Source: Gilliamella sp. Pas-s25 (GTDB lineage: Bacteria > Pseudomonadota > Gammaproteobacteria > Enterobacterales > Orbaceae). From it: a DNA stretch of 64,000 bases. A program made the position numbers and the translations under genes. Below are positions 1 to 64,000 of the stretch, one piece after another; position 1 is the stretch's first letter, and each line of letters opens with the position of its first letter. Below the pieces are notes generated by a model. It saw only the letters and a list, made by a program, of their open reading frames with translations. It ran no database searches and had not been told where the DNA came from. The stretch is from NCBI RefSeq assembly GCF_009795885.1, contig NZ_WTEV01000013.1, positions 1 through 64,000 of the forward strand. The letters are read 5' to 3'.

Positions 1-115
1 TCGAGTTATGGTTGTTTTTTGCAGAATTATTATAACTCACATCATGCCGTCTAAAAAATAATCACGAAAGATCAACACGCCCTAGAAAGGAATAAAAAAG
101 TAAAGGATCATTTGC

Positions 116-571
116 ATGAAAAAAAACCTCATTCAAATACTAATAATGATTTTAATATTATCAACAACAACAGGATGCTGTCTGCTATTTCGCCAACCAG
201 TACGAGAACGACCTGATGTAGAATTAAATAACAATCAGCTATGTATCAGCATCCCCAAGGGAAAATACTCCCAAAATAGGTTGTTTAATATTAGGTTTAT
301 AAGTATCAGTGAGAAAATAAAAGATGGCCCTACGTATGATCGCACAAGATATTATAGTGGAATGACTGATACAGGCGTAAAAATGCAATACCAAGTTCAC
401 CCTGGTGAATGCTTAAATCTTGATTATCAATTTAAAACCGATGTACGTTACTATGTATTTATTAAAGCAAAGCAACAAAACAGCGAAGGTTGGAATATAG
501 TTAAAAGATTAGATAAAAGATTGATACTAAAAAAACAAGACGATGGCTCATTACAATTGTTAGAGTATTAA
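116..571 (+). CDS. Putative periplasmic lipoprotein, T6SS-immunity-like (copy A)
   Basis: A 151-residue secreted protein. It opens with a basic MKKN start and a hydrophobic stretch ending in a lipobox-like TTGCC (residues 18-22), so it is probably lipidated on Cys21. The rest is hydrophilic with an NNNQLCISIP motif near residue 38 and a GECL motif near residue 97. Both motifs recur in the next gene, so the two are tandem paralogues. The pattern (short lipoprotein, NxxLCI motif, tandem copies) resembles enterobacterial proteins annotated as putative T6SS immunity periplasmic lipoproteins. That is family recall, not a search. AGGA lies about 10 bases before the ATG. No effector gene is visible because the window starts just upstream. 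Confidence 0.75.
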   Translation: MKKNLIQILIMILILSTTTGCCLLFRQPVRERPDVELNNNQLCISIPKGKYSQNRLFNIRFISISEKIKDGPTYDRTRYYSGMTDTGVKMQYQVHPGECLNLDYQFKTDVRYYVFIKAKQQNSEGWNIVKRLDKRLILKKQDDGSLQLLEY

Positions 572-635
572 ACAAACAACATATTAAACCAATTTAAATA
601 ACAAACATAACTTTATCACAACAATAAATAACCTT

Positions 636-1094
636 ATGAAAAAGAACTTCGCAATTATATTATTAATTATTATTCCGTTAATATCACTAACAGGCTGCTA
701 CCCACACTACAAAACTGAAGTTGTTACTGCTACACCAGATATAACATTAAATAATGACAATCAACTATGTATCAGCATACCTACAAACCAAATTATGGCA
801 AACCAATCAATTCCCATTGATACTATTTATATTACAGAAACAACTCTGTCAGAAAAGGGCTTCCTAGAGGAATGGGAAAAAGATAATTGGAAAGGAGATA
901 ACATTCGTTCTGGCGAATGCTTGAAAATTGAATACCCTTTGCAAGCAAATACAACTTATCGCATTAAATTTACCAGTAAGTTGACTTCTGACCCAACATT
1001 CTATACATATTTTAGATGGATAAGGAAATTCCGCCTAGAAAAACAAAATGATGGTAAATTTAGACTATTATTGGACAACAAAGCTAATAAATAA
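636..1094 (+). CDS. Putative periplasmic lipoprotein, T6SS-immunity-like (copy B)
   Basis: A 152-residue lipoprotein with an MKKN start, a hydrophobic segment and lipobox LTGC (residues 18-21). It shares with copy A the LNN-(D)NQLCISIP motif, the GECL motif followed by an aromatic-rich strand, and a C-terminal LxKQxDGxxxLL signature, so it is a diverged duplicate. It lies 64 bases after copy A on the same strand, probably co-transcribed, and is followed by a clear hairpin at 1150-1175. No good Shine-Dalgarno is visible, only AT-rich sequence. The immunity role is inferred from family resemblance; a general stress or adhesion lipoprotein is also possible. Confidence 0.75.
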   Translation: MKKNFAIILLIIIPLISLTGCYPHYKTEVVTATPDITLNNDNQLCISIPTNQIMANQSIPIDTIYITETTLSEKGFLEEWEKDNWKGDNIRSGECLKIEYPLQANTTYRIKFTSKLTSDPTFYTYFRWIRKFRLEKQNDGKFRLLLDNKANK

Positions 1095-1149
1095 TAGCAC
1101 TTCAGCTCTAATTTAGCTCTATCCAAATTTAGCATTGACCTTAATTATC

Positions 1150-1175
1150 ATTAAGCTAGGGTAACCTAGCTTAAT
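1150..1175 (+). terminator. Hairpin terminator after the lipoprotein pair
   Basis: A perfect 11-bp stem (1150-1160 with 1165-1175) and a 4-base loop, GTAA, followed by an AT-rich but not strongly T-rich tail. It sits 55 bases after the second lipoprotein stop codon. Confidence 0.6.
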
Positions 1176-1222
1176 CATTATTATCAGATTAAATCAACAC
1201 ATAAAGCTCTACACGATTAAAA

Positions 1223-1240
1223 TGTAAATATAAATTTACT
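1223..1240 (+). promoter_or_regulatory. TyrR box 1 upstream of aroF
   Basis: TGTAAA-N6-TTTACT matches the TyrR consensus TGTAAAN6TTTACA at 11 of 12 fixed positions. It is the strongest and most distal of three boxes upstream of aroF. Its centre is 84 bp, about eight helical turns, from box 2. Confidence 0.85.
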
Positions 1241-1306
1241 AAAACCACAAAACAAAAACATTCCTCATAAATTCTGATTAATAAGTGAAAATTTCATTTA
1301 CTATTA

Positions 1307-1324
1307 TGTAATTTTGTGTTTACA
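1307..1324 (+). promoter_or_regulatory. TyrR box 2 upstream of aroF
   Basis: TGTAAT-N6-TTTACA, 11 of 12 consensus positions. Its centre is 31 bp (three helical turns) from box 3. The TTTACA half could also serve as a -35 element. Confidence 0.85.
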
Positions 1325-1337
1325 TAATAAGCGTTTG

Positions 1338-1355
1338 TGTAATTAATATTTTACA
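1338..1355 (+). promoter_or_regulatory. TyrR box 3 upstream of aroF
   Basis: TGTAAT-N6-TTTACA, 11 of 12 consensus positions. The TGTAAT half is one base from a TATAAT -10 element and lies 18 bases after TTGTGT (1314-1319), so the box probably overlaps the promoter and represses it directly. Confidence 0.8.
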
Positions 1356-1391
1356 TATAAAATATAAATGATTTTAACAAGGAAAATAAAA

Positions 1392-2477
1392 ATGTTAAAA
1401 GATACCCTAAATAATGTTCGAATCCGAGACGAACACATGTTAATCACCCCTGAAGAAATCAAACAGCTTTATCCTCTTTCTGAAGATTTAAAAAATCAAA
1501 TAGCCTCATCCCGCCAAACCGTTGTGGATATTTTAGAAAGGCGAGATCACCGATTACTTATCGTCTGTGGTCCTTGCTCTATTCATGATCCTATTGCAGC
1601 ACTTGAATATGCGCATAAATTAAAAAAACTCTCAGACGAAGTTAAAGATCACTTATTTATTGTCATGCGTGTTTATTTTGAAAAACCAAGAACCACTGTT
1701 GGTTGGAAAGGTTTGATTAACGATCCTCATATGGATAGCTCATTTGATATTGAGCATGGACTAAAAAAAGCACGTAAATTACTGCTCGATATTGCTGAAA
1801 TTGGCTTACCTATTGCAACCGAAGCGTTAGATCCCAACACACCACAATATATTGCCGATTTAATTAGCTGGTCAGCAATTGGCGCAAGAACCACTGAATC
1901 ACAAACCCATCGAGAAATGGCCTCAGGGCTTTCGATGCCTGTCGGTTTTAAAAATGGCACAGATGGTAGTTTGGATGTTGCCATTAACGCCATGAAATCA
2001 GCCTCTATGCCTCATCGTTTTGTAGGCATTAATCAACAAGGGCAAGTGACCGTTTTACAAACTGTGGGGAATCCACATGGCCATGTTATTTTGCGTGGTG
2101 GTAAATCACCTAACTTTGATGCTGAAAATGTCGCATTATGTGAAATTCAAATGCAAAAAGCAGGATTATTACCTAACTTAATGATTGACTGTAGCCATGC
2201 CAATTCCAACAAAGATTATCGCAATCAACCGATTGTTGCCAACTCAATTATTGAACAAATCAAACATGGTAATAATTCAATTATTGGCGTGATGATTGAA
2301 AGTAATTTATTTGAAGGCAACCAATCTTCTGAACAACCACCAGAGGACTTCAAATATGGTGTGTCGGTTACTGATGCATGCATTAACTGGGAAGAAACAG
2401 ACACACTATTGCGAAAAATGGATCATGTTTTAGCACAACCACTGATTGAAAGGCAAAAGCAATCGGTTACAGCTTAA
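1392..2477 (+). CDS. aroF: 3-deoxy-7-phosphoheptulonate (DAHP) synthase, tyrosine-sensitive type
   Basis: Catalyses the first step of the shikimate pathway, condensing phosphoenolpyruvate with erythrose 4-phosphate to DAHP in the cytoplasm. The 361-residue protein carries the class I signatures CGPCSIHDP, MRVYFEKPRTTVGWKG, GARTTESQTHRE and DCSHANSNKDY. The N-terminus (LNNVRIRDEHMLITPEEIK) and the overall match resemble E. coli AroF rather than AroG or AroH. The ATG at 1392 is chosen over 1368 because AAGGAAA lies seven bases upstream and the enteric proteins start here. Three TyrR boxes precede it, supporting tyrosine/TyrR repression. Unlike E. coli, no tyrA follows; a terminator ends the transcript. 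Confidence 0.96.
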   Translation: MLKDTLNNVRIRDEHMLITPEEIKQLYPLSEDLKNQIASSRQTVVDILERRDHRLLIVCGPCSIHDPIAALEYAHKLKKLSDEVKDHLFIVMRVYFEKPRTTVGWKGLINDPHMDSSFDIEHGLKKARKLLLDIAEIGLPIATEALDPNTPQYIADLISWSAIGARTTESQTHREMASGLSMPVGFKNGTDGSLDVAINAMKSASMPHRFVGINQQGQVTVLQTVGNPHGHVILRGGKSPNFDAENVALCEIQMQKAGLLPNLMIDCSHANSNKDYRNQPIVANSIIEQIKHGNNSIIGVMIESNLFEGNQSSEQPPEDFKYGVSVTDACINWEETDTLLRKMDHVLAQPLIERQKQSVTA

Positions 2478-2492
2478 TCGATCAATAGATAA

Positions 2493-2524
2493 ATATATCG
2501 CCGACATTATTATCGGCGATATAT
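2493..2524. terminator. Terminator between convergent aroF and purL
   Basis: A perfect 12-bp stem (2493-2504 with 2513-2524) and an 8-base loop, followed on the plus strand by a T-run at 2525-2529. It ends aroF and may also serve purL from the other side. Confidence 0.85.
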
Positions 2525-2527
2525 TTT

Positions 2528-5500
2528 TTAACCTAGCTGCTTACGAGCATTACGGAACATTCGCATCCATGGGCTATCTTCGCCCCAATTATCTGGGTAC
2601 CAAGAATTTGTTACAGTTCTAAATACCCGCTCTGGATGTGGCATCATAATAGTTGCTCGCCCATCTTCAGATGTCACTGCTGTAATACCGTTTGGCGAAC
2701 CATTTGGATTGGCAGGATACTGCTGTGTTACTTTACCATAATGGTCAATATAACATGCCGCAATTAATCCTGATGATTCTAAATTGGTTAGATGCGCATC
2801 ATCACTAACCTCAACACGTCCTTCCCCGTGTGAAACCGCAATTGGCATATGTGATCCCGCCATATCAGTAAATAGCAACGAAGGGCTTGATTGAATTTGC
2901 ACTAAGCTAAAGCGCGCTTCAAAACGTTCTGACAAATTACGCACAAAACGAGGCCACAAGTTAGCACCAGGAATCAGATCTTTCAGATTCGACATCATCT
3001 GACAACCGTTACAAACCCCTAACGATAACGTATCTTTGCGATGAAAGAATCGTTCAAATTCATCGCGCACCTTTTGGTTAAATAAAATCGATTTAGCCCA
3101 ACCTTCACCCGCGCCTAGCACATCGCCATAAGAAAAGCCACCACAAGCAACCAGTGTACTAAATGGATCAAGCGTAATACGACCTGAAAGTAAATCGGTC
3201 ATATGCACATCAATGGCTTCAAAGCCAGCTCTATCAAATGCAGCGGCCATTTCGACATGCGAATTAACCCCTTGTTCACGTAAAATGGCAACTTTAGGTT
3301 TTGCACCTTTAGCAATATAAGGCGCAGCAATGTCCGTTTGTGGATCGAAAGTTAAGTGCACATTTAAGCCTGGATCATCTTCATTTTGTTTCGCTTGATG
3401 TTCTTGATCGGCACACTCAGGATTATCACGTAACCGCTGCATCTGCCAAGTTGTTTCGGCCCACCATGTTCTTAACATTGAGCGCGACTCACTATAAACC
3501 ACAGCAGATTTATTACGCACAATAAATTGTTGTCCTGCTTTAGCACGACCCAAAGCATGAACCGTATGGGATAAGCCAAACTGCTTAAAGCAAGCCATCA
3601 CATCATCTAAACAACTATTGGCCACCTGAATAACAGCGCCAAGCTCCTCATTAAATAGCGAAGCAATCACATCATGGCCTAATTGAGAAATATCAACATC
3701 AACACCACAATGCCCAGCAAAAGCCATCTCGGCTAATGTAACAAACAGCCCCCCATCGGAACGATCATGATAAGCAAGCAGAGCATTTTGACTGACTAAA
3801 GCTTGAATGGCTTGATAAAAATTAAGCAGATCTTTAGAGTTATGTACATCCGCAGTTTGTTGACCTAAATGACGATAAACTTGCGCCAGCGCAGTTGCGC
3901 CTAATGCTTGATGACCGTTTGATAAATCAACCAACAATAATGTATTATCTTGATCGGTACGCAATTGTGGTGTCACGGTTTTACGCACATCTTCAACGCG
4001 TGCAAATGCTGAAATCACCAACGATAACGGCGACGTCACTGTTTTCTGTTCGCCATCTTGTTGCCATGTGGTTTTCATCGACATCGAATCTTTACCAACT
4101 GGAATTGCAAGTCCCAATGCTGGGCATAGATCTTCACCTATTGCTTTAACGGCCTGATAAAGCCCAGCATCTTCACCCGGATGGCCAGCAGCGGCCATCC
4201 AGTTAGCTGAAAGCTTAATGCGTTTGATATCGCCAATATTCGTTGCGGCAATATTGGTAATCGCCTCACCAACAGCAAGTCTTGCCGAGGCAGCAAAGTT
4301 AATTAGTGCAACTGGCGCGCGCTCCCCAATGGACATAGCTTCGCCATAATAACTATCAAAACTTGCGGTGGTAACAGCACAATCGGCAACAGGTACTTGC
4401 CAAGGACCGACCATTTGATCGCGCGATACCATCCCCGTCACAGAGCGATCGCCAATGGTAATTAAAAAGGTCTTTTCGGCAACCGTTGGCAAATGTAAAA
4501 CCCGTTTGACTGCATCATATAAATTAATGTCAGCAGTTGAAAAATTATCACCATGCGCCTGATGTGTTTTTACATCGCGTTGCATTTTAGGCGTTTTACC
4601 AAGAAGTACATCCAATGGCAAATTAATTGGATTATTATTAAAATGATCATCATGCAAAGTAACAGCTTTATTCGCTGTTGCCTCACCAATAACGGCATAA
4701 GGCGCTCGTTCACGCTGACAGAGCTCGTCAAACAATGCTAATTTATCGGAATGGATAGCAAGCACATAACGTTCTTGCGATTCATTACACCAGATTTCTA
4801 GCGGGGACATACCCGGCTCATCACTGAGTATTTTTCGGAGCTCAAATTGACCACCACAGCCCCCGTCACTAACCAGCTCAGGCATCGCATTAGATAACCC
4901 ACCGGCACCCACATCATGAATAAATAAGATAGGGTTATCTTCGCCTAATTGCCAGCAACGATCGATAACTTCTTGACAACGGCGCTCCATTTCAGGGTTA
5001 TCGCGCTGAACAGAAGCAAAATCCAAATCAGCATCAGACTGGCCCGACGCCATAGACGACGCCGCCCCACCGCCTAAGCCAATATTCATCGCAGGACCAC
5101 CTAACACAATCAACTTAGCGCCAGCCGGAAACTTACCTTTTTGAATATGTTCACGGCGAATATTACCCATACCACCCGCTAACATAATCGGTTTATGATA
5201 ACCTCTCACTTCTTCGCCATTATGGCTATTTACTCGCTCTTCATAAGTGCGAAAATAGCCTAATAAAGCTGGACGACCAAATTCATTATTAAACGCCGCT
5301 CCCCCTAAAGGACCCTCCATCATAATATCAAACGCACTGACAATACGATCAGGCTTACCAAAATCGTATTCCCAAGGCTGTTCAAAGTTAGGAATACGCA
5401 AATTAGAAACCGAAAACCCAACCAATCCCGCTTTCGGTTTAGCCCCGCGCCCTGTTGCACCCTCGTCACGAATCTCACCACCACTCCCAGTTGCCGCACC

Positions 5501-6430
5501 CGGCCAAGGCGATATGGCGGTTGGATGATTATGCGTTTCCACTTTCATTAAAATATCCGCATATTCTTGATGATAACCGTAGGTTTTATTCTCATTATCT
5601 GCAAAAAAGCGCCCAACGATTGAGCCATCCATTACAGCGGCATTATCCTTATAAGCAGACGAAACATAATCAGGAGTGTGTTCAAAAGTATTTTTGATCA
5701 TCTTAAACAGTGATTTAGGCTGCTTTACCCCATCAATAATCCAATCAGCATTAAAAATCTTATGGCGACAATGCTCTGAGTTGGCTTGCGCAAACATATA
5801 AAGTTCAATATCTGTCGGATTACGATTTAATTTTTTAAAATTTTCAACTAAATAATCAATCTCATCAGATGCTAACGCTAAACCTAATTTTAGGTTAGCC
5901 TCTTCTAACGCCTTGCGCCCTTGGCCTAATAAATCAACGGTTGTCACAGGCGTTGGAGACTCAACGTAGAATAGCTGCTCGGCTTGCTCAACACGACTAA
6001 AAACAGCTTCCATCATGCGATCGTGAATCAATGATAAAAAATCATTTTTTTGTGAATTGATTAATGGCGAACTCACTTGCACATAATAAGCGATTCCCCG
6101 CTCAATACGGCGAATCTGCGACAAGCCACAATTATGCGCAATGTCGGTCGCTTTTGACGACCAAGGCGAAATCGTTCCAGCTCTTGGAGTAACTAAAAAA
6201 AGTTGCTGGCTGGATGTCTCTTTGATATCGATTTGTGCGGTTTTAGGACCGTATTGCAATAATTTATCTAGCGTTAACTGTTGTTCGTCCGTCAATTTAT
6301 CAGCCAAATCAACAAAATGAATATATTGTGCTTCAATATCAATAACAGGAATGGATTGTTCACGGCAAACAGATAGGATTTTACTAATACGAAATGCAGA
6401 TAAAGCAGAACAGCCAGCTAAAATTTTCAT
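2528..6430 (-). CDS. purL: Phosphoribosylformylglycinamidine synthase (single-chain)
   Basis: Converts FGAR, glutamine and ATP to FGAM, the fourth step of de novo purine synthesis. At 1300 residues it is the large single-chain form of gammaproteobacteria: a PurS-like N-terminal region, tandem PurM-like ATP-grasp-independent synthetase domains (for example [20 protein letters not shown] and GGGAASSM), and a C-terminal class I glutamine amidotransferase with nucleophile motif [10 protein letters not shown] and HPERVFR. The start is set at 6430 ([13 protein letters not shown]), matching enteric PurL and preceded by AAAGAG. The upstream in-frame ATG at 6457 gives an unconserved nine-residue extension. 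Single gene, convergent with aroF. Confidence 0.97.
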
Positions 6431-7576
6431 GCTAATTACTCTTTTTAAGCCAAACATAGGTTAAAAAATAGAACAACATTATAAAAGAAAGTGAACAATG
6501 TGGCTATCTTAAATACAGCTTATATTGAAATGGTTAAAAGTCATCAACCTTACATCCAAATTAAAAATAGTAGATTAATTAAAAATACTTTTAATACAGT
6601 TAAAATTTATTTTTCTCTATTCGAAAATGTATAAGATGTTTTATCCAAAACCGTTTAACTGGATTTAATATAATTATTTTATGAAGTTTTTCTTGGTTCT
6701 AGTAAAAGTAAACCTTTTCGTATTGCATACCTGAATTAAAAGTAGGCATCCTCTTTTTTGGCTTTACCATTCGTTTAAAATAAATAGACTTAATGAGTTT
6801 TTGCTTTATTCGAAATTTATCACTCTCCTTAAACAAATTAAAAATAGATTAGTTTTTGTAAAAAATATTCAGGAGTCTATACCGTTTCGTGATTTGTCGA
6901 AGCTTTGCAGTAACTATTCGTTAATACATGTGATCACCATCATATCAATCAGCAATTCACGAACCCCGCCTGCCAACGCACAACAGGGAAAGCTGAAAGC
7001 GATAGGGACTTTCATGGCGATGTAGCATAGATAGGTTTTATTATTGTGTTGAGCTTGCCGTCTTAATTTATCTTCAATGGACTTTTCGATTTTAACCAGA
7101 CGTTTAATTCCATAATTGATGCTTTTATAACGTTCCTTCTCACTGACTAAAGGAACAAACAGCTTTAACTAAGCTTTCTTTAGCTCGTTATAAAGGTTCA
7201 GGCATCAGTTTAGTTTTTTATGTATATTTATCACTATAATTAACGTGAGTAATTCCTACAAATAAAGTGTTGTAACCTAATTGTACTTAAGCAATGTTAT
7301 TTATGCTCATAAAAAAATGAATAAAATAAACACTTTTCCTGAATAATCTTTTATTACTTTGTCTCTGATTGAATCCATAGTTGCTTGTTTTTAAAATCAA
7401 TTTTTAGAATATTTTTCCTAAGAAAATCAAATCGTATCAGGAATATTAATGGCTACTGAGCTAAATACAATAAAAAAGTTCTATAGAATTTGGTGAATTT
7501 TGATTACGGTTTGGTCATGCGGTGTTTAAATAGGAATATATTTTGCATGGTATTTAATGCCTAGTCATCCTAGGCA
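6431..7576. other. Gene-free scar between purL and flgJ
   Basis: About 1.1 kb with no convincing intact gene. It contains a shrunken IS copy (about 7035-7260, listed separately). The stretch 6870-7020 is less AT-rich and has short open frames on both strands that match nothing I recognise. The rest is AT-rich with many stops. In enteric flagellar clusters flgK and flgL follow flgJ; here nothing resembling them is present. Confidence 0.7.
7035..7260 (-). mobile_element. Decayed IS481-like element remnant
   Basis: Read on the minus strand from 7260, it begins with TGTAGGAATTAC, the same outer end as the IS at 63048, then an ATACATAAAAAAC stretch that matches the transposase start region there. 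It jumps, apparently by an internal deletion of about 100 bp between short TATAAC repeats, to a segment encoding ERYKSINYGIKRLVK and IEDKLRRQAQ, the counterpart of residues around 63275-63363 in the right-hand element. Homology stops near 7035. The catalytic domain is entirely missing. Confidence 0.85.
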
Positions 7577-7577
7577 T
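7557..7577 (-). terminator. Hairpin at the end of the flg operon
   Basis: A perfect 8-bp stem ATGCCTAG/CTAGGCAT with loop TCATC, touching the last base of the flgJ stop codon. The minus-strand tail is AT-rich rather than a pure T-run, so it may be a weak terminator or a 3' stabilising hairpin. Confidence 0.5.
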
Positions 7578-8611
7578 CAATTAAACGCAATTTTTCTAAA
7601 CCCTGATGCCATTGTTGGTTGATTATTTTGGGTAATTTGTTCGATACGATTGATGATCTGTATAAGTTTATCACTATAATTTGGATCAGTTGCATAATGT
7701 GCTGCTTGTAATTCTTTGGCAGCTGTTCTGGCATCTGGTGCGTTAACAACAGCACGATAACGTGGATTTTTGGTTAATAAATTAAGATAGTCGGTTAACG
7801 CTTGTTGTTTACTATTATAGACTCTAAAATTATCCTCAATTTTAGTCATTTTATTATTAACCAATTCTTGTGTGATTAAGCGAGTAGAATCCCCTTGCCA
7901 TGACGCATTGGCTTTGATACCAAAATAATTGTGGCTTACTTGATTATTGGTGGTTTTGATCTGTTTTTGTCCCCAGCCTGTTTCTAATGCAGCTTGTGCA
8001 ATAATCACTTCATAAGCAATACCTGAATGTTTAGCTGCCTGCTTAGCTGGCTCTAACCAATCTTTTACAAATTTAACGATATGATCGTCTTTACCCTCTT
8101 TTATTGGTGTATTTAAAGATAATTGATTAGTTGGATTGGTTTGATTTGCTTTATGACTTTGGTAAAGCATTTGCCCCCATGCTTGAGGCGATAAATTAGA
8201 GGGTGCATTACTAAATAAAGACTGAGCTAAATGAAGATTTTGCTCAGTTTTATTTGAATTAGCCTGTGATGAATTAGCTTGTGAGTTAATATTAATTGAT
8301 GGTGAAACCTTGTTAGTTAACTGTTTGGTGAGCATCTGGGCTAATCCAAACCCTTTACCCGCTGCCTGCTGTGCAATTTGTTGATCAAACATTGAAGTAA
8401 ATAGCTGTGAAGCAGACTGACCAAATAAACCACTTTCAGGTACAGCTTTACGCATTGATTGCATCATCATATTAATAAATAATGATTCAAATTGCTTAGC
8501 AACTTGTTTAACACCTTCAGATGAACCATTTATTGCACTACGCTTTAGTTGGTTAAGACCCGATAAATCATAGGCAAAACGGTTGAATGATTGACCAATT
8601 TTAGTATTCAT
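7577..8611 (-). CDS. flgJ: Flagellar rod-assembly protein with muramidase domain
   Basis: A dual-function periplasmic protein: residues about 1-100 form the rod-cap/scaffold domain (motif QFESLFINMMMQSMRKA), and residues about 190-340 form a glucosaminidase-type peptidoglycan hydrolase that opens the wall for the rod. The putative catalytic Glu is in AALETGWGQ. A Gln/Asn/Ser-rich linker separates the two. At 344 residues it is slightly longer than the enteric protein (about 313), mostly in the linker. The start is the ATG at 8611; a TTG two codons upstream is less likely. It is the last gene of the leftward flg operon, 12 bases after flgI. Confidence 0.93.
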   Translation of the reverse strand: MNTKIGQSFNRFAYDLSGLNQLKRSAINGSSEGVKQVAKQFESLFINMMMQSMRKAVPESGLFGQSASQLFTSMFDQQIAQQAAGKGFGLAQMLTKQLTNKVSPSININSQANSSQANSNKTEQNLHLAQSLFSNAPSNLSPQAWGQMLYQSHKANQTNPTNQLSLNTPIKEGKDDHIVKFVKDWLEPAKQAAKHSGIAYEVIIAQAALETGWGQKQIKTTNNQVSHNYFGIKANASWQGDSTRLITQELVNNKMTKIEDNFRVYNSKQQALTDYLNLLTKNPRYRAVVNAPDARTAAKELQAAHYATDPNYSDKLIQIINRIEQITQNNQPTMASGFRKIAFN

Positions 8612-8623
8612 AAGCAATATTCT

Positions 8624-9745
8624 TTAAATAGTTTCAAGCGTAGCATGTAAACAACCCGCTGATTTTAGTGCCTCAAGAATCGACATTAATTCGGTCGGGT
8701 TTGCACCTAACAAGTTCAGTGATTTAATAACACGTTTTAAGTCAGCGCCTGCGGCTAAATTATGTAATGCCCCACCTTCTTGCTCAATACTTACTTGTGT
8801 ATCAGGTGTTACCACTGTTGTACCACCGGCTAATGGTGTATTGGGTTGACTGACTTTTAATTTATTATTCACCACAACAGATAAATTACCATGCGCTACA
8901 GCACAATTATCTAGCTGCACTTTTTGATTCATCACAACAACGCCTGTTCGCGTATTGATAACAACTTTGGCAGAAATTGGCGTGCGACCTATTTCTAAAT
9001 TTTGTATTTTAGATAAAAATTGTACACGTGCGTGGCTTTCTTTTGGCATTTTTAGAGAAACCGTTGTGCCATCTAAGGCAACTGCACTATTTTTTTGTAA
9101 TTTATTAATTGCTTCCGATATTTTTAAAGCTCGAGTAAAGTCAAATTGGTTAAGATGCAAATGGATAATGTCTTGTTCATCTAAACGAGTAGCTAACTGA
9201 CGTTCAATCGTTGCGCCATTTGGAATGGTGGCTCCTGCTGTTTGATTAACACTAACACTACTTCCTTTACTGCTGGCGCCCGCTCCTCCAACAAAAAGGT
9301 TACCTTGAGCAATAGCATACACTTGATTATCGACCCCTTTTAATGGGGTCATGATCAATGTGCCACCACGCAAGCTTTTTGCATTACCAAGCGAAGACAC
9401 AACCACATCAAGTTGTTGCCCAACACGCGAATAAGAAGGTAATTTGGCAGTTACCATGACCGCGGCAACATTTTTTAATTGCATATTACTGCCTGACGGT
9501 ACAGTAATACCTAGCTGAGATAACATGTTGGTAATACTTTGAATAGTAAAAGGTGTTTGCGAGGTTTGATCGCCTGTGCCATCAAGCCCAACAACAATAC
9601 CATAACCAACTAAAGCATTGTCTCTTACACCTTCAATAGTCACTAAATCACGAATACGTTCAGCATGTCCATTAGGTATGAACAATATCATCATAAAGAT
9701 AAAGCCAAAAAAGAGGCGCAATTTTCTTATCATAATCAGGCTCAT
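8624..9745 (-). CDS. flgI: Flagellar P-ring protein
   Basis: Builds the P ring that forms the bushing of the flagellar rod in the peptidoglycan layer. A signal peptide ends at GHA before the mature start [15 protein letters not shown]. Family motifs [33 protein letters not shown] and [11 protein letters not shown] are all present, and the two conserved Cys of the mature protein are seen in DNCAVAHGN and SAGCL. The start at 9745 overlaps the flgH stop codon (TAATG), suggesting translational coupling. An ATG at 9733 is an alternative that leaves a shorter signal peptide. Length is normal. Confidence 0.95.
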
Positions 9746-10446
9746 TAAAATGGTGAAAGATTTAAAAATAGGCGTTGTAACCAACCCATTGTTTGTGCTT
9801 CGTCAATATATCCATTACCGACATATTCAATACGAGCATCAGCAACCTGTGTTGAAATAACGGTGTTATTACCACTTATTGTTCTAGGGTTTACCACGCC
9901 AGAAAAGCGGATAAATTCGGTGCCTTGATTAATCGCAATCTGTTTTTCACCGATCACCTTTAAATTACCATTAATCATGACATCTTGAACGGTGACGGTG
10001 ATAGTACCACTAAACGTGTTTTTAGCATTAGCGCCACCGGCCCCTTTAAAATCATTGCCACCTGCAATATCCGTTTCAGCTTTGCCTCTGCCAACTAATC
10101 CATCGAGAAACGTAGGCAGCTTTTTTATACCTAAATTAACCGAGCCATTACGCCCTGCATTCACAGATGAGCTTTTGCTGGCACTGACGTTTTCCTGTAA
10201 AACAATGGTCAATACATCACCAATATTACGCGGACGGCGATCTTCAAACATGGGTTGATACCCAAAACTGCTTGGCTGAGCGGCTTGATAAATAGAGCCG
10301 CTAGTATTTACAATGGTGGGCATTTGCGGAACAATGCTCGTTTTGCCTTCAACTAAAGCTTGCTTAGGTAATTGTGCGCAACTAAATAAGCAACTAAACA
10401 AAAAGAAGGCAATTGGAATATAAAAATATCTCAATAGACTTATCAT
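9745..10446 (-). CDS. flgH: Flagellar L-ring lipoprotein
   Basis: Forms the L ring in the outer membrane. The 233-residue precursor has a signal peptide with lipobox LFSC (Cys23). Family motifs include SLFEDRR-like [33 protein letters not shown] and a C-terminal [18 protein letters not shown]. Position between flgG and flgI matches the enteric flg operon. The stop codon overlaps the flgI start. Confidence 0.95.
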
Positions 10447-10456
10447 ATTGTTAATG

Positions 10457-11239
10457 TTAAAGCTGATTTAAACGTTGTAGCATTTGATCGGATGTTGAAA
10501 TCGCCTTGCTATTAATTTCGTAAGCGCGTTGTACTTGAATCATATTTACCAGCTCTTCAGCAACATTGACATTAGACGTTTCGGTATAACCTTGATATAG
10601 CAATCCTGCACCATTTAATCCGGGGGTATTTTCGGTCGGAGAACCTGAACTTTCGGTTTCTAAATAAAGGTTTTCGCCCACGCTTTCAAGACCCGCATCA
10701 TTAATGAAAGTATGTAAAGTAAGTTGACCAACTTGAACTTGTGTTGATTGATTCGCTAATGTCACATTCACTACACCATCACGCGCGACAGTCATTTTGA
10801 TTGCGTTGGATGGAATAGTAATAGCTGGTTGAATTTCATATCCCGCCGCAGTCACCAATTGCCCATTTTGATTAACTTGAAAAGCGCCACTACGAGTATA
10901 AGCTTGTGTGCCATCGGGCAATAAAACTTGGAAAAAACCTTGTCCGTTAATAGCAATATCACTACTGTTATCTGTTGCCTCTAAATTGCCTTGGCTATGA
11001 ATACGTTCTGTCGCAACCGGACGAACGCCGGTACCAATCTGTAAACCTGACGGTAATGTGGTTTGCTCAGAAGACTGCGCGCCGGGTTGGCGAACTGTTT
11101 GATACAATAAATCTTCAAATACAGCTCTTTGTCTTTTAAACCCACTGGTACTCACATTCGCTAAATTATTTGAAATAATATCCATGTTCATTTGTTGCGC
11201 CGTTAAGCCCGTTTTGGCAATCCATAATGATTTAATCAT
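10457..11239 (-). CDS. flgG: Flagellar distal rod protein
   Basis: The main distal-rod subunit. The 260-residue protein has the N-terminal rod/hook signature ([22 protein letters not shown] cut here: [15 protein letters not shown]), the central FlgG motif [15 protein letters not shown], and the C-terminal helix with [20 protein letters not shown]. Length equals the enteric protein. It lies 29 bases after flgF in the leftward operon and 10 bases before flgH. Confidence 0.97.
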
Positions 11240-11268
11240 AGTTATTCCTACTTAATATATTGATAAAT

Positions 11269-12024
11269 TTAAGTCAGCGACAAAATTTGGTTCGCTTTTT
11301 GTGCATTTTCATCTGCGGTTATAATTTCTTTCATCTGCATTTCAAACTGGCGAGCATGGCTAATTAAATCCACCATAGCAGTAACAGGATTAACATTACT
11401 TCCTTCTAACACACCGGACATAAGTTTAGCTTTTGGATTATCTGGCATAACTGCACCTCGTTCATTACGTACTTGGTCAGTTAGTTGAAAAAAACCACTA
11501 TCACCACGGACAATCTCGTTACGCTCAAGATGTACTTTTTTTATTTTACCCACTTGGGCAATGGTGGTTGGTTTATTGCCCGCACCCAATGCAGAAAGTG
11601 TTCCATCGCTGCTAATAGTGATTTGAGATCGTTGGGGCACAGTTAAAACGCCACTATCACCAATTAATGGATAGCCTTGTATATTAAGCGTACCATTTTC
11701 GTCAATATCAATAGCACCATTACGTGTATAAGCTTCGCTACCATCAGCTAATTGCACCGCCAACCAGTGATCTTCGGTCAAAGCAACATCTAAATTTCTA
11801 CCCGTATAGTTAAATGCACCCATCGTTGAGTCAAACGTGGGCGTTGTTGCTGTTACCATAGTCCGTGTCGGTATATCATTGCCCACAACAGGAACTGCTT
11901 TCATTGCCGTTAACTGTGCACGAAACCCCACTGTAGATACATTAGCTAGGTTATTACTTGTCACTGACTGCCGATTTAGTGTCTGGCTAGCTGCTGACAT
12001 TGCTGTATAAATAACACGATCCAT
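11269..12024 (-). CDS. flgF: Flagellar proximal rod protein
   Basis: A proximal-rod subunit of 251 residues. N-terminal MDRVIYTAMSAASQTL followed by [14 protein letters not shown], a central YTRNGAIDIDENG, and C-terminal GSNVNPVTAMVDLISHARQF are typical of FlgF and distinguish it from FlgG. Between flgE and flgG, as in enterics. Confidence 0.96.
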   Translation of the reverse strand: MDRVIYTAMSAASQTLNRQSVTSNNLANVSTVGFRAQLTAMKAVPVVGNDIPTRTMVTATTPTFDSTMGAFNYTGRNLDVALTEDHWLAVQLADGSEAYTRNGAIDIDENGTLNIQGYPLIGDSGVLTVPQRSQITISSDGTLSALGAGNKPTTIAQVGKIKKVHLERNEIVRGDSGFFQLTDQVRNERGAVMPDNPKAKLMSGVLEGSNVNPVTAMVDLISHARQFEMQMKEIITADENAQKANQILSLT

Positions 12025-12038
12025 AAATAACCTTTAAA

Positions 12039-13250
12039 TTAGCGCAAATTAACTAATGTATTTAAAATTTGGTCCTGGGTTTTAATGGTTTGTGAATTAG
12101 ATTGGTAATTGCGCTGAGCAACTATCATATTCACTAACTCTTGACTCATATCAACATTTGAAGATTCAAGTGCGCCACTGGCTAATGCGCCAAATGTACC
12201 AGAATTTGCCACACCCAATACTTCTGTGCCAGACTTAATTGTCGAACGCCAATTATTATTCCCTGCTGATTCTAGACCGTTAACATTAGCAAAATCAGCC
12301 ATGGCAATTTGACCTAATAACATCGTTTGTTGGTTAGAATAAACGCCATAAATAGAACCATCATCATTAATGCTATAACCTACTAAATTACCTGGTGCAT
12401 AACCATTAATAATTGGCGTTTTGATACTACCTACTTCTTTACCCATGTTTTGCTGAGAACTATTGGCTAATGATAAAATAAAAGTATTGTCGGCAGATCC
12501 ATTTAACCCATTAATATTAATGGTCATTTCAGGATCACTAATTAATTTACCGGAAGAGTCAAATTCCATTTGTCCCACTTTTTGTAAACTTCCATTAGGA
12601 TCACTACTATCAAGATAATGAACATCCCATTGGTTATCGCCAGTTTTAACATAAAAGAGTTGAACATTTCGTTGATTACCAAGCGAGTCATAGGTGGTAA
12701 TGGTTGTAGAATAATTAAATGTATCGGCATCAAGGGCATTGACCGGTTGTTTAGCAGGCACTTTACTATTGGCATTTAAGTTTGTTTGCAAAGAAGCCTT
12801 GGTTGTTGCTGATGCATTTAACATTTCTTGCGAAATTTTTAATGGACCAGGTGCTGCACCTTGCTGCACTTGAGGCGGCGTACCAGTTGCAAGATAGCCA
12901 GTCAGGTAAAGACCATCAGCAGAAATAATATTTCGCTCAGCATCTAATTGAAATTGTCCGTTACGAGTATAGTAAGCTTGTCCATTACTATCCACTAAAC
13001 GAAAAAATCCATTACCTGAGATTGCCACATCTAGACTGTTGTTAGTGGTTGTGGCGGTTCCATCATTAAAATTTTGCATAACCGCAGCTACTTTTACCCC
13101 CATACCGACTTTTGAACCGGCATAGATATCGGCAAATGAAATGCTGGCGCTTTTAAAACCCACCGTTGCTGAGTTGGCAATATTATTACCGATCACATCT
13201 AACTGCTTTGATGCAGCATTCATGCCACTCACTGCTTGAGAAAATCCCAT
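12039..13250 (-). CDS. flgE: Flagellar hook protein
   Basis: The hook subunit, exported through the flagellar type III apparatus and polymerised under the FlgD cap. N-terminal motif MGFSQAVSGMNAASKQLD then NNIANSATVGFKSA; C-terminal SSNVDMSQELVNMIVAQRNY. The 403-residue length matches the family. The start at 13250 is chosen because AGAGGAT lies nine bases upstream and enteric FlgE begins at this Met. The longer frame from 13307 overlaps flgD and has no support. Confidence 0.96.
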   Translation of the reverse strand: MGFSQAVSGMNAASKQLDVIGNNIANSATVGFKSASISFADIYAGSKVGMGVKVAAVMQNFNDGTATTTNNSLDVAISGNGFFRLVDSNGQAYYTRNGQFQLDAERNIISADGLYLTGYLATGTPPQVQQGAAPGPLKISQEMLNASATTKASLQTNLNANSKVPAKQPVNALDADTFNYSTTITTYDSLGNQRNVQLFYVKTGDNQWDVHYLDSSDPNGSLQKVGQMEFDSSGKLISDPEMTININGLNGSADNTFILSLANSSQQNMGKEVGSIKTPIINGYAPGNLVGYSINDDGSIYGVYSNQQTMLLGQIAMADFANVNGLESAGNNNWRSTIKSGTEVLGVANSGTFGALASGALESSNVDMSQELVNMIVAQRNYQSNSQTIKTQDQILNTLVNLR

Positions 13251-13266
13251 CTGAATTTTATCCTCT

Positions 13267-13983
13267 TTAAAGAATTTGACGTACTTCGTCAATACCAATT
13301 GAACCAAGTATTCCTAAATCGAGTAATACTTTATTATTAACTTTACTATTGATAACACCATAGACCACTGAATAGGCTAATGATGTGGATGATACTTTTT
13401 GCCCATCTGAACTTGCATTGACTGAAAAGGTATAACTACCATCAGGCGCAATTGTCCCATCATTTAGCACACCATCCCAAGTAAAGGAACTTACGCCAGC
13501 AGGGATTGCACCCAAATCAACTTCTCGCACCACATTACCATTTGCATCTTGAATGGTGATAATCACTGAATCGGCATCTCGCACTAACTCAAAGCCAAAT
13601 GGAGTAGTAACCGTTTCTTTACCTGCATCTGAGCTTTCTAGTTCAGAGGTAGCGACTAAAATTTTATCGCCAGGCACCATGACACCCTTGCCGATCATGT
13701 TGCTCGCATTAACTGATAAGCTGTCATCGATCTGTCCTGAAACCATTCCCAATGTTGTATTTAGTCTTTCGATACCAGCTAAGGTATTAATTTGTGCCAG
13801 TTGTGATGTTAACTGACTATTATCCATTGGATTGGTCGGATCTTGGTTTTTCATCTGAGCAATAAGTAGTGTTAAAAAATTATCTTGCAGCTCCCTACTT
13901 GAATTACCATCTGATGAATTTTTTTGAATCGTTTGCGGATTTTTTACCCCTGATGCTGAAACAGCAACATTACTCACGCCCAT
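13267..13983 (-). CDS. flgD: Flagellar hook-capping / assembly protein
   Basis: The scaffold that caps the growing hook. The 238-residue protein has the conserved N-terminal FLTLLIAQMKNQDPTNPMDN motif and a C-terminal Ig-like hook-associated domain (SFTWDGVLNDGTIAPDGSY). Located between flgC and flgE, as expected. Confidence 0.96.
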   Translation of the reverse strand: MGVSNVAVSASGVKNPQTIQKNSSDGNSSRELQDNFLTLLIAQMKNQDPTNPMDNSQLTSQLAQINTLAGIERLNTTLGMVSGQIDDSLSVNASNMIGKGVMVPGDKILVATSELESSDAGKETVTTPFGFELVRDADSVIITIQDANGNVVREVDLGAIPAGVSSFTWDGVLNDGTIAPDGSYTFSVNASSDGQKVSSTSLAYSVVYGVINSKVNNKVLLDLGILGSIGIDEVRQIL

Positions 13984-13996
13984 AAGCTTCTCCTTA

Positions 13997-14401
13997 TTAC
14001 TGGCCTAATGTCAGTGTTTTTAGCATTAAACTTTTTGCCGTATTAATCACTTCGACATTCGCCTGATAACTACGTGAAGCTGAAATCGTATTGACCATTT
14101 CGGCAACCACATCAACATTCGGTTTTTGAATGTAGCCTTTAGCATCAGCCAACGGATGATGGGGTTGATAAACCAAATTCATTGGCGAGGGATCTTCAAC
14201 CACTTGCGACACTTTAACGCCCGCAATTGAATTGGTTTGACCATTATCATCCACTTGAAAAATAACTTGCTTGGCTCGATAAGCTTCTCCAGAGGTACTT
14301 GTTACGCTATCAGCATTAGCTAAATTACTGGCACTGACATTCATGCGTTGGGTTTGCGCCATTAATGCTGACCCTGAAATTGCAAAAATTGAAAAACTCA
14401 T
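13997..14401 (-). CDS. flgC: Flagellar proximal rod protein
   Basis: A proximal rod subunit of 134 residues. N-terminal [20 protein letters not shown] and [12 protein letters not shown]-terminal [19 protein letters not shown]. Five bases separate it from flgB upstream, a typical operon spacing. Confidence 0.96.
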
Positions 14402-14406
14402 CTTTA

Positions 14407-14817
14407 TTATCCTTGCTGTAATACCGACATAACATTTTTAAATTGCTCACCTAAAAACGTTAAATTACTTTGGTAATGAATGCTATTGTCAATAAAGGCT
14501 GTACGCTCTTGATCCATTTCTACCGTATTACCATCAGCTGATGCCTGATACGGAATACGATAAAGTACATTTTGATTAAGTGTGACAGGCGCTTTTACCT
14601 GAATATGATGATCTGAGGTAATATTAAGTCCAACGTGATTAATGTTACTGTGCTTATTAAGCGCCTTACTTAACTCAGCATTAAAATCAATATCTCGCGC
14701 CTGATAGTTAGGCGTATCGCTGTTTGCAATATTTGCGGCTAATATATTTTGTCGCATTTCTCGTATATTTAATGCTTGCTGGTGAAAATTAACCCATGTA
14801 TCCAATTTATCAAACAT
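14407..14817 (-). CDS. flgB: Flagellar proximal rod protein
   Basis: The first gene of the leftward flg operon. The 136-residue rod protein has the [21 protein letters not shown] signature near residue 26, split here into [14 protein letters not shown] and QARDIDF, and a C-terminal [17 protein letters not shown] helix. Divergent from flgA, with 152 bases between the two start codons that must hold both promoters. I could not identify a convincing FlhDC or sigma-28 site there. Confidence 0.95.
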
Positions 14818-14969
14818 AAAATCATCTCACTTTTTTTGATAGTGAGGATTTTAAGCGAATAAAAAAAAAGTCATTGAGTAAATAACGATAAAAATAGCCC
14901 TTATTTCAAGATTTGTTTTATGCAATCATAAAGTACAATCAGTTTATGCATAATTTGAAACAGATAAAC

Positions 14970-15629
14970 ATGATTAAAATCGCAAAATTAATACTCGCTA
15001 TTTTTATACTATTTAGCGGGTATCCTGTTGTGGCAAGTTCTTTTGATAAGCAGATTTACAATTTAATCTCTCAGCAATTTAGCCATAAAGTAGATGATAT
15101 TTCGATTACTTACCTGACCGCCAAACCACAATTAAGTTGCAATACGCCTATACTTTCGTTATTAAATAAAAAAAAACAGTGGGGCAACATGACCATTTGT
15201 GCTCAATGTGATAATCAGAAAAAATTTATCCAGATTAATGTGGCTGTGATGGGGAACTATATTGTAGCTAAGCAAGCAATAAGCGCTGGTACTATCATCA
15301 ACAAAGATCACATACGTATACAATCAGGTTGGTTAGATAAGCTACCTTCCGCTGTCATTTTAAATGAAGCTGACGTACTTAATCATATAGCTTTACGCAA
15401 TATTAATCTTGATGAGTCAATCAAAACCACAATGCTTCAAAAAAATTGGCTGGTAAAAGCAGGACAAATAACCAAGGTGATAATTAATGGTGAAGGTTAT
15501 CAAATAGAAACGAATGGCAAGACTCTTAGCAATGGTGTATTAAATGATAACATTAGAGTTAAACTAAATTCTAACAATATTGTTGAAGGAACATTGACTC
15601 ACCAAGGGGTTATTATTTTCAACAAATAA
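14970..15629 (+). CDS. flgA: Flagellar P-ring assembly chaperone
   Basis: A periplasmic chaperone for P-ring (FlgI) assembly. A signal peptide starts at the chosen Met (MIKIAKLILAIFILFSG) and ends near VVA-SS. The C-terminal SAF-like domain includes VAKQAISAGTIINKDHI, WLVKAGQITKVIINGEGYQI and LSNGVLNDNIRVKL, standard for FlgA. Start choice is uncertain: an in-frame Met at 14946 would add eight residues. Divergent from flgB, as in enterics. Confidence 0.9.
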   Translation: MIKIAKLILAIFILFSGYPVVASSFDKQIYNLISQQFSHKVDDISITYLTAKPQLSCNTPILSLLNKKKQWGNMTICAQCDNQKKFIQINVAVMGNYIVAKQAISAGTIINKDHIRIQSGWLDKLPSAVILNEADVLNHIALRNINLDESIKTTMLQKNWLVKAGQITKVIINGEGYQIETNGKTLSNGVLNDNIRVKLNSNNIVEGTLTHQGVIIFNK

Positions 15630-15632
15630 TAT

Positions 15633-15659
15633 TAATGATTTTTTTATTATTGCCGATAA
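15633..15659 (+). promoter_or_regulatory. Sigma-28 (FliA) promoter for flgMN
   Basis: TAATGATT at 15633-15640, an 11-base spacer, then GCCGATAA at 15652-15659. The -10 is a perfect match to the sigma-28 consensus GCCGATAA, the -35 matches TAAAGTTT at six of eight positions, and the spacing is exactly the consensus. It sits 49 bases before flgM, where enterics have their class 3 flgM promoter. Confidence 0.88.
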
Positions 15660-15707
15660 TAAAACTAAACAAATCACTTAAATCGTCAATTTGATTAAAG
15701 GTATTTT

Positions 15708-16001
15708 ATGAGTATCGATGCAACAAAATCCGTGACAAGCATATCAGGACTACTTAACCGTGATGTAGTGAATGAACAACAAAAAAATCAAACAGCATCT
15801 GTACCAACCCAAAACAGTACTAATGCAAGCACTACCGTGAGTATCACTCAAAACTCAATGAATCTGTTGCATTCAACTGATAAAGATATTGATATAGAAA
15901 AAATTGATAAAATAAAACAAGCCATTACCAACGGTACATTAGTTATTGATACCCATAAAATTGCAGATAAATTAATTAATCAATTACTGCAACATATTTA
16001 G
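15708..16001 (+). CDS. flgM: Anti-sigma-28 factor
   Basis: Binds and inhibits FliA until the hook is complete and is then exported. At 97 residues it has the FlgM layout: a low-complexity Ser/Thr/Asn-rich, disordered N-terminal half and a C-terminal sigma-binding helix region with DIEKIDKIKQAITNGTLVID and HKIADKLINQ. AAAGG precedes the ATG. Its own sigma-28 promoter lies just upstream, giving the usual feedback loop. Confidence 0.93.
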   Translation: MSIDATKSVTSISGLLNRDVVNEQQKNQTASVPTQNSTNASTTVSITQNSMNLLHSTDKDIDIEKIDKIKQAITNGTLVIDTHKIADKLINQLLQHI

Positions 16002-16029
16002 AATAAGTCAGAATTACAGGGATATATAA

Positions 16030-16464
16030 ATGTTAGAGCTCGATGACATCCTAAACCAAATAACCGAAATGTTACAAACACTCTCAGGAATTCTACAAAC
16101 AGAACAACAAATATTAATTGATAATAGTTCAACAAATCAGTTAAATGAAATTATTAATAAAAAAAGCCAGTTATTGATTCAATTAAAGTTACTGGATGAA
16201 AAACGCGTAACATTAAGTAAACAATTAGGTATTCATCCCCCCTATAACGACAATCCAACCATTGCAGCGCATTGGCTATCTATCACAGACACAACAAAAT
16301 TATTAGCTAATATAAATCGTGATAATGGATTAATCATCCAAAATCGCATGAATATTACCCAGCAATCAATTAACTATCTTAAAGGCATAAACAGTCCAGT
16401 TGTTTATACCAATAATGGCTACCAACAAGCCGATGTAATCTCATCAAAACGAGCCAAAGTTTAA
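16030..16464 (+). CDS. flgN: Flagellar FlgK/FlgL export chaperone
   Basis: A cytoplasmic chaperone for the hook-filament junction proteins FlgK and FlgL. The 144-residue, mostly helical protein follows flgM by 28 bases, as in enterics. The N-terminal part (LNQITEMLQTLSGILQTEQQ) and the LLIQLKLLDEKR region fit FlgN. AGGGAT precedes the ATG. Its clients flgK and flgL are not in this window. Confidence 0.85.
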   Translation: MLELDDILNQITEMLQTLSGILQTEQQILIDNSSTNQLNEIINKKSQLLIQLKLLDEKRVTLSKQLGIHPPYNDNPTIAAHWLSITDTTKLLANINRDNGLIIQNRMNITQQSINYLKGINSPVVYTNNGYQQADVISSKRAKV

Positions 16465-16607
16465 CGGAGAATTAATATTTGTTGATGGTAAAGGCGATAA
16501 ATACCGCCAAAAATGCCCTCTTATTAAGCCAATAATTTGTGAGTAATTAGGTCATACTGTTAGGCGTGTAAACTCTAATTAAACGATGAAATTTTATTTG
16601 ATTCCTC

Positions 16608-17738
16608 ATGGCTGACGATAATGATCTAGATAAAAGCGAACATCCCACCGATAGCAAAATAAAAAAGGCTAGAGAAAAGGGACAGATCCCTCGATCTCGC
16701 GAGTTAACTTCGTTGATAATCTTATTAATAGGCATCTCTTTGTTTGGATTAATGGGGTCACATTTAGTTAACCAGTTAATCACCATCATAAAATCAGCAA
16801 TGATGTTTTCGTATAAAACAAGCGATGATAAATTGATCGTCTTTAATTTAATTAACTTGTTAACCCATGGCTTTTGGTCAATTGTGCCAATTTTTTTTGG
16901 TTTAGTTATTATTGCCATATTCGCACCACTTTGTGTGGGAGGACTACTATTTAGTCTGCAATCAATTAAACCCAACTTTAATAAATTAAATCCTATCGCT
17001 GGTTTTGGCAGATTATTTAGTACTAAAATCTTTTCTGAATTACTAAAAAGTCTACTTAAAGTTATTTTAATTTCTATCGCATCAGCGTGGTTTTTAATGC
17101 ACCATTTTTCTGACCTGCTTGCGTTACCCCATATGTATTTAAATAATGCATTAGCTAAAGCCATACAGTTAGTGATTTTTTGTGGAATGTTAAGCGTTAT
17201 ATCGTTAATACCCATGGTTGGTTTTGATATTTTTTATCAAATATGGAGCAATTTGAAAAAATTGAAAATGTCAAAACAAGAAATTAAAGATGAGTTTAAA
17301 GAACAAGAAGGAAACCCGCAAATTAAAGGGCGTATTCGCCAAATGCAACAAGCGATTGCCAGACGTCGAATGATGAAAGATGTGCCAAAAGCCAATGTCA
17401 TTGTGACCAATCCAACCCATTATGCGGTTGCTTTACAATATGATGAAAAAACCATGATTGCACCAAAATTACTGGCAAAAGGAACAGATAACATTGCGCT
17501 ACGCATTAGAGAAATTGCCACTGAATATAATATACCGCTATTAGAAGCACCACCTTTAGCTAGAGCGTTATACCGCCATGGTGAAATAGGTGAAACGATT
17601 CCAACAGAATTATATACCGCAGTTGCACAAATTTTAGCTTGGGTATATCAATTAAAACATTGGCATAAATATGGTGGCAATAAACCAATCGCACCCGATA
17701 ATTTACCCATTCCTGAGTCATTATCCGTAAATAAATAA
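16608..17738 (+). CDS. flhB: Flagellar type III export switch protein
   Basis: An inner-membrane component of the flagellar export gate and the substrate-specificity switch. The 376-residue protein has four membrane segments in the first ~210 residues, a basic linker (IKGRIRQMQQAIARRRMM), and the autocleavage motif NPTH at residues 268-271. The N-terminal KAREKGQIPRSRELTS matches enteric FlhB. The start is supported by homology; the Shine-Dalgarno is weak. The 143 bases after flgN may contain a separate promoter. flhA follows after 17 bases. Confidence 0.96.
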   Translation: MADDNDLDKSEHPTDSKIKKAREKGQIPRSRELTSLIILLIGISLFGLMGSHLVNQLITIIKSAMMFSYKTSDDKLIVFNLINLLTHGFWSIVPIFFGLVIIAIFAPLCVGGLLFSLQSIKPNFNKLNPIAGFGRLFSTKIFSELLKSLLKVILISIASAWFLMHHFSDLLALPHMYLNNALAKAIQLVIFCGMLSVISLIPMVGFDIFYQIWSNLKKLKMSKQEIKDEFKEQEGNPQIKGRIRQMQQAIARRRMMKDVPKANVIVTNPTHYAVALQYDEKTMIAPKLLAKGTDNIALRIREIATEYNIPLLEAPPLARALYRHGEIGETIPTELYTAVAQILAWVYQLKHWHKYGGNKPIAPDNLPIPESLSVNK

Positions 17739-17755
17739 AGGCAATTACTCATCTT

Positions 17756-19843
17756 ATGATTAAATCTAAACTACTTACATTATTATCGCTTAATACGTTA
17801 AAAAATGGCCATTATCAGATATTGGCAGGTCCAATGCTAATCTTATTGATTCTTTCAATGATGGTATTACCACTTCCTGCCTTTATTTTGGATCTGTTTT
17901 TTACGTTTAATATTGCGTTATCAATTATTATATTAATTGTGGCATTATTTACTAAACGAGTGCTTGATTTTGCAGCATTTCCAACCGTCTTATTATTTGC
18001 AACGTTATTAAGATTATCATTAAACGTTGCCTCAACACGAGTCGTTTTACTAAAAGGTCACACCGGTAGCGCTGCGGCTGGACGGGTGATTGAAGCTTTT
18101 GGACACTTTTTAGTAGGCGGTAATTTTGCTATTGGTATCGTCGTATTTATCATTTTGGTTATCATCAACTTTATGGTTATCACCAAAGGGGCAGGTAGAA
18201 TAGCTGAAGTGGGTGCACGCTTTGCATTAGACGGCATGCCAGGCAAACAAATGGCCATTGACGCCGATCTCAATGCCGGCTTAATTGGTGAAGATGAAGC
18301 CAAAGCACGTCGAGCCGAAGTATCCCAAGAAGCAGATTTTTATGGTTCGATGGATGGTGCCAGTAAATTTGTACGTGGTGATGCAATTGCCGGATTATTA
18401 ATAATGGCCATTACCATTATTGGCGGCTTGCTCGTTGGGGTTGTGCAACATGATATGGCGCTATCTGATGCAAGTAAAACCTATGTGTTACTGACCATTG
18501 GTGATGGCTTGGTTGCACAAATACCGTCCCTGATTATTTCAACAGCAGCAGGGGTTATTGTTACGCGAGTTACATCGCAAGATAACATTAGTAATCAAAT
18601 GATTACCCAGCTTTTTAACAATCCGCAAGTATTAATTTTAACCGCTGTTGTAATTGGTTTACTTGGGCTAATTCCGGGCATGCCAAATTTAGTTTTTTTA
18701 CTCTTTACTGCTATCTTATCCATTATCTCTTGGTGGCTAACTAAACAGAAAAAAACAGAACAGACAGCCGCGCCTAAACAAGCTAATGTGCAAGCAACCA
18801 CGCCAGCCAATATTGAAGCGACATGGTCTGATGTCAATATTGAAGATATATTAGCCATGGAAGTTGGTTATGGATTAATACCAATGGTCGATCAAACTCA
18901 AAATGGAGAGTTGTTAGGGCGAATTCGTAGTTTACGCAAAAAATTTGCGCAAACATTGGGTTTTTTACCCCCTCAGGTGCATATAAGAGACAATCTTTCG
19001 TTAGCACCTTATCAATATAAAATATTTATCAAAGGCGGTGAAATTGGCAAAGGTGAAATTGTGAATAATAAATGGCTAGCCATTAATCCCGGCAATGTCA
19101 TCGAAATGATTGAAGGCACGCCAACAACCGAGCCAGCCTTTGGGTTACCAGCAGTATGGATAGATGCAAGCGATAAAGAAAATGCACAAATATTAGGTTA
19201 TACCGTTGTGGATACCAGTACTATGATCGCAACACACTTCAACCATTTATTACAACAATTTGCCAGTGACTTATTAGGACGCTTAGAAACCCAAGAACTA
19301 CTCGATAGAATAAAACAGGATATTCCAAAATTAGTAGAAGACTTTATTCCAGGCGTTGTGACATTAACTACTTTTCATAAAATACTGCAAAATTTAATCG
19401 CCGAAAAAGTGTCAATTCGAGATATGCGAACTATTATTGAAACAATCTGTGAGCATGCGCCAACTCAAAATGATGCTTATCAGCTACTTAGTATGGTAAG
19501 AATAGCTTTAGGCAGAGTGATTACACAACAATGGTTCCCTGGCTCTGATCCAATTAATGTCATAGGATTAAATATCAATTTAGAACGTTTGTTATTACAA
19601 GCACTGCAAAATACCAGCAATTTTGAACCGGGACTTGCCGAACACATTATTGAACAAATCAGACAAGCCATTAATCAACAAGATGCCATCGGCGCTCCAC
19701 CGGTATTATTAGTTAATCATGCATTAAGACCGATGTTATCGCAATTTTTAAGACCTAACTTTCCTCAATTAGTGGTGCTATCGAATTTAGAAATTACCGA
19801 TAATCGAGAGATAAAAATGACTTCGCAAGTTGGTGCTGAATAG
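17756..19843 (+). CDS. flhA: Flagellar type III export gate protein
   Basis: The largest membrane component of the flagellar export apparatus and docking site for chaperone-substrate complexes. The 695-residue protein has about eight N-terminal membrane segments, the FHIPEP-type signature (LFATLLRLSLNVASTR, GDAIAGLLIMAITIIGGL), and a cytoplasmic C-domain from about residue 330 to the end. Length and motifs are normal. It follows flhB by 17 bases. Confidence 0.97.
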   Translation: MIKSKLLTLLSLNTLKNGHYQILAGPMLILLILSMMVLPLPAFILDLFFTFNIALSIIILIVALFTKRVLDFAAFPTVLLFATLLRLSLNVASTRVVLLKGHTGSAAAGRVIEAFGHFLVGGNFAIGIVVFIILVIINFMVITKGAGRIAEVGARFALDGMPGKQMAIDADLNAGLIGEDEAKARRAEVSQEADFYGSMDGASKFVRGDAIAGLLIMAITIIGGLLVGVVQHDMALSDASKTYVLLTIGDGLVAQIPSLIISTAAGVIVTRVTSQDNISNQMITQLFNNPQVLILTAVVIGLLGLIPGMPNLVFLLFTAILSIISWWLTKQKKTEQTAAPKQANVQATTPANIEATWSDVNIEDILAMEVGYGLIPMVDQTQNGELLGRIRSLRKKFAQTLGFLPPQVHIRDNLSLAPYQYKIFIKGGEIGKGEIVNNKWLAINPGNVIEMIEGTPTTEPAFGLPAVWIDASDKENAQILGYTVVDTSTMIATHFNHLLQQFASDLLGRLETQELLDRIKQDIPKLVEDFIPGVVTLTTFHKILQNLIAEKVSIRDMRTIIETICEHAPTQNDAYQLLSMVRIALGRVITQQWFPGSDPINVIGLNINLERLLLQALQNTSNFEPGLAEHIIEQIRQAINQQDAIGAPPVLLVNHALRPMLSQFLRPNFPQLVVLSNLEITDNREIKMTSQVGAE

Positions 19844-19853
19844 TGATGCTTTT

Positions 19854-20084
19854 ATGCTAATAATGTGTAGTAATTACTCGCATTATTTACAAGACCGAGC
19901 ACAAATTTTGGGAAAAATTTACATATCAGAGCAAAGCAAAGGTGATCCCGAAGAAGCGAGTATCATGGTTTATGCGAGTAAAGTTGGAGGATTTTACATA
20001 AAAATCCCCAACTCGAATATAAGAACCATTGATCCTCGCCAAAAGGCGAAAATGTTAGAAACCAAACCAACCAAATCTATTTAA
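19854..20084 (+). CDS. Small unknown protein downstream of flhA
   Basis: An open frame of 76 residues starting 10 bases after the flhA stop, in the position where enterics carry flhE. It does not look like FlhE: there is no signal peptide and no recognisable motif. The sequence is soluble and basic at the C-terminus (DPRQKAKML). ATG at 19863 or an overlapping TTG at 19830 are alternative starts, and no good Shine-Dalgarno is seen. Position suggests co-transcription with flhBA. It could be an eroded fragment of a longer gene. Confidence 0.45.
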   Translation: MLIMCSNYSHYLQDRAQILGKIYISEQSKGDPEEASIMVYASKVGGFYIKIPNSNIRTIDPRQKAKMLETKPTKSI

Positions 20085-20190
20085 TCAAAAAAATAGCCCA
20101 TTGTTGGGAAAAATTAATAAATATATTGATTTAATTATATTTTTTATATCTACTTTTTGCAAAAGCACAACTTTCCTCCCATCTCACAAA

Positions 20191-21153
20191 TCAAATTGCA
20201 CCAACAATACGATGTGGCATATATTGCTCTTCTAAATATGTGATATCTTCTTTCGATAATGAGACCTTCAGTGAACCAGCAGCATCATCTAAATACTCGG
20301 TTTTAGTAGCGCCAATAATTGGTGAGGTGATACCTTTAGCAAATTGCCAAGCTAATGCTATTTGTGTCATAGTCACGCCATATTTTTCGGCAAGTTCATT
20401 GACTCTTTGCACAATATTGGTATCCGTTTTTTGGGTGCTATCATATTTGGCAATAGCAACCTGATCGGTTTTACTACGCAATGTATTGGTTTGCCACGCT
20501 AACCGAGCAAGTCTACCAGCAGCCAAAGCGCTGTAGGGAGTTAGTGAAACATTGAATTGTCGGCAGATAGGAATTAACTCACGCTCATCTTCTCGATACA
20601 GTAAGTTATAGTGATTTTGCATCGACACAAAAGGCGTCCAACCGTTTTCGATAGCTGTGAGTTGCATATTATGAAATTGATATCCATACATAGCCGAAGC
20701 GCCTAATGCTCTCACTTTGCCTGCCTTGACAAGATTATGTAATGCCTCCATTGTCTCTTCTATTGGTGTTGTATAGTCAAAACGATGAATGATATATAAA
20801 TCTATATAGTCCGTGCCAAGCCGTTTAAGCGAACCATTGATTTCTCTTTCAATAGCCGCTTTGGAAAGATGCCCCTCATTAAAATAGACTTTAGTTGCAA
20901 GGACCACTTTTTCGCGGGGTATGTTTTTTTTAATTGCTCGCCCTAAATATTCTTCGCTTGTACCAGCTGAATAGGTGTTAGCTGTATCAATAAAATTAAT
21001 GCCTAAATCTAACGCATGTTTGATAATTGCTTCACTTTCATCAGGATTAAGTGTCCATGCATGCATTTTACTGGCAGGATCACCAAAACTCATACACCCT
21101 AAACAAATACGAGATACTTGAATATTAGAATTGCCAAGTTGTAGATATTCCAT
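20191..21153 (-). CDS. yajO: Aldo/keto reductase, YajO-like
   Basis: An NADPH-dependent oxidoreductase of the aldo/keto reductase superfamily, 320 residues. Visible signatures: LGCMSFGDP and HAWTL near the start, catalytic-region FIDTANTYSAGTSEEYLGRA (Asp/Tyr), Lys in VLATKVYF, His in YIIHRFDY, and QNHYNLLYREDERELIP. These match E. coli YajO closely. The start is ATG 21153 with AGAGG upstream; the longer frame to 21285 gives an unconserved extension. Convergent with the flhA operon, monocistronic. The substrate cannot be deduced. Confidence 0.9.
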   Translation of the reverse strand: MEYLQLGNSNIQVSRICLGCMSFGDPASKMHAWTLNPDESEAIIKHALDLGINFIDTANTYSAGTSEEYLGRAIKKNIPREKVVLATKVYFNEGHLSKAAIEREINGSLKRLGTDYIDLYIIHRFDYTTPIEETMEALHNLVKAGKVRALGASAMYGYQFHNMQLTAIENGWTPFVSMQNHYNLLYREDERELIPICRQFNVSLTPYSALAAGRLARLAWQTNTLRSKTDQVAIAKYDSTQKTDTNIVQRVNELAEKYGVTMTQIALAWQFAKGITSPIIGATKTEYLDDAAGSLKVSLSKEDITYLEEQYMPHRIVGAI

Positions 21154-21503
21154 AACCGCCTCTCTTTCTAATAAATGAATTTGAATAAACTTTATACTTC
21201 TAATAAGCCGATAACCCACTATTGCTGAGTTTATTATAAACGCTATATTCGCTGAGAGAAATAAGGTATGAGTTGATAGTCTCATGAATTAAATTCATTA
21301 ATAGCAAGATTATGCATAATTTTAAGTTATAAAATTACTTTTGATCATCAATCAACGAACTCAATGTAAGGACAGATAACTCAGCAGTCATATTGATAGA
21401 TTTTTTAGTGGTAGGTCAGAAATATGGACATTTCACAAGACTTGAACAAAGTAATAATTGAGCTAGCTAATTTAAAAATAGATGAGCTTATTGATGAGAA
21501 AAT

Positions 21504-21532
21504 AAAAAAGGCGCACAGCGTGCACCTTTTTT
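21504..21532. terminator. Bidirectional-looking terminator downstream of tuf (distal)
   Basis: An A-run, a GC-rich stem (GGCGCAC/GTGCACC with one mismatch), loop AGC and a T-run: the symmetric form of a bidirectional intrinsic terminator. It lies 50-78 bases beyond the tuf stop on the minus strand. Confidence 0.75.
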
Positions 21533-21539
21533 ACTGATA

Positions 21540-21567
21540 ATAAAGAGCATCAATAGTTGCTCTTTAT
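21540..21567 (-). terminator. Hairpin immediately after tuf
   Basis: A perfect 10-bp stem ATAAAGAGCA/TGCTCTTTAT with an 8-base loop, 15 bases past the tuf stop. With the next hairpin it forms a tandem terminator for the str operon. Confidence 0.7.
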
Positions 21568-21581
21568 GATAGCAAGTTAAA

Positions 21582-22778
<1,197 letters not shown>

Positions 22779-22835
22779 TTATTAAATCACTTCCCTTAAT
22801 AAACGAAGGGAAGTGTTACTTTATTTAGATAAAAA

Positions 22836-24938
22836 TTATTTCGCTTTACGAGCTTCAATAATTGCTGTTGCAATATTTGTTGGTGCTTCATTGTACTTCA
22901 AGAACTCCATAGAGTAAGAAGCACGACCTTGTGTTTGCGAACGAAGGTCTGTTGCATAACCAAACATTTCTGAAAGTGGAACTTGTGCTTTGACTGTTTT
23001 ACCAGTTGCAGTATCTTCCATTCCTTCGATCATACCGCGACGACGGTTTAAGTCACCGATAACATCACCCATATAATCTTCTGGAGTTTCAACTTCTACT
23101 TTCATAATCGGTTCTAAAAGCACAGGTTTAGCTTTCATGAAGCCATCTTTAAATGCCATTGAACCGGCAATTTTAAATGCCATTTCTGATGAGTCAACAT
23201 CATGGTAAGAACCATCAAAGATAGTAACTTCAACATCAACAATTGGGTAACCAGCAAGAACACCGTTTTTCATCTGTTCTTGACAGCCTTTATCAACTGC
23301 AGGAATGTATTCTTTAGGAACCACACCACCAACGATTTCATTGTTGAATTTGTAGCCTTCACCACCTGCTTCCAATGGTTTGATTTTTAACCATACATGA
23401 CCATATTGACCACGACCACCAGACTGACGAACAAATTTACCTTCTTGTTCTACTTCATTGCGAATTGTTTCACGGTAAGCAACTTGAGGTTTACCTACAT
23501 TTGCTTCCACTTTAAATTCACGTTTCATACGGTCAACGATGATTTCTAAGTGAAGCTCACCCATACCAGAAATAATGGTTTGACCTGATTCTTCATCGGT
23601 GTGAACACGGAATGAAGGATCTTCTTGTGCTAGTCGACCTAAAGCAAGACCCATTTTTTCTTGGTCAGCTTTGGTTTTTGGTTCAACAGCAACCGAAATT
23701 ACTGGCTCTGGAAATTCCATTCTCTCAAGAATGATTGGTGCACTTTCAGCACAAAGCGTATCACCTGTAGTTACATCTTTAAGACCGATTGCAGCAGCGA
23801 TGTCTCCAGCGCGAACTTCTTTAATTTCTTCACGTTTGTTAGCGTGCATCTGAACGATACGACCAAAACGTTCTTTTTTATCTTTAACAGAGTTAAGAAC
23901 AGTATCACCAGAGTTAACCACACCAGAGTAAACACGGAAGAATGTTAAGTTACCCACAAATGGGTCTGTTGCAATTTTAAATGCTAATGATGAGAATGGT
24001 TCATCATCACTTGAATGACGTTCAGCATCTTCACCATTTGGTAATTCACCTTTGATTGCAGGTACATCAGTTGGTGCTGGTAAATATTCAATAACCGCAT
24101 CAAGCATGAACTGTACGCCTTTATTTTTAAAGGCACTACCACAAGTGACTAAGATAATTTCATTAGCAAGTACGCGTTCACGTAATGCTGCTTTCACTTC
24201 TTCTTCAGTTAACTCTTCACCACCAAGGTATTTTTCCATTAACTCTTCACTTGCTTCAGCAGCGGTTTCAATTAAGAAAGAACGCCATTCTTCAACTTGG
24301 TCAACCATCTCGGCTGGTACATCTTCATAAGTGAATGTTACACCTTGATCGGCATCATTCCAGTTAATTGCTTTACGTTTAAGTAAATCAACAACTCCAG
24401 TGAATCCTTCTTCTGCACCGATAGGTAAAACTAAAGGAACAGGAACTGCTGCTAAACGAGTTTTGATTTGATCAACAACACGTAAGAAGTTAGCACCCAT
24501 ACGGTCCATTTTGTTGACAAATGCAATACGTGGAACTTTATATTTGTTTGCTTGACGCCATACAGTTTCAGATTGTGGTTGAACACCACCAACTGCACAA
24601 TAAACCATTACTGCACCATCAAGAACACGCATAGAACGTTCAACTTCGATTGTAAAGTCAACGTGTCCCGGGGTGTCGATGATGTTGATACGGTGTGGTT
24701 CAAATTGTTGACCCATACCAGACCAGAATGCAGTTGTTGCAGCAGATGTGATAGTAATACCACGTTCTTGTTCTTGTTCCATCCAGTCCATGGTAGCTGC
24801 GCCATCATGAACTTCACCAATTTTGTGACTTACACCAGTATAAAACAAAATACGTTCAGTCGTGGTTGTTTTACCTGCGTCAATATGTGCACTGATACCG
24901 ATATTACGATAGCGTGCTATAGGGGTTGTACGAGCCAT
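22836..24938 (-). CDS. fusA: Elongation factor G
   Basis: A translocation GTPase, 700 residues. G1 [13 protein letters not shown], switch [20 protein letters not shown] and NKMDR are present, with domains II-V complete. Fusidic-acid contact regions show no obvious change. The third gene of the str operon. Confidence 0.99.
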
Positions 24939-25052
24939 ATTAATCCTCTGTTTAGAATCGTTTGCTTAATAAAACATCATTTTGGTTGACTGATAGCAGA
25001 TAAGGGCTATCAGTCCTAATTCAAGTCACTTATACAAAGACAAGTGTGAATA

Positions 25053-25571
<519 letters not shown>

Positions 25572-25624
25572 TCAAATGAGTTAAATGGAATTATAATAGT
25601 TTGGCCTTACTTAACGGAGTTCCA

Positions 25625-26318
<694 letters not shown>

Positions 26319-27629
26319 TTAGTGATGATCGATAAAAATAAATTTTAAAGCGAATAGTAAAGCAAAAATAATCACACATAGATTTAATTGCTTAAATTTA
26401 CCCGTAAAGGTTTTTAATACCACATAAGAGATAAAACCAAGTGCGACACCTTCAGTAATGGCAAAGGCAAATGGCATCATAATTGCGGTAATAAAAGCAG
26501 GTGTTGCCTCTGTTAAGTCAGACCAGTTAACTTTCACTAAGCTTGAAACCATTAAAATTCCAACAAAGATAAGTGCGCCAGATGTTGCATAACTTGGTAC
26601 TAAATGGGCAAGAGGCGATAAAAAAGTCACGATTAAGAATAATAGACCGACAACAACCGCTGTTAACCCTGTGCGCCCCCCCACTGAAATACCGGCTGAA
26701 CTTTCGATATAGGTTAACACTGAGGATGTGCCAAATAATCCACCTAAAGAAGAGCTAAAGCTATCAATTAATAGCGCTTGGCGCATTTTAGGAAATCGAC
26801 CTTTTTCGTCACTAATGCCAGCTTTATCGGTTAATGCTAAAATAGTGCCTGATGAGTCAAATAAGCTGACAATCATTACCGAAAAAATAACGCCCATAAT
26901 ACCGATATTAAGTGAGCCAGCTAGATCAACATGACCAACAACGCTGGTAACACTTGGTGGCATAGACACAATACCTTGGTAACTAATATTAGGATCAAGC
27001 CATAGCGCCAGTAATGTAACCACTAAAATCGAAACTAATACTGCTGCATGAAAGTTACGAGCCGCTAAAATAACAATGATGAAAAAGCCTAGTGATCCTA
27101 ATAACACTTTCAGCGATAAGATATTACCCATCGTTAAGAGTGTGGAAGGAGAAGCAACCACAAGGCCCATATTTTGAAACCCCATAAAAGCAATAAATAA
27201 TCCAATACCGGCACTAATCCCCACACGTAAACATTGTGGGATATGTTCGATTAACCAGTGACGGACTTTAAATAGAGATAGTGCAAAAAAGATTAATGAA
27301 CCCCAAAATATGGCCCCCATACCCACTTGCCAAGAATAGCCCATCGCACCACATATTCCATAAGCGAAAAAGACATTAAGTCCCATAGCCGGTGCTAAGG
27401 CAATTGGTAAATTGGCAAATAGCCCCATTAAAATTGTCGCAAAGGCAGTAACCACACAAGTTAAAACAAAAACAGCAGAAGTATCCATTCCGGTTGCAGA
27501 TAAGATAGATGGATTGACAAAAATGATATAAACCATTGTTAGAAAAGTGGTACAACCAGAGATAATCTCAGTGCCGATAGTTGTTTTTTTCTCTTTCAAT
27601 TGAAATAGTTTTTCGCATATTGCATTCAT
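26319..27629 (-). CDS. Adenine/hypoxanthine-type purine permease (AzgA-like, NCS2)
   Basis: A proton-coupled inner-membrane purine transporter of 436 residues with about 12-14 hydrophobic segments. Family motifs: TTFLTMVYIIFVNPSIL, ANLPIALAPAMGLN, SLFDSSGT, SVLTYIESSAGISVGGRTGL. It aligns through its length with E. coli AdeP (PurP) and AdeQ, so adenine is a likely substrate. GhxP-type guanine/hypoxanthine specificity cannot be excluded. Monocistronic; I found no purine riboswitch upstream. Confidence 0.9.
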   Translation of the reverse strand: MNAICEKLFQLKEKKTTIGTEIISGCTTFLTMVYIIFVNPSILSATGMDTSAVFVLTCVVTAFATILMGLFANLPIALAPAMGLNVFFAYGICGAMGYSWQVGMGAIFWGSLIFFALSLFKVRHWLIEHIPQCLRVGISAGIGLFIAFMGFQNMGLVVASPSTLLTMGNILSLKVLLGSLGFFIIVILAARNFHAAVLVSILVVTLLALWLDPNISYQGIVSMPPSVTSVVGHVDLAGSLNIGIMGVIFSVMIVSLFDSSGTILALTDKAGISDEKGRFPKMRQALLIDSFSSSLGGLFGTSSVLTYIESSAGISVGGRTGLTAVVVGLLFLIVTFLSPLAHLVPSYATSGALIFVGILMVSSLVKVNWSDLTEATPAFITAIMMPFAFAITEGVALGFISYVVLKTFTGKFKQLNLCVIIFALLFALKFIFIDHH

Positions 27630-27687
27630 AAGTTAAGGCCTAATTTAGATTGATAAGCAAGAATAAAAATTTATAAAGAGTGCTATC

Positions 27688-27711
27688 TATTTTTACCCAT
27701 AGGTAAAAATA
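27688..27711. terminator. Terminator-like hairpin between yegH-like gene and permease
   Basis: A perfect 10-bp stem TATTTTTACC/GGTAAAAATA with a 4-base loop. AT-rich on both sides, 116 bases beyond the yegH-like stop and 59 bases upstream of the permease start. Confidence 0.45.
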
Positions 27712-27826
27712 AAAAAGATGAAGAGCTATTGCCCTACATCTTCAAATAAACAGAAATTTTACAGCATTATTATTGCTAGTTATTTCTTTTGGTCAAGCGT
27801 TATTCTAGTTATTTCGCTACGCTATA

Positions 27827-29401
27827 CTATAATGTGACAGAATCAACTTTGTTTAACGTTATTTTTACTTTAAGAATTCTATGGCTTTCTATTTCAGTGA
27901 CTTCAAATAAGTAATCGCCAATTTGTAAGGTTTCACCAACATTGAGTAAATGCTGAGCTTTTTCCATTAATAGCCCTGCTAGGGTGTGATACTCGCGCTT
28001 ATCATCAATGGCAATTGGCACAAAGCGCACCAACTCTTCAACAGGAATATAGCCATTTGCCATCCAGCTATTTTCATCGAGAGATTGAATATCATGTTTA
28101 GCATCAATTTCCTCTTCTTCAGTTGGAAAATCGCCAGCAATGGTTTCAATAATGTCTGTCACCGAAACAACCCCTTGCATTGAGCCAAATTCGTCCACCA
28201 CAAAAGCAAAATGGGTTTTGGCTTTTTTAAATTGATCTAATGCAACTAGTAACGATACAGTCTCAGGGAAGATCAGGGGTTGTTTGATAAGTGAGTGAAT
28301 ATCAATAGGCTCTTTACTTTGTAGTATATCTTTTAATAGATCATTAACTTGGATGATTCCTAGTGGTTCATCAATTGAAACATTATCGGTAACAACTAAA
28401 CGTGAATGTGGGTTTTCAAAAATCTCTTTTATAATAGCATCACGATCGTCATTAATATTGACCATATCAACGTCAAGTCGAGATGTCATAATACTGCTGA
28501 CTGAACGTTGTGCCAGTCCAAGAACTCGTTCAACCATACTCAGTTCTTGATGATTAAATACCGGCGATTTTTTATTAGTATCTGATGCTACATCAATGGT
28601 GTGATTATCGGGATCTTCTTCTGCATCACCTTTTAATAGATGTAAAATTGCTTCGGCTGTGCGTTCTCGTAATGGTTTTTTATTTAATGCTTTACGACGG
28701 TTAAAAATAGCTAATTGATTGAAAAACTCAATCATGATTGAAAAGCCAATAGCCGCATATAAATAGCCTTTCGGAATCATAAAATCAAATCCTTCGGCAA
28801 CCAGACTAAAACCGATCATCAATAAAAAACTCAAACAGAGGATAACAATAGTTGGATGAGCGTTAACAAAATTAGCCAGTGGTTTACTCGCAACCATCAT
28901 AATACCGATAGCAATACATACCGCAATAATCATCACAGGAATATGTTCAACCATTCCCACCGCCGTAATGACTGAATCGAGCGAGAACACCGCATCAAGT
29001 ACGACTATTTGAGCAACAACAGTCCAAAAGTGAGAGGTTTTTTTAGGTTTGCCATCTTCGTTTGTAGCGCCTTCAAGGCGTTCATTAAGCTCCATGGTAG
29101 CTTTGAATAGCAAAAATATACCCCCAATTAACATAATCAGTTGGCGCGCATTAAAGCTGATTTCCGATATTGAAAATAGCGGTGTGGTGAGGGTGACTAA
29201 CCAACCTGTAAACATTAATAGCAATATTCGTGTAATTAATGCAAAGGCCAAGCCTGTTATGCGTGCTTTGTCACGTTGTTGGGGAGGTAGTTTCTCGGCA
29301 AGAATGGCAATAAAAACAATGTTATCAATACCAAGGACGATTTCAAGTACAACCAGAGTGGATAAGCCAATCCAAATTGTAGGATCCATGATCCATTCCA
29401 T
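27827..29401 (-). CDS. yegH: TerC-family membrane protein with CBS pair and CorC domain (YegH/YoaE-like)
   Basis: A 524-residue inner-membrane protein. Residues about 1-240 form a TerC/YoaE domain with about seven membrane segments ([20 protein letters not shown] and [18 protein letters not shown], with conserved acidic residues). Residues about 300-430 form a CBS pair, and the C-terminus is a CorC/HlyC transporter-associated domain ([11 protein letters not shown]). It aligns end to end with E. coli YegH. Family members are linked to metal-ion export or co-translocational metalation; the substrate is unknown. Confidence 0.88.
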
Positions 29402-29543
29402 ATGTCAGGTGATTACCTCTTATAAATACAGCACATGCTGCGTTGTAATTCTGTCTGTAATTGAGCAAATAATCAATAAAATATTTATAAAAATTGTGGG
29501 TGTTGTCAAAAACTTTCAGAAAAGTATATGTTTGAATATAAAG

Positions 29544-30992
29544 TTAGCTTTGCCAAAATGTTGGCGTAAATAAAACCAGCAAAGTAAATATTTCTAAGCG
29601 CCCAAATAGCATATCGACCACCATAACCCATTTTACTACATCACTAACACTCGCAAAATTATCGCTTACACTACCAAGACCAACCCCTAAATTATTCAGT
29701 GATGAGGCTACAATGTAAAAAGAATCAGTCGCATCAATACCGGTTGCCATAATAACAAATAAGCTGACTAAAAAAACTAACGCATAGGCCGAAAAGAATC
29801 CCCAAACGGCCTCGATAATGCGCTCAGGAACCACACGATTGTTTAATTTTAAGGTATAAATAGCATTTGGATGAATTAACCGCTTTAATTCACGCGAGCC
29901 TTGCATAAACAAAAGCAGGACTCGAACCACTTTTAAACCACCACCAGTGGACCCCGCACAACCACCAATAAATGAAGCACACAGTAAAAAAATGGGTAAT
30001 GATGAAGGCCATGTGTTAATATCATCAACGGTAAAACCAACCGTTGCTGTTATCGATACAACTTGCAGTACTATTTTATCGATACTTAATTTTCTTTCTG
30101 GTTGATAAACATAAATGCCAAATGCACAAATTGCAATTAAAGCAGCCAAAATAAAAACGAACGTTCTAAATTCTTGATCTCGCCAGTAAACCTTAATTGA
30201 AAATCCGCTTAATGCGGCAAAATGTAGTGCAAAATTACAACCCGATAAAATTAAAAAGAGGGTGACAATGTAATTGATTGTAGCGCTATTAAAATAAGCA
30301 AGGTTATCATCGTGAGTTGAAAATCCCCCCATTGATATCGTTGAAAAGCTATGTGATACAGCATCAAATACATTCATACCAGCCACCCATAGGCAAATGG
30401 CACAAAGTGTTGTTAGCAAAATATAAATTGACCAAAGCGTTTTTGCAGTTTCGGCAATGCGAGGACGCATTTTACTATCTTTTTGTGGACCAGGGATTTC
30501 CGCACGATAAAGCTGCATACCCCCTACCCCCAATAATGGTAAGATGGCAACAGCCAAAACAATAATCCCCATACCACCCAGCCATTGCAGTAATTGACGG
30601 TAAAAAAGTAAAGCTTTAGGAAGGTGATCTAACTTAACAATTGTTGTCGCGCCCGTTGTGGTTAAGCTTGAGAATGATTCAAAAAAGGCATTGGTTAAAT
30701 TTAAATTAATATGTGTATCAAAAATAAAAGGAAAGGCTCCGATTGTACCAAGCACAACCCAAAATAGTACGACAATAAAAAAGCCTTCACGCGTGCTCAG
30801 TTCATGACGATGGTGGCGATTAGGTAGCCATAATAAGCAGCCTAATAACAATGCTGCAAAAAATGATCGAACAAAGATTGCGCCTGCACCATCACGATAG
30901 ATTAAGGCAATCAGCGCCGGTAGTAGCATAAATATTGATAACAGGGAAATTAATAGCCCAATAATGCGCAGAATCGATCGCCAATGCATCAT
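29544..30992 (-). CDS. trkH: Trk system potassium uptake protein
   Basis: The potassium-translocating subunit of the constitutive Trk system, working with TrkA and the ATP-binding SapD/TrkE. The 482-residue protein has the four pore-loop repeats of the SKT family with filter glycines (SLTTTGATT, STISMGGFST, TATVGFTVDD, NNLGVGLG) and ends in LFTPTFWQS, like E. coli TrkH. A second ATG three bases in gives the enteric-like MHWR start. trkA is not nearby. Confidence 0.95.
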   Translation of the reverse strand: MMHWRSILRIIGLLISLLSIFMLLPALIALIYRDGAGAIFVRSFFAALLLGCLLWLPNRHHRHELSTREGFFIVVLFWVVLGTIGAFPFIFDTHINLNLTNAFFESFSSLTTTGATTIVKLDHLPKALLFYRQLLQWLGGMGIIVLAVAILPLLGVGGMQLYRAEIPGPQKDSKMRPRIAETAKTLWSIYILLTTLCAICLWVAGMNVFDAVSHSFSTISMGGFSTHDDNLAYFNSATINYIVTLFLILSGCNFALHFAALSGFSIKVYWRDQEFRTFVFILAALIAICAFGIYVYQPERKLSIDKIVLQVVSITATVGFTVDDINTWPSSLPIFLLCASFIGGCAGSTGGGLKVVRVLLLFMQGSRELKRLIHPNAIYTLKLNNRVVPERIIEAVWGFFSAYALVFLVSLFVIMATGIDATDSFYIVASSLNNLGVGLGSVSDNFASVSDVVKWVMVVDMLFGRLEIFTLLVLFTPTFWQS

Positions 30993-31003
30993 AATGATAG
31001 TCT

Positions 31004-31849
31004 CTATTTAAAACCACGAGCTGATTTAATAAGATCATAAGCAGCTTGAATCTCTTGCGCGCGTTTTTTGGCTGCCTCTAGCATTTCTTTCGGTAAACCT
31101 TTAGATACTAATTTGTCTGGATGGTGTTCGTTCATCAACTTACGATAAGCCCTTTTGATTTCTGAGATTTCCGCAGAGGAGTCAATACCCAAAATTTTGT
31201 AAGCATTTTGCAGATCGGTCTGTGTTGATCGCCCTTGATAACCACCATAATGATTACCATGTTGATATTGTCCTCGCTGATTTTGTTGGTTGTGATAACC
31301 ATTTTGGCGAAAATGGTAACTACCCATCATCATTTGAACATATATTGCCATTTGTTGACGTGGAATATTAAATTCTTCAGCCACAATAAAAAGAATTTGT
31401 TGCTCTTTTTCATCTAAAATGCCATCAACTAATGCTGCTTGGATCAGTTGTTCACAAAAAATATTTAACACATTGCGTCGATAACGATATTGTGCATATA
31501 ACTCCGCCAAACGAGATCGGAGTGGGTAGTCACTTGCTTTGCCTCGATTAAATGAGTCTTGTGCTAGTTTTCGACTATTTCGATCCAGTTGTAATCTGTC
31601 CATAAATTGGCTAGCAAGATTGATGTCATCTTGAGTGACAACACCTTTTGCTTTACTTAAATGACCAAGGACTTCAAAAACAACCGTTAAGTAAAGTTCT
31701 GGATTTGCTTTAGTTTTTTGTTCTGTCAATTTATTGCAAAATGCTTGATAAAGCATTGGACCAATAAATAGCCCAAGGATAAACCCCCATCCTGTTTTTA
31801 ATACAATACTTAATACAAAGCCCGTAATTATTGCCCAGATAAAAGACAT
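31004..31849 (-). CDS. djlA: Membrane-anchored DnaJ-like co-chaperone
   Basis: An inner-membrane J-domain protein that stimulates DnaK. The N-terminal membrane segment (about residues 3-28), the central TerB-like helical domain (FEVLGHLSKAKGVVTQDD, ALVDGILDEKE), a Gln/Asn/Gly/Tyr-rich linker and the C-terminal J domain (HPD in MNEHHPDKL) fit DjlA. The start at 31849 is chosen because GAGGTG lies 10 bases upstream; an ATG at 31858 lies too close to that site. Begins beside the parC stop, so probably co-transcribed. Confidence 0.92.
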   Translation of the reverse strand: MSFIWAIITGFVLSIVLKTGWGFILGLFIGPMLYQAFCNKLTEQKTKANPELYLTVVFEVLGHLSKAKGVVTQDDINLASQFMDRLQLDRNSRKLAQDSFNRGKASDYPLRSRLAELYAQYRYRRNVLNIFCEQLIQAALVDGILDEKEQQILFIVAEEFNIPRQQMAIYVQMMMGSYHFRQNGYHNQQNQRGQYQHGNHYGGYQGRSTQTDLQNAYKILGIDSSAEISEIKRAYRKLMNEHHPDKLVSKGLPKEMLEAAKKRAQEIQAAYDLIKSARGFK

Positions 31850-31850
31850 A

Positions 31851-34079
31851 TTATTCATTCACCTCAATTTTATCTATCTTCTGTAAACCTCGTGGTAATG
31901 TTGCACCTTTGCGTGCTCGCTCTGCTCTAAATTTTTGTAAATCAGCAGGTTTGAGTGTCAGTTTGCGTTTTCCTGCGTACAAAGTCACTGATGCTTCTGA
32001 GTTAATTAATATCATATAAGAAAGACTATCATCAGCACCAGAGAGCGACACAATTTTATTTCCTTTACCTTTGGCAAGTTGTGGTAAATCTTTTACCGGA
32101 AAAATGAGCATTCGACCCACTTGGGTAATTGCTAGAAGTAAACTCTCTTCCGATAGGATTTCCAAAGGAACAAGTATTTTTGCATTATTTGGCAAATTAA
32201 TAATCGCCTTACCATTACGGTTGCGAGCAATTAAATCACTGAATTGACAAATAAAACCATAACCTGCACTGGATGCAAGTAGGAATTTTTGATTCTCATT
32301 TTGATTCATCAGCACATGTTCAACCGTTGCCCCAGCAGGAAGAGCCAATTTACCGGTTAATGGTTCACCTTGGCTTCGAGCAGATGGTAATGTATTTGGC
32401 TCTATTGCGTAACTACGGCCGGTTGAATCAATAAAAATAACGGGTTGGTTACTTTTACCTTTAGCTGCAACTTTAAAACTATCGCCCGCTTTATAACTTA
32501 AACCAACTGGATCAATATCATGACCTTTTGCCGTTCTTACCCAACCCATTTCCGATAAAATCACAGTCACAGGTTCAGATGGCGTTAATGCTTGTTCACT
32601 AATTGCTTTTGCTTCACTGCGCTCAACAATCGGAGAGCGGCGCTTATCGCCATATTTTTCAGCATCTTCTTGTAACTCTTTTTTAATTAAATTACTGAGT
32701 TTTTTCGGTGAAGATAATAAGGCTTGTAAGTGATCGCGCTCTTTTGCCAGATCACGTTGTTCACCTTTAATACGCACTTCTTCAAGTTTGGCTAAATGAC
32801 GCAGTTTTAATTCTAAAATTGCTTCGGCTTGAATATCGGTTAATGCAAAACGGCTGATTAACTCCTGCTTTGGTTCATCTTCGTTACGAATAATTTCGAT
32901 CACTTCATCAATATTTAAAAATGCAATTAATAAACCATCAAGGATATGTAGCCTTTTTAAAATTTTATCTAAACGATAATTTAGGCGACGAGTGACCGTA
33001 TTTTTGCGATACGCTAGCCATTCAGTAAGAATTTCAACCAAACCTTTGACTGATGGGCGATTATCAAGCCCAATCATATTCATATTAACGCGGTAACTTT
33101 TTTCAAGATCGGTTGTTGCAAATAAATGATTCATTACTTGCTCTAAATCGACTCGATTTGAACGTGGCACAATCACCAAACGAGTTGGATTTTCATGATC
33201 CGACTCATCGCGTAAATCTTCAATCAACGGCAGTTTTTTAGCGCGCATCTGAGAGGCAATTTGCTCTAAAATTTTAGCGCCCGACACTTGATGAGGGAGA
33301 TCAGTAATTACAATATCTCCATCTTCTTTTTTCCAAACTGCACGCATACGGATTGAGCCACGCCCAGTTTTATAAATTTTCGCAATGTCTTCTGCCGGCG
33401 TAATAATCTCAGCTTCCGTTGGGAAATCAGGCCCTTGTATGTGAGCCATTACTTCGCTTAAAGTTGCATTTGGGTTATCAGCCAACATCATTGCCGCATT
33501 CGCCACTTCACGAATATTATGTGGAGGAATATCAGTTGCCATACCAACTGCAATCCCCGTTGTGCCATTTAATAAAATATTTGGCAATCTGGCTGGCAGC
33601 ATTTTAGGCTCTTGCAGTGTACCATCAAAGTTAGGCGTATAATCAACCGTTCCTTGCCCTAATTCAGCTAATAATAATTCAGCATATTTTGATAAGCGTG
33701 ATTCGGTATAACGCATGGCGGCAAATGATTTAGGATCATCTTGCGCCCCCCAGTTACCTTGTCCATCAACTAATGGATAACGATATGAAAATGGTTGTGC
33801 CATCAGTACCATCGCTTCATAGCAAGCACTATCACCATGAGGATGATATTTACCAAGCACATCCCCTACGGTACGTGCTGATTTTTTAAATTTTGCTTGT
33901 GCATTTAAACCTAGTTCTGACATGGCATAGACAATACGTCGTTGCACGGGCTTAAGACCGTCACCAATAAACGGTAGCGCACGATCCATAATGACATACA
34001 TTGAGTAGTTTAAATAGGCGCTTTCGGTAAAGGTACGTAGCGACTGGACTTCTACTCCGTCATGAGTTATCTCACTCAT
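31851..34079 (-). CDS. parC: DNA topoisomerase IV subunit A
   Basis: The DNA-cleaving subunit of topoisomerase IV, which decatenates daughter chromosomes. 742 residues: winged-helix/tower domain with catalytic Tyr in AAMRYTESR, and a C-terminal beta-pinwheel. The quinolone-determining region reads [12 protein letters not shown], keeping the wild-type Ser80 and Glu84 equivalents. 27 bases downstream of parE. Confidence 0.97.
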
Positions 34080-34106
34080 TATTGTTCCTCTAAATCATTC
34101 TGTTTA

Positions 34107-35996
34107 TTAGACATCAAGTTCAACTTGATCGCCTTTTTCCTGTAGCCATTCACGGCGATCTTCTGAGCGTTTTTTCGCAAGTAGCATATCCATTAATGCC
34201 ATTGTTTGCTCAGTATCATCAAGCGATAGTTGCACTAAACGACGCGTATTAGGATCCATCGTTGTTTCGCGTAGTTGCAGCGGGTTCATTTCCCCTAGAC
34301 CTTTAAAACGCTGTACATTTGGTTTGCCTTTTTTACGCTTCAGTTGCTCTAAAATACCTTCTTTTTCTTCTTCATCGAGAGCGTAATGGATCTCTTTGCC
34401 TAAATCGATACGATAAAGAGGAGGCATTGCAACAAACACATGCCCATGCTCAACCATCGCGCGGAAATGACGAACAAATAACGCACAAAGTAAAGTAGCT
34501 ATATGTAATCCATCCGAGTCAGCATCGGCTAAAATACAAATTTTTCCATAACGTAATTGGCTCAAATCATCGCTATCGGGATCAATGCCAATTGCCACTG
34601 AAATATCATGAATTTCTTGTGATCCTAATACTTCGTCAGATGACACTTCCCAAGTATTTAGAATTTTACCTTTAAGCGGCATTATTGCTTGGAATTCACG
34701 GTCTCGAGCTTGTTTGGCTGAGCCACCGGCAGAATCCCCTTCCACTAAAAAAAGTTCAGTACGACTTAAGTCTTGCGATGAACAATCGGCCAACTTACCC
34801 GGTAACGCAGGGCCACTAGTTAATTTTTTACGGATAACTTTTTTTGACGCTTTTAAGCGCTTTTGCGCGCTAGAAATCACCATTTCGGCTAGTAGTTCAG
34901 CTATTTGTACATGTTGATTTAACCAAAGACTAAACGCATCTTTCACAATAGCTGAAACAAATGCCGCACTTTGACGCGATGATAAGCGCTCTTTGGTTTG
35001 ACCTGCAAATTGAGGTTCTTGCATTTTGACTGAAATAACATAGGCACAACGTTCCCAAATATCATCAGCCGTTAGTTTTAAGCCACGCGGTAACAAATTG
35101 CGAAACTCACAAAACTCACGTATCGCCTCTAACAATCCTTGACGTAAGCCATTAACATGCGTACCACCTTGTACCGTTGGGATTAAGTTAACGTAACTTT
35201 CGGTTAATAACTCGCCGCCTTCAGGCATCCAAAGTAGAGCCCATTCTACAGCTTCAGTTTCACCAACATGGCTACCAGTAAAAGGGGTTTCCGGTAATAG
35301 TGAGTAACCACTGACAGACTCCATTAAATAGTCTTTTAGACCATCTTGATAACACCAGATTTGTTCGGTTTTGTTAATTTTATCTTTAAAAATAATTTCA
35401 AGACCTGGGCAAAGCACCGCTTTGGCTTTAAGAAGATGAGCCAAACGTGGAACAGAAAATCTGGGCGAATCAAAATATTTTTCGTCTGGCCAAAAATGCA
35501 CTTTGGTACCTGTATTACGGCGCCCACATGTACCTATAACATGCAGATCCTCAACCTTATTGCCGTTTTCAAAAGCTATTTCATACACTTGACCATCACG
35601 ATGAACGGTCACTTCAACGCGTTTTGATAACGCATTAACCACCGAAATACCCACCCCATGCAATCCACCGGAAAATTGGTAATTCTTGTTGGAAAATTTA
35701 CCACCAGCATGTAAACGGCAAAGTAATAGCTCAATTGCTGGCACACCTTCTTCTGGGTGAATATCAACAGGCATTCCTCGCCCATTATCAATGACTTCTA
35801 ATGAATTATCTTCATAAAGTGTGACCTTGATTTGACGAGCATAACCAGCGATGGCTTCGTCGACACTGTTATCAATGACTTCCTGCCCTAAATGGTTTGG
35901 GCGACTTGTGTCAGTGTACATTCCGGGGCGATGACGAACAGGATCAAGCCCTTTTAATACTTCAATATCAACGGCATTATAAGTGGATTGCGACAT
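34107..35996 (-). CDS. parE: DNA topoisomerase IV subunit B
   Basis: The ATPase subunit of topoisomerase IV, 629 residues: GHKL ATPase (IDNSVDEAIAG, NGRGMPV, GGLHGVGISVVNA), transducer, TOPRIM ([20 protein letters not shown]). Shorter than GyrB because it lacks the GyrB insert. First gene of parE-parC-djlA, with its own promoter upstream. Confidence 0.97.
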   Translation of the reverse strand: MSQSTYNAVDIEVLKGLDPVRHRPGMYTDTSRPNHLGQEVIDNSVDEAIAGYARQIKVTLYEDNSLEVIDNGRGMPVDIHPEEGVPAIELLLCRLHAGGKFSNKNYQFSGGLHGVGISVVNALSKRVEVTVHRDGQVYEIAFENGNKVEDLHVIGTCGRRNTGTKVHFWPDEKYFDSPRFSVPRLAHLLKAKAVLCPGLEIIFKDKINKTEQIWCYQDGLKDYLMESVSGYSLLPETPFTGSHVGETEAVEWALLWMPEGGELLTESYVNLIPTVQGGTHVNGLRQGLLEAIREFCEFRNLLPRGLKLTADDIWERCAYVISVKMQEPQFAGQTKERLSSRQSAAFVSAIVKDAFSLWLNQHVQIAELLAEMVISSAQKRLKASKKVIRKKLTSGPALPGKLADCSSQDLSRTELFLVEGDSAGGSAKQARDREFQAIMPLKGKILNTWEVSSDEVLGSQEIHDISVAIGIDPDSDDLSQLRYGKICILADADSDGLHIATLLCALFVRHFRAMVEHGHVFVAMPPLYRIDLGKEIHYALDEEEKEGILEQLKRKKGKPNVQRFKGLGEMNPLQLRETTMDPNTRRLVQLSLDDTEQTMALMDMLLAKKRSEDRREWLQEKGDQVELDV

Positions 35997-36028
35997 AATG
36001 TTTCTATTTATTCGAATAAATGACGGCT

Positions 36029-36058
36029 ATTATACCAACCTTTGAATAATAAGACCAA
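36029..36058 (-). promoter_or_regulatory. Extended -10 promoter of parE
   Basis: On the minus strand TTGGTC (36053-36058), an 18-base spacer, then TATAAT (36029-36034) preceded by TGG, an extended -10. About 33 bases upstream of the parE ATG. Confidence 0.65.
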
Positions 36059-36137
36059 GGTCAATGATAAAGGAACTTCATCAAGTAGTGATATCAGCCA
36101 TTAACTAGGTAAGTTAAATAATACGATTTTTTAAGGG

Positions 36138-36149
36138 GTAATTCCTACA
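36138..36149 (-). repeat. Solitary IS481-like outer end (12 bp)
   Basis: Read on the minus strand, TGTAGGAATTAC is identical to the outer 12 bases of the IS remnant at 7249-7260 and matches the first 11 bases of the IS at 63048. No transposase homology adjoins it. Could be a leftover end after deletion or a chance match. Confidence 0.35.
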
Positions 36150-36461
36150 GTGAGATTATTTTATGGCACCTTATAAAGTAGAACTTTACCAAATCTTAAT
36201 CAAAAACTCAGTTTTCATTTAAATTGCTAGTGACTTGTTAACCAACGATTGAAATAGTACCTTATTTTTTTCAAGATATGATATCCAAAATATTTGTAAT
36301 GTGGTTGATAACAATATGAGCATTGTCTATTGCTAATCTAGCTACTTAATCATCGCTCCATTGAATTTTAATTAATTTAATGACAGTTTTCGTTTTTAGT
36401 TTGTTTATTCATCTTTTAGTATTATTATCAACATAATTTCATATCAACATTAGGGAATGAT

Positions 36462-38900
36462 GTGAGTAAATTAAAGAATAAAACAAGCAAATGCGATTTT
36501 TTACAAAAACCGATAACAATTGATGATGTAGCTGCCCTGACTAATAATATACAATTACCTTTTTCCTACGTTGAACCAAGTACTAATGCTAATAATACAA
36601 TTTCAAATCCCACCGATGAAGAAAAAATTGTTTATAGTGCCTGTTTAGTTAACTGTGGTAGCCGCTGTCCTTTAAAAGTTCATGTTAAAAACGATGTTAT
36701 TACTAAAATAGCACCAGAAGATGGGGTAAATGATGCCGTTTTTGGTTTGCACCAAATCCGTCCTTGTCTTCGCGGTCGCGCTGTTCGTTGGCGAACTTAT
36801 GATCCGGATCGTTTAAAATATCCTATGATACGCATTGGTCAACGTGGTGAAGGTAAATTTAAACGTATTTCGTGGAGTGAGGCGATTAATTTACTGGCAG
36901 ATAAATTGAAATATACTATTAATCGGTATGGCAACGAGGCGATTTATTACCAATATGGTTCAGGAACAACCGGTGCTAATCTTTCAGGGCGTAATGCGTG
37001 CCAACGTTTTTTAAGTACAATTGGAGGTTTTTTAAATTATCATGGTGATTATTCAAGTGGACAGATTTCGGCTATTCGACCTTATATTTTTGGTAATGCT
37101 AAGGAATCTTTACTTGATCAAATAAAGCATTCCGATTTAGTTGTGATGTTTGGGCATAATATTGCCGAAACCCGAATGTCAGGTGGAGGGCAAGTTACAG
37201 AGCTTTTTCAGGCATTAGAACAGAGCAAGGCACGGGTGATTATTATTGATCCGCGTCGTAGCGAAAGCGTGGTGGCATATAATGCTGAGTGGATCCCAAT
37301 TGTTCCCGGTACCGATGCTGCATTAGTCGCCGCAATTGGCTATACATTACTTGAGCAAGATCGCATTGATGAAAACATGCTTAATCAATATTGTATCGGT
37401 TGGAGTGCCGATTCCTTGCCTGATAGTGCACCACCTTATAGTGATTATAAATCTTACCTTTTAGGCTTAGGCTATGATAGAACACCTAAAACCCCAGAAT
37501 GGGCAGCTAAAAAAACCGGTATTGCCGCTGCACAAATTCGCTCATTGGCGATGGATATTATTAATGCTAAAGCTGCTTGGATTTCGCAAGGTTATGGTGT
37601 ACAGCGTTGGCAAAATGGTGAACATACCGCTCGCGCTATTATGATTTTACCCATTATAACCGGTCAATTTGGTAAGCCAGGTACCAATATAGGAACGTGG
37701 GGTGGCAGTGTTGTTTATCCAATACCTAGCTTTAAACTTCCCAATCCGATAAAAACGAGTATTCCTTTCTTTTTGTGGACAAAAGCAATTGTAGATGGTC
37801 CAAGTATGACCGCCCAAAATGCTTATCTTAAAGGTAAAGATAAGTTGGATGTTGGTATCAAATTTATCTGGAATTATGCCGGTAATGTAATGGGAAATCA
37901 GCATTCAGACCTCAATTGTACCCATCAGATTTTACAAGATGAGTCTAAATGTGAATTTATTCTTGTTTGGGATACGCATATGACCGCATCAGCCAAATAT
38001 GCCGATTTACTGTTACCCGACGTTTCATCAGTTGAAAATACTGATTTGATTAATAATTCTTATTCATCTGGCGCGTATAGCTACCTTATCCGCATGCAAC
38101 GAGCAATTAAACCACTTTGGGAAAACCGAGCAGCGTATGATGTGTTAACCGAACTTTCCGAGAAAATGGGCGTAAAAGATAAATTTACCGAAGGTCGTAG
38201 TCAAGATGAATGGATAGCGTATTGTTATGAGCAGTTGCGAAAACATGAACCGCATTTACCCCCTTTTGCCAATACTGACGGTATGGGGGTAATCGATCGT
38301 AAACTTGCTGATAGTGATACACAAATTGGATTGAAAGCCTTTAGAGATGATCCAATTAAAAACCCATTAAATACACCATCGGGGAAAATTGAGATCTATT
38401 CTGAAGCGCTAGCTAACATAGCCAATGAATGGGAACTTGATCCAGAAGATATACTCTACCCCATTCCGGCGTATTTACCGGCGATTGAAGGCAGTGAAGA
38501 TAAACCCAAACGCACAAAATACCCACTACAACTGATTGGTTTCCATACCAAAGGGCAATGCCATTCCACTTACAGTAATTTACCGCAATTGCGCGAAGCT
38601 GTCGCTAACAGTATTTGGATTAATCCATTTGATGCCGAGCAAAGACAAATAAAACATGGTCAGTTAGTTGAGGTTTATAACGACCGAGGTCGGCTGTATA
38701 TTCCCGCTAAACTCACACCAAGGATATTACCGGGTGTGATTGCCATTCCGCAAGGGATGTGGGCAAAAACCAATGCGGCAGGGATTGATATTGGCGGTTG
38801 TATTAATCGTTTAACATCATTGCGCCCAACGGTGCTTGCAAAATCGAATCCACAGCATACCAATCTGGTTGAAGTTAAACCATTATCGGTGGTGGATTGA
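36462..38900 (+). CDS. dmsA: DMSO-reductase-type molybdopterin oxidoreductase, catalytic subunit, with damaged Tat motif
   Basis: Closest by eye to E. coli DmsA, the catalytic subunit for dimethyl sulfoxide and N-oxide respiration. It has a [4Fe-4S] motif at Cys61, Cys65, Cys69 and Cys102, a GDYSS molybdenum-ligand region (Ser198/199) and DmsA-like blocks such as MSGGGQVTELF, GKDKLDVGIKFIWNYAGN and HTNLVEVKPL. The start is GTG, with a GGGA upstream. The N-terminus reads SKCDFLQK at residues 9-16 where Tat substrates have SRRxFLxK, and the following stretch carries two Asp instead of a hydrophobic core. Export to the periplasm is therefore doubtful. First gene of dmsA-dmsB-(dmsC stub)-dmsD. 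Confidence 0.9.
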   Translation: MSKLKNKTSKCDFLQKPITIDDVAALTNNIQLPFSYVEPSTNANNTISNPTDEEKIVYSACLVNCGSRCPLKVHVKNDVITKIAPEDGVNDAVFGLHQIRPCLRGRAVRWRTYDPDRLKYPMIRIGQRGEGKFKRISWSEAINLLADKLKYTINRYGNEAIYYQYGSGTTGANLSGRNACQRFLSTIGGFLNYHGDYSSGQISAIRPYIFGNAKESLLDQIKHSDLVVMFGHNIAETRMSGGGQVTELFQALEQSKARVIIIDPRRSESVVAYNAEWIPIVPGTDAALVAAIGYTLLEQDRIDENMLNQYCIGWSADSLPDSAPPYSDYKSYLLGLGYDRTPKTPEWAAKKTGIAAAQIRSLAMDIINAKAAWISQGYGVQRWQNGEHTARAIMILPIITGQFGKPGTNIGTWGGSVVYPIPSFKLPNPIKTSIPFFLWTKAIVDGPSMTAQNAYLKGKDKLDVGIKFIWNYAGNVMGNQHSDLNCTHQILQDESKCEFILVWDTHMTASAKYADLLLPDVSSVENTDLINNSYSSGAYSYLIRMQRAIKPLWENRAAYDVLTELSEKMGVKDKFTEGRSQDEWIAYCYEQLRKHEPHLPPFANTDGMGVIDRKLADSDTQIGLKAFRDDPIKNPLNTPSGKIEIYSEALANIANEWELDPEDILYPIPAYLPAIEGSEDKPKRTKYPLQLIGFHTKGQCHSTYSNLPQLREAVANSIWINPFDAEQRQIKHGQLVEVYNDRGRLYIPAKLTPRILPGVIAIPQGMWAKTNAAGIDIGGCINRLTSLRPTVLAKSNPQHTNLVEVKPLSVVD

Positions 38901-38930
38901 GCTTTATAAATTAAAGAGCGAATAATAAAA

Positions 38931-39545
38931 ATGCAATATGGATTTTATATTGATTCTTCAAAATGTACTGGTTGCAAAACCTGCCAACTCAGTTGTAAAG
39001 ACGAAAAAGATAATGCATTAGGTGTTCATTTTCGTCGTGTTTATGAATATGGAGGGGGTAGTTGGCAGCAAGTTGATGGCCTGTGGCAAAACGATACCTT
39101 TACCTACTATTTATCCATCTCCTGTAACCATTGCCAAGAGCCAGCTTGTGTGCAAGGTTGCCCAACAGGCGCAATGAATAAACGATCACAAGACGGCTTA
39201 GTTGTTGTTAATCAAGATATTTGCATCGGTTGCCGACATTGTGAAACCCATTGCCCTTATGGCGCACCACAATTTGATCATCAAAAAAAGGTCATGTCAA
39301 AATGTGATGGTTGCTATGAACGTGTTGCCGAGGGATTAAAACCTGTTTGTGTTGAATCATGCCCTCAAAGAGCGTTAGATTTTGACGAAATTGAAAAACT
39401 ACGTCAGCACTATGGCGATGAATGTGATATTGCACCACTACCGAGCTCGCAACTGACTAAACCCAATATAGTGATAAAGCCCCATGCACAAGCCAAGGCG
39501 TCTGGCGATACTTTAGGTAAAGTGCTCAATCCTGAGGAGGTATAA
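38931..39545 (+). CDS. dmsB: DMSO reductase iron-sulfur subunit
   Basis: The electron-transfer subunit with four [4Fe-4S] clusters. All four Cys groups are visible: CTGCKTCQLSC, CNHCQEPACVQGCP, CIGCRHCETHCP and CDGCYERVAEGLKPVC followed by CP. 204 residues, like E. coli DmsB. 30 bases after dmsA. Looks intact and under constraint. Confidence 0.95.
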   Translation: MQYGFYIDSSKCTGCKTCQLSCKDEKDNALGVHFRRVYEYGGGSWQQVDGLWQNDTFTYYLSISCNHCQEPACVQGCPTGAMNKRSQDGLVVVNQDICIGCRHCETHCPYGAPQFDHQKKVMSKCDGCYERVAEGLKPVCVESCPQRALDFDEIEKLRQHYGDECDIAPLPSSQLTKPNIVIKPHAQAKASGDTLGKVLNPEEV

Positions 39546-39550
39546 GCAAT

Positions 39551-39614
39551 ATGCGCAACTTACCACTGGTGTTTTTTTACGGTTTTAGAACAGTTAACAA
39601 ATGACATAGTTTTG
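39551..39614 (+). pseudogene. dmsC: dmsC membrane-anchor stub
   Basis: Directly after dmsB an ATG opens a frame MRNLPLVFFYGF that stops after 17 codons. Dropping one T from the seven-T run at 39572-39578 restores LPLVFFTVLEQL, which resembles the beginning of DmsC, the eight-helix quinol-oxidising anchor. The remaining ~260 residues are absent: the next gene's Shine-Dalgarno and start follow at once. So dmsC appears reduced to its first ~20 codons by deletion plus a frameshift. The identification rests on a short match plus gene order. Confidence 0.6.
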
Positions 39615-39626
39615 AGGAGATATTTT

Positions 39627-40184
39627 TTGAATAAAATCGCTTCTATCACATTAGCAAAACTACTTGGTGCTTTTTTTTATTATCCACCCAATAGTAAAGT
39701 GACTGCACCATTAATGCAGGCATTATTACATATTGACCATCTAGCAAAGTGGCCCAATCTCCCCCTTATTTATGAGCAGTGTAATATATTAGCGAATCAA
39801 ATTGGTAATCCCGATCTTGATTATCAATTTTCATTACTATTTGAAGGGCAAGGAACAATGCCAGCACCACCATGGGGTTCATTTTACCTAGATACAGAAC
39901 ACCTATTGTTAGGTGAATCACAAGCATGCTATCACCGATTTTTGCAACAACATGGTTTGACGCTCAATACAGGAATGAACGAACCCGACGATCAATTTGG
40001 GTTAATGCTAATGGCCTATGCCATATTGCTTGAAAATAATAATTATACAGCGGCAAAACAACTTATTGATGAACACTTAATGATTTGGTCTTCAGCTTAT
40101 TTAAAAGAGTTAAAGAACAACAAAATTAGCGCATTTTATCGAGCTTTAGCCGTGATTGCTGAGCAATATTTACAAATGCATTAA
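39627..40184 (+). CDS. dmsD: TorD/DmsD-family redox-enzyme maturation chaperone
   Basis: A cytoplasmic chaperone of the TorD family that binds the DmsA-type signal peptide and apo-enzyme during molybdenum-cofactor insertion. The all-helical 185-residue protein has the YxxLFxGxG-like FSLLFEGQGTMPAPPWGSFY motif and the EPDDQFGLMLMAYAILLE motif typical of the family. The start is taken as TTG 39627, six bases after AGGAGA; an upstream in-frame TTG at 39612 would include the Shine-Dalgarno. Intact, although its presumed client lacks a proper Tat signal. Confidence 0.87.
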   Translation: MNKIASITLAKLLGAFFYYPPNSKVTAPLMQALLHIDHLAKWPNLPLIYEQCNILANQIGNPDLDYQFSLLFEGQGTMPAPPWGSFYLDTEHLLLGESQACYHRFLQQHGLTLNTGMNEPDDQFGLMLMAYAILLENNNYTAAKQLIDEHLMIWSSAYLKELKNNKISAFYRALAVIAEQYLQMH

Positions 40185-40323
40185 TTTGCATATTGCGCAT
40201 ACTTATAGCACAAAAAATGACTCTTTTATTCGGTAATGGGTGATAACTTGCATATCGTAACATTGCAGCTTTTATCGTAATCGGTATAATCCATCCTATG
40301 CTTTTTCAAGGTAAATAATATTG

Positions 40324-41151
40324 ATGTTAGCTTATTTACAACTCATGCGCTTAGATAAACCCATTGGTACATTGCTTTTACTCTGGCCTACACTTTGGGC
40401 TATTTGGCTTGTCGGTCATCCTTCTACCTATATAACAATTATTTTTATACTCGGTGTATTTGTAATGCGCTCGGCAGGTTGTGTAGTGAATGATTATGCC
40501 GATCGCCATTTTGATGCTCATGTGGAACGGACACAAAATCGCCCCCTTGCTCGTGGTGCATTGACCGAAAAAAATGCATTATGGACCTTATTTATATTAT
40601 TGCTTATAGCACTTTGCTTATTGTTAAATTTAAATAAACTGTCATGGTTGATTGCCTGTTTTGCGTTATTAACCGCACTGATTTATCCTTTCATGAAACG
40701 TTATACGCATTTACCGCAAATCATATTAGGCATTGCATTTAGTTGGAGCATTCCGATGGTATATGCAGCAACCATTGAGCAGTTTCCCTTAACTTGCTGG
40801 TTACTTTTCTTTACTAACATTTGTTGGACAATTGCTTATGACACTGAATATGCCATGGTCGATCGCAATGACGATGTAAAAATAGGTATCAAATCCACCG
40901 CTATCTTATTTGGACGTTATGATAAATTAATCATTGGATTATTGCAGATAGTTTCGGGTGTTGGCTTATTATTTATTGGCTTAATCAACCAATTATCACA
41001 AATATTCTATATTGCTCTATTTCTGGTTATAGTACTATTTATTTACCAACAATGGCTAATAAAAAATCGAGTTCGAAACAGATGTTTTAGCGCGTTTATG
41101 AATAATAATTATGTGGGGGTTATCGTGTTTTTAGGTCTATTTTTTGCTTAA
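40324..41151 (+). CDS. ubiA: 4-hydroxybenzoate octaprenyltransferase
   Basis: An integral membrane prenyltransferase that attaches the isoprenoid chain to 4-hydroxybenzoate in ubiquinone synthesis. The Asp-rich motifs [15 protein letters not shown] and [12 protein letters not shown] are present among about eight membrane segments; [20 protein letters not shown] and [13 protein letters not shown] match enteric UbiA. The N-terminus lacks about 12 residues relative to E. coli. ATG 40324 or the adjacent TTG 40321 are possible starts; AAGGTAA lies upstream. ubiC is not adjacent. Confidence 0.95.
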
Positions 41152-41413
41152 ACATTAAGGTATTTTCTAAAGGACTTTAGTTATGTAGTTGATTTTATTT
41201 TTGATAAAAGAGTAAATATTTCAATCCATTGAAGCTTTTCATGAAACTTAATCAAAGTCACACTTAAATAATTTTTACCAAAACTCGGCAAAGAACTAGC
41301 TAAGTTTTTTCTAAAAGGTTATAATTTCGCCAATTTCAAGGAGTAGCTCATTTAATAAACGGATATGTAAAAAGTTTAAATAAAACAATTAAATGCTTTG
41401 CAGGTGAACCGTA

Positions 41414-42496
41414 ATGTACTACTATATCAAGCATCAGAAAACCTATGCATTAAATTTACCCAATAATCCCATTAGACGAGTTTTTACACGAATTTCGATT
41501 ATATCTTCGAAGTTATCTCATAAATTATTATCGAAATTATTCCGAAAAGTCTCGCTGGTGTTGGTATCGTTATTATTGTCGTATTCATGGGGGGGGACAG
41601 CATTACCTGCTAACAGTAGGCGAGTAAGCAATCGGAGTGATGCCATAATACTACCGTCGTTACCATTAGAAGTCATCAAATTCGTAAGGCCAGTTATTAA
41701 ATATGGCACAGACGAGTACGCCGGCCCCGCTGATATATGGAATCCAGATTATGGATTCTTAGTCCAATCAACCAATCCGGCATCATACGCGCTTAATTTT
41801 CCAACTACGGGGGCTGATGGATTATATTTTGATTTAATCATAATCGGAGAAGAAAGCGACTTGACATGGGAGGTGCCACCTAAATATGATGGAATTGCGG
41901 TCACCGTGGCGAGAAGACCAATATTTAATAGCGATGGAGATGCAGAATTTCGCGTTACGCTAAAAGGTCCACATGCAGGAGGATCTCGAATAAACAGCTC
42001 TCATCCTAGTAGCATTACCGCGCCTATCTTACCTCATACCTTTGAATTAGTGGGTAAAAATAGAAGTGGTGAAGAGATCGTAAGATATGGATTTGTGTTA
42101 CAGAAGTGGTTTGTCAACCGTGGACGTAAATTCGATACTTTTCAAAATCAAGAATCTTGGTGTAGTAGTTTGGGTTATCGTATGGTACAGGTTAAGGACC
42201 TAACTAATTCAGCCTGTCGTGGTCCTAGCGCAGGTCTCCATTGCAGAGGGGTTATTAGCGCCACACCACTCTCAACTGGTAATCATTACCAGCGTCAAAT
42301 AGGGGCTGGTTTTGCCGCGGAGTGGGGAGATACGGGGATTTACACCCGCGCGGGCTTTGAGAACCACTTCTACTGGACAAGTGACTCTGCTGGAGGTGAC
42401 TACCAGTTCACTGTGTTCATGGGCGGCGGTTATATTCGTAACCACAGTACTTTGCCGCATAACACTCATTACTATGGGCTTTGCACCACTCCTTAG
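41414..42496 (+). CDS. Exported protein with C-terminal variable lectin-like (FGE/DUF1566-type) domain
   Basis: 360 residues. A basic N-terminal region of about 43 residues precedes a hydrophobic segment (SLVLVSLLLSY), so it is exported or membrane-tethered. The middle is beta-rich. From about residue 235, WFVNRG, a Cys-rich WCSSLGYRMVQVKDLTN, GFAAEWG, FYWTSDSAGG and a C-terminal YYGLC resemble Fib_succ_major/DUF1566 and formylglycine-enzyme-like C-type-lectin folds. The last 180 bases are about 53% GC by hand count, much richer than the gene's start, and C-ending codons dominate (14 of 20 Asn/Asp/His/Tyr/Phe codons). That is a signature seen in DGR variable regions. AGGTGA precedes the ATG. 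Confidence 0.75.
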   Translation: MYYYIKHQKTYALNLPNNPIRRVFTRISIISSKLSHKLLSKLFRKVSLVLVSLLLSYSWGGTALPANSRRVSNRSDAIILPSLPLEVIKFVRPVIKYGTDEYAGPADIWNPDYGFLVQSTNPASYALNFPTTGADGLYFDLIIIGEESDLTWEVPPKYDGIAVTVARRPIFNSDGDAEFRVTLKGPHAGGSRINSSHPSSITAPILPHTFELVGKNRSGEEIVRYGFVLQKWFVNRGRKFDTFQNQESWCSSLGYRMVQVKDLTNSACRGPSAGLHCRGVISATPLSTGNHYQRQIGAGFAAEWGDTGIYTRAGFENHFYWTSDSAGGDYQFTVFMGGGYIRNHSTLPHNTHYYGLCTTP

Positions 42497-42863
42497 TATT
42501 TGATGCCTAGTCCTTAATCCTTAGTAGTGTGCGAAGCTTATGGTGCAAATAAAGAACAATCCATCCAAGAACCAAATCTACTGCGCATTAAGTGGGGCCT
42601 TGAGCTGGCAGAGCATGCAAGTTTATGTTTTTGCAAATGGACAGCAAAAGCGCTTTCCCAAAATAAAAACAAGTTCCCCCAAATATTAATTATTATACTC
42701 AAACACATAGTTACCTGAAACTTTTTGACAAAAATTTTAGTTTTTTCAGCAAAAGTATAATGTAGGTGATAGTTATATTTTTTTAGCGTTAGTTATACCT
42801 TTATTCGATAAAAAAACCAGACATACGTCTGGTTTTTCTGCTTGTTTTTTATAGCAGTAATAT
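42497..42863. other. Intergenic region downstream of the lectin-like gene
   Basis: A 367-base gap. The first ~150 bases are less AT-rich and contain a 63-codon open frame with no recognisable features. I looked for an A-rich near-copy of the lectin gene's 3' end (a DGR template repeat) on both strands and found none. Ends with a strong terminator. Confidence 0.6.
42812..42837. terminator. Bidirectional terminator, lectin-like gene / gyrB
   Basis: An 11-bp stem AAAAACCAGAC/GTCTGGTTTTT with loop ATAC, A-run on one side and T-run on the other, between convergent genes. 27 bases beyond the gyrB stop. Confidence 0.88.
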
Positions 42864-45287
<2,424 letters not shown>

Positions 45288-45317
45288 TTATTTTATTGTT
45301 TATATCATTCTATAAAT

Positions 45318-46391
45318 TTACGAAATTATACCAGATTTTATGTGAAAAATCTTATCATTTTCATCGATCATATGGGTAATTTGCGCTTGGTTAACTGCGG
45401 TAATAAATACTTGTGAATTAGCTAATTTTAAACGTTTGGCTAATAGCTCTCGTTTATTGTTATCGAGTTCAGAGGCAAAATCATCAATCAAGTAAACACA
45501 GGCTTGGGTACTTTGCTTTGAGTAATATTCACCTTGAGATAGGCGTAAAGCACACATTAATAGCTTTAATTGACCACGTGATAACAAATCTTCAACCGGA
45601 ATATTGTTGACACGTAATCGAATATCCGCTTTATGTGGACCGACTGATGTGTAGTTAAGGAGTTTGTCTCGATCATATTGTTTATATAATATCTCAGCAT
45701 AGTTAGCGCCATGTTCCCAACCTTGATAATATTGGCAATTAAGCTGATATTCGGGTAAAAAGTCATGGCAAGTTTTTATAATTTCAGGAAAAATCTGTTG
45801 CGAATAATCTGCTCTAATGTGGCTAATTTTTTCAGCAATGGGGGCAAGTTCTTTATCCCAAGGTAATAATTGATTATAACTGTTGGATTGCTTTAATAAT
45901 GCATTGCGCTGTTTAAATAAGCGTTTTAAATTATTCCATAACTGAACAAATTCTGGATAATGATGGAAGCATCCCCAATCAATAAATGCGCGACGATATT
46001 TGGGACCACCACTCAATAAATCAAACCCTTCAGGTGTAATTAACTGTATAGGTAATAATTTGGCTAAATCGGCGAGTCGAAAACCTTCGTCCCCGTCGAT
46101 TTTGATTTTATTTTCGCTATTACGTGACTTTGCAAGACCAATGGAATGGACTTGTTGATGGGTATTTTTTATTTCACTAAATAATACAAGCTCTGGTTGT
46201 TCATGCTGAATAATTCGATTTGACTGAGTATGTCTAAAAGCGCGACCATGCCCAAGCATATAAATAGCTTCAAGTAAGCTCGTTTTTCCACTGCCATTAT
46301 CGCCAACAATGAAGTTGAAATGTGGCGATAAAGACAGTTGTGCATGATCAATATTACGGAAATGATGAATGTTGATTTTTGAAAGAGTCAT
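45318..46391 (-). CDS. recF: DNA replication and repair protein RecF
   Basis: An SMC-like ATPase that helps load RecA at gaps. Walker A GDNGSGKTSLLEAIY, signature LSRGQLKLLMCALRLSQGE and Walker B VYLIDDFASELD are all present. 357 residues. The start is ATG 46391 (MTLSKINIHHFRNI) with AAGG upstream; the longer frame to 46424 is not conserved. Confidence 0.97.
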   Translation of the reverse strand: MTLSKINIHHFRNIDHAQLSLSPHFNFIVGDNGSGKTSLLEAIYMLGHGRAFRHTQSNRIIQHEQPELVLFSEIKNTHQQVHSIGLAKSRNSENKIKIDGDEGFRLADLAKLLPIQLITPEGFDLLSGGPKYRRAFIDWGCFHHYPEFVQLWNNLKRLFKQRNALLKQSNSYNQLLPWDKELAPIAEKISHIRADYSQQIFPEIIKTCHDFLPEYQLNCQYYQGWEHGANYAEILYKQYDRDKLLNYTSVGPHKADIRLRVNNIPVEDLLSRGQLKLLMCALRLSQGEYYSKQSTQACVYLIDDFASELDNNKRELLAKRLKLANSQVFITAVNQAQITHMIDENDKIFHIKSGIIS

Positions 46392-46439
46392 ATGCCTTGA
46401 ATGATGCCGGCCGAAGCCGGACAATTAAATGAGATTTGA

Positions 46440-47543
46440 TTATAAGCGCATTGGCATAACAACATAAGTAGCGGTCTGATTATTGATATCTTCTATTTGT
46501 ACACTTGATGTTGCATCAGTTAAGAGCAGTTGTACGCTATCACATTTCAATGTATTTAATATATCAAGTAAATAGGTTACATTGAAGCCGATTTCAAGCT
46601 CTGCTGATTGATATTTTACGTCAATAACTTCTTCTGCCTCTTCCTGTTCCGGGTTATTTGCGGTGATTTTTATCTGATTGTTATGGACATAAAGTCGAAT
46701 ACCACGGAATTTTTCGTTGGATAAGATCGCAACACGTGATAGGGCGTTTCTCAGTTCTTCGCAAGATACTTCAAGTGGTTTATCGGGGTTGCGTGGTAAT
46801 ACGCGTTTGTAGTCAGGGAATCTTCCATCAATGAGTTTTGATGTGAAAGTGAAATCACCAAGATTAACACGCAAATTATTATTACCAATTTGCATATTGA
46901 TTAATTCGTCGTTATCACTAACCAGTTTAGCAAGCTCAAGTACTCCTTTTCTTGGTAAAATGACCGAACAAGAAGTTTTAGTATCTTGCTCAATAGGCTG
47001 TGCACATAAAGCTAATCGATGTCCATCTGTTGCAACTGATTTTAATAAACCATCTTCAATTTCAAATAACATGCCATTTAAGTAATATCTGACATCTTGG
47101 TTAGCCATTGAAAATTGCACTGCATCAATCAAGCGTTTAATGGTTTTTTGTGGAATGGAAAGATCAACCTCACTTTGCCAATTCTCTAAATTAGGAAAAT
47201 CGCTAGCGGGCAGTGTGGATAAAGAAAATTTACTACGACCTGATTGAATCATCAGTCGATTATCATCAACGCTTATCGAAATTTGGGCATTATTAGGTAG
47301 GTTTCGACAGATATCAAGAAATTTCCTAGCGGGCACCGTTGTTGCACCTGGTTCGCTTGGTTCAACTAATGGTAAATGCGATATCATTTCTATTTCAAGA
47401 TCAGTTCCCGTCATTGATAGCGTGTTATCGCTCACCTGTAATAGTAAATTACCCAAAATAGGTAGTGTAGGGCGGCTACTCAATGGCGCACTGACAAGTT
47501 GTAATGGTTTAATCAGTTTTTCACGATCTATAATAAATTTCAT
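46440..47543 (-). CDS. dnaN: DNA polymerase III sliding clamp (beta)
   Basis: The dimeric ring that tethers polymerases to DNA. 367 residues in three clamp domains, from MKFIIDREKLIKPLQLV to YVVMPMRL, the conserved C-terminal end that forms part of the partner-binding pocket. 15 bases after dnaA and 48 bases before recF; one operon. Confidence 0.98.
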   Translation of the reverse strand: MKFIIDREKLIKPLQLVSAPLSSRPTLPILGNLLLQVSDNTLSMTGTDLEIEMISHLPLVEPSEPGATTVPARKFLDICRNLPNNAQISISVDDNRLMIQSGRSKFSLSTLPASDFPNLENWQSEVDLSIPQKTIKRLIDAVQFSMANQDVRYYLNGMLFEIEDGLLKSVATDGHRLALCAQPIEQDTKTSCSVILPRKGVLELAKLVSDNDELINMQIGNNNLRVNLGDFTFTSKLIDGRFPDYKRVLPRNPDKPLEVSCEELRNALSRVAILSNEKFRGIRLYVHNNQIKITANNPEQEEAEEVIDVKYQSAELEIGFNVTYLLDILNTLKCDSVQLLLTDATSSVQIEDINNQTATYVVMPMRL

Positions 47544-47558
47544 AGTATTGATTCTTTT

Positions 47559-48917
47559 TTAAGTTGATAAAGTTCGAATTAAATTGGAGTAATCTTCTTT
47601 AATATTATTACTTTCTTCTTTTAATTCTGCAATCTTTCTACATGCATGTAATACCGTTGTATGATCTCTTCCACCAAAGCCATCACCAATTTCAGGAAGG
47701 CTTTTGTTAGTGAGTTCTTTGGCAAGTGCCATTGCCATTTGCCTTGGTCTTGCAACAGAACGAGAACGACGTTTAGAAAGTAAATCTGATACTTTAATTT
47801 TATAGTATTCGGCCACCGTTTTTTGAATGTTTTCAATGGTAACCAGCTTTTCTTGTAAAGCCAGTAAATCTTTTAAGGCATCTTTAACAAAATCAATGGT
47901 AATGGCTTTGCCAGTAAAATTAGCATTAGCAATGACTCGATTAAGTGCCCCCTCTAACTCACGAACATTGGAACGTAATCGCTTAGCAATAAAAAAAGCA
48001 ACTTCTTCAGGTAGCTTAATATGATTTTCTTCGGCTTTTTTCATTAAAATTGCAACCCGCGTTTCCAGTTCGGGGGGTTCAATTGCAATGGTTAATCCCC
48101 AACCAAAACGCGATTTTAAGCGATCTTCAACGCCATTTATTTCTTTAGGATAGCGATCTGAGGTTAAAATAATTTGCTGATTGCCTTCTAATAATGAATT
48201 GAACGTATGAAAAAATTCTTCTTGCGATCGCTCTTTATTGGCAAAAAATTGAATATCATCAATAAGCAAGGCATCAACTGAACGATAGTAATTCTTAAAC
48301 TCTTCAATAGCATTATTTTGTAGCGCTTTTACCATATCTTGCACAAAGCGTTCTGAATGCATGTAGACAACTTTGGCATTGGCTTTTTCTGCCATTATTT
48401 GATTGCCAACCGCATGTAATAAATGGGTTTTACCCAAACCGGTAGAACCATATAAAAACAATGGGTTATAAGCTTTTCCTGGGTTTTCAGCTACTTGTTT
48501 TGCCGCAGCAACCGCAAGTTGGTTGGATTTACCTTCAACAAAGCTATTAAAAGTGTGTTTATGATTAATGCCTGAATGGTAGACATGATTGCTATTTGTT
48601 TCTTTTGTTGTTTTCCATGCAGGTACCACTTCTGTTTTGCGTTGGCTACTTTGTAATTTTTTATCGCTAGATACCGTTGAACCAACTTCAAGAAATAATT
48701 TTAAAGAATCATCATTAAAAAGTTGGTTTAATAATTGGGATATAGTCGTTAAATATTTGTTTTTTACCCAATCTAAGACAAATCTATTCGGTGCATAAAT
48801 ATAGAGTTTATTATCGACCATTTCCGCTTGCAACGGACGAATCCATAAATTGAATTCCGTTGTTGGGATTTTTTCTTGTAATTGAGAAAGGCAATCTTGC
48901 CAAATAGCGGTAGGCAC
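47559..48917 (-). CDS. dnaA: Chromosomal replication initiator
   Basis: An AAA+ initiator that binds 9-mer boxes and melts oriC. Domain I ([21 protein letters not shown]), a short divergent linker, Walker [10 protein letters not shown], Walker [21 protein letters not shown], and the C-terminal HTH signature [15 protein letters not shown]. The start is GTG at 48917, six bases after AAGGAG; the TTG-initiated frame from 48947 would contain that Shine-Dalgarno. 452 residues. A DnaA box lies within its promoter. Confidence 0.97.
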
Positions 48918-48958
48918 GGCAACTCCTTCAATTTTTCTTACTAACAATACCGTAAAGC

Positions 48959-48987
48959 ATTATAATCCCTTTTGTGGATAATTTGTA
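48959..48987 (-). promoter_or_regulatory. dnaA promoter with DnaA box in the spacer
   Basis: Minus-strand -10 TATAAT at 48959-48964, a weak -35 TACAAA at 48982-48987, 17 bases apart. A perfect DnaA 9-mer TTATCCACA occupies 48973-48981 inside the spacer, so DnaA binding should block polymerase: autorepression, as known for E. coli dnaA. A single box, so not an origin. Confidence 0.78.
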
Positions 48988-49037
48988 GATCTAAGGTGAT
49001 ATATATTTAGTTGTTAACAAAAAAGAGAGATAAAAAA

Positions 49038-49056
49038 ACCCGGCTGTTAACCGGGT
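49038..49056 (-). terminator. ompA terminator
   Basis: Minus-strand stem ACCCGG/CCGGGT with a 7-base loop followed by seven T. 28 bases past the ompA stop, and it separates ompA from dnaA. Confidence 0.88.
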
Positions 49057-49083
49057 CTTAATGAACAACTTAAAAAACAAAAA

Positions 49084-50178
49084 TTAATTTGTTAAATCAG
49101 TTACTTGAACTTCTTGAATGTTACGTGCTTTAACTTCAATTTCAACACGACGATCTGGAGCTAAACATGCTTTTAAGTTAGCACCACGAAGTGCATTACA
49201 TTTAGTACCAGTAACTGGTTGAGATTTACCCATACCACGTGCACTGATTAGGTCAGCAGGAACACCTTTAGATATTAAGTATTTCATGACTGAGTTAGCA
49301 CGTTGTTCTGATAGCTTTTGGTTATAACTAACTGAACCGATACGGTCAGTATGACCAATTACTACAACAGTGCTTTCAGTCGGTTTGATTTTAACTAGGT
49401 TTGTAAGTAAGTTATCTAATGCTTGACGGCCTTCAGCTTTTAAGTCAGCTTTTGCATAAGCAAATAGCACATCTTCATTTAATACATAACGGTTTTCTTG
49501 CGTTTTTAGTTCAACTGGTGCTGGAACAGCTGGGGCACCTAAACGATAAGTAATACCTAAACTTACAGTTCCTGCATCAGGAGATGCCTTAGTTTTAGTA
49601 TGAATACGGTCAACATATTGGTATTCTAAACGAGTAGAGAAGTCTTCGTCGAAACGATAGTCAAGACCTAATGCATAAACAGGAGATAGCTCGGTTCTTG
49701 TGCCATGATTAAGGGCATCATACTTTTTGACCAAACCACTGTTTTTCCATTTAGAAATAGTGACCATACCACCTGCACGACCATAAATATCTAGATTGTC
49801 AATGATAGGGTAGCTTAATTTACCAGTTAAAGATACGCCTTGTGCGGAAACTTTACTATCACCTACATCAGAACTTCTTCCTGCATAATGGTAAGATCTT
49901 TTATATTTAGCAGATCCTAACCAGTCGTATCCTAATTCAAAACCTAAATAAGGGTTTGCTTGGAAACCAAGGAAAGCACCGCCAGCAACATTGCTACGAT
50001 CTGCAGTGCTGATGCCAAAACGATCTGATATACGGACTTTATTGGCATCTAGTTTATAAAGTTCTGACCAGCCTAATTTAGCACCAACGTAAAAAGTGTT
50101 GTCTTCATATGCTGCGTTAGCGGCAGTAGCGGTTAAACTTGCAACTGCAATTGCTAGAGCTATAGTAGTTTTTTTCAT
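49084..50178 (-). CDS. ompA: Outer-membrane protein A
   Basis: A two-domain porin and peptidoglycan anchor. Signal peptide ends ANA (residue 22); an eight-strand beta-barrel spans about residues 23-215; a short hinge APAVPAPVE; then an OmpA C-domain with the peptidoglycan-binding pattern VIGHTDRIGSVSYNQKLSEQRA and two Cys (TKCNALRGANLKACLAPDRR). 364 residues, slightly longer than E. coli. Own promoter upstream and strong terminator downstream. Confidence 0.96.
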   Translation of the reverse strand: MKKTTIALAIAVASLTATAANAAYEDNTFYVGAKLGWSELYKLDANKVRISDRFGISTADRSNVAGGAFLGFQANPYLGFELGYDWLGSAKYKRSYHYAGRSSDVGDSKVSAQGVSLTGKLSYPIIDNLDIYGRAGGMVTISKWKNSGLVKKYDALNHGTRTELSPVYALGLDYRFDEDFSTRLEYQYVDRIHTKTKASPDAGTVSLGITYRLGAPAVPAPVELKTQENRYVLNEDVLFAYAKADLKAEGRQALDNLLTNLVKIKPTESTVVVIGHTDRIGSVSYNQKLSEQRANSVMKYLISKGVPADLISARGMGKSQPVTGTKCNALRGANLKACLAPDRRVEIEVKARNIQEVQVTDLTN

Positions 50179-50303
50179 TTTATTGCCTCAACTTATATGT
50201 TGTTATAGACGATGTTTAGTTTCTTTATTGTTTAAAATTTACTTCAAATAAAAAGAACTATGACTTATTTTTATATAATTATGTTACCCATAATCTGGTG
50301 CCT

Positions 50304-50309
50304 AGTATA
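50304..50309 (-). promoter_or_regulatory. Possible ompA extended -10 element
   Basis: Minus-strand TATACT preceded by TGC (extended -10). No good -35. 126 bases upstream of the ompA start, which would give a long leader as enteric ompA has. Alternatives nearby are possible in this AT-rich DNA. Confidence 0.4.
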
Positions 50310-50373
50310 GCATAGATAATAGGCAAATCTATAATTATTGCTATTGCAATAAAAAAATATTTAAATAATTTTA

Positions 50374-51282
50374 TCAGATGATTTTGTTAATTGTTAAGTA
50401 AAAGTCATGAATGGTATTAGCTAATGTATTAGCCATAATAAAGAAGTCAGCTTCTAGTCTTTGATCTAATTCATCTGAACCGATATCTTCATTTTCGTCT
50501 AAAATAACCGTATCAAATTTAATTCGTTTAAATGTTAAGTCATTATTGACGATAAAGCTGACGCCTCTTTCATCAATAATTTTAATTTTAGTGATCCATT
50601 TTCCAGAATCAAAATGAACACGCATTTCATCGCTGGTGATTTCTTGATTTTTACAACTAATAATCCCATTACCCTCTAGCGGATCTTTAAGTTCGGCTTG
50701 GTCACCCAATAAAAATGGCGGGAATGTCAAGTTTTCTTTAGCCCATGTGGTCATGACCTGCTCCAGTGGTTTATCAATTGATAAAGGCGTTAAAGCAAGT
50801 GAACCAAGCTCTTTACGTAAAATAGCTAAGATATCTTCTGCTTGTTTAAAGCTACTACAGTCAACAATAATACGTTTATTATGTGTATCGATCCATAACC
50901 AATAGTGATTATATTTACTAAATGCTCTTGGCATTAGATCAATCATGACTTCGTCTTTTAAGGTGGCTTTTTCGTTTTTAGTCAGTTTTCTGCTCAGCGC
51001 TTGTTCTTGCTTATCAATTTTCTCTAATAACGCTTGTTTAATTACGGGAGCGGGTAAGATTTTGGTTTCTTTTTTGATGCGTAATAATAAATGCCCTTGC
51101 ATATCAACAATAAAATCATTGTCATTATTATCATGATAAGGCGACACCCACCCCATTTTGGTGATATCTAAATTACCACAGGGAGTAAAAGGATGAGATT
51201 TTATTGCTTTTTCAATCGCATCTTTATTAAGTAATGTATCATTATTAAGTTGATAAATGATGGCATTTTTAAACCAAAGCAT
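50374..51282 (-). CDS. rdgC: Recombination-associated protein RdgC
   Basis: A ring-shaped DNA-binding protein that restrains RecA activity. 302 residues aligning throughout with E. coli RdgC: MLWFKNAIIYQL start, HPFTPCG, KMGWVSPY, ILPAPVIKQALLEKI, LKDEVMIDLMPRAFSKYNHY, LGSLALTPLS. Monocistronic. Confidence 0.96.
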   Translation of the reverse strand: MLWFKNAIIYQLNNDTLLNKDAIEKAIKSHPFTPCGNLDITKMGWVSPYHDNNDNDFIVDMQGHLLLRIKKETKILPAPVIKQALLEKIDKQEQALSRKLTKNEKATLKDEVMIDLMPRAFSKYNHYWLWIDTHNKRIIVDCSSFKQAEDILAILRKELGSLALTPLSIDKPLEQVMTTWAKENLTFPPFLLGDQAELKDPLEGNGIISCKNQEITSDEMRVHFDSGKWITKIKIIDERGVSFIVNNDLTFKRIKFDTVILDENEDIGSDELDQRLEADFFIMANTLANTIHDFYLTINKII

Positions 51283-51392
51283 ACTTTTCTATTTCCTGAT
51301 TTTTTGTGATAAAGATTTTATTTTGTTTCAACAAGTCACCACTTATAGTGAATGAGTCGTGATATTTGTTATTGAATATGAGTATAGGTTCA

Positions 51393-52142
51393 TTAAAAGT
51401 TATAAGATACCCCCATATAAATCGAAGTTACAGTACTATTGCTAACCATTGGGCTATCGGCCGCATCGCCGGTTAATTTATCGATATGAACACCGCCAAA
51501 AGTCGCCATGTTTTTGGTTAATGAGTATTGTGCTACTATTTCAGCATAAGGTGTCAATGAGTTTTCAGCACTAAAATATGGTAATCCTGATCGAGCTGAT
51601 TCTTTATGGGAAACACCATAATAATAATCATTATGTTTGCTGTTGACCCAATTTATACCGATAGTAGGTGCGATAATTAAATTGTCTTGTATATATGGGA
51701 CAGTATAATCAGCATTGATTAAAATACTCTTACTTTTATTTAGCATATCAGTCCCAACGCTACTAGAAAACCCACCCCAGTTGGTTACAAGGGTATATTC
51801 TATTTCTGTCAGTAATGTTGCGTGACGGCTATCAAGTTGTTTTAATTGGCGATTATCTGAATTGTGTGGTTTAAATTCATTAGATAAGTAGCGCGCACCA
51901 ATTGAAATACTTTGATCATCGGCATGATAAACATAAATCCCAGCCGATAAATCATCGATAAAAAATCGCCCATTATCATAATCAATATGAGGGATAGGGG
52001 AATAACGAGCACTGTAACTTTTATAAGGTGAATGTTCCCAACCAACACCTGCACCAATGGACAAGGGATCAGCTAACGCACTTTTGGCGACACCTAAAAC
52101 AATGATTGACAAAATAGAAAGTGCACAAGCTGTTTTTTTCAT
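51393..52142 (-). CDS. MipA/OmpV family outer-membrane protein
   Basis: A 249-residue protein with signal peptide MKKTACALSILSIIVLGVA, cleaved near ALA, and a beta-barrel-like pattern of alternating polar and aromatic residues ending in YMGVSYNF, a typical C-terminal Phe signature for BAM recognition. The early GAGVGWEHSPYK and ISIGARYLS motifs fit MipA/OmpV. MipA scaffolds MltA and PBP1B in E. coli; other family members are osmoregulated porins. The exact role here is unknown. Confidence 0.82.
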   Translation of the reverse strand: MKKTACALSILSIIVLGVAKSALADPLSIGAGVGWEHSPYKSYSARYSPIPHIDYDNGRFFIDDLSAGIYVYHADDQSISIGARYLSNEFKPHNSDNRQLKQLDSRHATLLTEIEYTLVTNWGGFSSSVGTDMLNKSKSILINADYTVPYIQDNLIIAPTIGINWVNSKHNDYYYGVSHKESARSGLPYFSAENSLTPYAEIVAQYSLTKNMATFGGVHIDKLTGDAADSPMVSNSTVTSIYMGVSYNF

Positions 52143-52325
52143 TTTTTATACCCATATATAAAAAGTGATCTCCTGTCGCTAGTCACACAAACTTTATTAT
52201 CGTTTATTTTGCTGTTTCGCTTATCGTCACACAATCTATACATTAATTGTACATTGTAACAAACCAATTTCTTGAATAATAATGCCACATTTTATCGTGT
52301 TTGAATATGGATTAGTGAGATAATT

Positions 52326-53735
52326 ATGAGTAAACCAACTATAGAAATGATTAACAGTCGTCCTGATGATGCGACATTGTTAGCGGATGAAGCTAAATAT
52401 TGTTCTTTTGGCGATACCGTGCATTATGTTGAACCTCCAAAAATCTTTGATGGTTGTGAAGGTAGTTACATGTATGACAAAGAAGGCAAAGCTTTCCTTG
52501 ACTTACAAATGTGGTATTCTGCGTGTAACTTTGGTTATGCTAATGAACGTTTAAATAATGTGCTTAAAAAGCAAATCGATACCTTACCACAGTGCGCTAG
52601 CCAATATTTGCATCCAACTAAAATTGAATTAGCCAAAACAATTGCCCAAGGCATGGAAAAACGCTTTGGTTATGAAGGACGAGTACATTTCAATGTGGGT
52701 GGTTCACAATGTATTGAAGACTCTTTAAAATTGGTTCGTAATGCATCTGGCGGTAAATCGTTAATGTTTGCTTTCCAAGGTGGATACCATGGCCGTACTT
52801 TAGGGGCATCATCCATTACATCAAGTTATCGTTATCGTCGTCGCTATGGTCATTTTGGCGATCGTGCTATGTTTGTTCCATTCCCATATCCTTTCCGTCG
52901 TCCGAAAGGCATGACAGCAGAAGAATATGGTGAACATTTGGTGGCTGAATTTGCCCGTTTATTTGAAACCGAATACCACGGTGTTTGGGATCCAAAAGTT
53001 GGACAAGCGGAATATGCAGCGTTTTATGCCGAACCTTTACAAGCAACAGGCGGTTATATTGTGCCTCCTCGTAATTACTTTAAAGGTCTTAAAAAAGTGT
53101 TAGATCAGTATGGTATTTTATTAGTCGTTGATGAAATCCAAATGGGCTTTTACCGTACTGGTAAACTTTGGTCAATTGAACACTTTGATGTCAAACCTGA
53201 TGTTGTGGTTTTTGCTAAAGCATTAACTAATGGCCTTAATCCGCTAGGTGGTTTATGGGCACGTGAAGAATTAATTAATCCACAAGTATTCCCAGTTGGT
53301 TCAACTCACTCAACTTTTGCCTCAAATCCACTTGGTACAGCAGTTGGTCTTGAAGTATTAAAAATGACTTCTGAAACTGATTACGAAAAAATGGTCATGG
53401 AAAGCGGTGCTTATTTCCTCGAAGGTTTAAAAACACTTGAGAAGAAACACAAAGAAATTGGTGAAGTTGATGGCTTAGGCTTAGCGCTTCGTGCTGAAAT
53501 CTGTACAGAAGATGGCTTTACAGCTAATAAAGCCTTAGTTGATAAAATGGTTGATATTGGTATGTCAGGTGATCTTGATTGGAAAGGTACCAAAATGGGC
53601 TTAGTGCTTGATATTGGTGGTTACTATAAAAACGTGATTACCTTTGCACCATCGTTACACATCTCTCGTCAAGAAATTGATCAGGGCATTGAACTGTTGG
53701 ATCAATTAATTACTCGAGCCAAAAAAGAGCTTTAA
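52326..53735 (+). CDS. Class III PLP aminotransferase of an uncharacterised locus
   Basis: A 469-residue fold-type I, class III aminotransferase. The PLP Lys is predicted at about 298 in VVFAKALTNGLNPLGG and the cofactor Asp at about 269 in LLVVDEIQMGFYRTG; GGYHGRTLG and the substrate-side GSTHSTFASNPLG are present. Relatives act on omega-amino groups (ornithine, GABA, diaminobutyrate, lysine). It is not recognisably ArgD, GabT or HemL. First gene of a seven-gene convergent locus. Preferred codons look like those of well-expressed genes (many GGT, CGT). A hairpin and 74 bases separate it from the next gene. Confidence 0.88.
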   Translation: MSKPTIEMINSRPDDATLLADEAKYCSFGDTVHYVEPPKIFDGCEGSYMYDKEGKAFLDLQMWYSACNFGYANERLNNVLKKQIDTLPQCASQYLHPTKIELAKTIAQGMEKRFGYEGRVHFNVGGSQCIEDSLKLVRNASGGKSLMFAFQGGYHGRTLGASSITSSYRYRRRYGHFGDRAMFVPFPYPFRRPKGMTAEEYGEHLVAEFARLFETEYHGVWDPKVGQAEYAAFYAEPLQATGGYIVPPRNYFKGLKKVLDQYGILLVVDEIQMGFYRTGKLWSIEHFDVKPDVVVFAKALTNGLNPLGGLWAREELINPQVFPVGSTHSTFASNPLGTAVGLEVLKMTSETDYEKMVMESGAYFLEGLKTLEKKHKEIGEVDGLGLALRAEICTEDGFTANKALVDKMVDIGMSGDLDWKGTKMGLVLDIGGYYKNVITFAPSLHISRQEIDQGIELLDQLITRAKKEL

Positions 53736-53752
53736 TTGTTTTATTTTTATTT

Positions 53753-53776
53753 TCCCGTCAATGTCTATTGGCGGGA
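53753..53776. other. Hairpin between aminotransferase and acyltransferase genes
   Basis: A 10-bp stem (TCCCGTCAAT/ATTGGCGGGA, one G-T pair) with loop GTCT. The T-run lies before, not after, the stem on the plus strand, so it is not a standard terminator. It may tune expression of the downstream pair. Confidence 0.5.
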
Positions 53777-53809
53777 CCACGAGTTACAGCCAATCTTATA
53801 TTTAACGTT

Positions 53810-54859
53810 ATGAAATATATCAATCAGTTAGAACCAAAAGAATTAATAGACAATTTTCTAGCCCATCCTCCACAAGAATTTTCCGCATGGCTGAGTGAAG
53901 ATGGGGTGCCTGTTTTTTCTACCAAGTTTGATCTTCTTACTACTGCAGATGATGATTTCAGACATAAAATTCAAAAACTGCCTTTTTACCATAAATGGCA
54001 GCGCTATTTACAACCTAATACTTGTTTTGTTGGTGCAACTGTTTCGGAATATGCGTTACTAAATGATAAAGTGGATGCTAATCAATTAGCACAACATCTT
54101 AAAATGGCTTATGCTAAGCAATATCCTTTTGTGATTGTTAAAGATATACCTGTCGCATCGCCTTTACTGAGCGAAAAAGAAAATGATTATTCAATGCATC
54201 TTATTACGTCATTAAAAAAACAGGGGTTTATTGAAGTTGAAGGACAGGCATTAGCTTGGCTACCGATTGATTTTGCCAATATAGATGAGGTTTTTTCACG
54301 ATTTTCTTATAGCCGGCGTAAAAATTTTAGACGAAAACTAAAATCACGCCAAAAATTAACTATTAATGTGTTGCATAGTGGTGATGAGTGTTTTTATGAC
54401 CAAGCGGTTTTAGATGAGTATTATCAATTGTATCTTAATGTTTATCGGCAAAGTGAAATCCATTTTGACTTATTGACTAAACCCTTTTTTACTCAGTTGT
54501 TACAAAGCAAAACCCAAAATGCGCATATTGTGACTTATCACCATGATGATAAGTTGGTGGGGTACAATATTTGTTTTGTTGTGAACAATATGCTAGTTGA
54601 TAAGTATATCGGTATGGTTTATCCACAGGCAAGAGAGCTCAATCTTTATTTTGTAAGTTGGTTTGTTAATCTTGAATATGCTTTGCAGCAAGGATTTAGT
54701 CATTATATTGCAGGTTGGACCGATCCTGAAGTAAAAGCATCACTAGGTGCAAAATTTACTTTTACTAAGCATCTTGTTTATATTCGTAATCCATTATTCA
54801 GAATTATATTACGTAGATTGATTGGTTTCTTTGAAAGTGATAAGGAGAAAGTAGCATGA
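53810..54859 (+). CDS. GNAT/FemX-like acyl- or aminoacyl-transferase
   Basis: A 349-residue soluble protein. The C-terminal half (about residues 170-330) looks like a GNAT-superfamily domain of the FemAB/BioF2 type: a basic SYSRRKNFRRKLKSR helix, DEYYQLYLNVYRQSEIHFD, the HHDDKLVGYNICFV strand pair and DKYIGMVYPQARELNLYF. Such domains transfer acyl or aminoacyl groups to amines. The N-terminal ~150 residues are unrecognised. The ATG at 53810 is chosen over an upstream TTG at 53768, which lies in the intergenic hairpin. Its stop overlaps the next start (ATGA), so the pair is translationally coupled. Confidence 0.78.
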   Translation: MKYINQLEPKELIDNFLAHPPQEFSAWLSEDGVPVFSTKFDLLTTADDDFRHKIQKLPFYHKWQRYLQPNTCFVGATVSEYALLNDKVDANQLAQHLKMAYAKQYPFVIVKDIPVASPLLSEKENDYSMHLITSLKKQGFIEVEGQALAWLPIDFANIDEVFSRFSYSRRKNFRRKLKSRQKLTINVLHSGDECFYDQAVLDEYYQLYLNVYRQSEIHFDLLTKPFFTQLLQSKTQNAHIVTYHHDDKLVGYNICFVVNNMLVDKYIGMVYPQARELNLYFVSWFVNLEYALQQGFSHYIAGWTDPEVKASLGAKFTFTKHLVYIRNPLFRIILRRLIGFFESDKEKVA

Positions 54860-55728
54860 CCTGTCCTATTATTCTCAATTTTGATAGAAGCGTGGGTGAT
54901 ATTTGTTATGCTCAAACGGTTGATGTTACGCAGTGGCAAGATACAATTCGTTTTGGTTGCACTAAGAAACAATTTAGCCAATTTAAACAGGTATTACAGC
55001 AATCTTTACCCGAAAGCCATGGCACGGTATTAATGGGCAGTGGTGATTTTCATCATATTTCATTACTACTTATTGAACGTTTAGCAAAGCAATATTCCGC
55101 AGATAATCCGATCCAAGTTGTGATTTTTGATAATCATCCAGACAATATGCGCTATCTATTTGGTGTGCATTGTGGATCATGGGTTAGTTATGTGGCAAGT
55201 TTACCTTTTGTGAGTCATGTACATGTGCTAGGCATTACCTCCCATGATATTGGTATAGCCCATTTTTGGGAAAATAGATGGAAACCTCTGCTTCATAAAA
55301 AATTGACTTACTGGAGCCTAGATGTCAATGTCGCATGGGCAAAAAAAATTGGCTTAGGACATGCTTTTAGGCATTTTGCCACACCAGATGACCTTATTGC
55401 CAACTTCTTATCCGAACAATATCATAGCGCACAACCGGTCTATTTATCGATTGATAAAGATGTATTAAGCGAAGAGGTGATTCACACCAATTGGGATCAA
55501 GGCAAGCTACAAACGTATCATCTGCTTGATGCTATATCGTCAATTAAACCTAGAATTATCGGCAGTGATATTACGGGGGAACTGTCAATATGGCAGCCAG
55601 CAAATTGGTTTAAACGTTTACTCAGTTCGCTTGATAAACAACCGACCATATCACCCAATAGCCTTATCAATTGGCAACAAGAGCAACATCAACTTAATTT
55701 AACATTATTAAAAGCATTAGCGGTATAA
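54856..55728 (+). CDS. Arginase/ureohydrolase-fold enzyme
   Basis: 290 residues with the metal-ligand pattern of the arginase superfamily: GSGDFHH (61-67), FDNHPD (Asp92, His94, Asp96), LSIDKDV (Asp200, Asp202) and SDITGE (Glu242). Superfamily members hydrolyse guanidino groups (arginine, agmatine, guanidinobutyrate) or acylated polyamines. This one is too divergent to assign a substrate. Start overlaps the transferase stop. A hairpin at about 55748-55785 (GGAAAGTAGG pairing with CCTACCTTTCC) separates it from the convergent half of the locus. Confidence 0.78.
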   Translation: MTCPIILNFDRSVGDICYAQTVDVTQWQDTIRFGCTKKQFSQFKQVLQQSLPESHGTVLMGSGDFHHISLLLIERLAKQYSADNPIQVVIFDNHPDNMRYLFGVHCGSWVSYVASLPFVSHVHVLGITSHDIGIAHFWENRWKPLLHKKLTYWSLDVNVAWAKKIGLGHAFRHFATPDDLIANFLSEQYHSAQPVYLSIDKDVLSEEVIHTNWDQGKLQTYHLLDAISSIKPRIIGSDITGELSIWQPANWFKRLLSSLDKQPTISPNSLINWQQEQHQLNLTLLKALAV

Positions 55729-55747
55729 ATTGGTGTAAAAAACTTTC

Positions 55748-55785
55748 AGGAAAGTAGGCGTTTAAGTATAAAACCTTACCTACCT
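55748..55785. terminator. Hairpin between the convergent halves of the locus
   Basis: GGAAAGTAGG pairs with CCTACCTTTCC (one bulge) across a ~18-base loop; the plus-strand tail is TTATTG. Its left arm lies in a sequence that is repeated near 29508. Confidence 0.5.
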
Positions 55786-55805
55786 TTCCTTATTGTAATT
55801 GGAAA

Positions 55806-56207
55806 TTAACGTTGATGATGGTATGAATCTTGTTTCGATAATTTGCTTTCTGCTAACGCCAAAAAGAGAATGCCTGAAACAATGAGTATTGTACCAATTA
55901 ACTTCAATAAGGTAATCGGTTCATTAAATAACCAGATCGAAACAATCATGACAGTCACAATTTCAAAGTGTGATGCCGCAAAAGCAGGACCTACAGGGGC
56001 TTTTTTTAATAACGTCATCCAAGTGAAGAAAGTCAGAATATAGCCCACTATTGAAATATAAATCCAAGGATTAGTAAATACGCGAATTAACCATTCAAGG
56101 CTCATCTCTAAAGGTTGCGCTTCAACCGCTGTTAATTTAAAACTACATTGCGCAATTGTGTCAAAAAAGAGCAATACAGAAAAACCAATTAAGTAAAATC
56201 TAGCCAT
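55806..56207 (-). CDS. EamA/SMR-type small membrane transporter, subunit 2
   Basis: A 133-residue protein with four hydrophobic segments, the size of a small multidrug resistance or EamA half-transporter. APVGPAFAASHFEIVTVMIV followed by FNEPITLLKLIGTILIVSGI is the standard SMR/EamA last-two-helix pattern. It starts one base after the stop of subunit 1, so the two probably form a heterodimeric exporter like MdtIJ (spermidine export in E. coli). Substrate inferred only from context. The C-terminus is short, charged and His-rich. Confidence 0.82.
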   Translation of the reverse strand: MARFYLIGFSVLLFFDTIAQCSFKLTAVEAQPLEMSLEWLIRVFTNPWIYISIVGYILTFFTWMTLLKKAPVGPAFAASHFEIVTVMIVSIWLFNEPITLLKLIGTILIVSGILFLALAESKLSKQDSYHHQR

Positions 56208-56208
56208 A

Positions 56209-56565
56209 TTAAGACATCCCTACAAAAACAACACCGGCGGTGATTAATAGCATTCCGATCAAGCGGTAACTAGTTAGTAATTCTTTGAAAATAATACGGC
56301 CAACTAGCATGATAGTAATAATATTAAATGAGGCAAGTAATACCCCTTGAGAAAGAGGCACTAAAGTTAAAAAGGCTAACCATAATAAAAATTCAGCAAT
56401 ATACGAGGTAACGCCAATCCAAATCCACTTATTTTTTGCTAAATCTAGCCAATAGTACCAACCGTCGCGATTGTTGGGTGCGATGGCGGCAAATTTAAAA
56501 GCGACTTGCCCTAAAGTATCGAAACAAATGTTACTAACCCAAAGTAAAATAACTAATGGTGACAT
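56209..56565 (-). CDS. EamA/SMR-type small membrane transporter, subunit 1
   Basis: 118 residues, four predicted membrane helices. Pro-containing VPLSQGVLLASFNIITIMLV and FKELLTSYRLIGMLLITAGV match the second half of EamA/SMR proteins. The start codon overlaps the hydrolase stop at 56565, so the genes are tightly coupled. Paired with subunit 2. Confidence 0.82.
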   Translation of the reverse strand: MSPLVILLWVSNICFDTLGQVAFKFAAIAPNNRDGWYYWLDLAKNKWIWIGVTSYIAEFLLWLAFLTLVPLSQGVLLASFNIITIMLVGRIIFKELLTSYRLIGMLLITAGVVFVGMS

Positions 56566-57398
56566 TATGCTTTTATTCCTTCTGCTATATTATCAAAGAA
56601 AGAAGCACACTCCTTGATCACTTCGCGGCGCTGGCTATCAATGGTAATTAAATGATAGCTATCATTTAATACCACTAACTTTGTTGGTCCTGATACTTGC
56701 TTTTCGACCAATTTGGCATTCGTTTCTATATTGGCGATATCATCATTACCTGAATGCATAATTAAACAAGGCGAAACTACTTGGGGCAATTGCTTGCGCA
56801 TTGCTTTTGCCAATAACTGCATTTCGGCAAGCGCAGGGAATGGATTTCCTGCAAGGCCTGCTGATGCAGCATCACCACTTAACATACTTTCAGAGACCAC
56901 CGCACGAATGCGTTCATCTTTAAGCCCATAAGGCGGTTGTTCAATGAAAACTTGTTTTTGAAAAATACCCAATTTTTTAAAGTAAACAAGTAAGAAAAAC
57001 AATTTTTTTGCCCAAAATGGCATACTCCAACCATCGTAACAAAATGTGGGCGCTAACACGCCAACTCCTTTGATTTGTTCAGGTCTGTCTACTGCCAATT
57101 TGAGTGCAAGTAGTGCGCCCATTGATAGTCCAGCAACAAAGATATTATCCACATGCTGCGCTAAATAATCAGCGCCATCTTGCACGCTTTTATACCAATC
57201 TTGCCAAGTTGTTTTACACAGATCTTCTTCTGTACCGCAATGCCCTGCTAACTGGATGGCATAAACCGTAAATCCAGCTTTATTTAAACCATTAGCTAAA
57301 ATCCGCATTTCATTGGGCGTTCCTGTTAATCCATGGATTAATAGTACGCCATTTTTGTTACCTGGTAGAAAGTACGATAAATCTTCAATTGTACTCAT
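56565..57398 (-). CDS. Alpha/beta hydrolase (carboxylesterase/lysophospholipase-like)
   Basis: 277 residues. Oxyanion motif LLIHGLTGTP, nucleophile elbow FVAGLSMGALLAL (Ser), acid in HSGNDDIANIE and His in LNDSYHLITID form a full catalytic set. It resembles the Est30-like carboxylesterases, which cleave short acyl esters. No signal peptide: cytoplasmic. In this locus it could deacylate or activate an intermediate. 9 bases after the HAD gene. Confidence 0.85.
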   Translation of the reverse strand: MSTIEDLSYFLPGNKNGVLLIHGLTGTPNEMRILANGLNKAGFTVYAIQLAGHCGTEEDLCKTTWQDWYKSVQDGADYLAQHVDNIFVAGLSMGALLALKLAVDRPEQIKGVGVLAPTFCYDGWSMPFWAKKLFFLLVYFKKLGIFQKQVFIEQPPYGLKDERIRAVVSESMLSGDAASAGLAGNPFPALAEMQLLAKAMRKQLPQVVSPCLIMHSGNDDIANIETNAKLVEKQVSGPTKLVVLNDSYHLITIDSQRREVIKECASFFDNIAEGIKA

Positions 57399-57407
57399 TA
57401 GTATTCC

Positions 57408-58139
57408 TTATTCTTTGACTATCATGACCGGAATTAGCCAATCCTGAGCCTGTTGTAAGGCTTGTGTTACATTAGCAAAACTCTTGATGGCACAGTGCTC
57501 AATCTTATGTTTTTCACAATAGTGAATCAGTTTGTCTTTGGCAAACACGAAATCAACATTATGCGATACACAGTAGTCTGATGAACCATCACCAACATAC
57601 AGTATTTGTGGAAAATATTGTTGTTTTTTTACATGATTACATTTGCAATTACCGCTTTTTTTGATGCAGTCTTTGTTTGCATAGGGGAACTCAAGGCGCC
57701 AACTGCGCGCATTATTGTGCAGCAATTTATTGGCAAAAATTGGCAAATGCTTAATGCTATGACGTTTTAAAATAAACTCAATGGCATAATCAAGTCCGTC
57801 GCTAACTACGTGGACAGGGATATTATTTTGTTCAGTATATTGAATAAAGGATTTAAAATCCGGATCAATTTCAATTTGAGATAAGACGTCATTAAGCTCA
57901 TCTAAGCTTGCATCCATTAAGGCAATTTGCTTGCTCATACATTCTTGAGAGCCAATTTTGCCATTAACCCATAATTCTTCAAGCTCATCACAACCATCCT
58001 GACCGAAATGGCTCAGTAACGTGTCGGTAACATCTTTTATACTAATTGTGCCATCAAAATCACACAAAATAATTGGCGTGTGATGTTGTGTATAAGATGG
58101 ATGCAACAGAGGGTTTGTTATTGATGAAAAAGCACTCAT
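57408..58139 (-). CDS. MtnX-like HAD-IB phosphatase
   Basis: 243 residues. HAD motif I ILCDFDGTIS, motif II VVSDG and motif IV VGDGSSD are clear. The Cys-rich CIKKSGNCKCNH insert is the one seen in MtnX-like HAD-IB proteins. MtnX itself works in methionine salvage, but no other salvage gene is present, so it is more likely a phosphatase on a locus-specific phosphorylated intermediate. First gene of the leftward half of the locus. Confidence 0.85.
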   Translation of the reverse strand: MSAFSSITNPLLHPSYTQHHTPIILCDFDGTISIKDVTDTLLSHFGQDGCDELEELWVNGKIGSQECMSKQIALMDASLDELNDVLSQIEIDPDFKSFIQYTEQNNIPVHVVSDGLDYAIEFILKRHSIKHLPIFANKLLHNNARSWRLEFPYANKDCIKKSGNCKCNHVKKQQYFPQILYVGDGSSDYCVSHNVDFVFAKDKLIHYCEKHKIEHCAIKSFANVTQALQQAQDWLIPVMIVKE

Positions 58140-58226
58140 ATTGGATATAAAAATAGTCTATTTAAAGATATTGGGCAGATTCTCTCATAGAGTGACAATA
58201 AACTTTGTAGGCTCTTTGTATATATT

Positions 58227-58256
58227 TTGTAACGAGGGGATAATTGTCTGTATAAT
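58227..58256 (+). promoter_or_regulatory. rstAB promoter
   Basis: TTGTAA (58227-58232), an 18-base spacer, TATAAT (58251-58256), 42 bases before the response-regulator ATG. No PhoP-type direct repeat seen. Confidence 0.6.
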
Positions 58257-58298
58257 GAGGCATCTCTAAGTAAAAGTGGCAGTGATTAAGAACAAATA

Positions 58299-59027
58299 AT
58301 GAGTGAACGTATATTAATCATCGAAGATGATCAGCGGTTAGCCAATCTAATTCAAGTTTATCTTATTCGGCAAGGGTATCTTGTTGAATGGCATAATAGC
58401 GGTGCAGGCGCTGAAGAAAGAATTCAACAGCTTAATCCAGATCTGGTTATATTAGATGTGATGTTACCTGAAAAAACGGGTTTTGATATTTGTCGTGATA
58501 TACGTACATGGTTTACTAACTACATCCTTATAATGACAGCTAGCGAAGATAATATTGATGAGATCGTTGGACTGGAATTGGGGGCGGATGATTATTTAGC
58601 TAAGCCCGTTGAGCCAAGATTACTGCTTGCCCGCATACGAGCCTTATTAAGACGAAAACAGATAGAAACCGACAAAGACAATCATAAAGAATTGATTGTG
58701 CCATCAAATAATAAAACGCTAATATTTGACAATTTAGTTATCGATGGCGAAAACCGAAAAGTGCTCTTGCAAGAGCAAGAAATTGATTTAACAACCGCTG
58801 AATTTGATCTGTTATGGTTACTTGCGCATAATGCAGGGACAATTTTATCTCGAGATGATATTTTTTCTCAGGTAAGAGGGATCGATTTTGATGGTAGCGA
58901 TCGTTCTATTGATGCACGGGTGTCAAGACTTCGTCGAAAATTACTCGATGATCCAGATAATCCATCGCGCATCAAAACCGTGCGTGGTAAAGGCTATTTA
59001 TTTATGCGAGAGGGAGAAAGCCATTGA
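58299..59027 (+). CDS. rstA: OmpR-family response regulator, RstA-like
   Basis: 242 residues: receiver domain with acidic pocket IIEDD, phospho-acceptor Asp in LVILDVMLPEKTG and Lys in DYLAKPV, then an OmpR/PhoB winged helix (LTTAEFDLLWLLAHNAG, RSIDARVSRLRRKLLDDP, IKTVRGKGYLF). The GxxFDGSDRSID-type stretch matches RstA. Its stop overlaps the kinase start (TTGA). The regulon is unknown here. Confidence 0.88.
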   Translation: MSERILIIEDDQRLANLIQVYLIRQGYLVEWHNSGAGAEERIQQLNPDLVILDVMLPEKTGFDICRDIRTWFTNYILIMTASEDNIDEIVGLELGADDYLAKPVEPRLLLARIRALLRRKQIETDKDNHKELIVPSNNKTLIFDNLVIDGENRKVLLQEQEIDLTTAEFDLLWLLAHNAGTILSRDDIFSQVRGIDFDGSDRSIDARVSRLRRKLLDDPDNPSRIKTVRGKGYLFMREGESH

Positions 59028-60367
59028 GCCAATTATTAGCCAAACCGCTATTTTTTAATCGCCGAATTGTATTTTATCTAGTCATTTTACTTTTGTTGCA
59101 AAGTATCATTGCTTATGGTGCTTTATTGGTTTTTGATTCATTACCTTCATCATTAACCGATATGCCTGATGATCATATCATATTTCGAGAATCTCAACGA
59201 GGCACGGTAAACCTGATTCGTATGCAAATTAACGAGCACAAAGATCGTCCCCTTCAAGAAGTGGTTAGTGAATTACAACCTTACTTTGGTTACCCTATCG
59301 AAGTATTGCCAATTAATACCCCCTTACCCGATGCGGTACTTAACGAGTTACACAAGCTGGACTTTTCTTATGATAGCGATAAAGAGGTCGTTTATATTGA
59401 TTTAAAAAATGGCAACTTGTTGCAATTAGGCCCCATTGCCATGCGAGATATTTTGGCATCCAACACCATGTCATTGACCATTTTTCTCATTATTTGGGCT
59501 GTATTTAGTGCCATCACCTTTTTTATTTTAATTTATATGGCGTTTAGCGCTGTTTGGAAAGATTTGGTTAATATCAGGCAGACCGCCGAACAACTTGGAC
59601 AAGGTAATTTAAAAGCACGAACCGAAAATGTAAAAGGTTGGTTGTTTAAGCCGCTCGCTAACGTATTAAATAATATGGGCACGCATATTGAACACTTAGT
59701 AAGTACCAATCAAACGATTTCTCATGCAATGGCACATGAGCTACGCACACCGCTTGCACGAATGCGATTTGAACTTAGTATGCTTGAAGAAGCTAACGAT
59801 GAACAAGAAAAACGTCTTTTACAAAAAGGTATGAGTGATGATATTAACGAGCTTGAAACATTAATCAATGCCAGCTTGAATTATTTTAAAATGCAGCAAA
59901 GCAATATCGAGCTAAACTTAACGCGTGTAGCACTCAAAGAGTGGGGCGAAAAAGTGTGCCAATCACTGGCGTTATTCAAACCGAAAGGATTTGAGCTAAC
60001 TTGTAATAGCCAAGATGAACACGCTATGATTGACACCAATTTAGTTGAAACTATTGTAAAAAATCTGTTACTTAATGCGTTTAAATATGCAGCTCATAAA
60101 GCGGTTTTAAATATCACCAAACATGAAAATCGTGTTATCCTTGAGATCGATGATGATGGCGCAGGTATTCCTTTTGATGCGCGCGAAAAGATTTTTATGC
60201 CTTTTGCCAGACTTGATACTAGCCGTACACGTTCAACTGGTGGTTATGGGCTTGGTTTAGCTTATGTAAAATTAATGGCAGAATTTCATGATGGCAAAGC
60301 GTTTGTTGTCACCAGCCCGCTTGGTGGGGCTAGATTTGTGGTTTCGTTAAAATCGGGCGATGAATAG
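59024..60367 (+). CDS. rstB: Sensor histidine kinase, RstB-like
   Basis: 447 residues. Two membrane segments (about 17-37 and 150-177) flank a ~110-residue periplasmic sensor; then HAMP, a His-box MAHELRTPLARMRFEL, N-box LLLNAFKYAAHKA, G1 DDDGAGIP, and STGGYGLGLAYVK. The TTG start at 59024 overlaps the rstA stop, with AGGGAG nine bases upstream. The cognate partner is rstA. Confidence 0.88.
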   Translation: MSQLLAKPLFFNRRIVFYLVILLLLQSIIAYGALLVFDSLPSSLTDMPDDHIIFRESQRGTVNLIRMQINEHKDRPLQEVVSELQPYFGYPIEVLPINTPLPDAVLNELHKLDFSYDSDKEVVYIDLKNGNLLQLGPIAMRDILASNTMSLTIFLIIWAVFSAITFFILIYMAFSAVWKDLVNIRQTAEQLGQGNLKARTENVKGWLFKPLANVLNNMGTHIEHLVSTNQTISHAMAHELRTPLARMRFELSMLEEANDEQEKRLLQKGMSDDINELETLINASLNYFKMQQSNIELNLTRVALKEWGEKVCQSLALFKPKGFELTCNSQDEHAMIDTNLVETIVKNLLLNAFKYAAHKAVLNITKHENRVILEIDDDGAGIPFDAREKIFMPFARLDTSRTRSTGGYGLGLAYVKLMAEFHDGKAFVVTSPLGGARFVVSLKSGDE

Positions 60368-60639
60368 CGACTGTATTTATGTTGTAATACGGTCAAAAAG
60401 CAGTCAGAAAAGATATTGATTTTATTGAAGTTTTTATTTTTGTTTTTTTAGTTAACATATGGGTTATTTTATTAAAAAACGGCATTGTTTAGCTAAAAGG
60501 CAATTTTGTCGATACAAATAGCCTGTTTTCCGTTTCAGAAATAACAAAAATTTGTTATATTCATCAACCAATACAAGAATTAATAGCAAAGCAAATATTC
60601 TTAATTTGTTTCTAATAAATATATCATCAGAGGTTTTTT

Positions 60640-62316
60640 ATGAGCGGTTCACTACCGACAGAGACTGAAACTCGTCCGACTAATTTTATCCGCCAAATTA
60701 TTGATGCGGATCTTGCTGCTGGCAAATATAAAACAACGCATACCCGCTTTCCGCCAGAACCAAATGGCTATTTACATATTGGGCATGCTAAATCAATTTG
60801 TTTAAATTTTGGTATTGCGCAAGACTATCAGGGTAAGTGTAACTTGCGTTTTGATGATACGAATCCTGCTAAAGAAGATATAGAGTATGTTGAGTCGATT
60901 AAACAAGATGTCCGTTGGTTAGGGTTTGGATGGGATGGTGAGATTTGTTACTCATCTGACTATTTTGACCGGCTATATGATTATGCAATTGAACTCATCA
61001 ATAAAGGGCTTGCTTATGTAGATGAACTGTCTGCTGATGAAATTCGTGAATATCGTGGTACTTTAACGCAACCGGGTAAAAATAGTCCTTATCGTGATCG
61101 TAGTGTTGAAGAAAACCTAGCTCTTTTTACACAAATGAAAGAAGGCAAATTCGCCGAAGGTAAAGCCTGCCTACGTGCCAAAATTGACATGGCATCGCCA
61201 TTTATTGTGATGCGCGATCCGGTGTTATACCGCATCAAATTTGCCGAGCATCACCAAACAGGCAACAAATGGTGCATTTACCCAATGTACGATTTTACCC
61301 ATTGTATTTCAGATGCGATCGAAAACATCACCCATTCACTTTGTACGCTTGAATTCCAAGACAACCGCCGTTTATATGATTGGGTATTAGATAATATTAC
61401 GATCGAAGCGCGTCCTCATCAGTATGAATTTTCAAGATTAAATTTAGAGTATGCCATTACCTCCAAACGTAAGTTAAATCTATTAGTATCAGAAAAAATT
61501 GTTGATGGTTGGGACGATCCACGCATGCCAACGGTATCGGGTTTACGTCGTCGTGGTTATACACCTGCTTCAATTCGGGAATTTTGCCGTCGAATTGGGG
61601 TGACTAAGCAAGAAAATACTGTTGAAATGAGTACTCTTGAGTTTTGTATTCGTGAAGATCTGAACGAAAACGCACCTCGCGCAATGGCAGTGCTAGATCC
61701 CGTTAAAGTTGTGATCGAGAACTTCTCAGACACGATTGACGAAGTGCTTAGCATGCCAAATCACCCAAACCGCCCAGAATTAGGTGCTCGCGAAGTGACC
61801 TTCACGCGTGAAATTTACATCGACCGAGCTGATTTTAGGGAAGAAGCTAACAAAAACTACAAACGTTTAGTACTCGGTAAAGAAGTGCGTTTGCGTAATG
61901 CTTATGTTATTCGTGCTGATCGCGTTGAAAAAGACGCCGAAGGCAACATCCAAACGATCTATTGTAGTTACGATCCAGCCACGTTAAACAAAAATCCGGA
62001 AGATGGTCGTAAAGTGAAAGGTGTTATTCATTGGGTTTCGGCTAAGTTTGCCAAACCAGCTGAAATTCGTCTGTATGATCGTTTATTTAATACGCCAACC
62101 CCAGGTGCAGCCGAGGACTTTTTATCAACCATTAATCCTAATTCATTAATTATTAAACAAGGTTTTGTTGAGCCAAGTTTACAACATGCACAAGCCGAGC
62201 ATGCTTATCAATTTGAACGTGAAGGCTACTTCTGTTTAGATAATAAATATGCAACCGAAGATAAGCTTGTGTTTAACCGAACCGTAGGTTTAAGAGATAG
62301 CTGGAACGAAGCATAA
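60640..62316 (+). CDS. glnS: Glutaminyl-tRNA synthetase
   Basis: A class I synthetase. HIGH-type motif [20 protein letters not shown]-type MSKRKL equivalent [11 protein letters not shown], and the C-terminal beta-barrels complete; 558 residues, very close to E. coli. The 272 bases upstream contain no other gene. A hairpin at 62329-62351 follows. Confidence 0.98.
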
Positions 62317-62328
62317 TTAACTCAATTA

Positions 62329-62351
62329 TCGCCGACTTATTGAGTCGGCGA
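62329..62351 (+). terminator. Hairpin after glnS
   Basis: A perfect 9-bp stem TCGCCGACT/AGTCGGCGA with a 5-base loop, 13 bases past the glnS stop. The tail is only moderately T-rich. Its GCCGA core echoes the aroF terminator at 2493-2524. Confidence 0.75.
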
Positions 62352-62398
62352 ATGATTGTTGCCACCTCATTTATATTACTTGAATCTAATTCAATAAA

Positions 62399-62917
62399 TC
62401 ATTCTTCGTGTTTAAATAATTTTGTTTGTTGATCTAAATAGCTCAGCACATCAGGCATTCGGTGTTTACCTGCCATTGATTGCATGCTATTGGCTGCATT
62501 TATTAGCGGTATGCCTATCGAGGTAACATATAGCGGGTGCTTGCTTTGACCACGGAGAACTTCGATCAAATACTCGCTATTGCCTGAAAACGGCTTTTTA
62601 GCAACACCAATAATAGGAATGGTTTTGTTTAATGCATGATACAAATGCCCACCTAGCCCTATCTTACCTTCATCCAAATGCACATAACCATCAATCACAA
62701 TACAGGTCAGTTTACTTAAATCAATTTTATCAAGCAGTGACATAATGCAAGGCAATTCACGTTGATAAAACTGACCTGATTGATAGGGCGCAACATTATC
62801 TTGATAATCTGTGATTACCTGTTCAATTGCTGAGGTTGAATCAGTCCAATGATGAAATAAAACGCCGACCGCTTTGGCGCGGTTATCAATGTAATAAACA
62901 TCAATTGCAAGTATCAT
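62399..62917 (-). CDS. nfi: Short endonuclease V family protein
   Basis: A 172-residue member of the endonuclease V family, which nicks DNA near deaminated bases such as inosine. ILAIDVYY supplies the first Asp, QRELPCI a Glu, and CIVIDGYVHLD the next Asp; GLGGHLYHAL and PIIGVAKKPF match the family core. It lacks the ~35 N-terminal residues of E. coli Nfi and is shorter at the C-terminus, like a compact subfamily. Activity is inferred. Confidence 0.8.
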   Translation of the reverse strand: MILAIDVYYIDNRAKAVGVLFHHWTDSTSAIEQVITDYQDNVAPYQSGQFYQRELPCIMSLLDKIDLSKLTCIVIDGYVHLDEGKIGLGGHLYHALNKTIPIIGVAKKPFSGNSEYLIEVLRGQSKHPLYVTSIGIPLINAANSMQSMAGKHRMPDVLSYLDQQTKLFKHEE

Positions 62918-63047
62918 ATTAAGTTATCTTCTATTTAAAACATTATTTATCAATGAATCAATACATTGAAACTAACTGAGTAAGATAACATTATTACTGT
63001 TATTAATTCAATTTGATAATATTCACTTCTGTATTGATTTATTAAAT

Positions 63048-63919
63048 TGTAGGAATTATTCGCATTGTTTACAGTAATTTGAGAAAATACTGTAATGAAT
63101 ATACATAAAAAACAAAATTAACGCCTTATAACAGACAAGACATATGGCGTTTATATCATAAAGAAAAAATAACCGTCACTGATTTGGCTAAACGCTTTAT
63201 GGTCAGTCGTCCAACTATTTATAACGTACTAAAAAAAGCTCGTTTGAAGCTTTTTGTCCCTTTAACCAGTTAGAATGAACGTTATAAAACCATCAGTTAT
63301 GGTATAAAACGTCTAGTTAAAGTTAAAAAATCTATTGAAGATAAATTAAGACGGCAAGCTAAATGCTATAACAAAACTTATCCGAGCAAAATGCTCCACG
63401 TTGACACCAAATGTTTACCTTTACTTAAAAATGAAACGCAACAGCAAACTATAGACTATTTATTCGTTGGCGTTGATGATTTTTCACGTAAGCTTTATGC
63501 AGGTATTTACCCTGATAAATCCCAATTTAGCTCAGCACAGTTTTTACAAAATGATGTGTTAGCCCAATGCCCTTATACCACTACATGTATTTATTCCAAT
63601 AATGGACGTGAATATCAAGGCTCCAGCGAACCTCAATTTATTAAAATGCGTCATAACGATCATATCAATCAAAAATTTACCAAATCCGCCTGCCCACAAA
63701 CGAATGGGAAAGCCGAAAGAGTGATACGCACTTTGAATTGCGATGTGGCATAATCAACAAATATTTAGCGACTCAAAAGATAGAAAACAAAAGCTTAAAC
63801 GCTTTATTAACTATTATAATACGGTTAAATCGCATAAGGTGATTTCGGGAAAAACACCTTATGAGTTTTTAGAGGATTATTTTTATCATGAAGTGTAAAC
63901 AACTCGGTGTTTTTCTACA
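63048..63919 (+). mobile_element. IS481-family insertion sequence (inactivated)
   Basis: An 872-bp element bounded by imperfect 26-bp inverted repeats: left 63048-63073, right 63894-63919, both starting TGTAG on their outer edge and ending TTGTTTACA inside; 18 of 26 positions match by hand alignment. It carries one transposase pseudogene whose stop lies in the right repeat. No obvious target-site duplication flanks it. A shrunken relative lies at 7035-7260. Confidence 0.87.
63095..63898 (+). pseudogene. IS481-type DDE transposase, multiply inactivated
   Basis: The reading frame is broken at least three ways: a frameshift just after the ATG (about codon 7), an in-frame TAG at 63271-63273 where CAG (Gln) is expected (after VPLTS), and a frameshift near 63735 (TLNCDVA instead of continuing to MWHNQQIFSD). 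An N-terminal HTH (DLAKRFMVSRPTIYNVLKKA), the first catalytic Asp in MLHVDTK and the Glu in NGKAERVIRTL remain. The second catalytic Asp, normally SDNGREY, reads SNNGREY. The frame resumes to KTPYEFLEDYFYHEV and stops at 63898. Confidence 0.88.
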
Positions 63920-64000
63920 CAATATTACCATATATCTTATTTTTGTATTTAAACAGAGTGTTATTTATACTGATTACAAAACATACAATTAGATATGGTA

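Follow-up and report, generated by a model that had tools for sequence, protein, structure and literature searches.

A DMSO reductase of bumblebee-gut Gilliamella that has probably moved into the cytoplasm

Molybdoenzymes on both sides of the membrane

NarG-like inward-facing enzymes bear leftovers of a Tat leader, and must therefore once have changed sides of the membrane. SoeABC likewise faces inward. Ize et al. are said to have described, in 2009, the case of NarG with NarJ, where an enzyme that is not exported carries the remnant of a Tat leader. The literature searched yielded no described side-changing enzyme whose intermediates are still close enough to reveal in which order the steps took place. 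In its accessible part, PMC10609526 states that NarJ acts on the remnant Tat leader and on a second site, that E. coli DmsAB whose DmsA lacks the signal peptide is less stable, yet soluble and active in the cytoplasm, and that DmsAB is translocated even without DmsC. Engineered cytoplasmic DmsAB and remnant Tat leaders (NarG) are already known from the same text (PMC10609526). The available sections of PMC12096835 give methionine sulfoxide and N-oxides as DmsABC substrates, and present BisC as a soluble cytoplasmic Mo-bisMGD biotin/methionine sulfoxide reductase. The nearest printed idea to the one developed here comes from a survey of DmsD, the accessible text of which notes dms operons without dmsC and suggests soluble forms (PMC4464133). 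The main text of a study of energy metabolism in 95 Gilliamella genomes has no mention of DMSO, sulfoxide or dmsA (PMC11325843), and searches for Gilliamella with DMSO reductase or dimethyl sulfoxide, judged by their listings, returned nothing on these genes.

A few bumblebee-gut bacteria probably offer a rare view of a respiratory enzyme changing sides, with its catalytic part still under selection. The stretch analysed (the window, 64,000 nucleotides) comes from Gilliamella sp. Pas-s25 (genome G000, 2.81 Mb in 109 contigs; locus on contig G000:C16). The named relatives, all Gilliamella, are sp. App6-5 (G033), G. bombicola R-53248 (G022), sp. WF3-4 (G017), G. mensalis (G034), sp. App4-10 (G021) and G. 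bombi (G010). The locus resembles the E. coli DmsABC/DmsD system (TIGR02166, TIGR02951, PF04976) in that DmsA and DmsB score above the NCBIfam cut-offs, with the dmsABCD order and RR leaders in intact relatives. It differs in having no Tat motif, no dmsC, and a DmsB loop changed from YCEMR to HCETH. With NarG/NarJ it shares a Tat-like N-terminus without RR on an apparently non-exported enzyme, and in both cases a chaperone from one and the same superfamily has been kept (PMC10609526, accessible part). NarG is old and settled, with an inward anchor, NarI, whereas here the loss lies within one genus and leaves no anchor. Since exporting and non-exporting forms occur in sister species, with DmsA up to 97% identical between Pas-s25 and an intact sister, it can be tested directly in which order the steps came, where the electrons now come from and what has become of the chaperone. 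The DmsAB described here looks, from its sequence, like a natural and recent case of such a move.

The catalytic gene dmsA (36462..38900, plus strand, GTG start at 36462) encodes a Mo-bisMGD subunit of 812 aa. It belongs to the DmsA/YnfE subfamily (1107 bits on TIGR02166 dmsA_ynfE, cut-off 777.7, aligned over 11-806) and matches the Pfam families Molybdopterin, Molydop_binding and Molybdop_Fe4S4. Its motifs CLVNCGSRC at 61 and CLRG at 102 correspond to the FS0 Cys motif, and GDYS at 195 to the Mo-ligand Ser region. On the plus strand there follow dmsB (38931..39545), a four-cluster iron-sulfur subunit of 204 aa (TIGR02951, 252.9 bits, cut-off 214.1) with four Cys groups and 17 Cys conserved as in G. 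mensalis; a relic of dmsC (39551..39611); and dmsD (39612..40184), retained and open, for the Tat-proofreading and Mo-enzyme chaperone. The product scores 137 bits on the model PRK11621 DmsD, which falls short of the cut-off (162), and matches Pfam Nitrate_red_del, the NarJ/TorD/DmsD-type family (60.3 bits); the start of dmsD is probably the TTG at 39627. The flanking genes we recognized as parC and parE (minus strand, before dmsA) and a ubiA-like gene at 40321. The sequence upstream of dmsA (window 36000-36380) is highly variable, and the parE-dmsA gap is about 470 bases here and about 2 kb in G. mensalis and WF3-4. After ubiA comes a stretch that does not align with relatives; it includes a 360-aa ORF (window 41414-42496) without a Pfam match.

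Tat leader, membrane anchor and DmsB loop

DmsA residues 9-16 (36486..36509, plus strand) read SKCDFLQK, as the preliminary description had noted, and aligned exported relatives read S/T-R-R-x-F-L-Q-K, so that the RR of a DmsABC leader has become KC. dmsA is present in 34 of 35 Gilliamella genomes, and its N-terminus is readable in 33 (G018, where a contig end cuts the gene, and G024, which has no dmsA, are left out). The leader has RR in 29 of these 33, and has lost it in Pas-s25 and App6-5 (both KC), WF3-4 (RY, with TSS where others have DFL) and G. bombicola (QG). RR is found in all 29 dmsC-bearing Gilliamella genomes with a readable N-terminus and in all four dmsA-bearing genomes of the sister genus, so the relatives do not share a non-Tat N-terminus, and the Pas-s25 leader descends from an RR ancestor, as a NarG-type remnant does. 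Sequencing error was ruled out since both SKCDFL and the dmsC junction recur in App6-5, which was isolated independently. An alternative upstream start was also rejected: the in-frame upstream stretch YYYQHNFISTLGNDV contains no RR. Across the wider set of loci, the RR pattern search missed L131, which has HRRDFLK; it also failed on L134 and L148, where the sequence could not be read through, and its match in L120 falls outside the gene. A stop codon lies inside the DmsA leader of L123, from the complete genome of Providencia rettgeri RB151, and is either an error or real.

The preliminary description derived each Arg loss from one transition. This fits the second codon (CGC to TGC). The first-Arg codon is CGN in 34 of the 35 aligned rows other than Pas-s25 and App6-5, CAG in the remaining one (G. 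bombicola) and AGA in none, so the proposed step from AGA to AAA falls away, and a Lys AAA requires at least two changes. The hydrophobic and cleavage region that follows (PITIDDVAALTNNIQLPFSYVE, 36510..36575, plus strand) holds two Asp at positions that are Gly-Gly or Gly-Ser in relatives; Asp has been gained in the hydrophobic part of the Pas-s25, App6-5 and WF3-4 leaders. The best 15-residue Kyte-Doolittle mean outside the RR is 0.80 in Pas-s25 and 0.82 in App6-5, the two lowest of 36 rows. The segment is thus weakened in these two, but G. bombicola (0.98) is just under the intact range of 1.05-1.50 and WF3-4 (1.21) within it, so the loss of hydrophobicity is not general to the four.

The same four genomes have lost dmsC. 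PF04976 is found in 30 of the 35 Gilliamella genomes and is absent from Pas-s25, WF3-4, G. bombicola and App6-5, all 99-100% complete, and from G024, which is 67% complete. RR is therefore missing from four of four dmsC-less genomes and kept in every dmsC-bearing one with a readable N-terminus (one-sided Fisher 2.4e-5, uncorrected for kinship). Intact genomes carry dmsC between dmsB and dmsD; in all four, this gap holds just a short, frame-broken relic of about its first 60 bases. In Pas-s25 the frame breaks after 17 codons, the remaining 0.8 kb or so is deleted, and no DmsC match is left in the genome. Aligned junctions end alike, just before the dmsD start, in Pas-s25, App6-5 and WF3-4, and the G. 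bombicola remainder is different and longer. No dmsC elsewhere, no NrfD-family substitute and no new gene at the dms locus was found in the four genomes. The earlier reading of a lost Tat motif on an intact catalytic body is supported by the RR ancestor, and the fact that dmsC has disappeared from precisely these genomes supports it more strongly than the motif could by itself; a cytoplasmic location would follow from both. Among 394 sampled genomes of the order, DmsB scores above its cut-off in 112, of which 20 have no DmsC. Four of the 20 are the Gilliamella genomes above; the remaining 16 all belong to a single further family (f6), which looks like Shewanella. Like the operons of the DmsD survey (PMC4464133, accessible part), the f6 genomes retain dmsAB without dmsC, and their DmsB loop differs too. 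Unlike the Gilliamella four, the one f6 DmsA read (G073) keeps RR, in LTRRGFIKL, so it should be exported.

DmsB has changed as well. Its loop, CxGCRYCEMRCPYGAP in relatives and CxGCR[HNR]CETHCPYGAP in the four, lies between Cys of the third group (C98-C101-C104) and beside [4Fe-4S] ligands; this group would form the cluster that takes up electrons from menaquinol on DmsC (Cys102 in DmsB of E. coli). In PsrC, the quinone site is close to a PsrB cluster, according to the available part of PMC8076601. Residues 103-107 read HCETH in Pas-s25 (39237..39251, plus strand) and YCEMR in relatives. Tyr103 is replaced by His in Pas-s25 and App6-5, Asn in WF3-4 and Arg in G. bombicola, while Met106 has become Thr and Arg107 His in all four. 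These are three columns altered in all four and invariant in the 32 others. With G004, G004b and G018 left out, 3999 of 4000 random quartets had no such column and one had one, and six close-kin quartets had at most one. Over 63 loci (61 named and two more), 58 read RYCEMR or RYCELR; the five exceptions are three named dmsC-less Gilliamella, the truncated contig L147, and G073 (f6, without dmsC), which reads RRCAKN. In 22 further DmsB from the 16 dmsC-less f6 genomes, neither Tyr103 nor Met106 occurs (0/22 each). An exclusive signature of DmsC was ruled out by 38 dmsC-bearing DmsB drawn from 65 genomes outside both families, of which 27 have Tyr, 9 His, 1 Ser and 1 Leu at position 103, while at position 106 there are 28 with Met, 9 with Asn and 1 with Trp. 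The loop pattern missed all 22 f6 sequences and 7 of the 38 others; these were inspected directly, and the counts combine both. Across the DmsB compared here, the YCEMR loop is the usual form in partners of DmsC without being peculiar to them. Finally, Tyr746 of DmsA (codon 38697..38699, plus strand), invariant in 32 intact sequences, is Ser in App6-5, His in WF3-4 and Cys in G. bombicola; Pas-s25 retains Tyr, which fits its recently exchanged enzyme body. As the alignments indicate, leader loss is one part of a coupled change that involves leader, dmsC, DmsB loop and DmsA Tyr746. The stretch treated in the preliminary description spans just one of these changes; the loss of dmsC, the DmsB changes and the recombination were not seen there.

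Selection and cellular location

Loss of the whole Tat system was ruled out. TatC is present in 42 of 44 genomes of the family, including all four without the RR, and in each of six genomes tested the sole other PF00384 match is a formate dehydrogenase (identified from its sequence) whose leader reads FNRRQFFK (Pas-s25, WF3-4, G. bombicola, App6-5, G. mensalis and App4-10). Retention of MobA was dropped as proof of an active DmsA, since the formate dehydrogenase of the same genomes needs the cofactor too. When the four genomes are compared with one another (six pairs), the dmsA body gives a dN/dS of 0.060-0.081; the median of 238 intact pairs is 0.058 (range 0.033-0.110). For dmsB the ratio is 0.043-0.115 against 0.010-0.088 in 146 intact pairs (0.077 against a median of 0.052), and for dmsD 0.164-0.264 in 5 pairs against 0.059-0.254 in 56 intact pairs (0.224 against a median of 0.162); pairs with dS outside 0.15-1.5 are left out of the medians. 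The check thus indicates purifying selection on all three genes, with strong constraint and perhaps slight relaxation in dmsB and dmsD. DmsA and DmsB are open and keep their catalytic and cluster residues at a dN/dS of about 0.07; they are therefore not decaying, and the catalytic body is as intact as first described.

We think it likely, from these comparisons, that a DmsABC-type S-/N-oxide reductase has left the periplasmic face of the membrane for the cytoplasm, as a soluble DmsAB matured by DmsD on the remnant leader. With the quinol-oxidising anchor DmsC deleted and the Tat leader of DmsA degraded, DmsAB would stay cytoplasmic and soluble. DmsD would still bind the remnant leader and a second DmsA site and insert Fe-S and Mo-bisMGD, in the way that NarJ serves NarG, and the retention of dmsD fits such a maturation. 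A soluble donor, in place of menaquinol on DmsC, would feed electrons into the altered cluster of DmsB, and DmsAB would reduce a sulfoxide or N-oxide (e.g., methionine sulfoxide) in the cytosol; no gene for a soluble donor was identified. The substrates are likely those of DmsABC. Because DmsAB is translocated even without DmsC, loss of dmsC alone would leave an exported enzyme with no quinol link, so for the function of the enzyme it is reasonable that leader and anchor went together. The proposed mode of working would resemble that of BisC as the available text has it (PMC12096835), though BisC is a single-subunit enzyme of another subfamily, and DmsA falls outside bisC_fam (392.4 bits, cut-off 1017.55). 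Automatic annotation would name a DMSO respiratory reductase of bee-gut symbionts, for an enzyme that probably no longer respires.

The same losses could reflect decay of an unused respiratory system, with dmsA, dmsB and dmsD on their way to becoming pseudogenes. dmsC is a pseudogene in all four, dN/dS of dmsB and dmsD is slightly raised, and G024 has neither dmsA nor dmsC, though it is just 67% complete. Decay is nevertheless unlikely: dmsA is open over its full length in all four, and between App6-5 and WF3-4 its body has accumulated about 243 synonymous and 103 amino-acid changes (dN/dS 0.076) with the catalytic residues kept. The mutational process that turned dmsC into junk has left the adjoining dmsA, dmsB and dmsD open.

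DmsAB might instead be cytoplasmic but held at the membrane by another anchor, facing inward as NarGHI or SoeABC do. NarGHI is an inward-facing complex of the same superfamily (PMC10609526, accessible part), SoeABC is counted among the NrfD-type complexes in the available part of PMC8076601, and the identical alteration of DmsB Met106 and Arg107 in all four is not mere drift. Set against this, there is no second DmsC or NrfD-family protein in the four genomes and no new gene at the locus, which makes such an anchor quite improbable and leaves room for one that is small or unrelated. Hardly to be expected is residual export, either through a degraded leader still weakly functional for Tat or by DmsAB being carried by another Tat protein. 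One Arg is left in WF3-4 and most of the hydrophobic stretch in G. bombicola, but RR has gone from two separate leaders, three of the four leaders (Pas-s25, App6-5 and WF3-4) now have Asp within their hydrophobic part, and no dmsC remains to pass electrons outside.

Recombination and the order of events

The Pas-s25 locus is a mosaic. Over 36640-39170 it is 99.3% identical to the exporting G. mensalis, while rpoB and gyrB together are just 96.6% identical. Two tracts on the plus strand depart from this: one over 36384..36611, 97.8% identical to App6-5 and 78.8% to G. mensalis, holds the leader, and one over 39185..39642 (3' part of dmsB, dmsC relic, dmsD start), like App6-5 at most sites where Pas-s25 and G. 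mensalis differ, holds the DmsB loop and the dmsC junction. Pas-s25 may have received the two loss-bearing tracts, or it may have kept its own tracts while the enzyme body was replaced from a donor like G. mensalis, or G. mensalis may have regained the intact state.

In the tree of the leader tract, Pas-s25, App6-5 and WF3-4 form one clade (bootstrap 100) and G. bombicola groups with G028 (85), so the leader was lost at least twice. The phylogeny of this tract, together with the dmsC relics, gives two separate signal losses. G. bombicola groups with G009, G019, G027 and G028 over 37300-38490 (bootstrap 100) and 39262-39545 (100), and with App6-5 over 38500-39260 only (95), a tract that ends just past DmsB codon 107. 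From this switch of clades it probably acquired the altered DmsB loop, with the losses of leader and dmsC taking place in its native sequence; the loop seems to be of single origin and to have entered G. bombicola on a recombinant tract. Four independent losses were ruled out; the signal was instead lost twice and DmsB probably changed a single time, as the DmsB codons ACC-CAY are identical and Pas-s25, App6-5 and WF3-4 share a signal clade and similar dmsC break-points.

The recombination pattern of G. bombicola suggests that the DmsB change came first, rendering export and DmsC dispensable. That the two loss-bearing tracts of Pas-s25 lie apart inside an enzyme whose remainder was exchanged with an exporting species suggests selection for a match between leader state, DmsB loop and DmsC state. 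A coordinated switch of sides led by the iron-sulfur subunit can be tentatively proposed, in which a DmsB variant whose electron-entry loop had been rebuilt had a single origin and spread among bumblebee Gilliamella species on short recombinant tracts, each recipient then losing the Tat leader and the DmsC anchor. If true, the switch led by DmsB would be a naturally occurring intermediate on the evolutionary path by which outward molybdoenzymes become inward ones.

Duplicated dms genes occur elsewhere in the family. Orbaceae bacterium ESL0721 (G004) has a first dmsABC copy in which dmsB/dmsC is frame-broken and a second with stops in dmsA (L082, G004:C2:29702-38287, and L075, G004:C4). In a sister-genus genome, one locus (L079, G042:C1:607499-622279) contains two dmsA, with RR in both.

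Follow-up and report, generated by a model that had tools for sequence, protein, structure and literature searches.

Diversity-generating retroelements (DGRs) whose targets lie away from the cassette have been described in two settings that resemble the one examined here. In Treponema denticola the targets are remote, and isolates retain target genes after loss of the reverse transcriptase (RT) and template (PMC4891356); in cyanobacteria, C-terminal variable domains occur in genome-dispersed paralogues tied to the template (PMC7517822). By these descriptions, Gilliamella is like T. denticola in having remote targets that outlive the cassette, and differs from it in having about 25–40 family members per genome and a template fossil. 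It shares with the cyanobacteria its dispersed paralogues with C-terminal variable domains, whereas the cyanobacterial targets, taken from a survey of complete cassettes only, seem tied to signalling and transcriptional control (PMC7517822).

The Gilliamella RT has its nearest named relatives on plasmids of Yersinia, Vibrio and Shewanella (45–55% identity). For Yersinia hibernica pCFS1934 and Shewanella baltica pSBAL11703, whose RTs are 44–55% identical to it, mismatches between template and variable region fall at 19/40 and 16/41 adenines, respectively, versus 1/92 and 0/95 other positions, and these plasmid systems are DGRs. In both, as in Gilliamella, the template adjoins the RT on the opposite strand; the Yersinia system carries a small accessory gene homologous to that of Gilliamella, the Shewanella system carries an Avd homolog 37% identical to G. 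bombicola Avd, and the Yersinia target aligns to the Gilliamella target family (hhalign 98%, E 1.5e-13). Both differ in lying on plasmids and in having a target that adjoins its cassette, whereas the Gilliamella targets are dispersed by dozens and the cassette is mostly lost. The product of the small accessory gene, a 168-aa protein of unassigned family (L178:10842-11345 in G. bombicola), is shared with the plasmid DGRs, and relatives of it directly adjoin several Gilliamella targets.

Neither remote targets nor targets that survive the loss of their cassette are without precedent; of interest here are the scale of the family and its possible phase variation. Our literature search, outside which most subscription papers fell, found no paper linking DGRs with Gilliamella or describing one in bee-gut symbionts. 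We analyzed a stretch of 64,000 nucleotides (the window) from the draft assembly of Gilliamella sp. Pas-s25 (2.81 Mb, 109 contigs) and conclude that positions 42329-42487 are very probably the variable region of an orphaned DGR target. In the mechanism that we propose, one Gilliamella DGR, consisting of Avd, an RT and an adenine-rich template, would have rewritten dozens of dispersed secreted-protein paralogues at their 3′ ends: reverse transcription of the template RNA would introduce errors at adenines, and the resulting cDNA, presumably retrohoming in trans, would replace the 3′ end of the target, turning AAC and AAT codons into NNC and NNT. In Gilliamella we find the cassette and its template, the family of targets, and variation focused on adenines.

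The window gene and its family

Table 1. Features of the window gene, with positions counted from the first base of the window
Feature	Position	Strand	Basis
DGR target-family gene, 360 aa (stop included)	41414..42496	+	Open frame; about 40 paralogues in the same genome; profile homology to the Yersinia target
Shine-Dalgarno-like AGGTGA and in-frame ATG, heptamer array absent in this copy	41402..41416	+	Sequence read directly; comparison with 5′ ends of the family
Long secretion-signal-like N-terminus, putative hydrophobic core at about aa 47–62	41414..41611	+	Judged by eye; conservation across the family
Conserved body of the family	41696..42328	+	Alignment; 55–60% identity to best paralogues across the whole protein
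Probable variable region with homology to the DGR template (NMNNYADAGFVNNNYWTSD...)	42329..42487	+	Codon-level alignment with the template of G. bombicola

The window gene (Table 1) is the single family member found within the 64-kb stretch. An initial annotation had read its 3′ end as a possible DGR target on the grounds of base composition and codon endings, and both observations hold. GC content reaches 0.52–0.54 at 42200-42499 versus 0.36–0.45 in the remainder of the gene (200-base windows), or 0.53 in the last 62 codons versus about 0.43, and Asn, Asp, His, Tyr and Phe codons end in C in 14/20 cases in the C-terminal stretch versus 15/62 elsewhere in the gene (Fisher p=0.00036). The annotation had also remarked that the window contains no DGR-type RT, Avd or template, and our search of the window confirmed this.

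The same genome has 49 stretches matching the window protein, which correspond to 39 open frames under the family profile, fragments included. At E 1e-20, matches were found in 28 of the 35 genus genomes searched, with a maximum of 40 per genome. The copies are dispersed and also occur in tandem, and their proteins combine a long secretion-signal-like start and a conserved body with a variable tip on a fixed scaffold (YWTSD...F.V...G.V...GLC). Close copies have common bodies and C-termini that differ mostly at the first two bases of NNC codons, and the 3′ flanks after the variable region look conserved in the listed sequences.

The match to FGE/DUF1566-type lectin folds that had been suggested finds no direct support, as the window protein matches no Pfam, NCBIfam or PHROG model. 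Other family members give sub-threshold matches to Lcl_C (0.05–0.1) and Intimin_C (0.34), a PDB profile search with the family found nothing, and a single-sequence AlphaFold fold of a target is poor (pLDDT 38). We infer a ligand-binding, lectin-like fold for the C-terminal domain, and the family proteins are presumably surface-exposed.

Intact, broken and fossil cassettes

This DGR RT was found in just 3 of the 44 genomes of the bacterial family (5 genera), all three in Gilliamella: G. bombicola R-53248, Gilliamella sp. Choc5-1 and Pas-s25 itself. The G. bombicola cassette is intact and consists of Avd, a DGR-type RT (RVT_1 E 4e-21; PHROG RT E 3e-81; motifs GIPIGSASSQ and YMDD by sequence reading) and an adenine-rich template. 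Avd matches the PHROG "Avd protein of DGR" at E 2e-8 and NCBIfam DivGenRetAVD at E 1.2e-4, the latter under the curated cut-off. The template (L178:10642-10494) lies directly downstream of the RT on the opposite strand, is noncoding and AAC-rich, and reads NMNNYADAGFVNNNYWTSDATGSNGFNVNSNNGNVNSNSASNGRYGLCA. In Choc5-1, Avd is accompanied by an RT open frame that ends prematurely at the site of a transposase gene. A further remnant is present in the genus-mate genome G010, where the leader and the beginning of the template persist over about 240 bases, the template reading NMNNYTAAGFINNNY, and then give way to unrelated sequence; neither RT nor Avd was found in that genome.

In Pas-s25, Avd is intact (C63:33629-34045) and the RT is a fragment (C63:34037-34387) truncated after about 117 aa, at which point the cassette homology stops and a paralogue follows. 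A search of this genome found no template and no second DGR-type RT or Avd; an active DGR requires an intact RT and a template, neither of which was found. With the RT truncated and the template not found, the targets of this genome are orphaned; with the cassette so decayed, diversification has stopped, and the repertoire is largely frozen. The earlier suggestion of a cassette acting at a distance therefore fits the past of this genome and not its present, and the genome search that had been proposed recovers a DGR-type RT in truncated form and no near-copy template.

A strong hairpin (GGGTTGCGCTATTGTGGC...GCCACAATAGCGCAACCC) is present at L250 ~6318-6420 (on the same Pas-s25 contig, C63), where the RT homology ends. 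Three RVT_1 matches in Pas-s25 were ruled out as DGR RTs, being group II intron maturases with HNH domains. A retron-type RT (PADLOC RT_VI) adjoining a helix-turn-helix-like gene in genome G027 (L082) was likewise set aside as a DGR candidate.

Adenine-focused variation

The signature is strongest in paralogues and genus-mates of the window gene. The tips of five Pas-s25 paralogues have GC contents of 0.58–0.69, with third-position GC of 0.77–0.86, and the bodies of three of the five are 87–90% identical. Against the G. bombicola template these tips differ at 115/225 adenines (51%) and 94/510 other positions (18%) (p=1e-18; p-values here assume independent sites and overstate certainty because related sequences have a common history), and they retain the third base of 64/75 AAY codons. 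The G. bombicola targets compared with their own template differ at 564/1102 adenines (51%) versus 654/2525 other positions (26%; OR 3.0). For G010, the fossil template compared with its own 25 sampled variable regions gives 192/417 (46%) at adenines and 42/759 (5.5%) at other bases (OR 14.6, p=4e-61); in these tips, too, the differences lie mainly in the first two bases of a codon and the third is retained. The lone template AAT has become NNT in 24/25, and neighbouring AAC codons have become NNC. GC-biased conversion or foreign high-GC DNA was ruled out as the source of the GC-rich tips, as third bases follow template AAC or AAT. Some template adenines, in TAC, ACG and GAC codons, are unchanged in nearly all targets, and selection or incomplete mutagenesis is needed to account for them.

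Between species, with one genome compared per species, the pair G000_L035_m_4661 and G007_L156 has bodies 91.7% identical and differs at 31/45 template adenines versus 8/102 other positions (OR 26). Several other targets are near-identical between species, and the ortholog pair G000_L033 and G007_L147 is frozen, with 1/45 and 1/102 differences. In the control genomes G004, G014 and G016 the same sites vary, with third-base differences of 47–55% at non-adenine sites versus 7% in the five Pas-s25 paralogues. Because many members in these three genomes have no adenine signature, family membership alone does not prove diversification.

The window gene itself mismatches the template of the other species, G. 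bombicola, at 26/45 adenines (58%) versus 39/102 other bases (38%), p=0.032; its own template having been lost, it is not being matched to its true source. The run AAC CAC TTC TAC TGG ACA AGT GAC corresponds to AAC AAC AAC TAC TGG ACG AGT GAC in the template, and ACT stands at template AAT. The adenine bias that the initial annotation had predicted among paralogues is thus strong in the five and slight in the gene for which it was proposed (p=0.03). Judging from its sequence, the window gene appears to be an older, drifted family member whose signature has partly eroded, and is a weak DGR example in comparison with its paralogues and genus-mates. The DGR reading is right for the family, given the adenine-rich template, DGR-type RT and Avd of the genus and the variable ends that differ at template adenines; it probably holds for the window gene, and the machinery is broken in its genome.

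The slight bias is also what favours treating the window gene as an ordinary member of the secreted family, its tip varied by duplication and positive selection and its GC content inherited or due to chance, with the DGR having hit other paralogues only. The control-genome members that vary at the same sites with unconserved third bases, and the ortholog pair frozen between species, point the same way. We consider this unlikely, though worth keeping in mind, given the C-ending codons (14/20), the template-like run and the ACT at template AAT.

That a complete DGR still acts in Pas-s25 from a place absent in the 109-contig draft, such as a plasmid, would agree with the draft state of the assembly, the plasmid location of the RT relatives and the still intact Avd. 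It is nevertheless a distinctly improbable account, as a second DGR-type RT, Avd or template was not found in the genome sequence searched and several targets are almost unchanged between species. The variable ends might also have been shuffled without reverse transcription, through gene conversion between paralogues or from donor cassettes. Such an account could draw on dozens of dispersed and tandem paralogues but is barely credible, since conversion would neither confine differences to template adenines (31/45 versus 8/102) nor retain third bases (AAT to NNT in 24/25), and the template has a separate noncoding locus beside RT and Avd.

Heptamer arrays and possible phase variation

Aside from its variable tips, the family has a second potentially variable feature. 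Most members carry a 7-base tandem array directly after a conserved Shine-Dalgarno sequence and ATG (e.g., L032, L034 and L036 in Pas-s25, L123 in G010, L132 in G016 and L168 in G. bombicola). The ATG is in frame with none or one copy, out of frame with 3 or 12, and in frame again with 4 (n=2 members), a pattern in which the number of heptamers determines the start-codon frame and which suggests translational phase variation. An array almost always has exactly 3 copies, which leaves the ATG out of frame, also in the single-contig genomes G004 and G016; this uniformity is unexpected for free slippage and may be genuine or may reflect a collapse in the assembly. Arrays of 12 copies are present in L053, where the array is next to N, and in L155.

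We tentatively propose, at somewhat less than even confidence, two layered diversity systems, in which the DGR would have rewritten the tips in trans and the heptamers would switch genes on and off, most species having then lost the DGR and kept a frozen, switchable repertoire. Some 25–40 diversified secreted proteins per genome would give a gut symbiont, in this case one whose host is simple and tractable, a large repertoire for recognition, and the intact, broken and fossil cassettes across species make it possible to ask what hypermutation gains and what follows its loss. Many members also have a promoter-like pair, TTGACA-N17-TATCAT/TATAAT, overlapping the ATG region.
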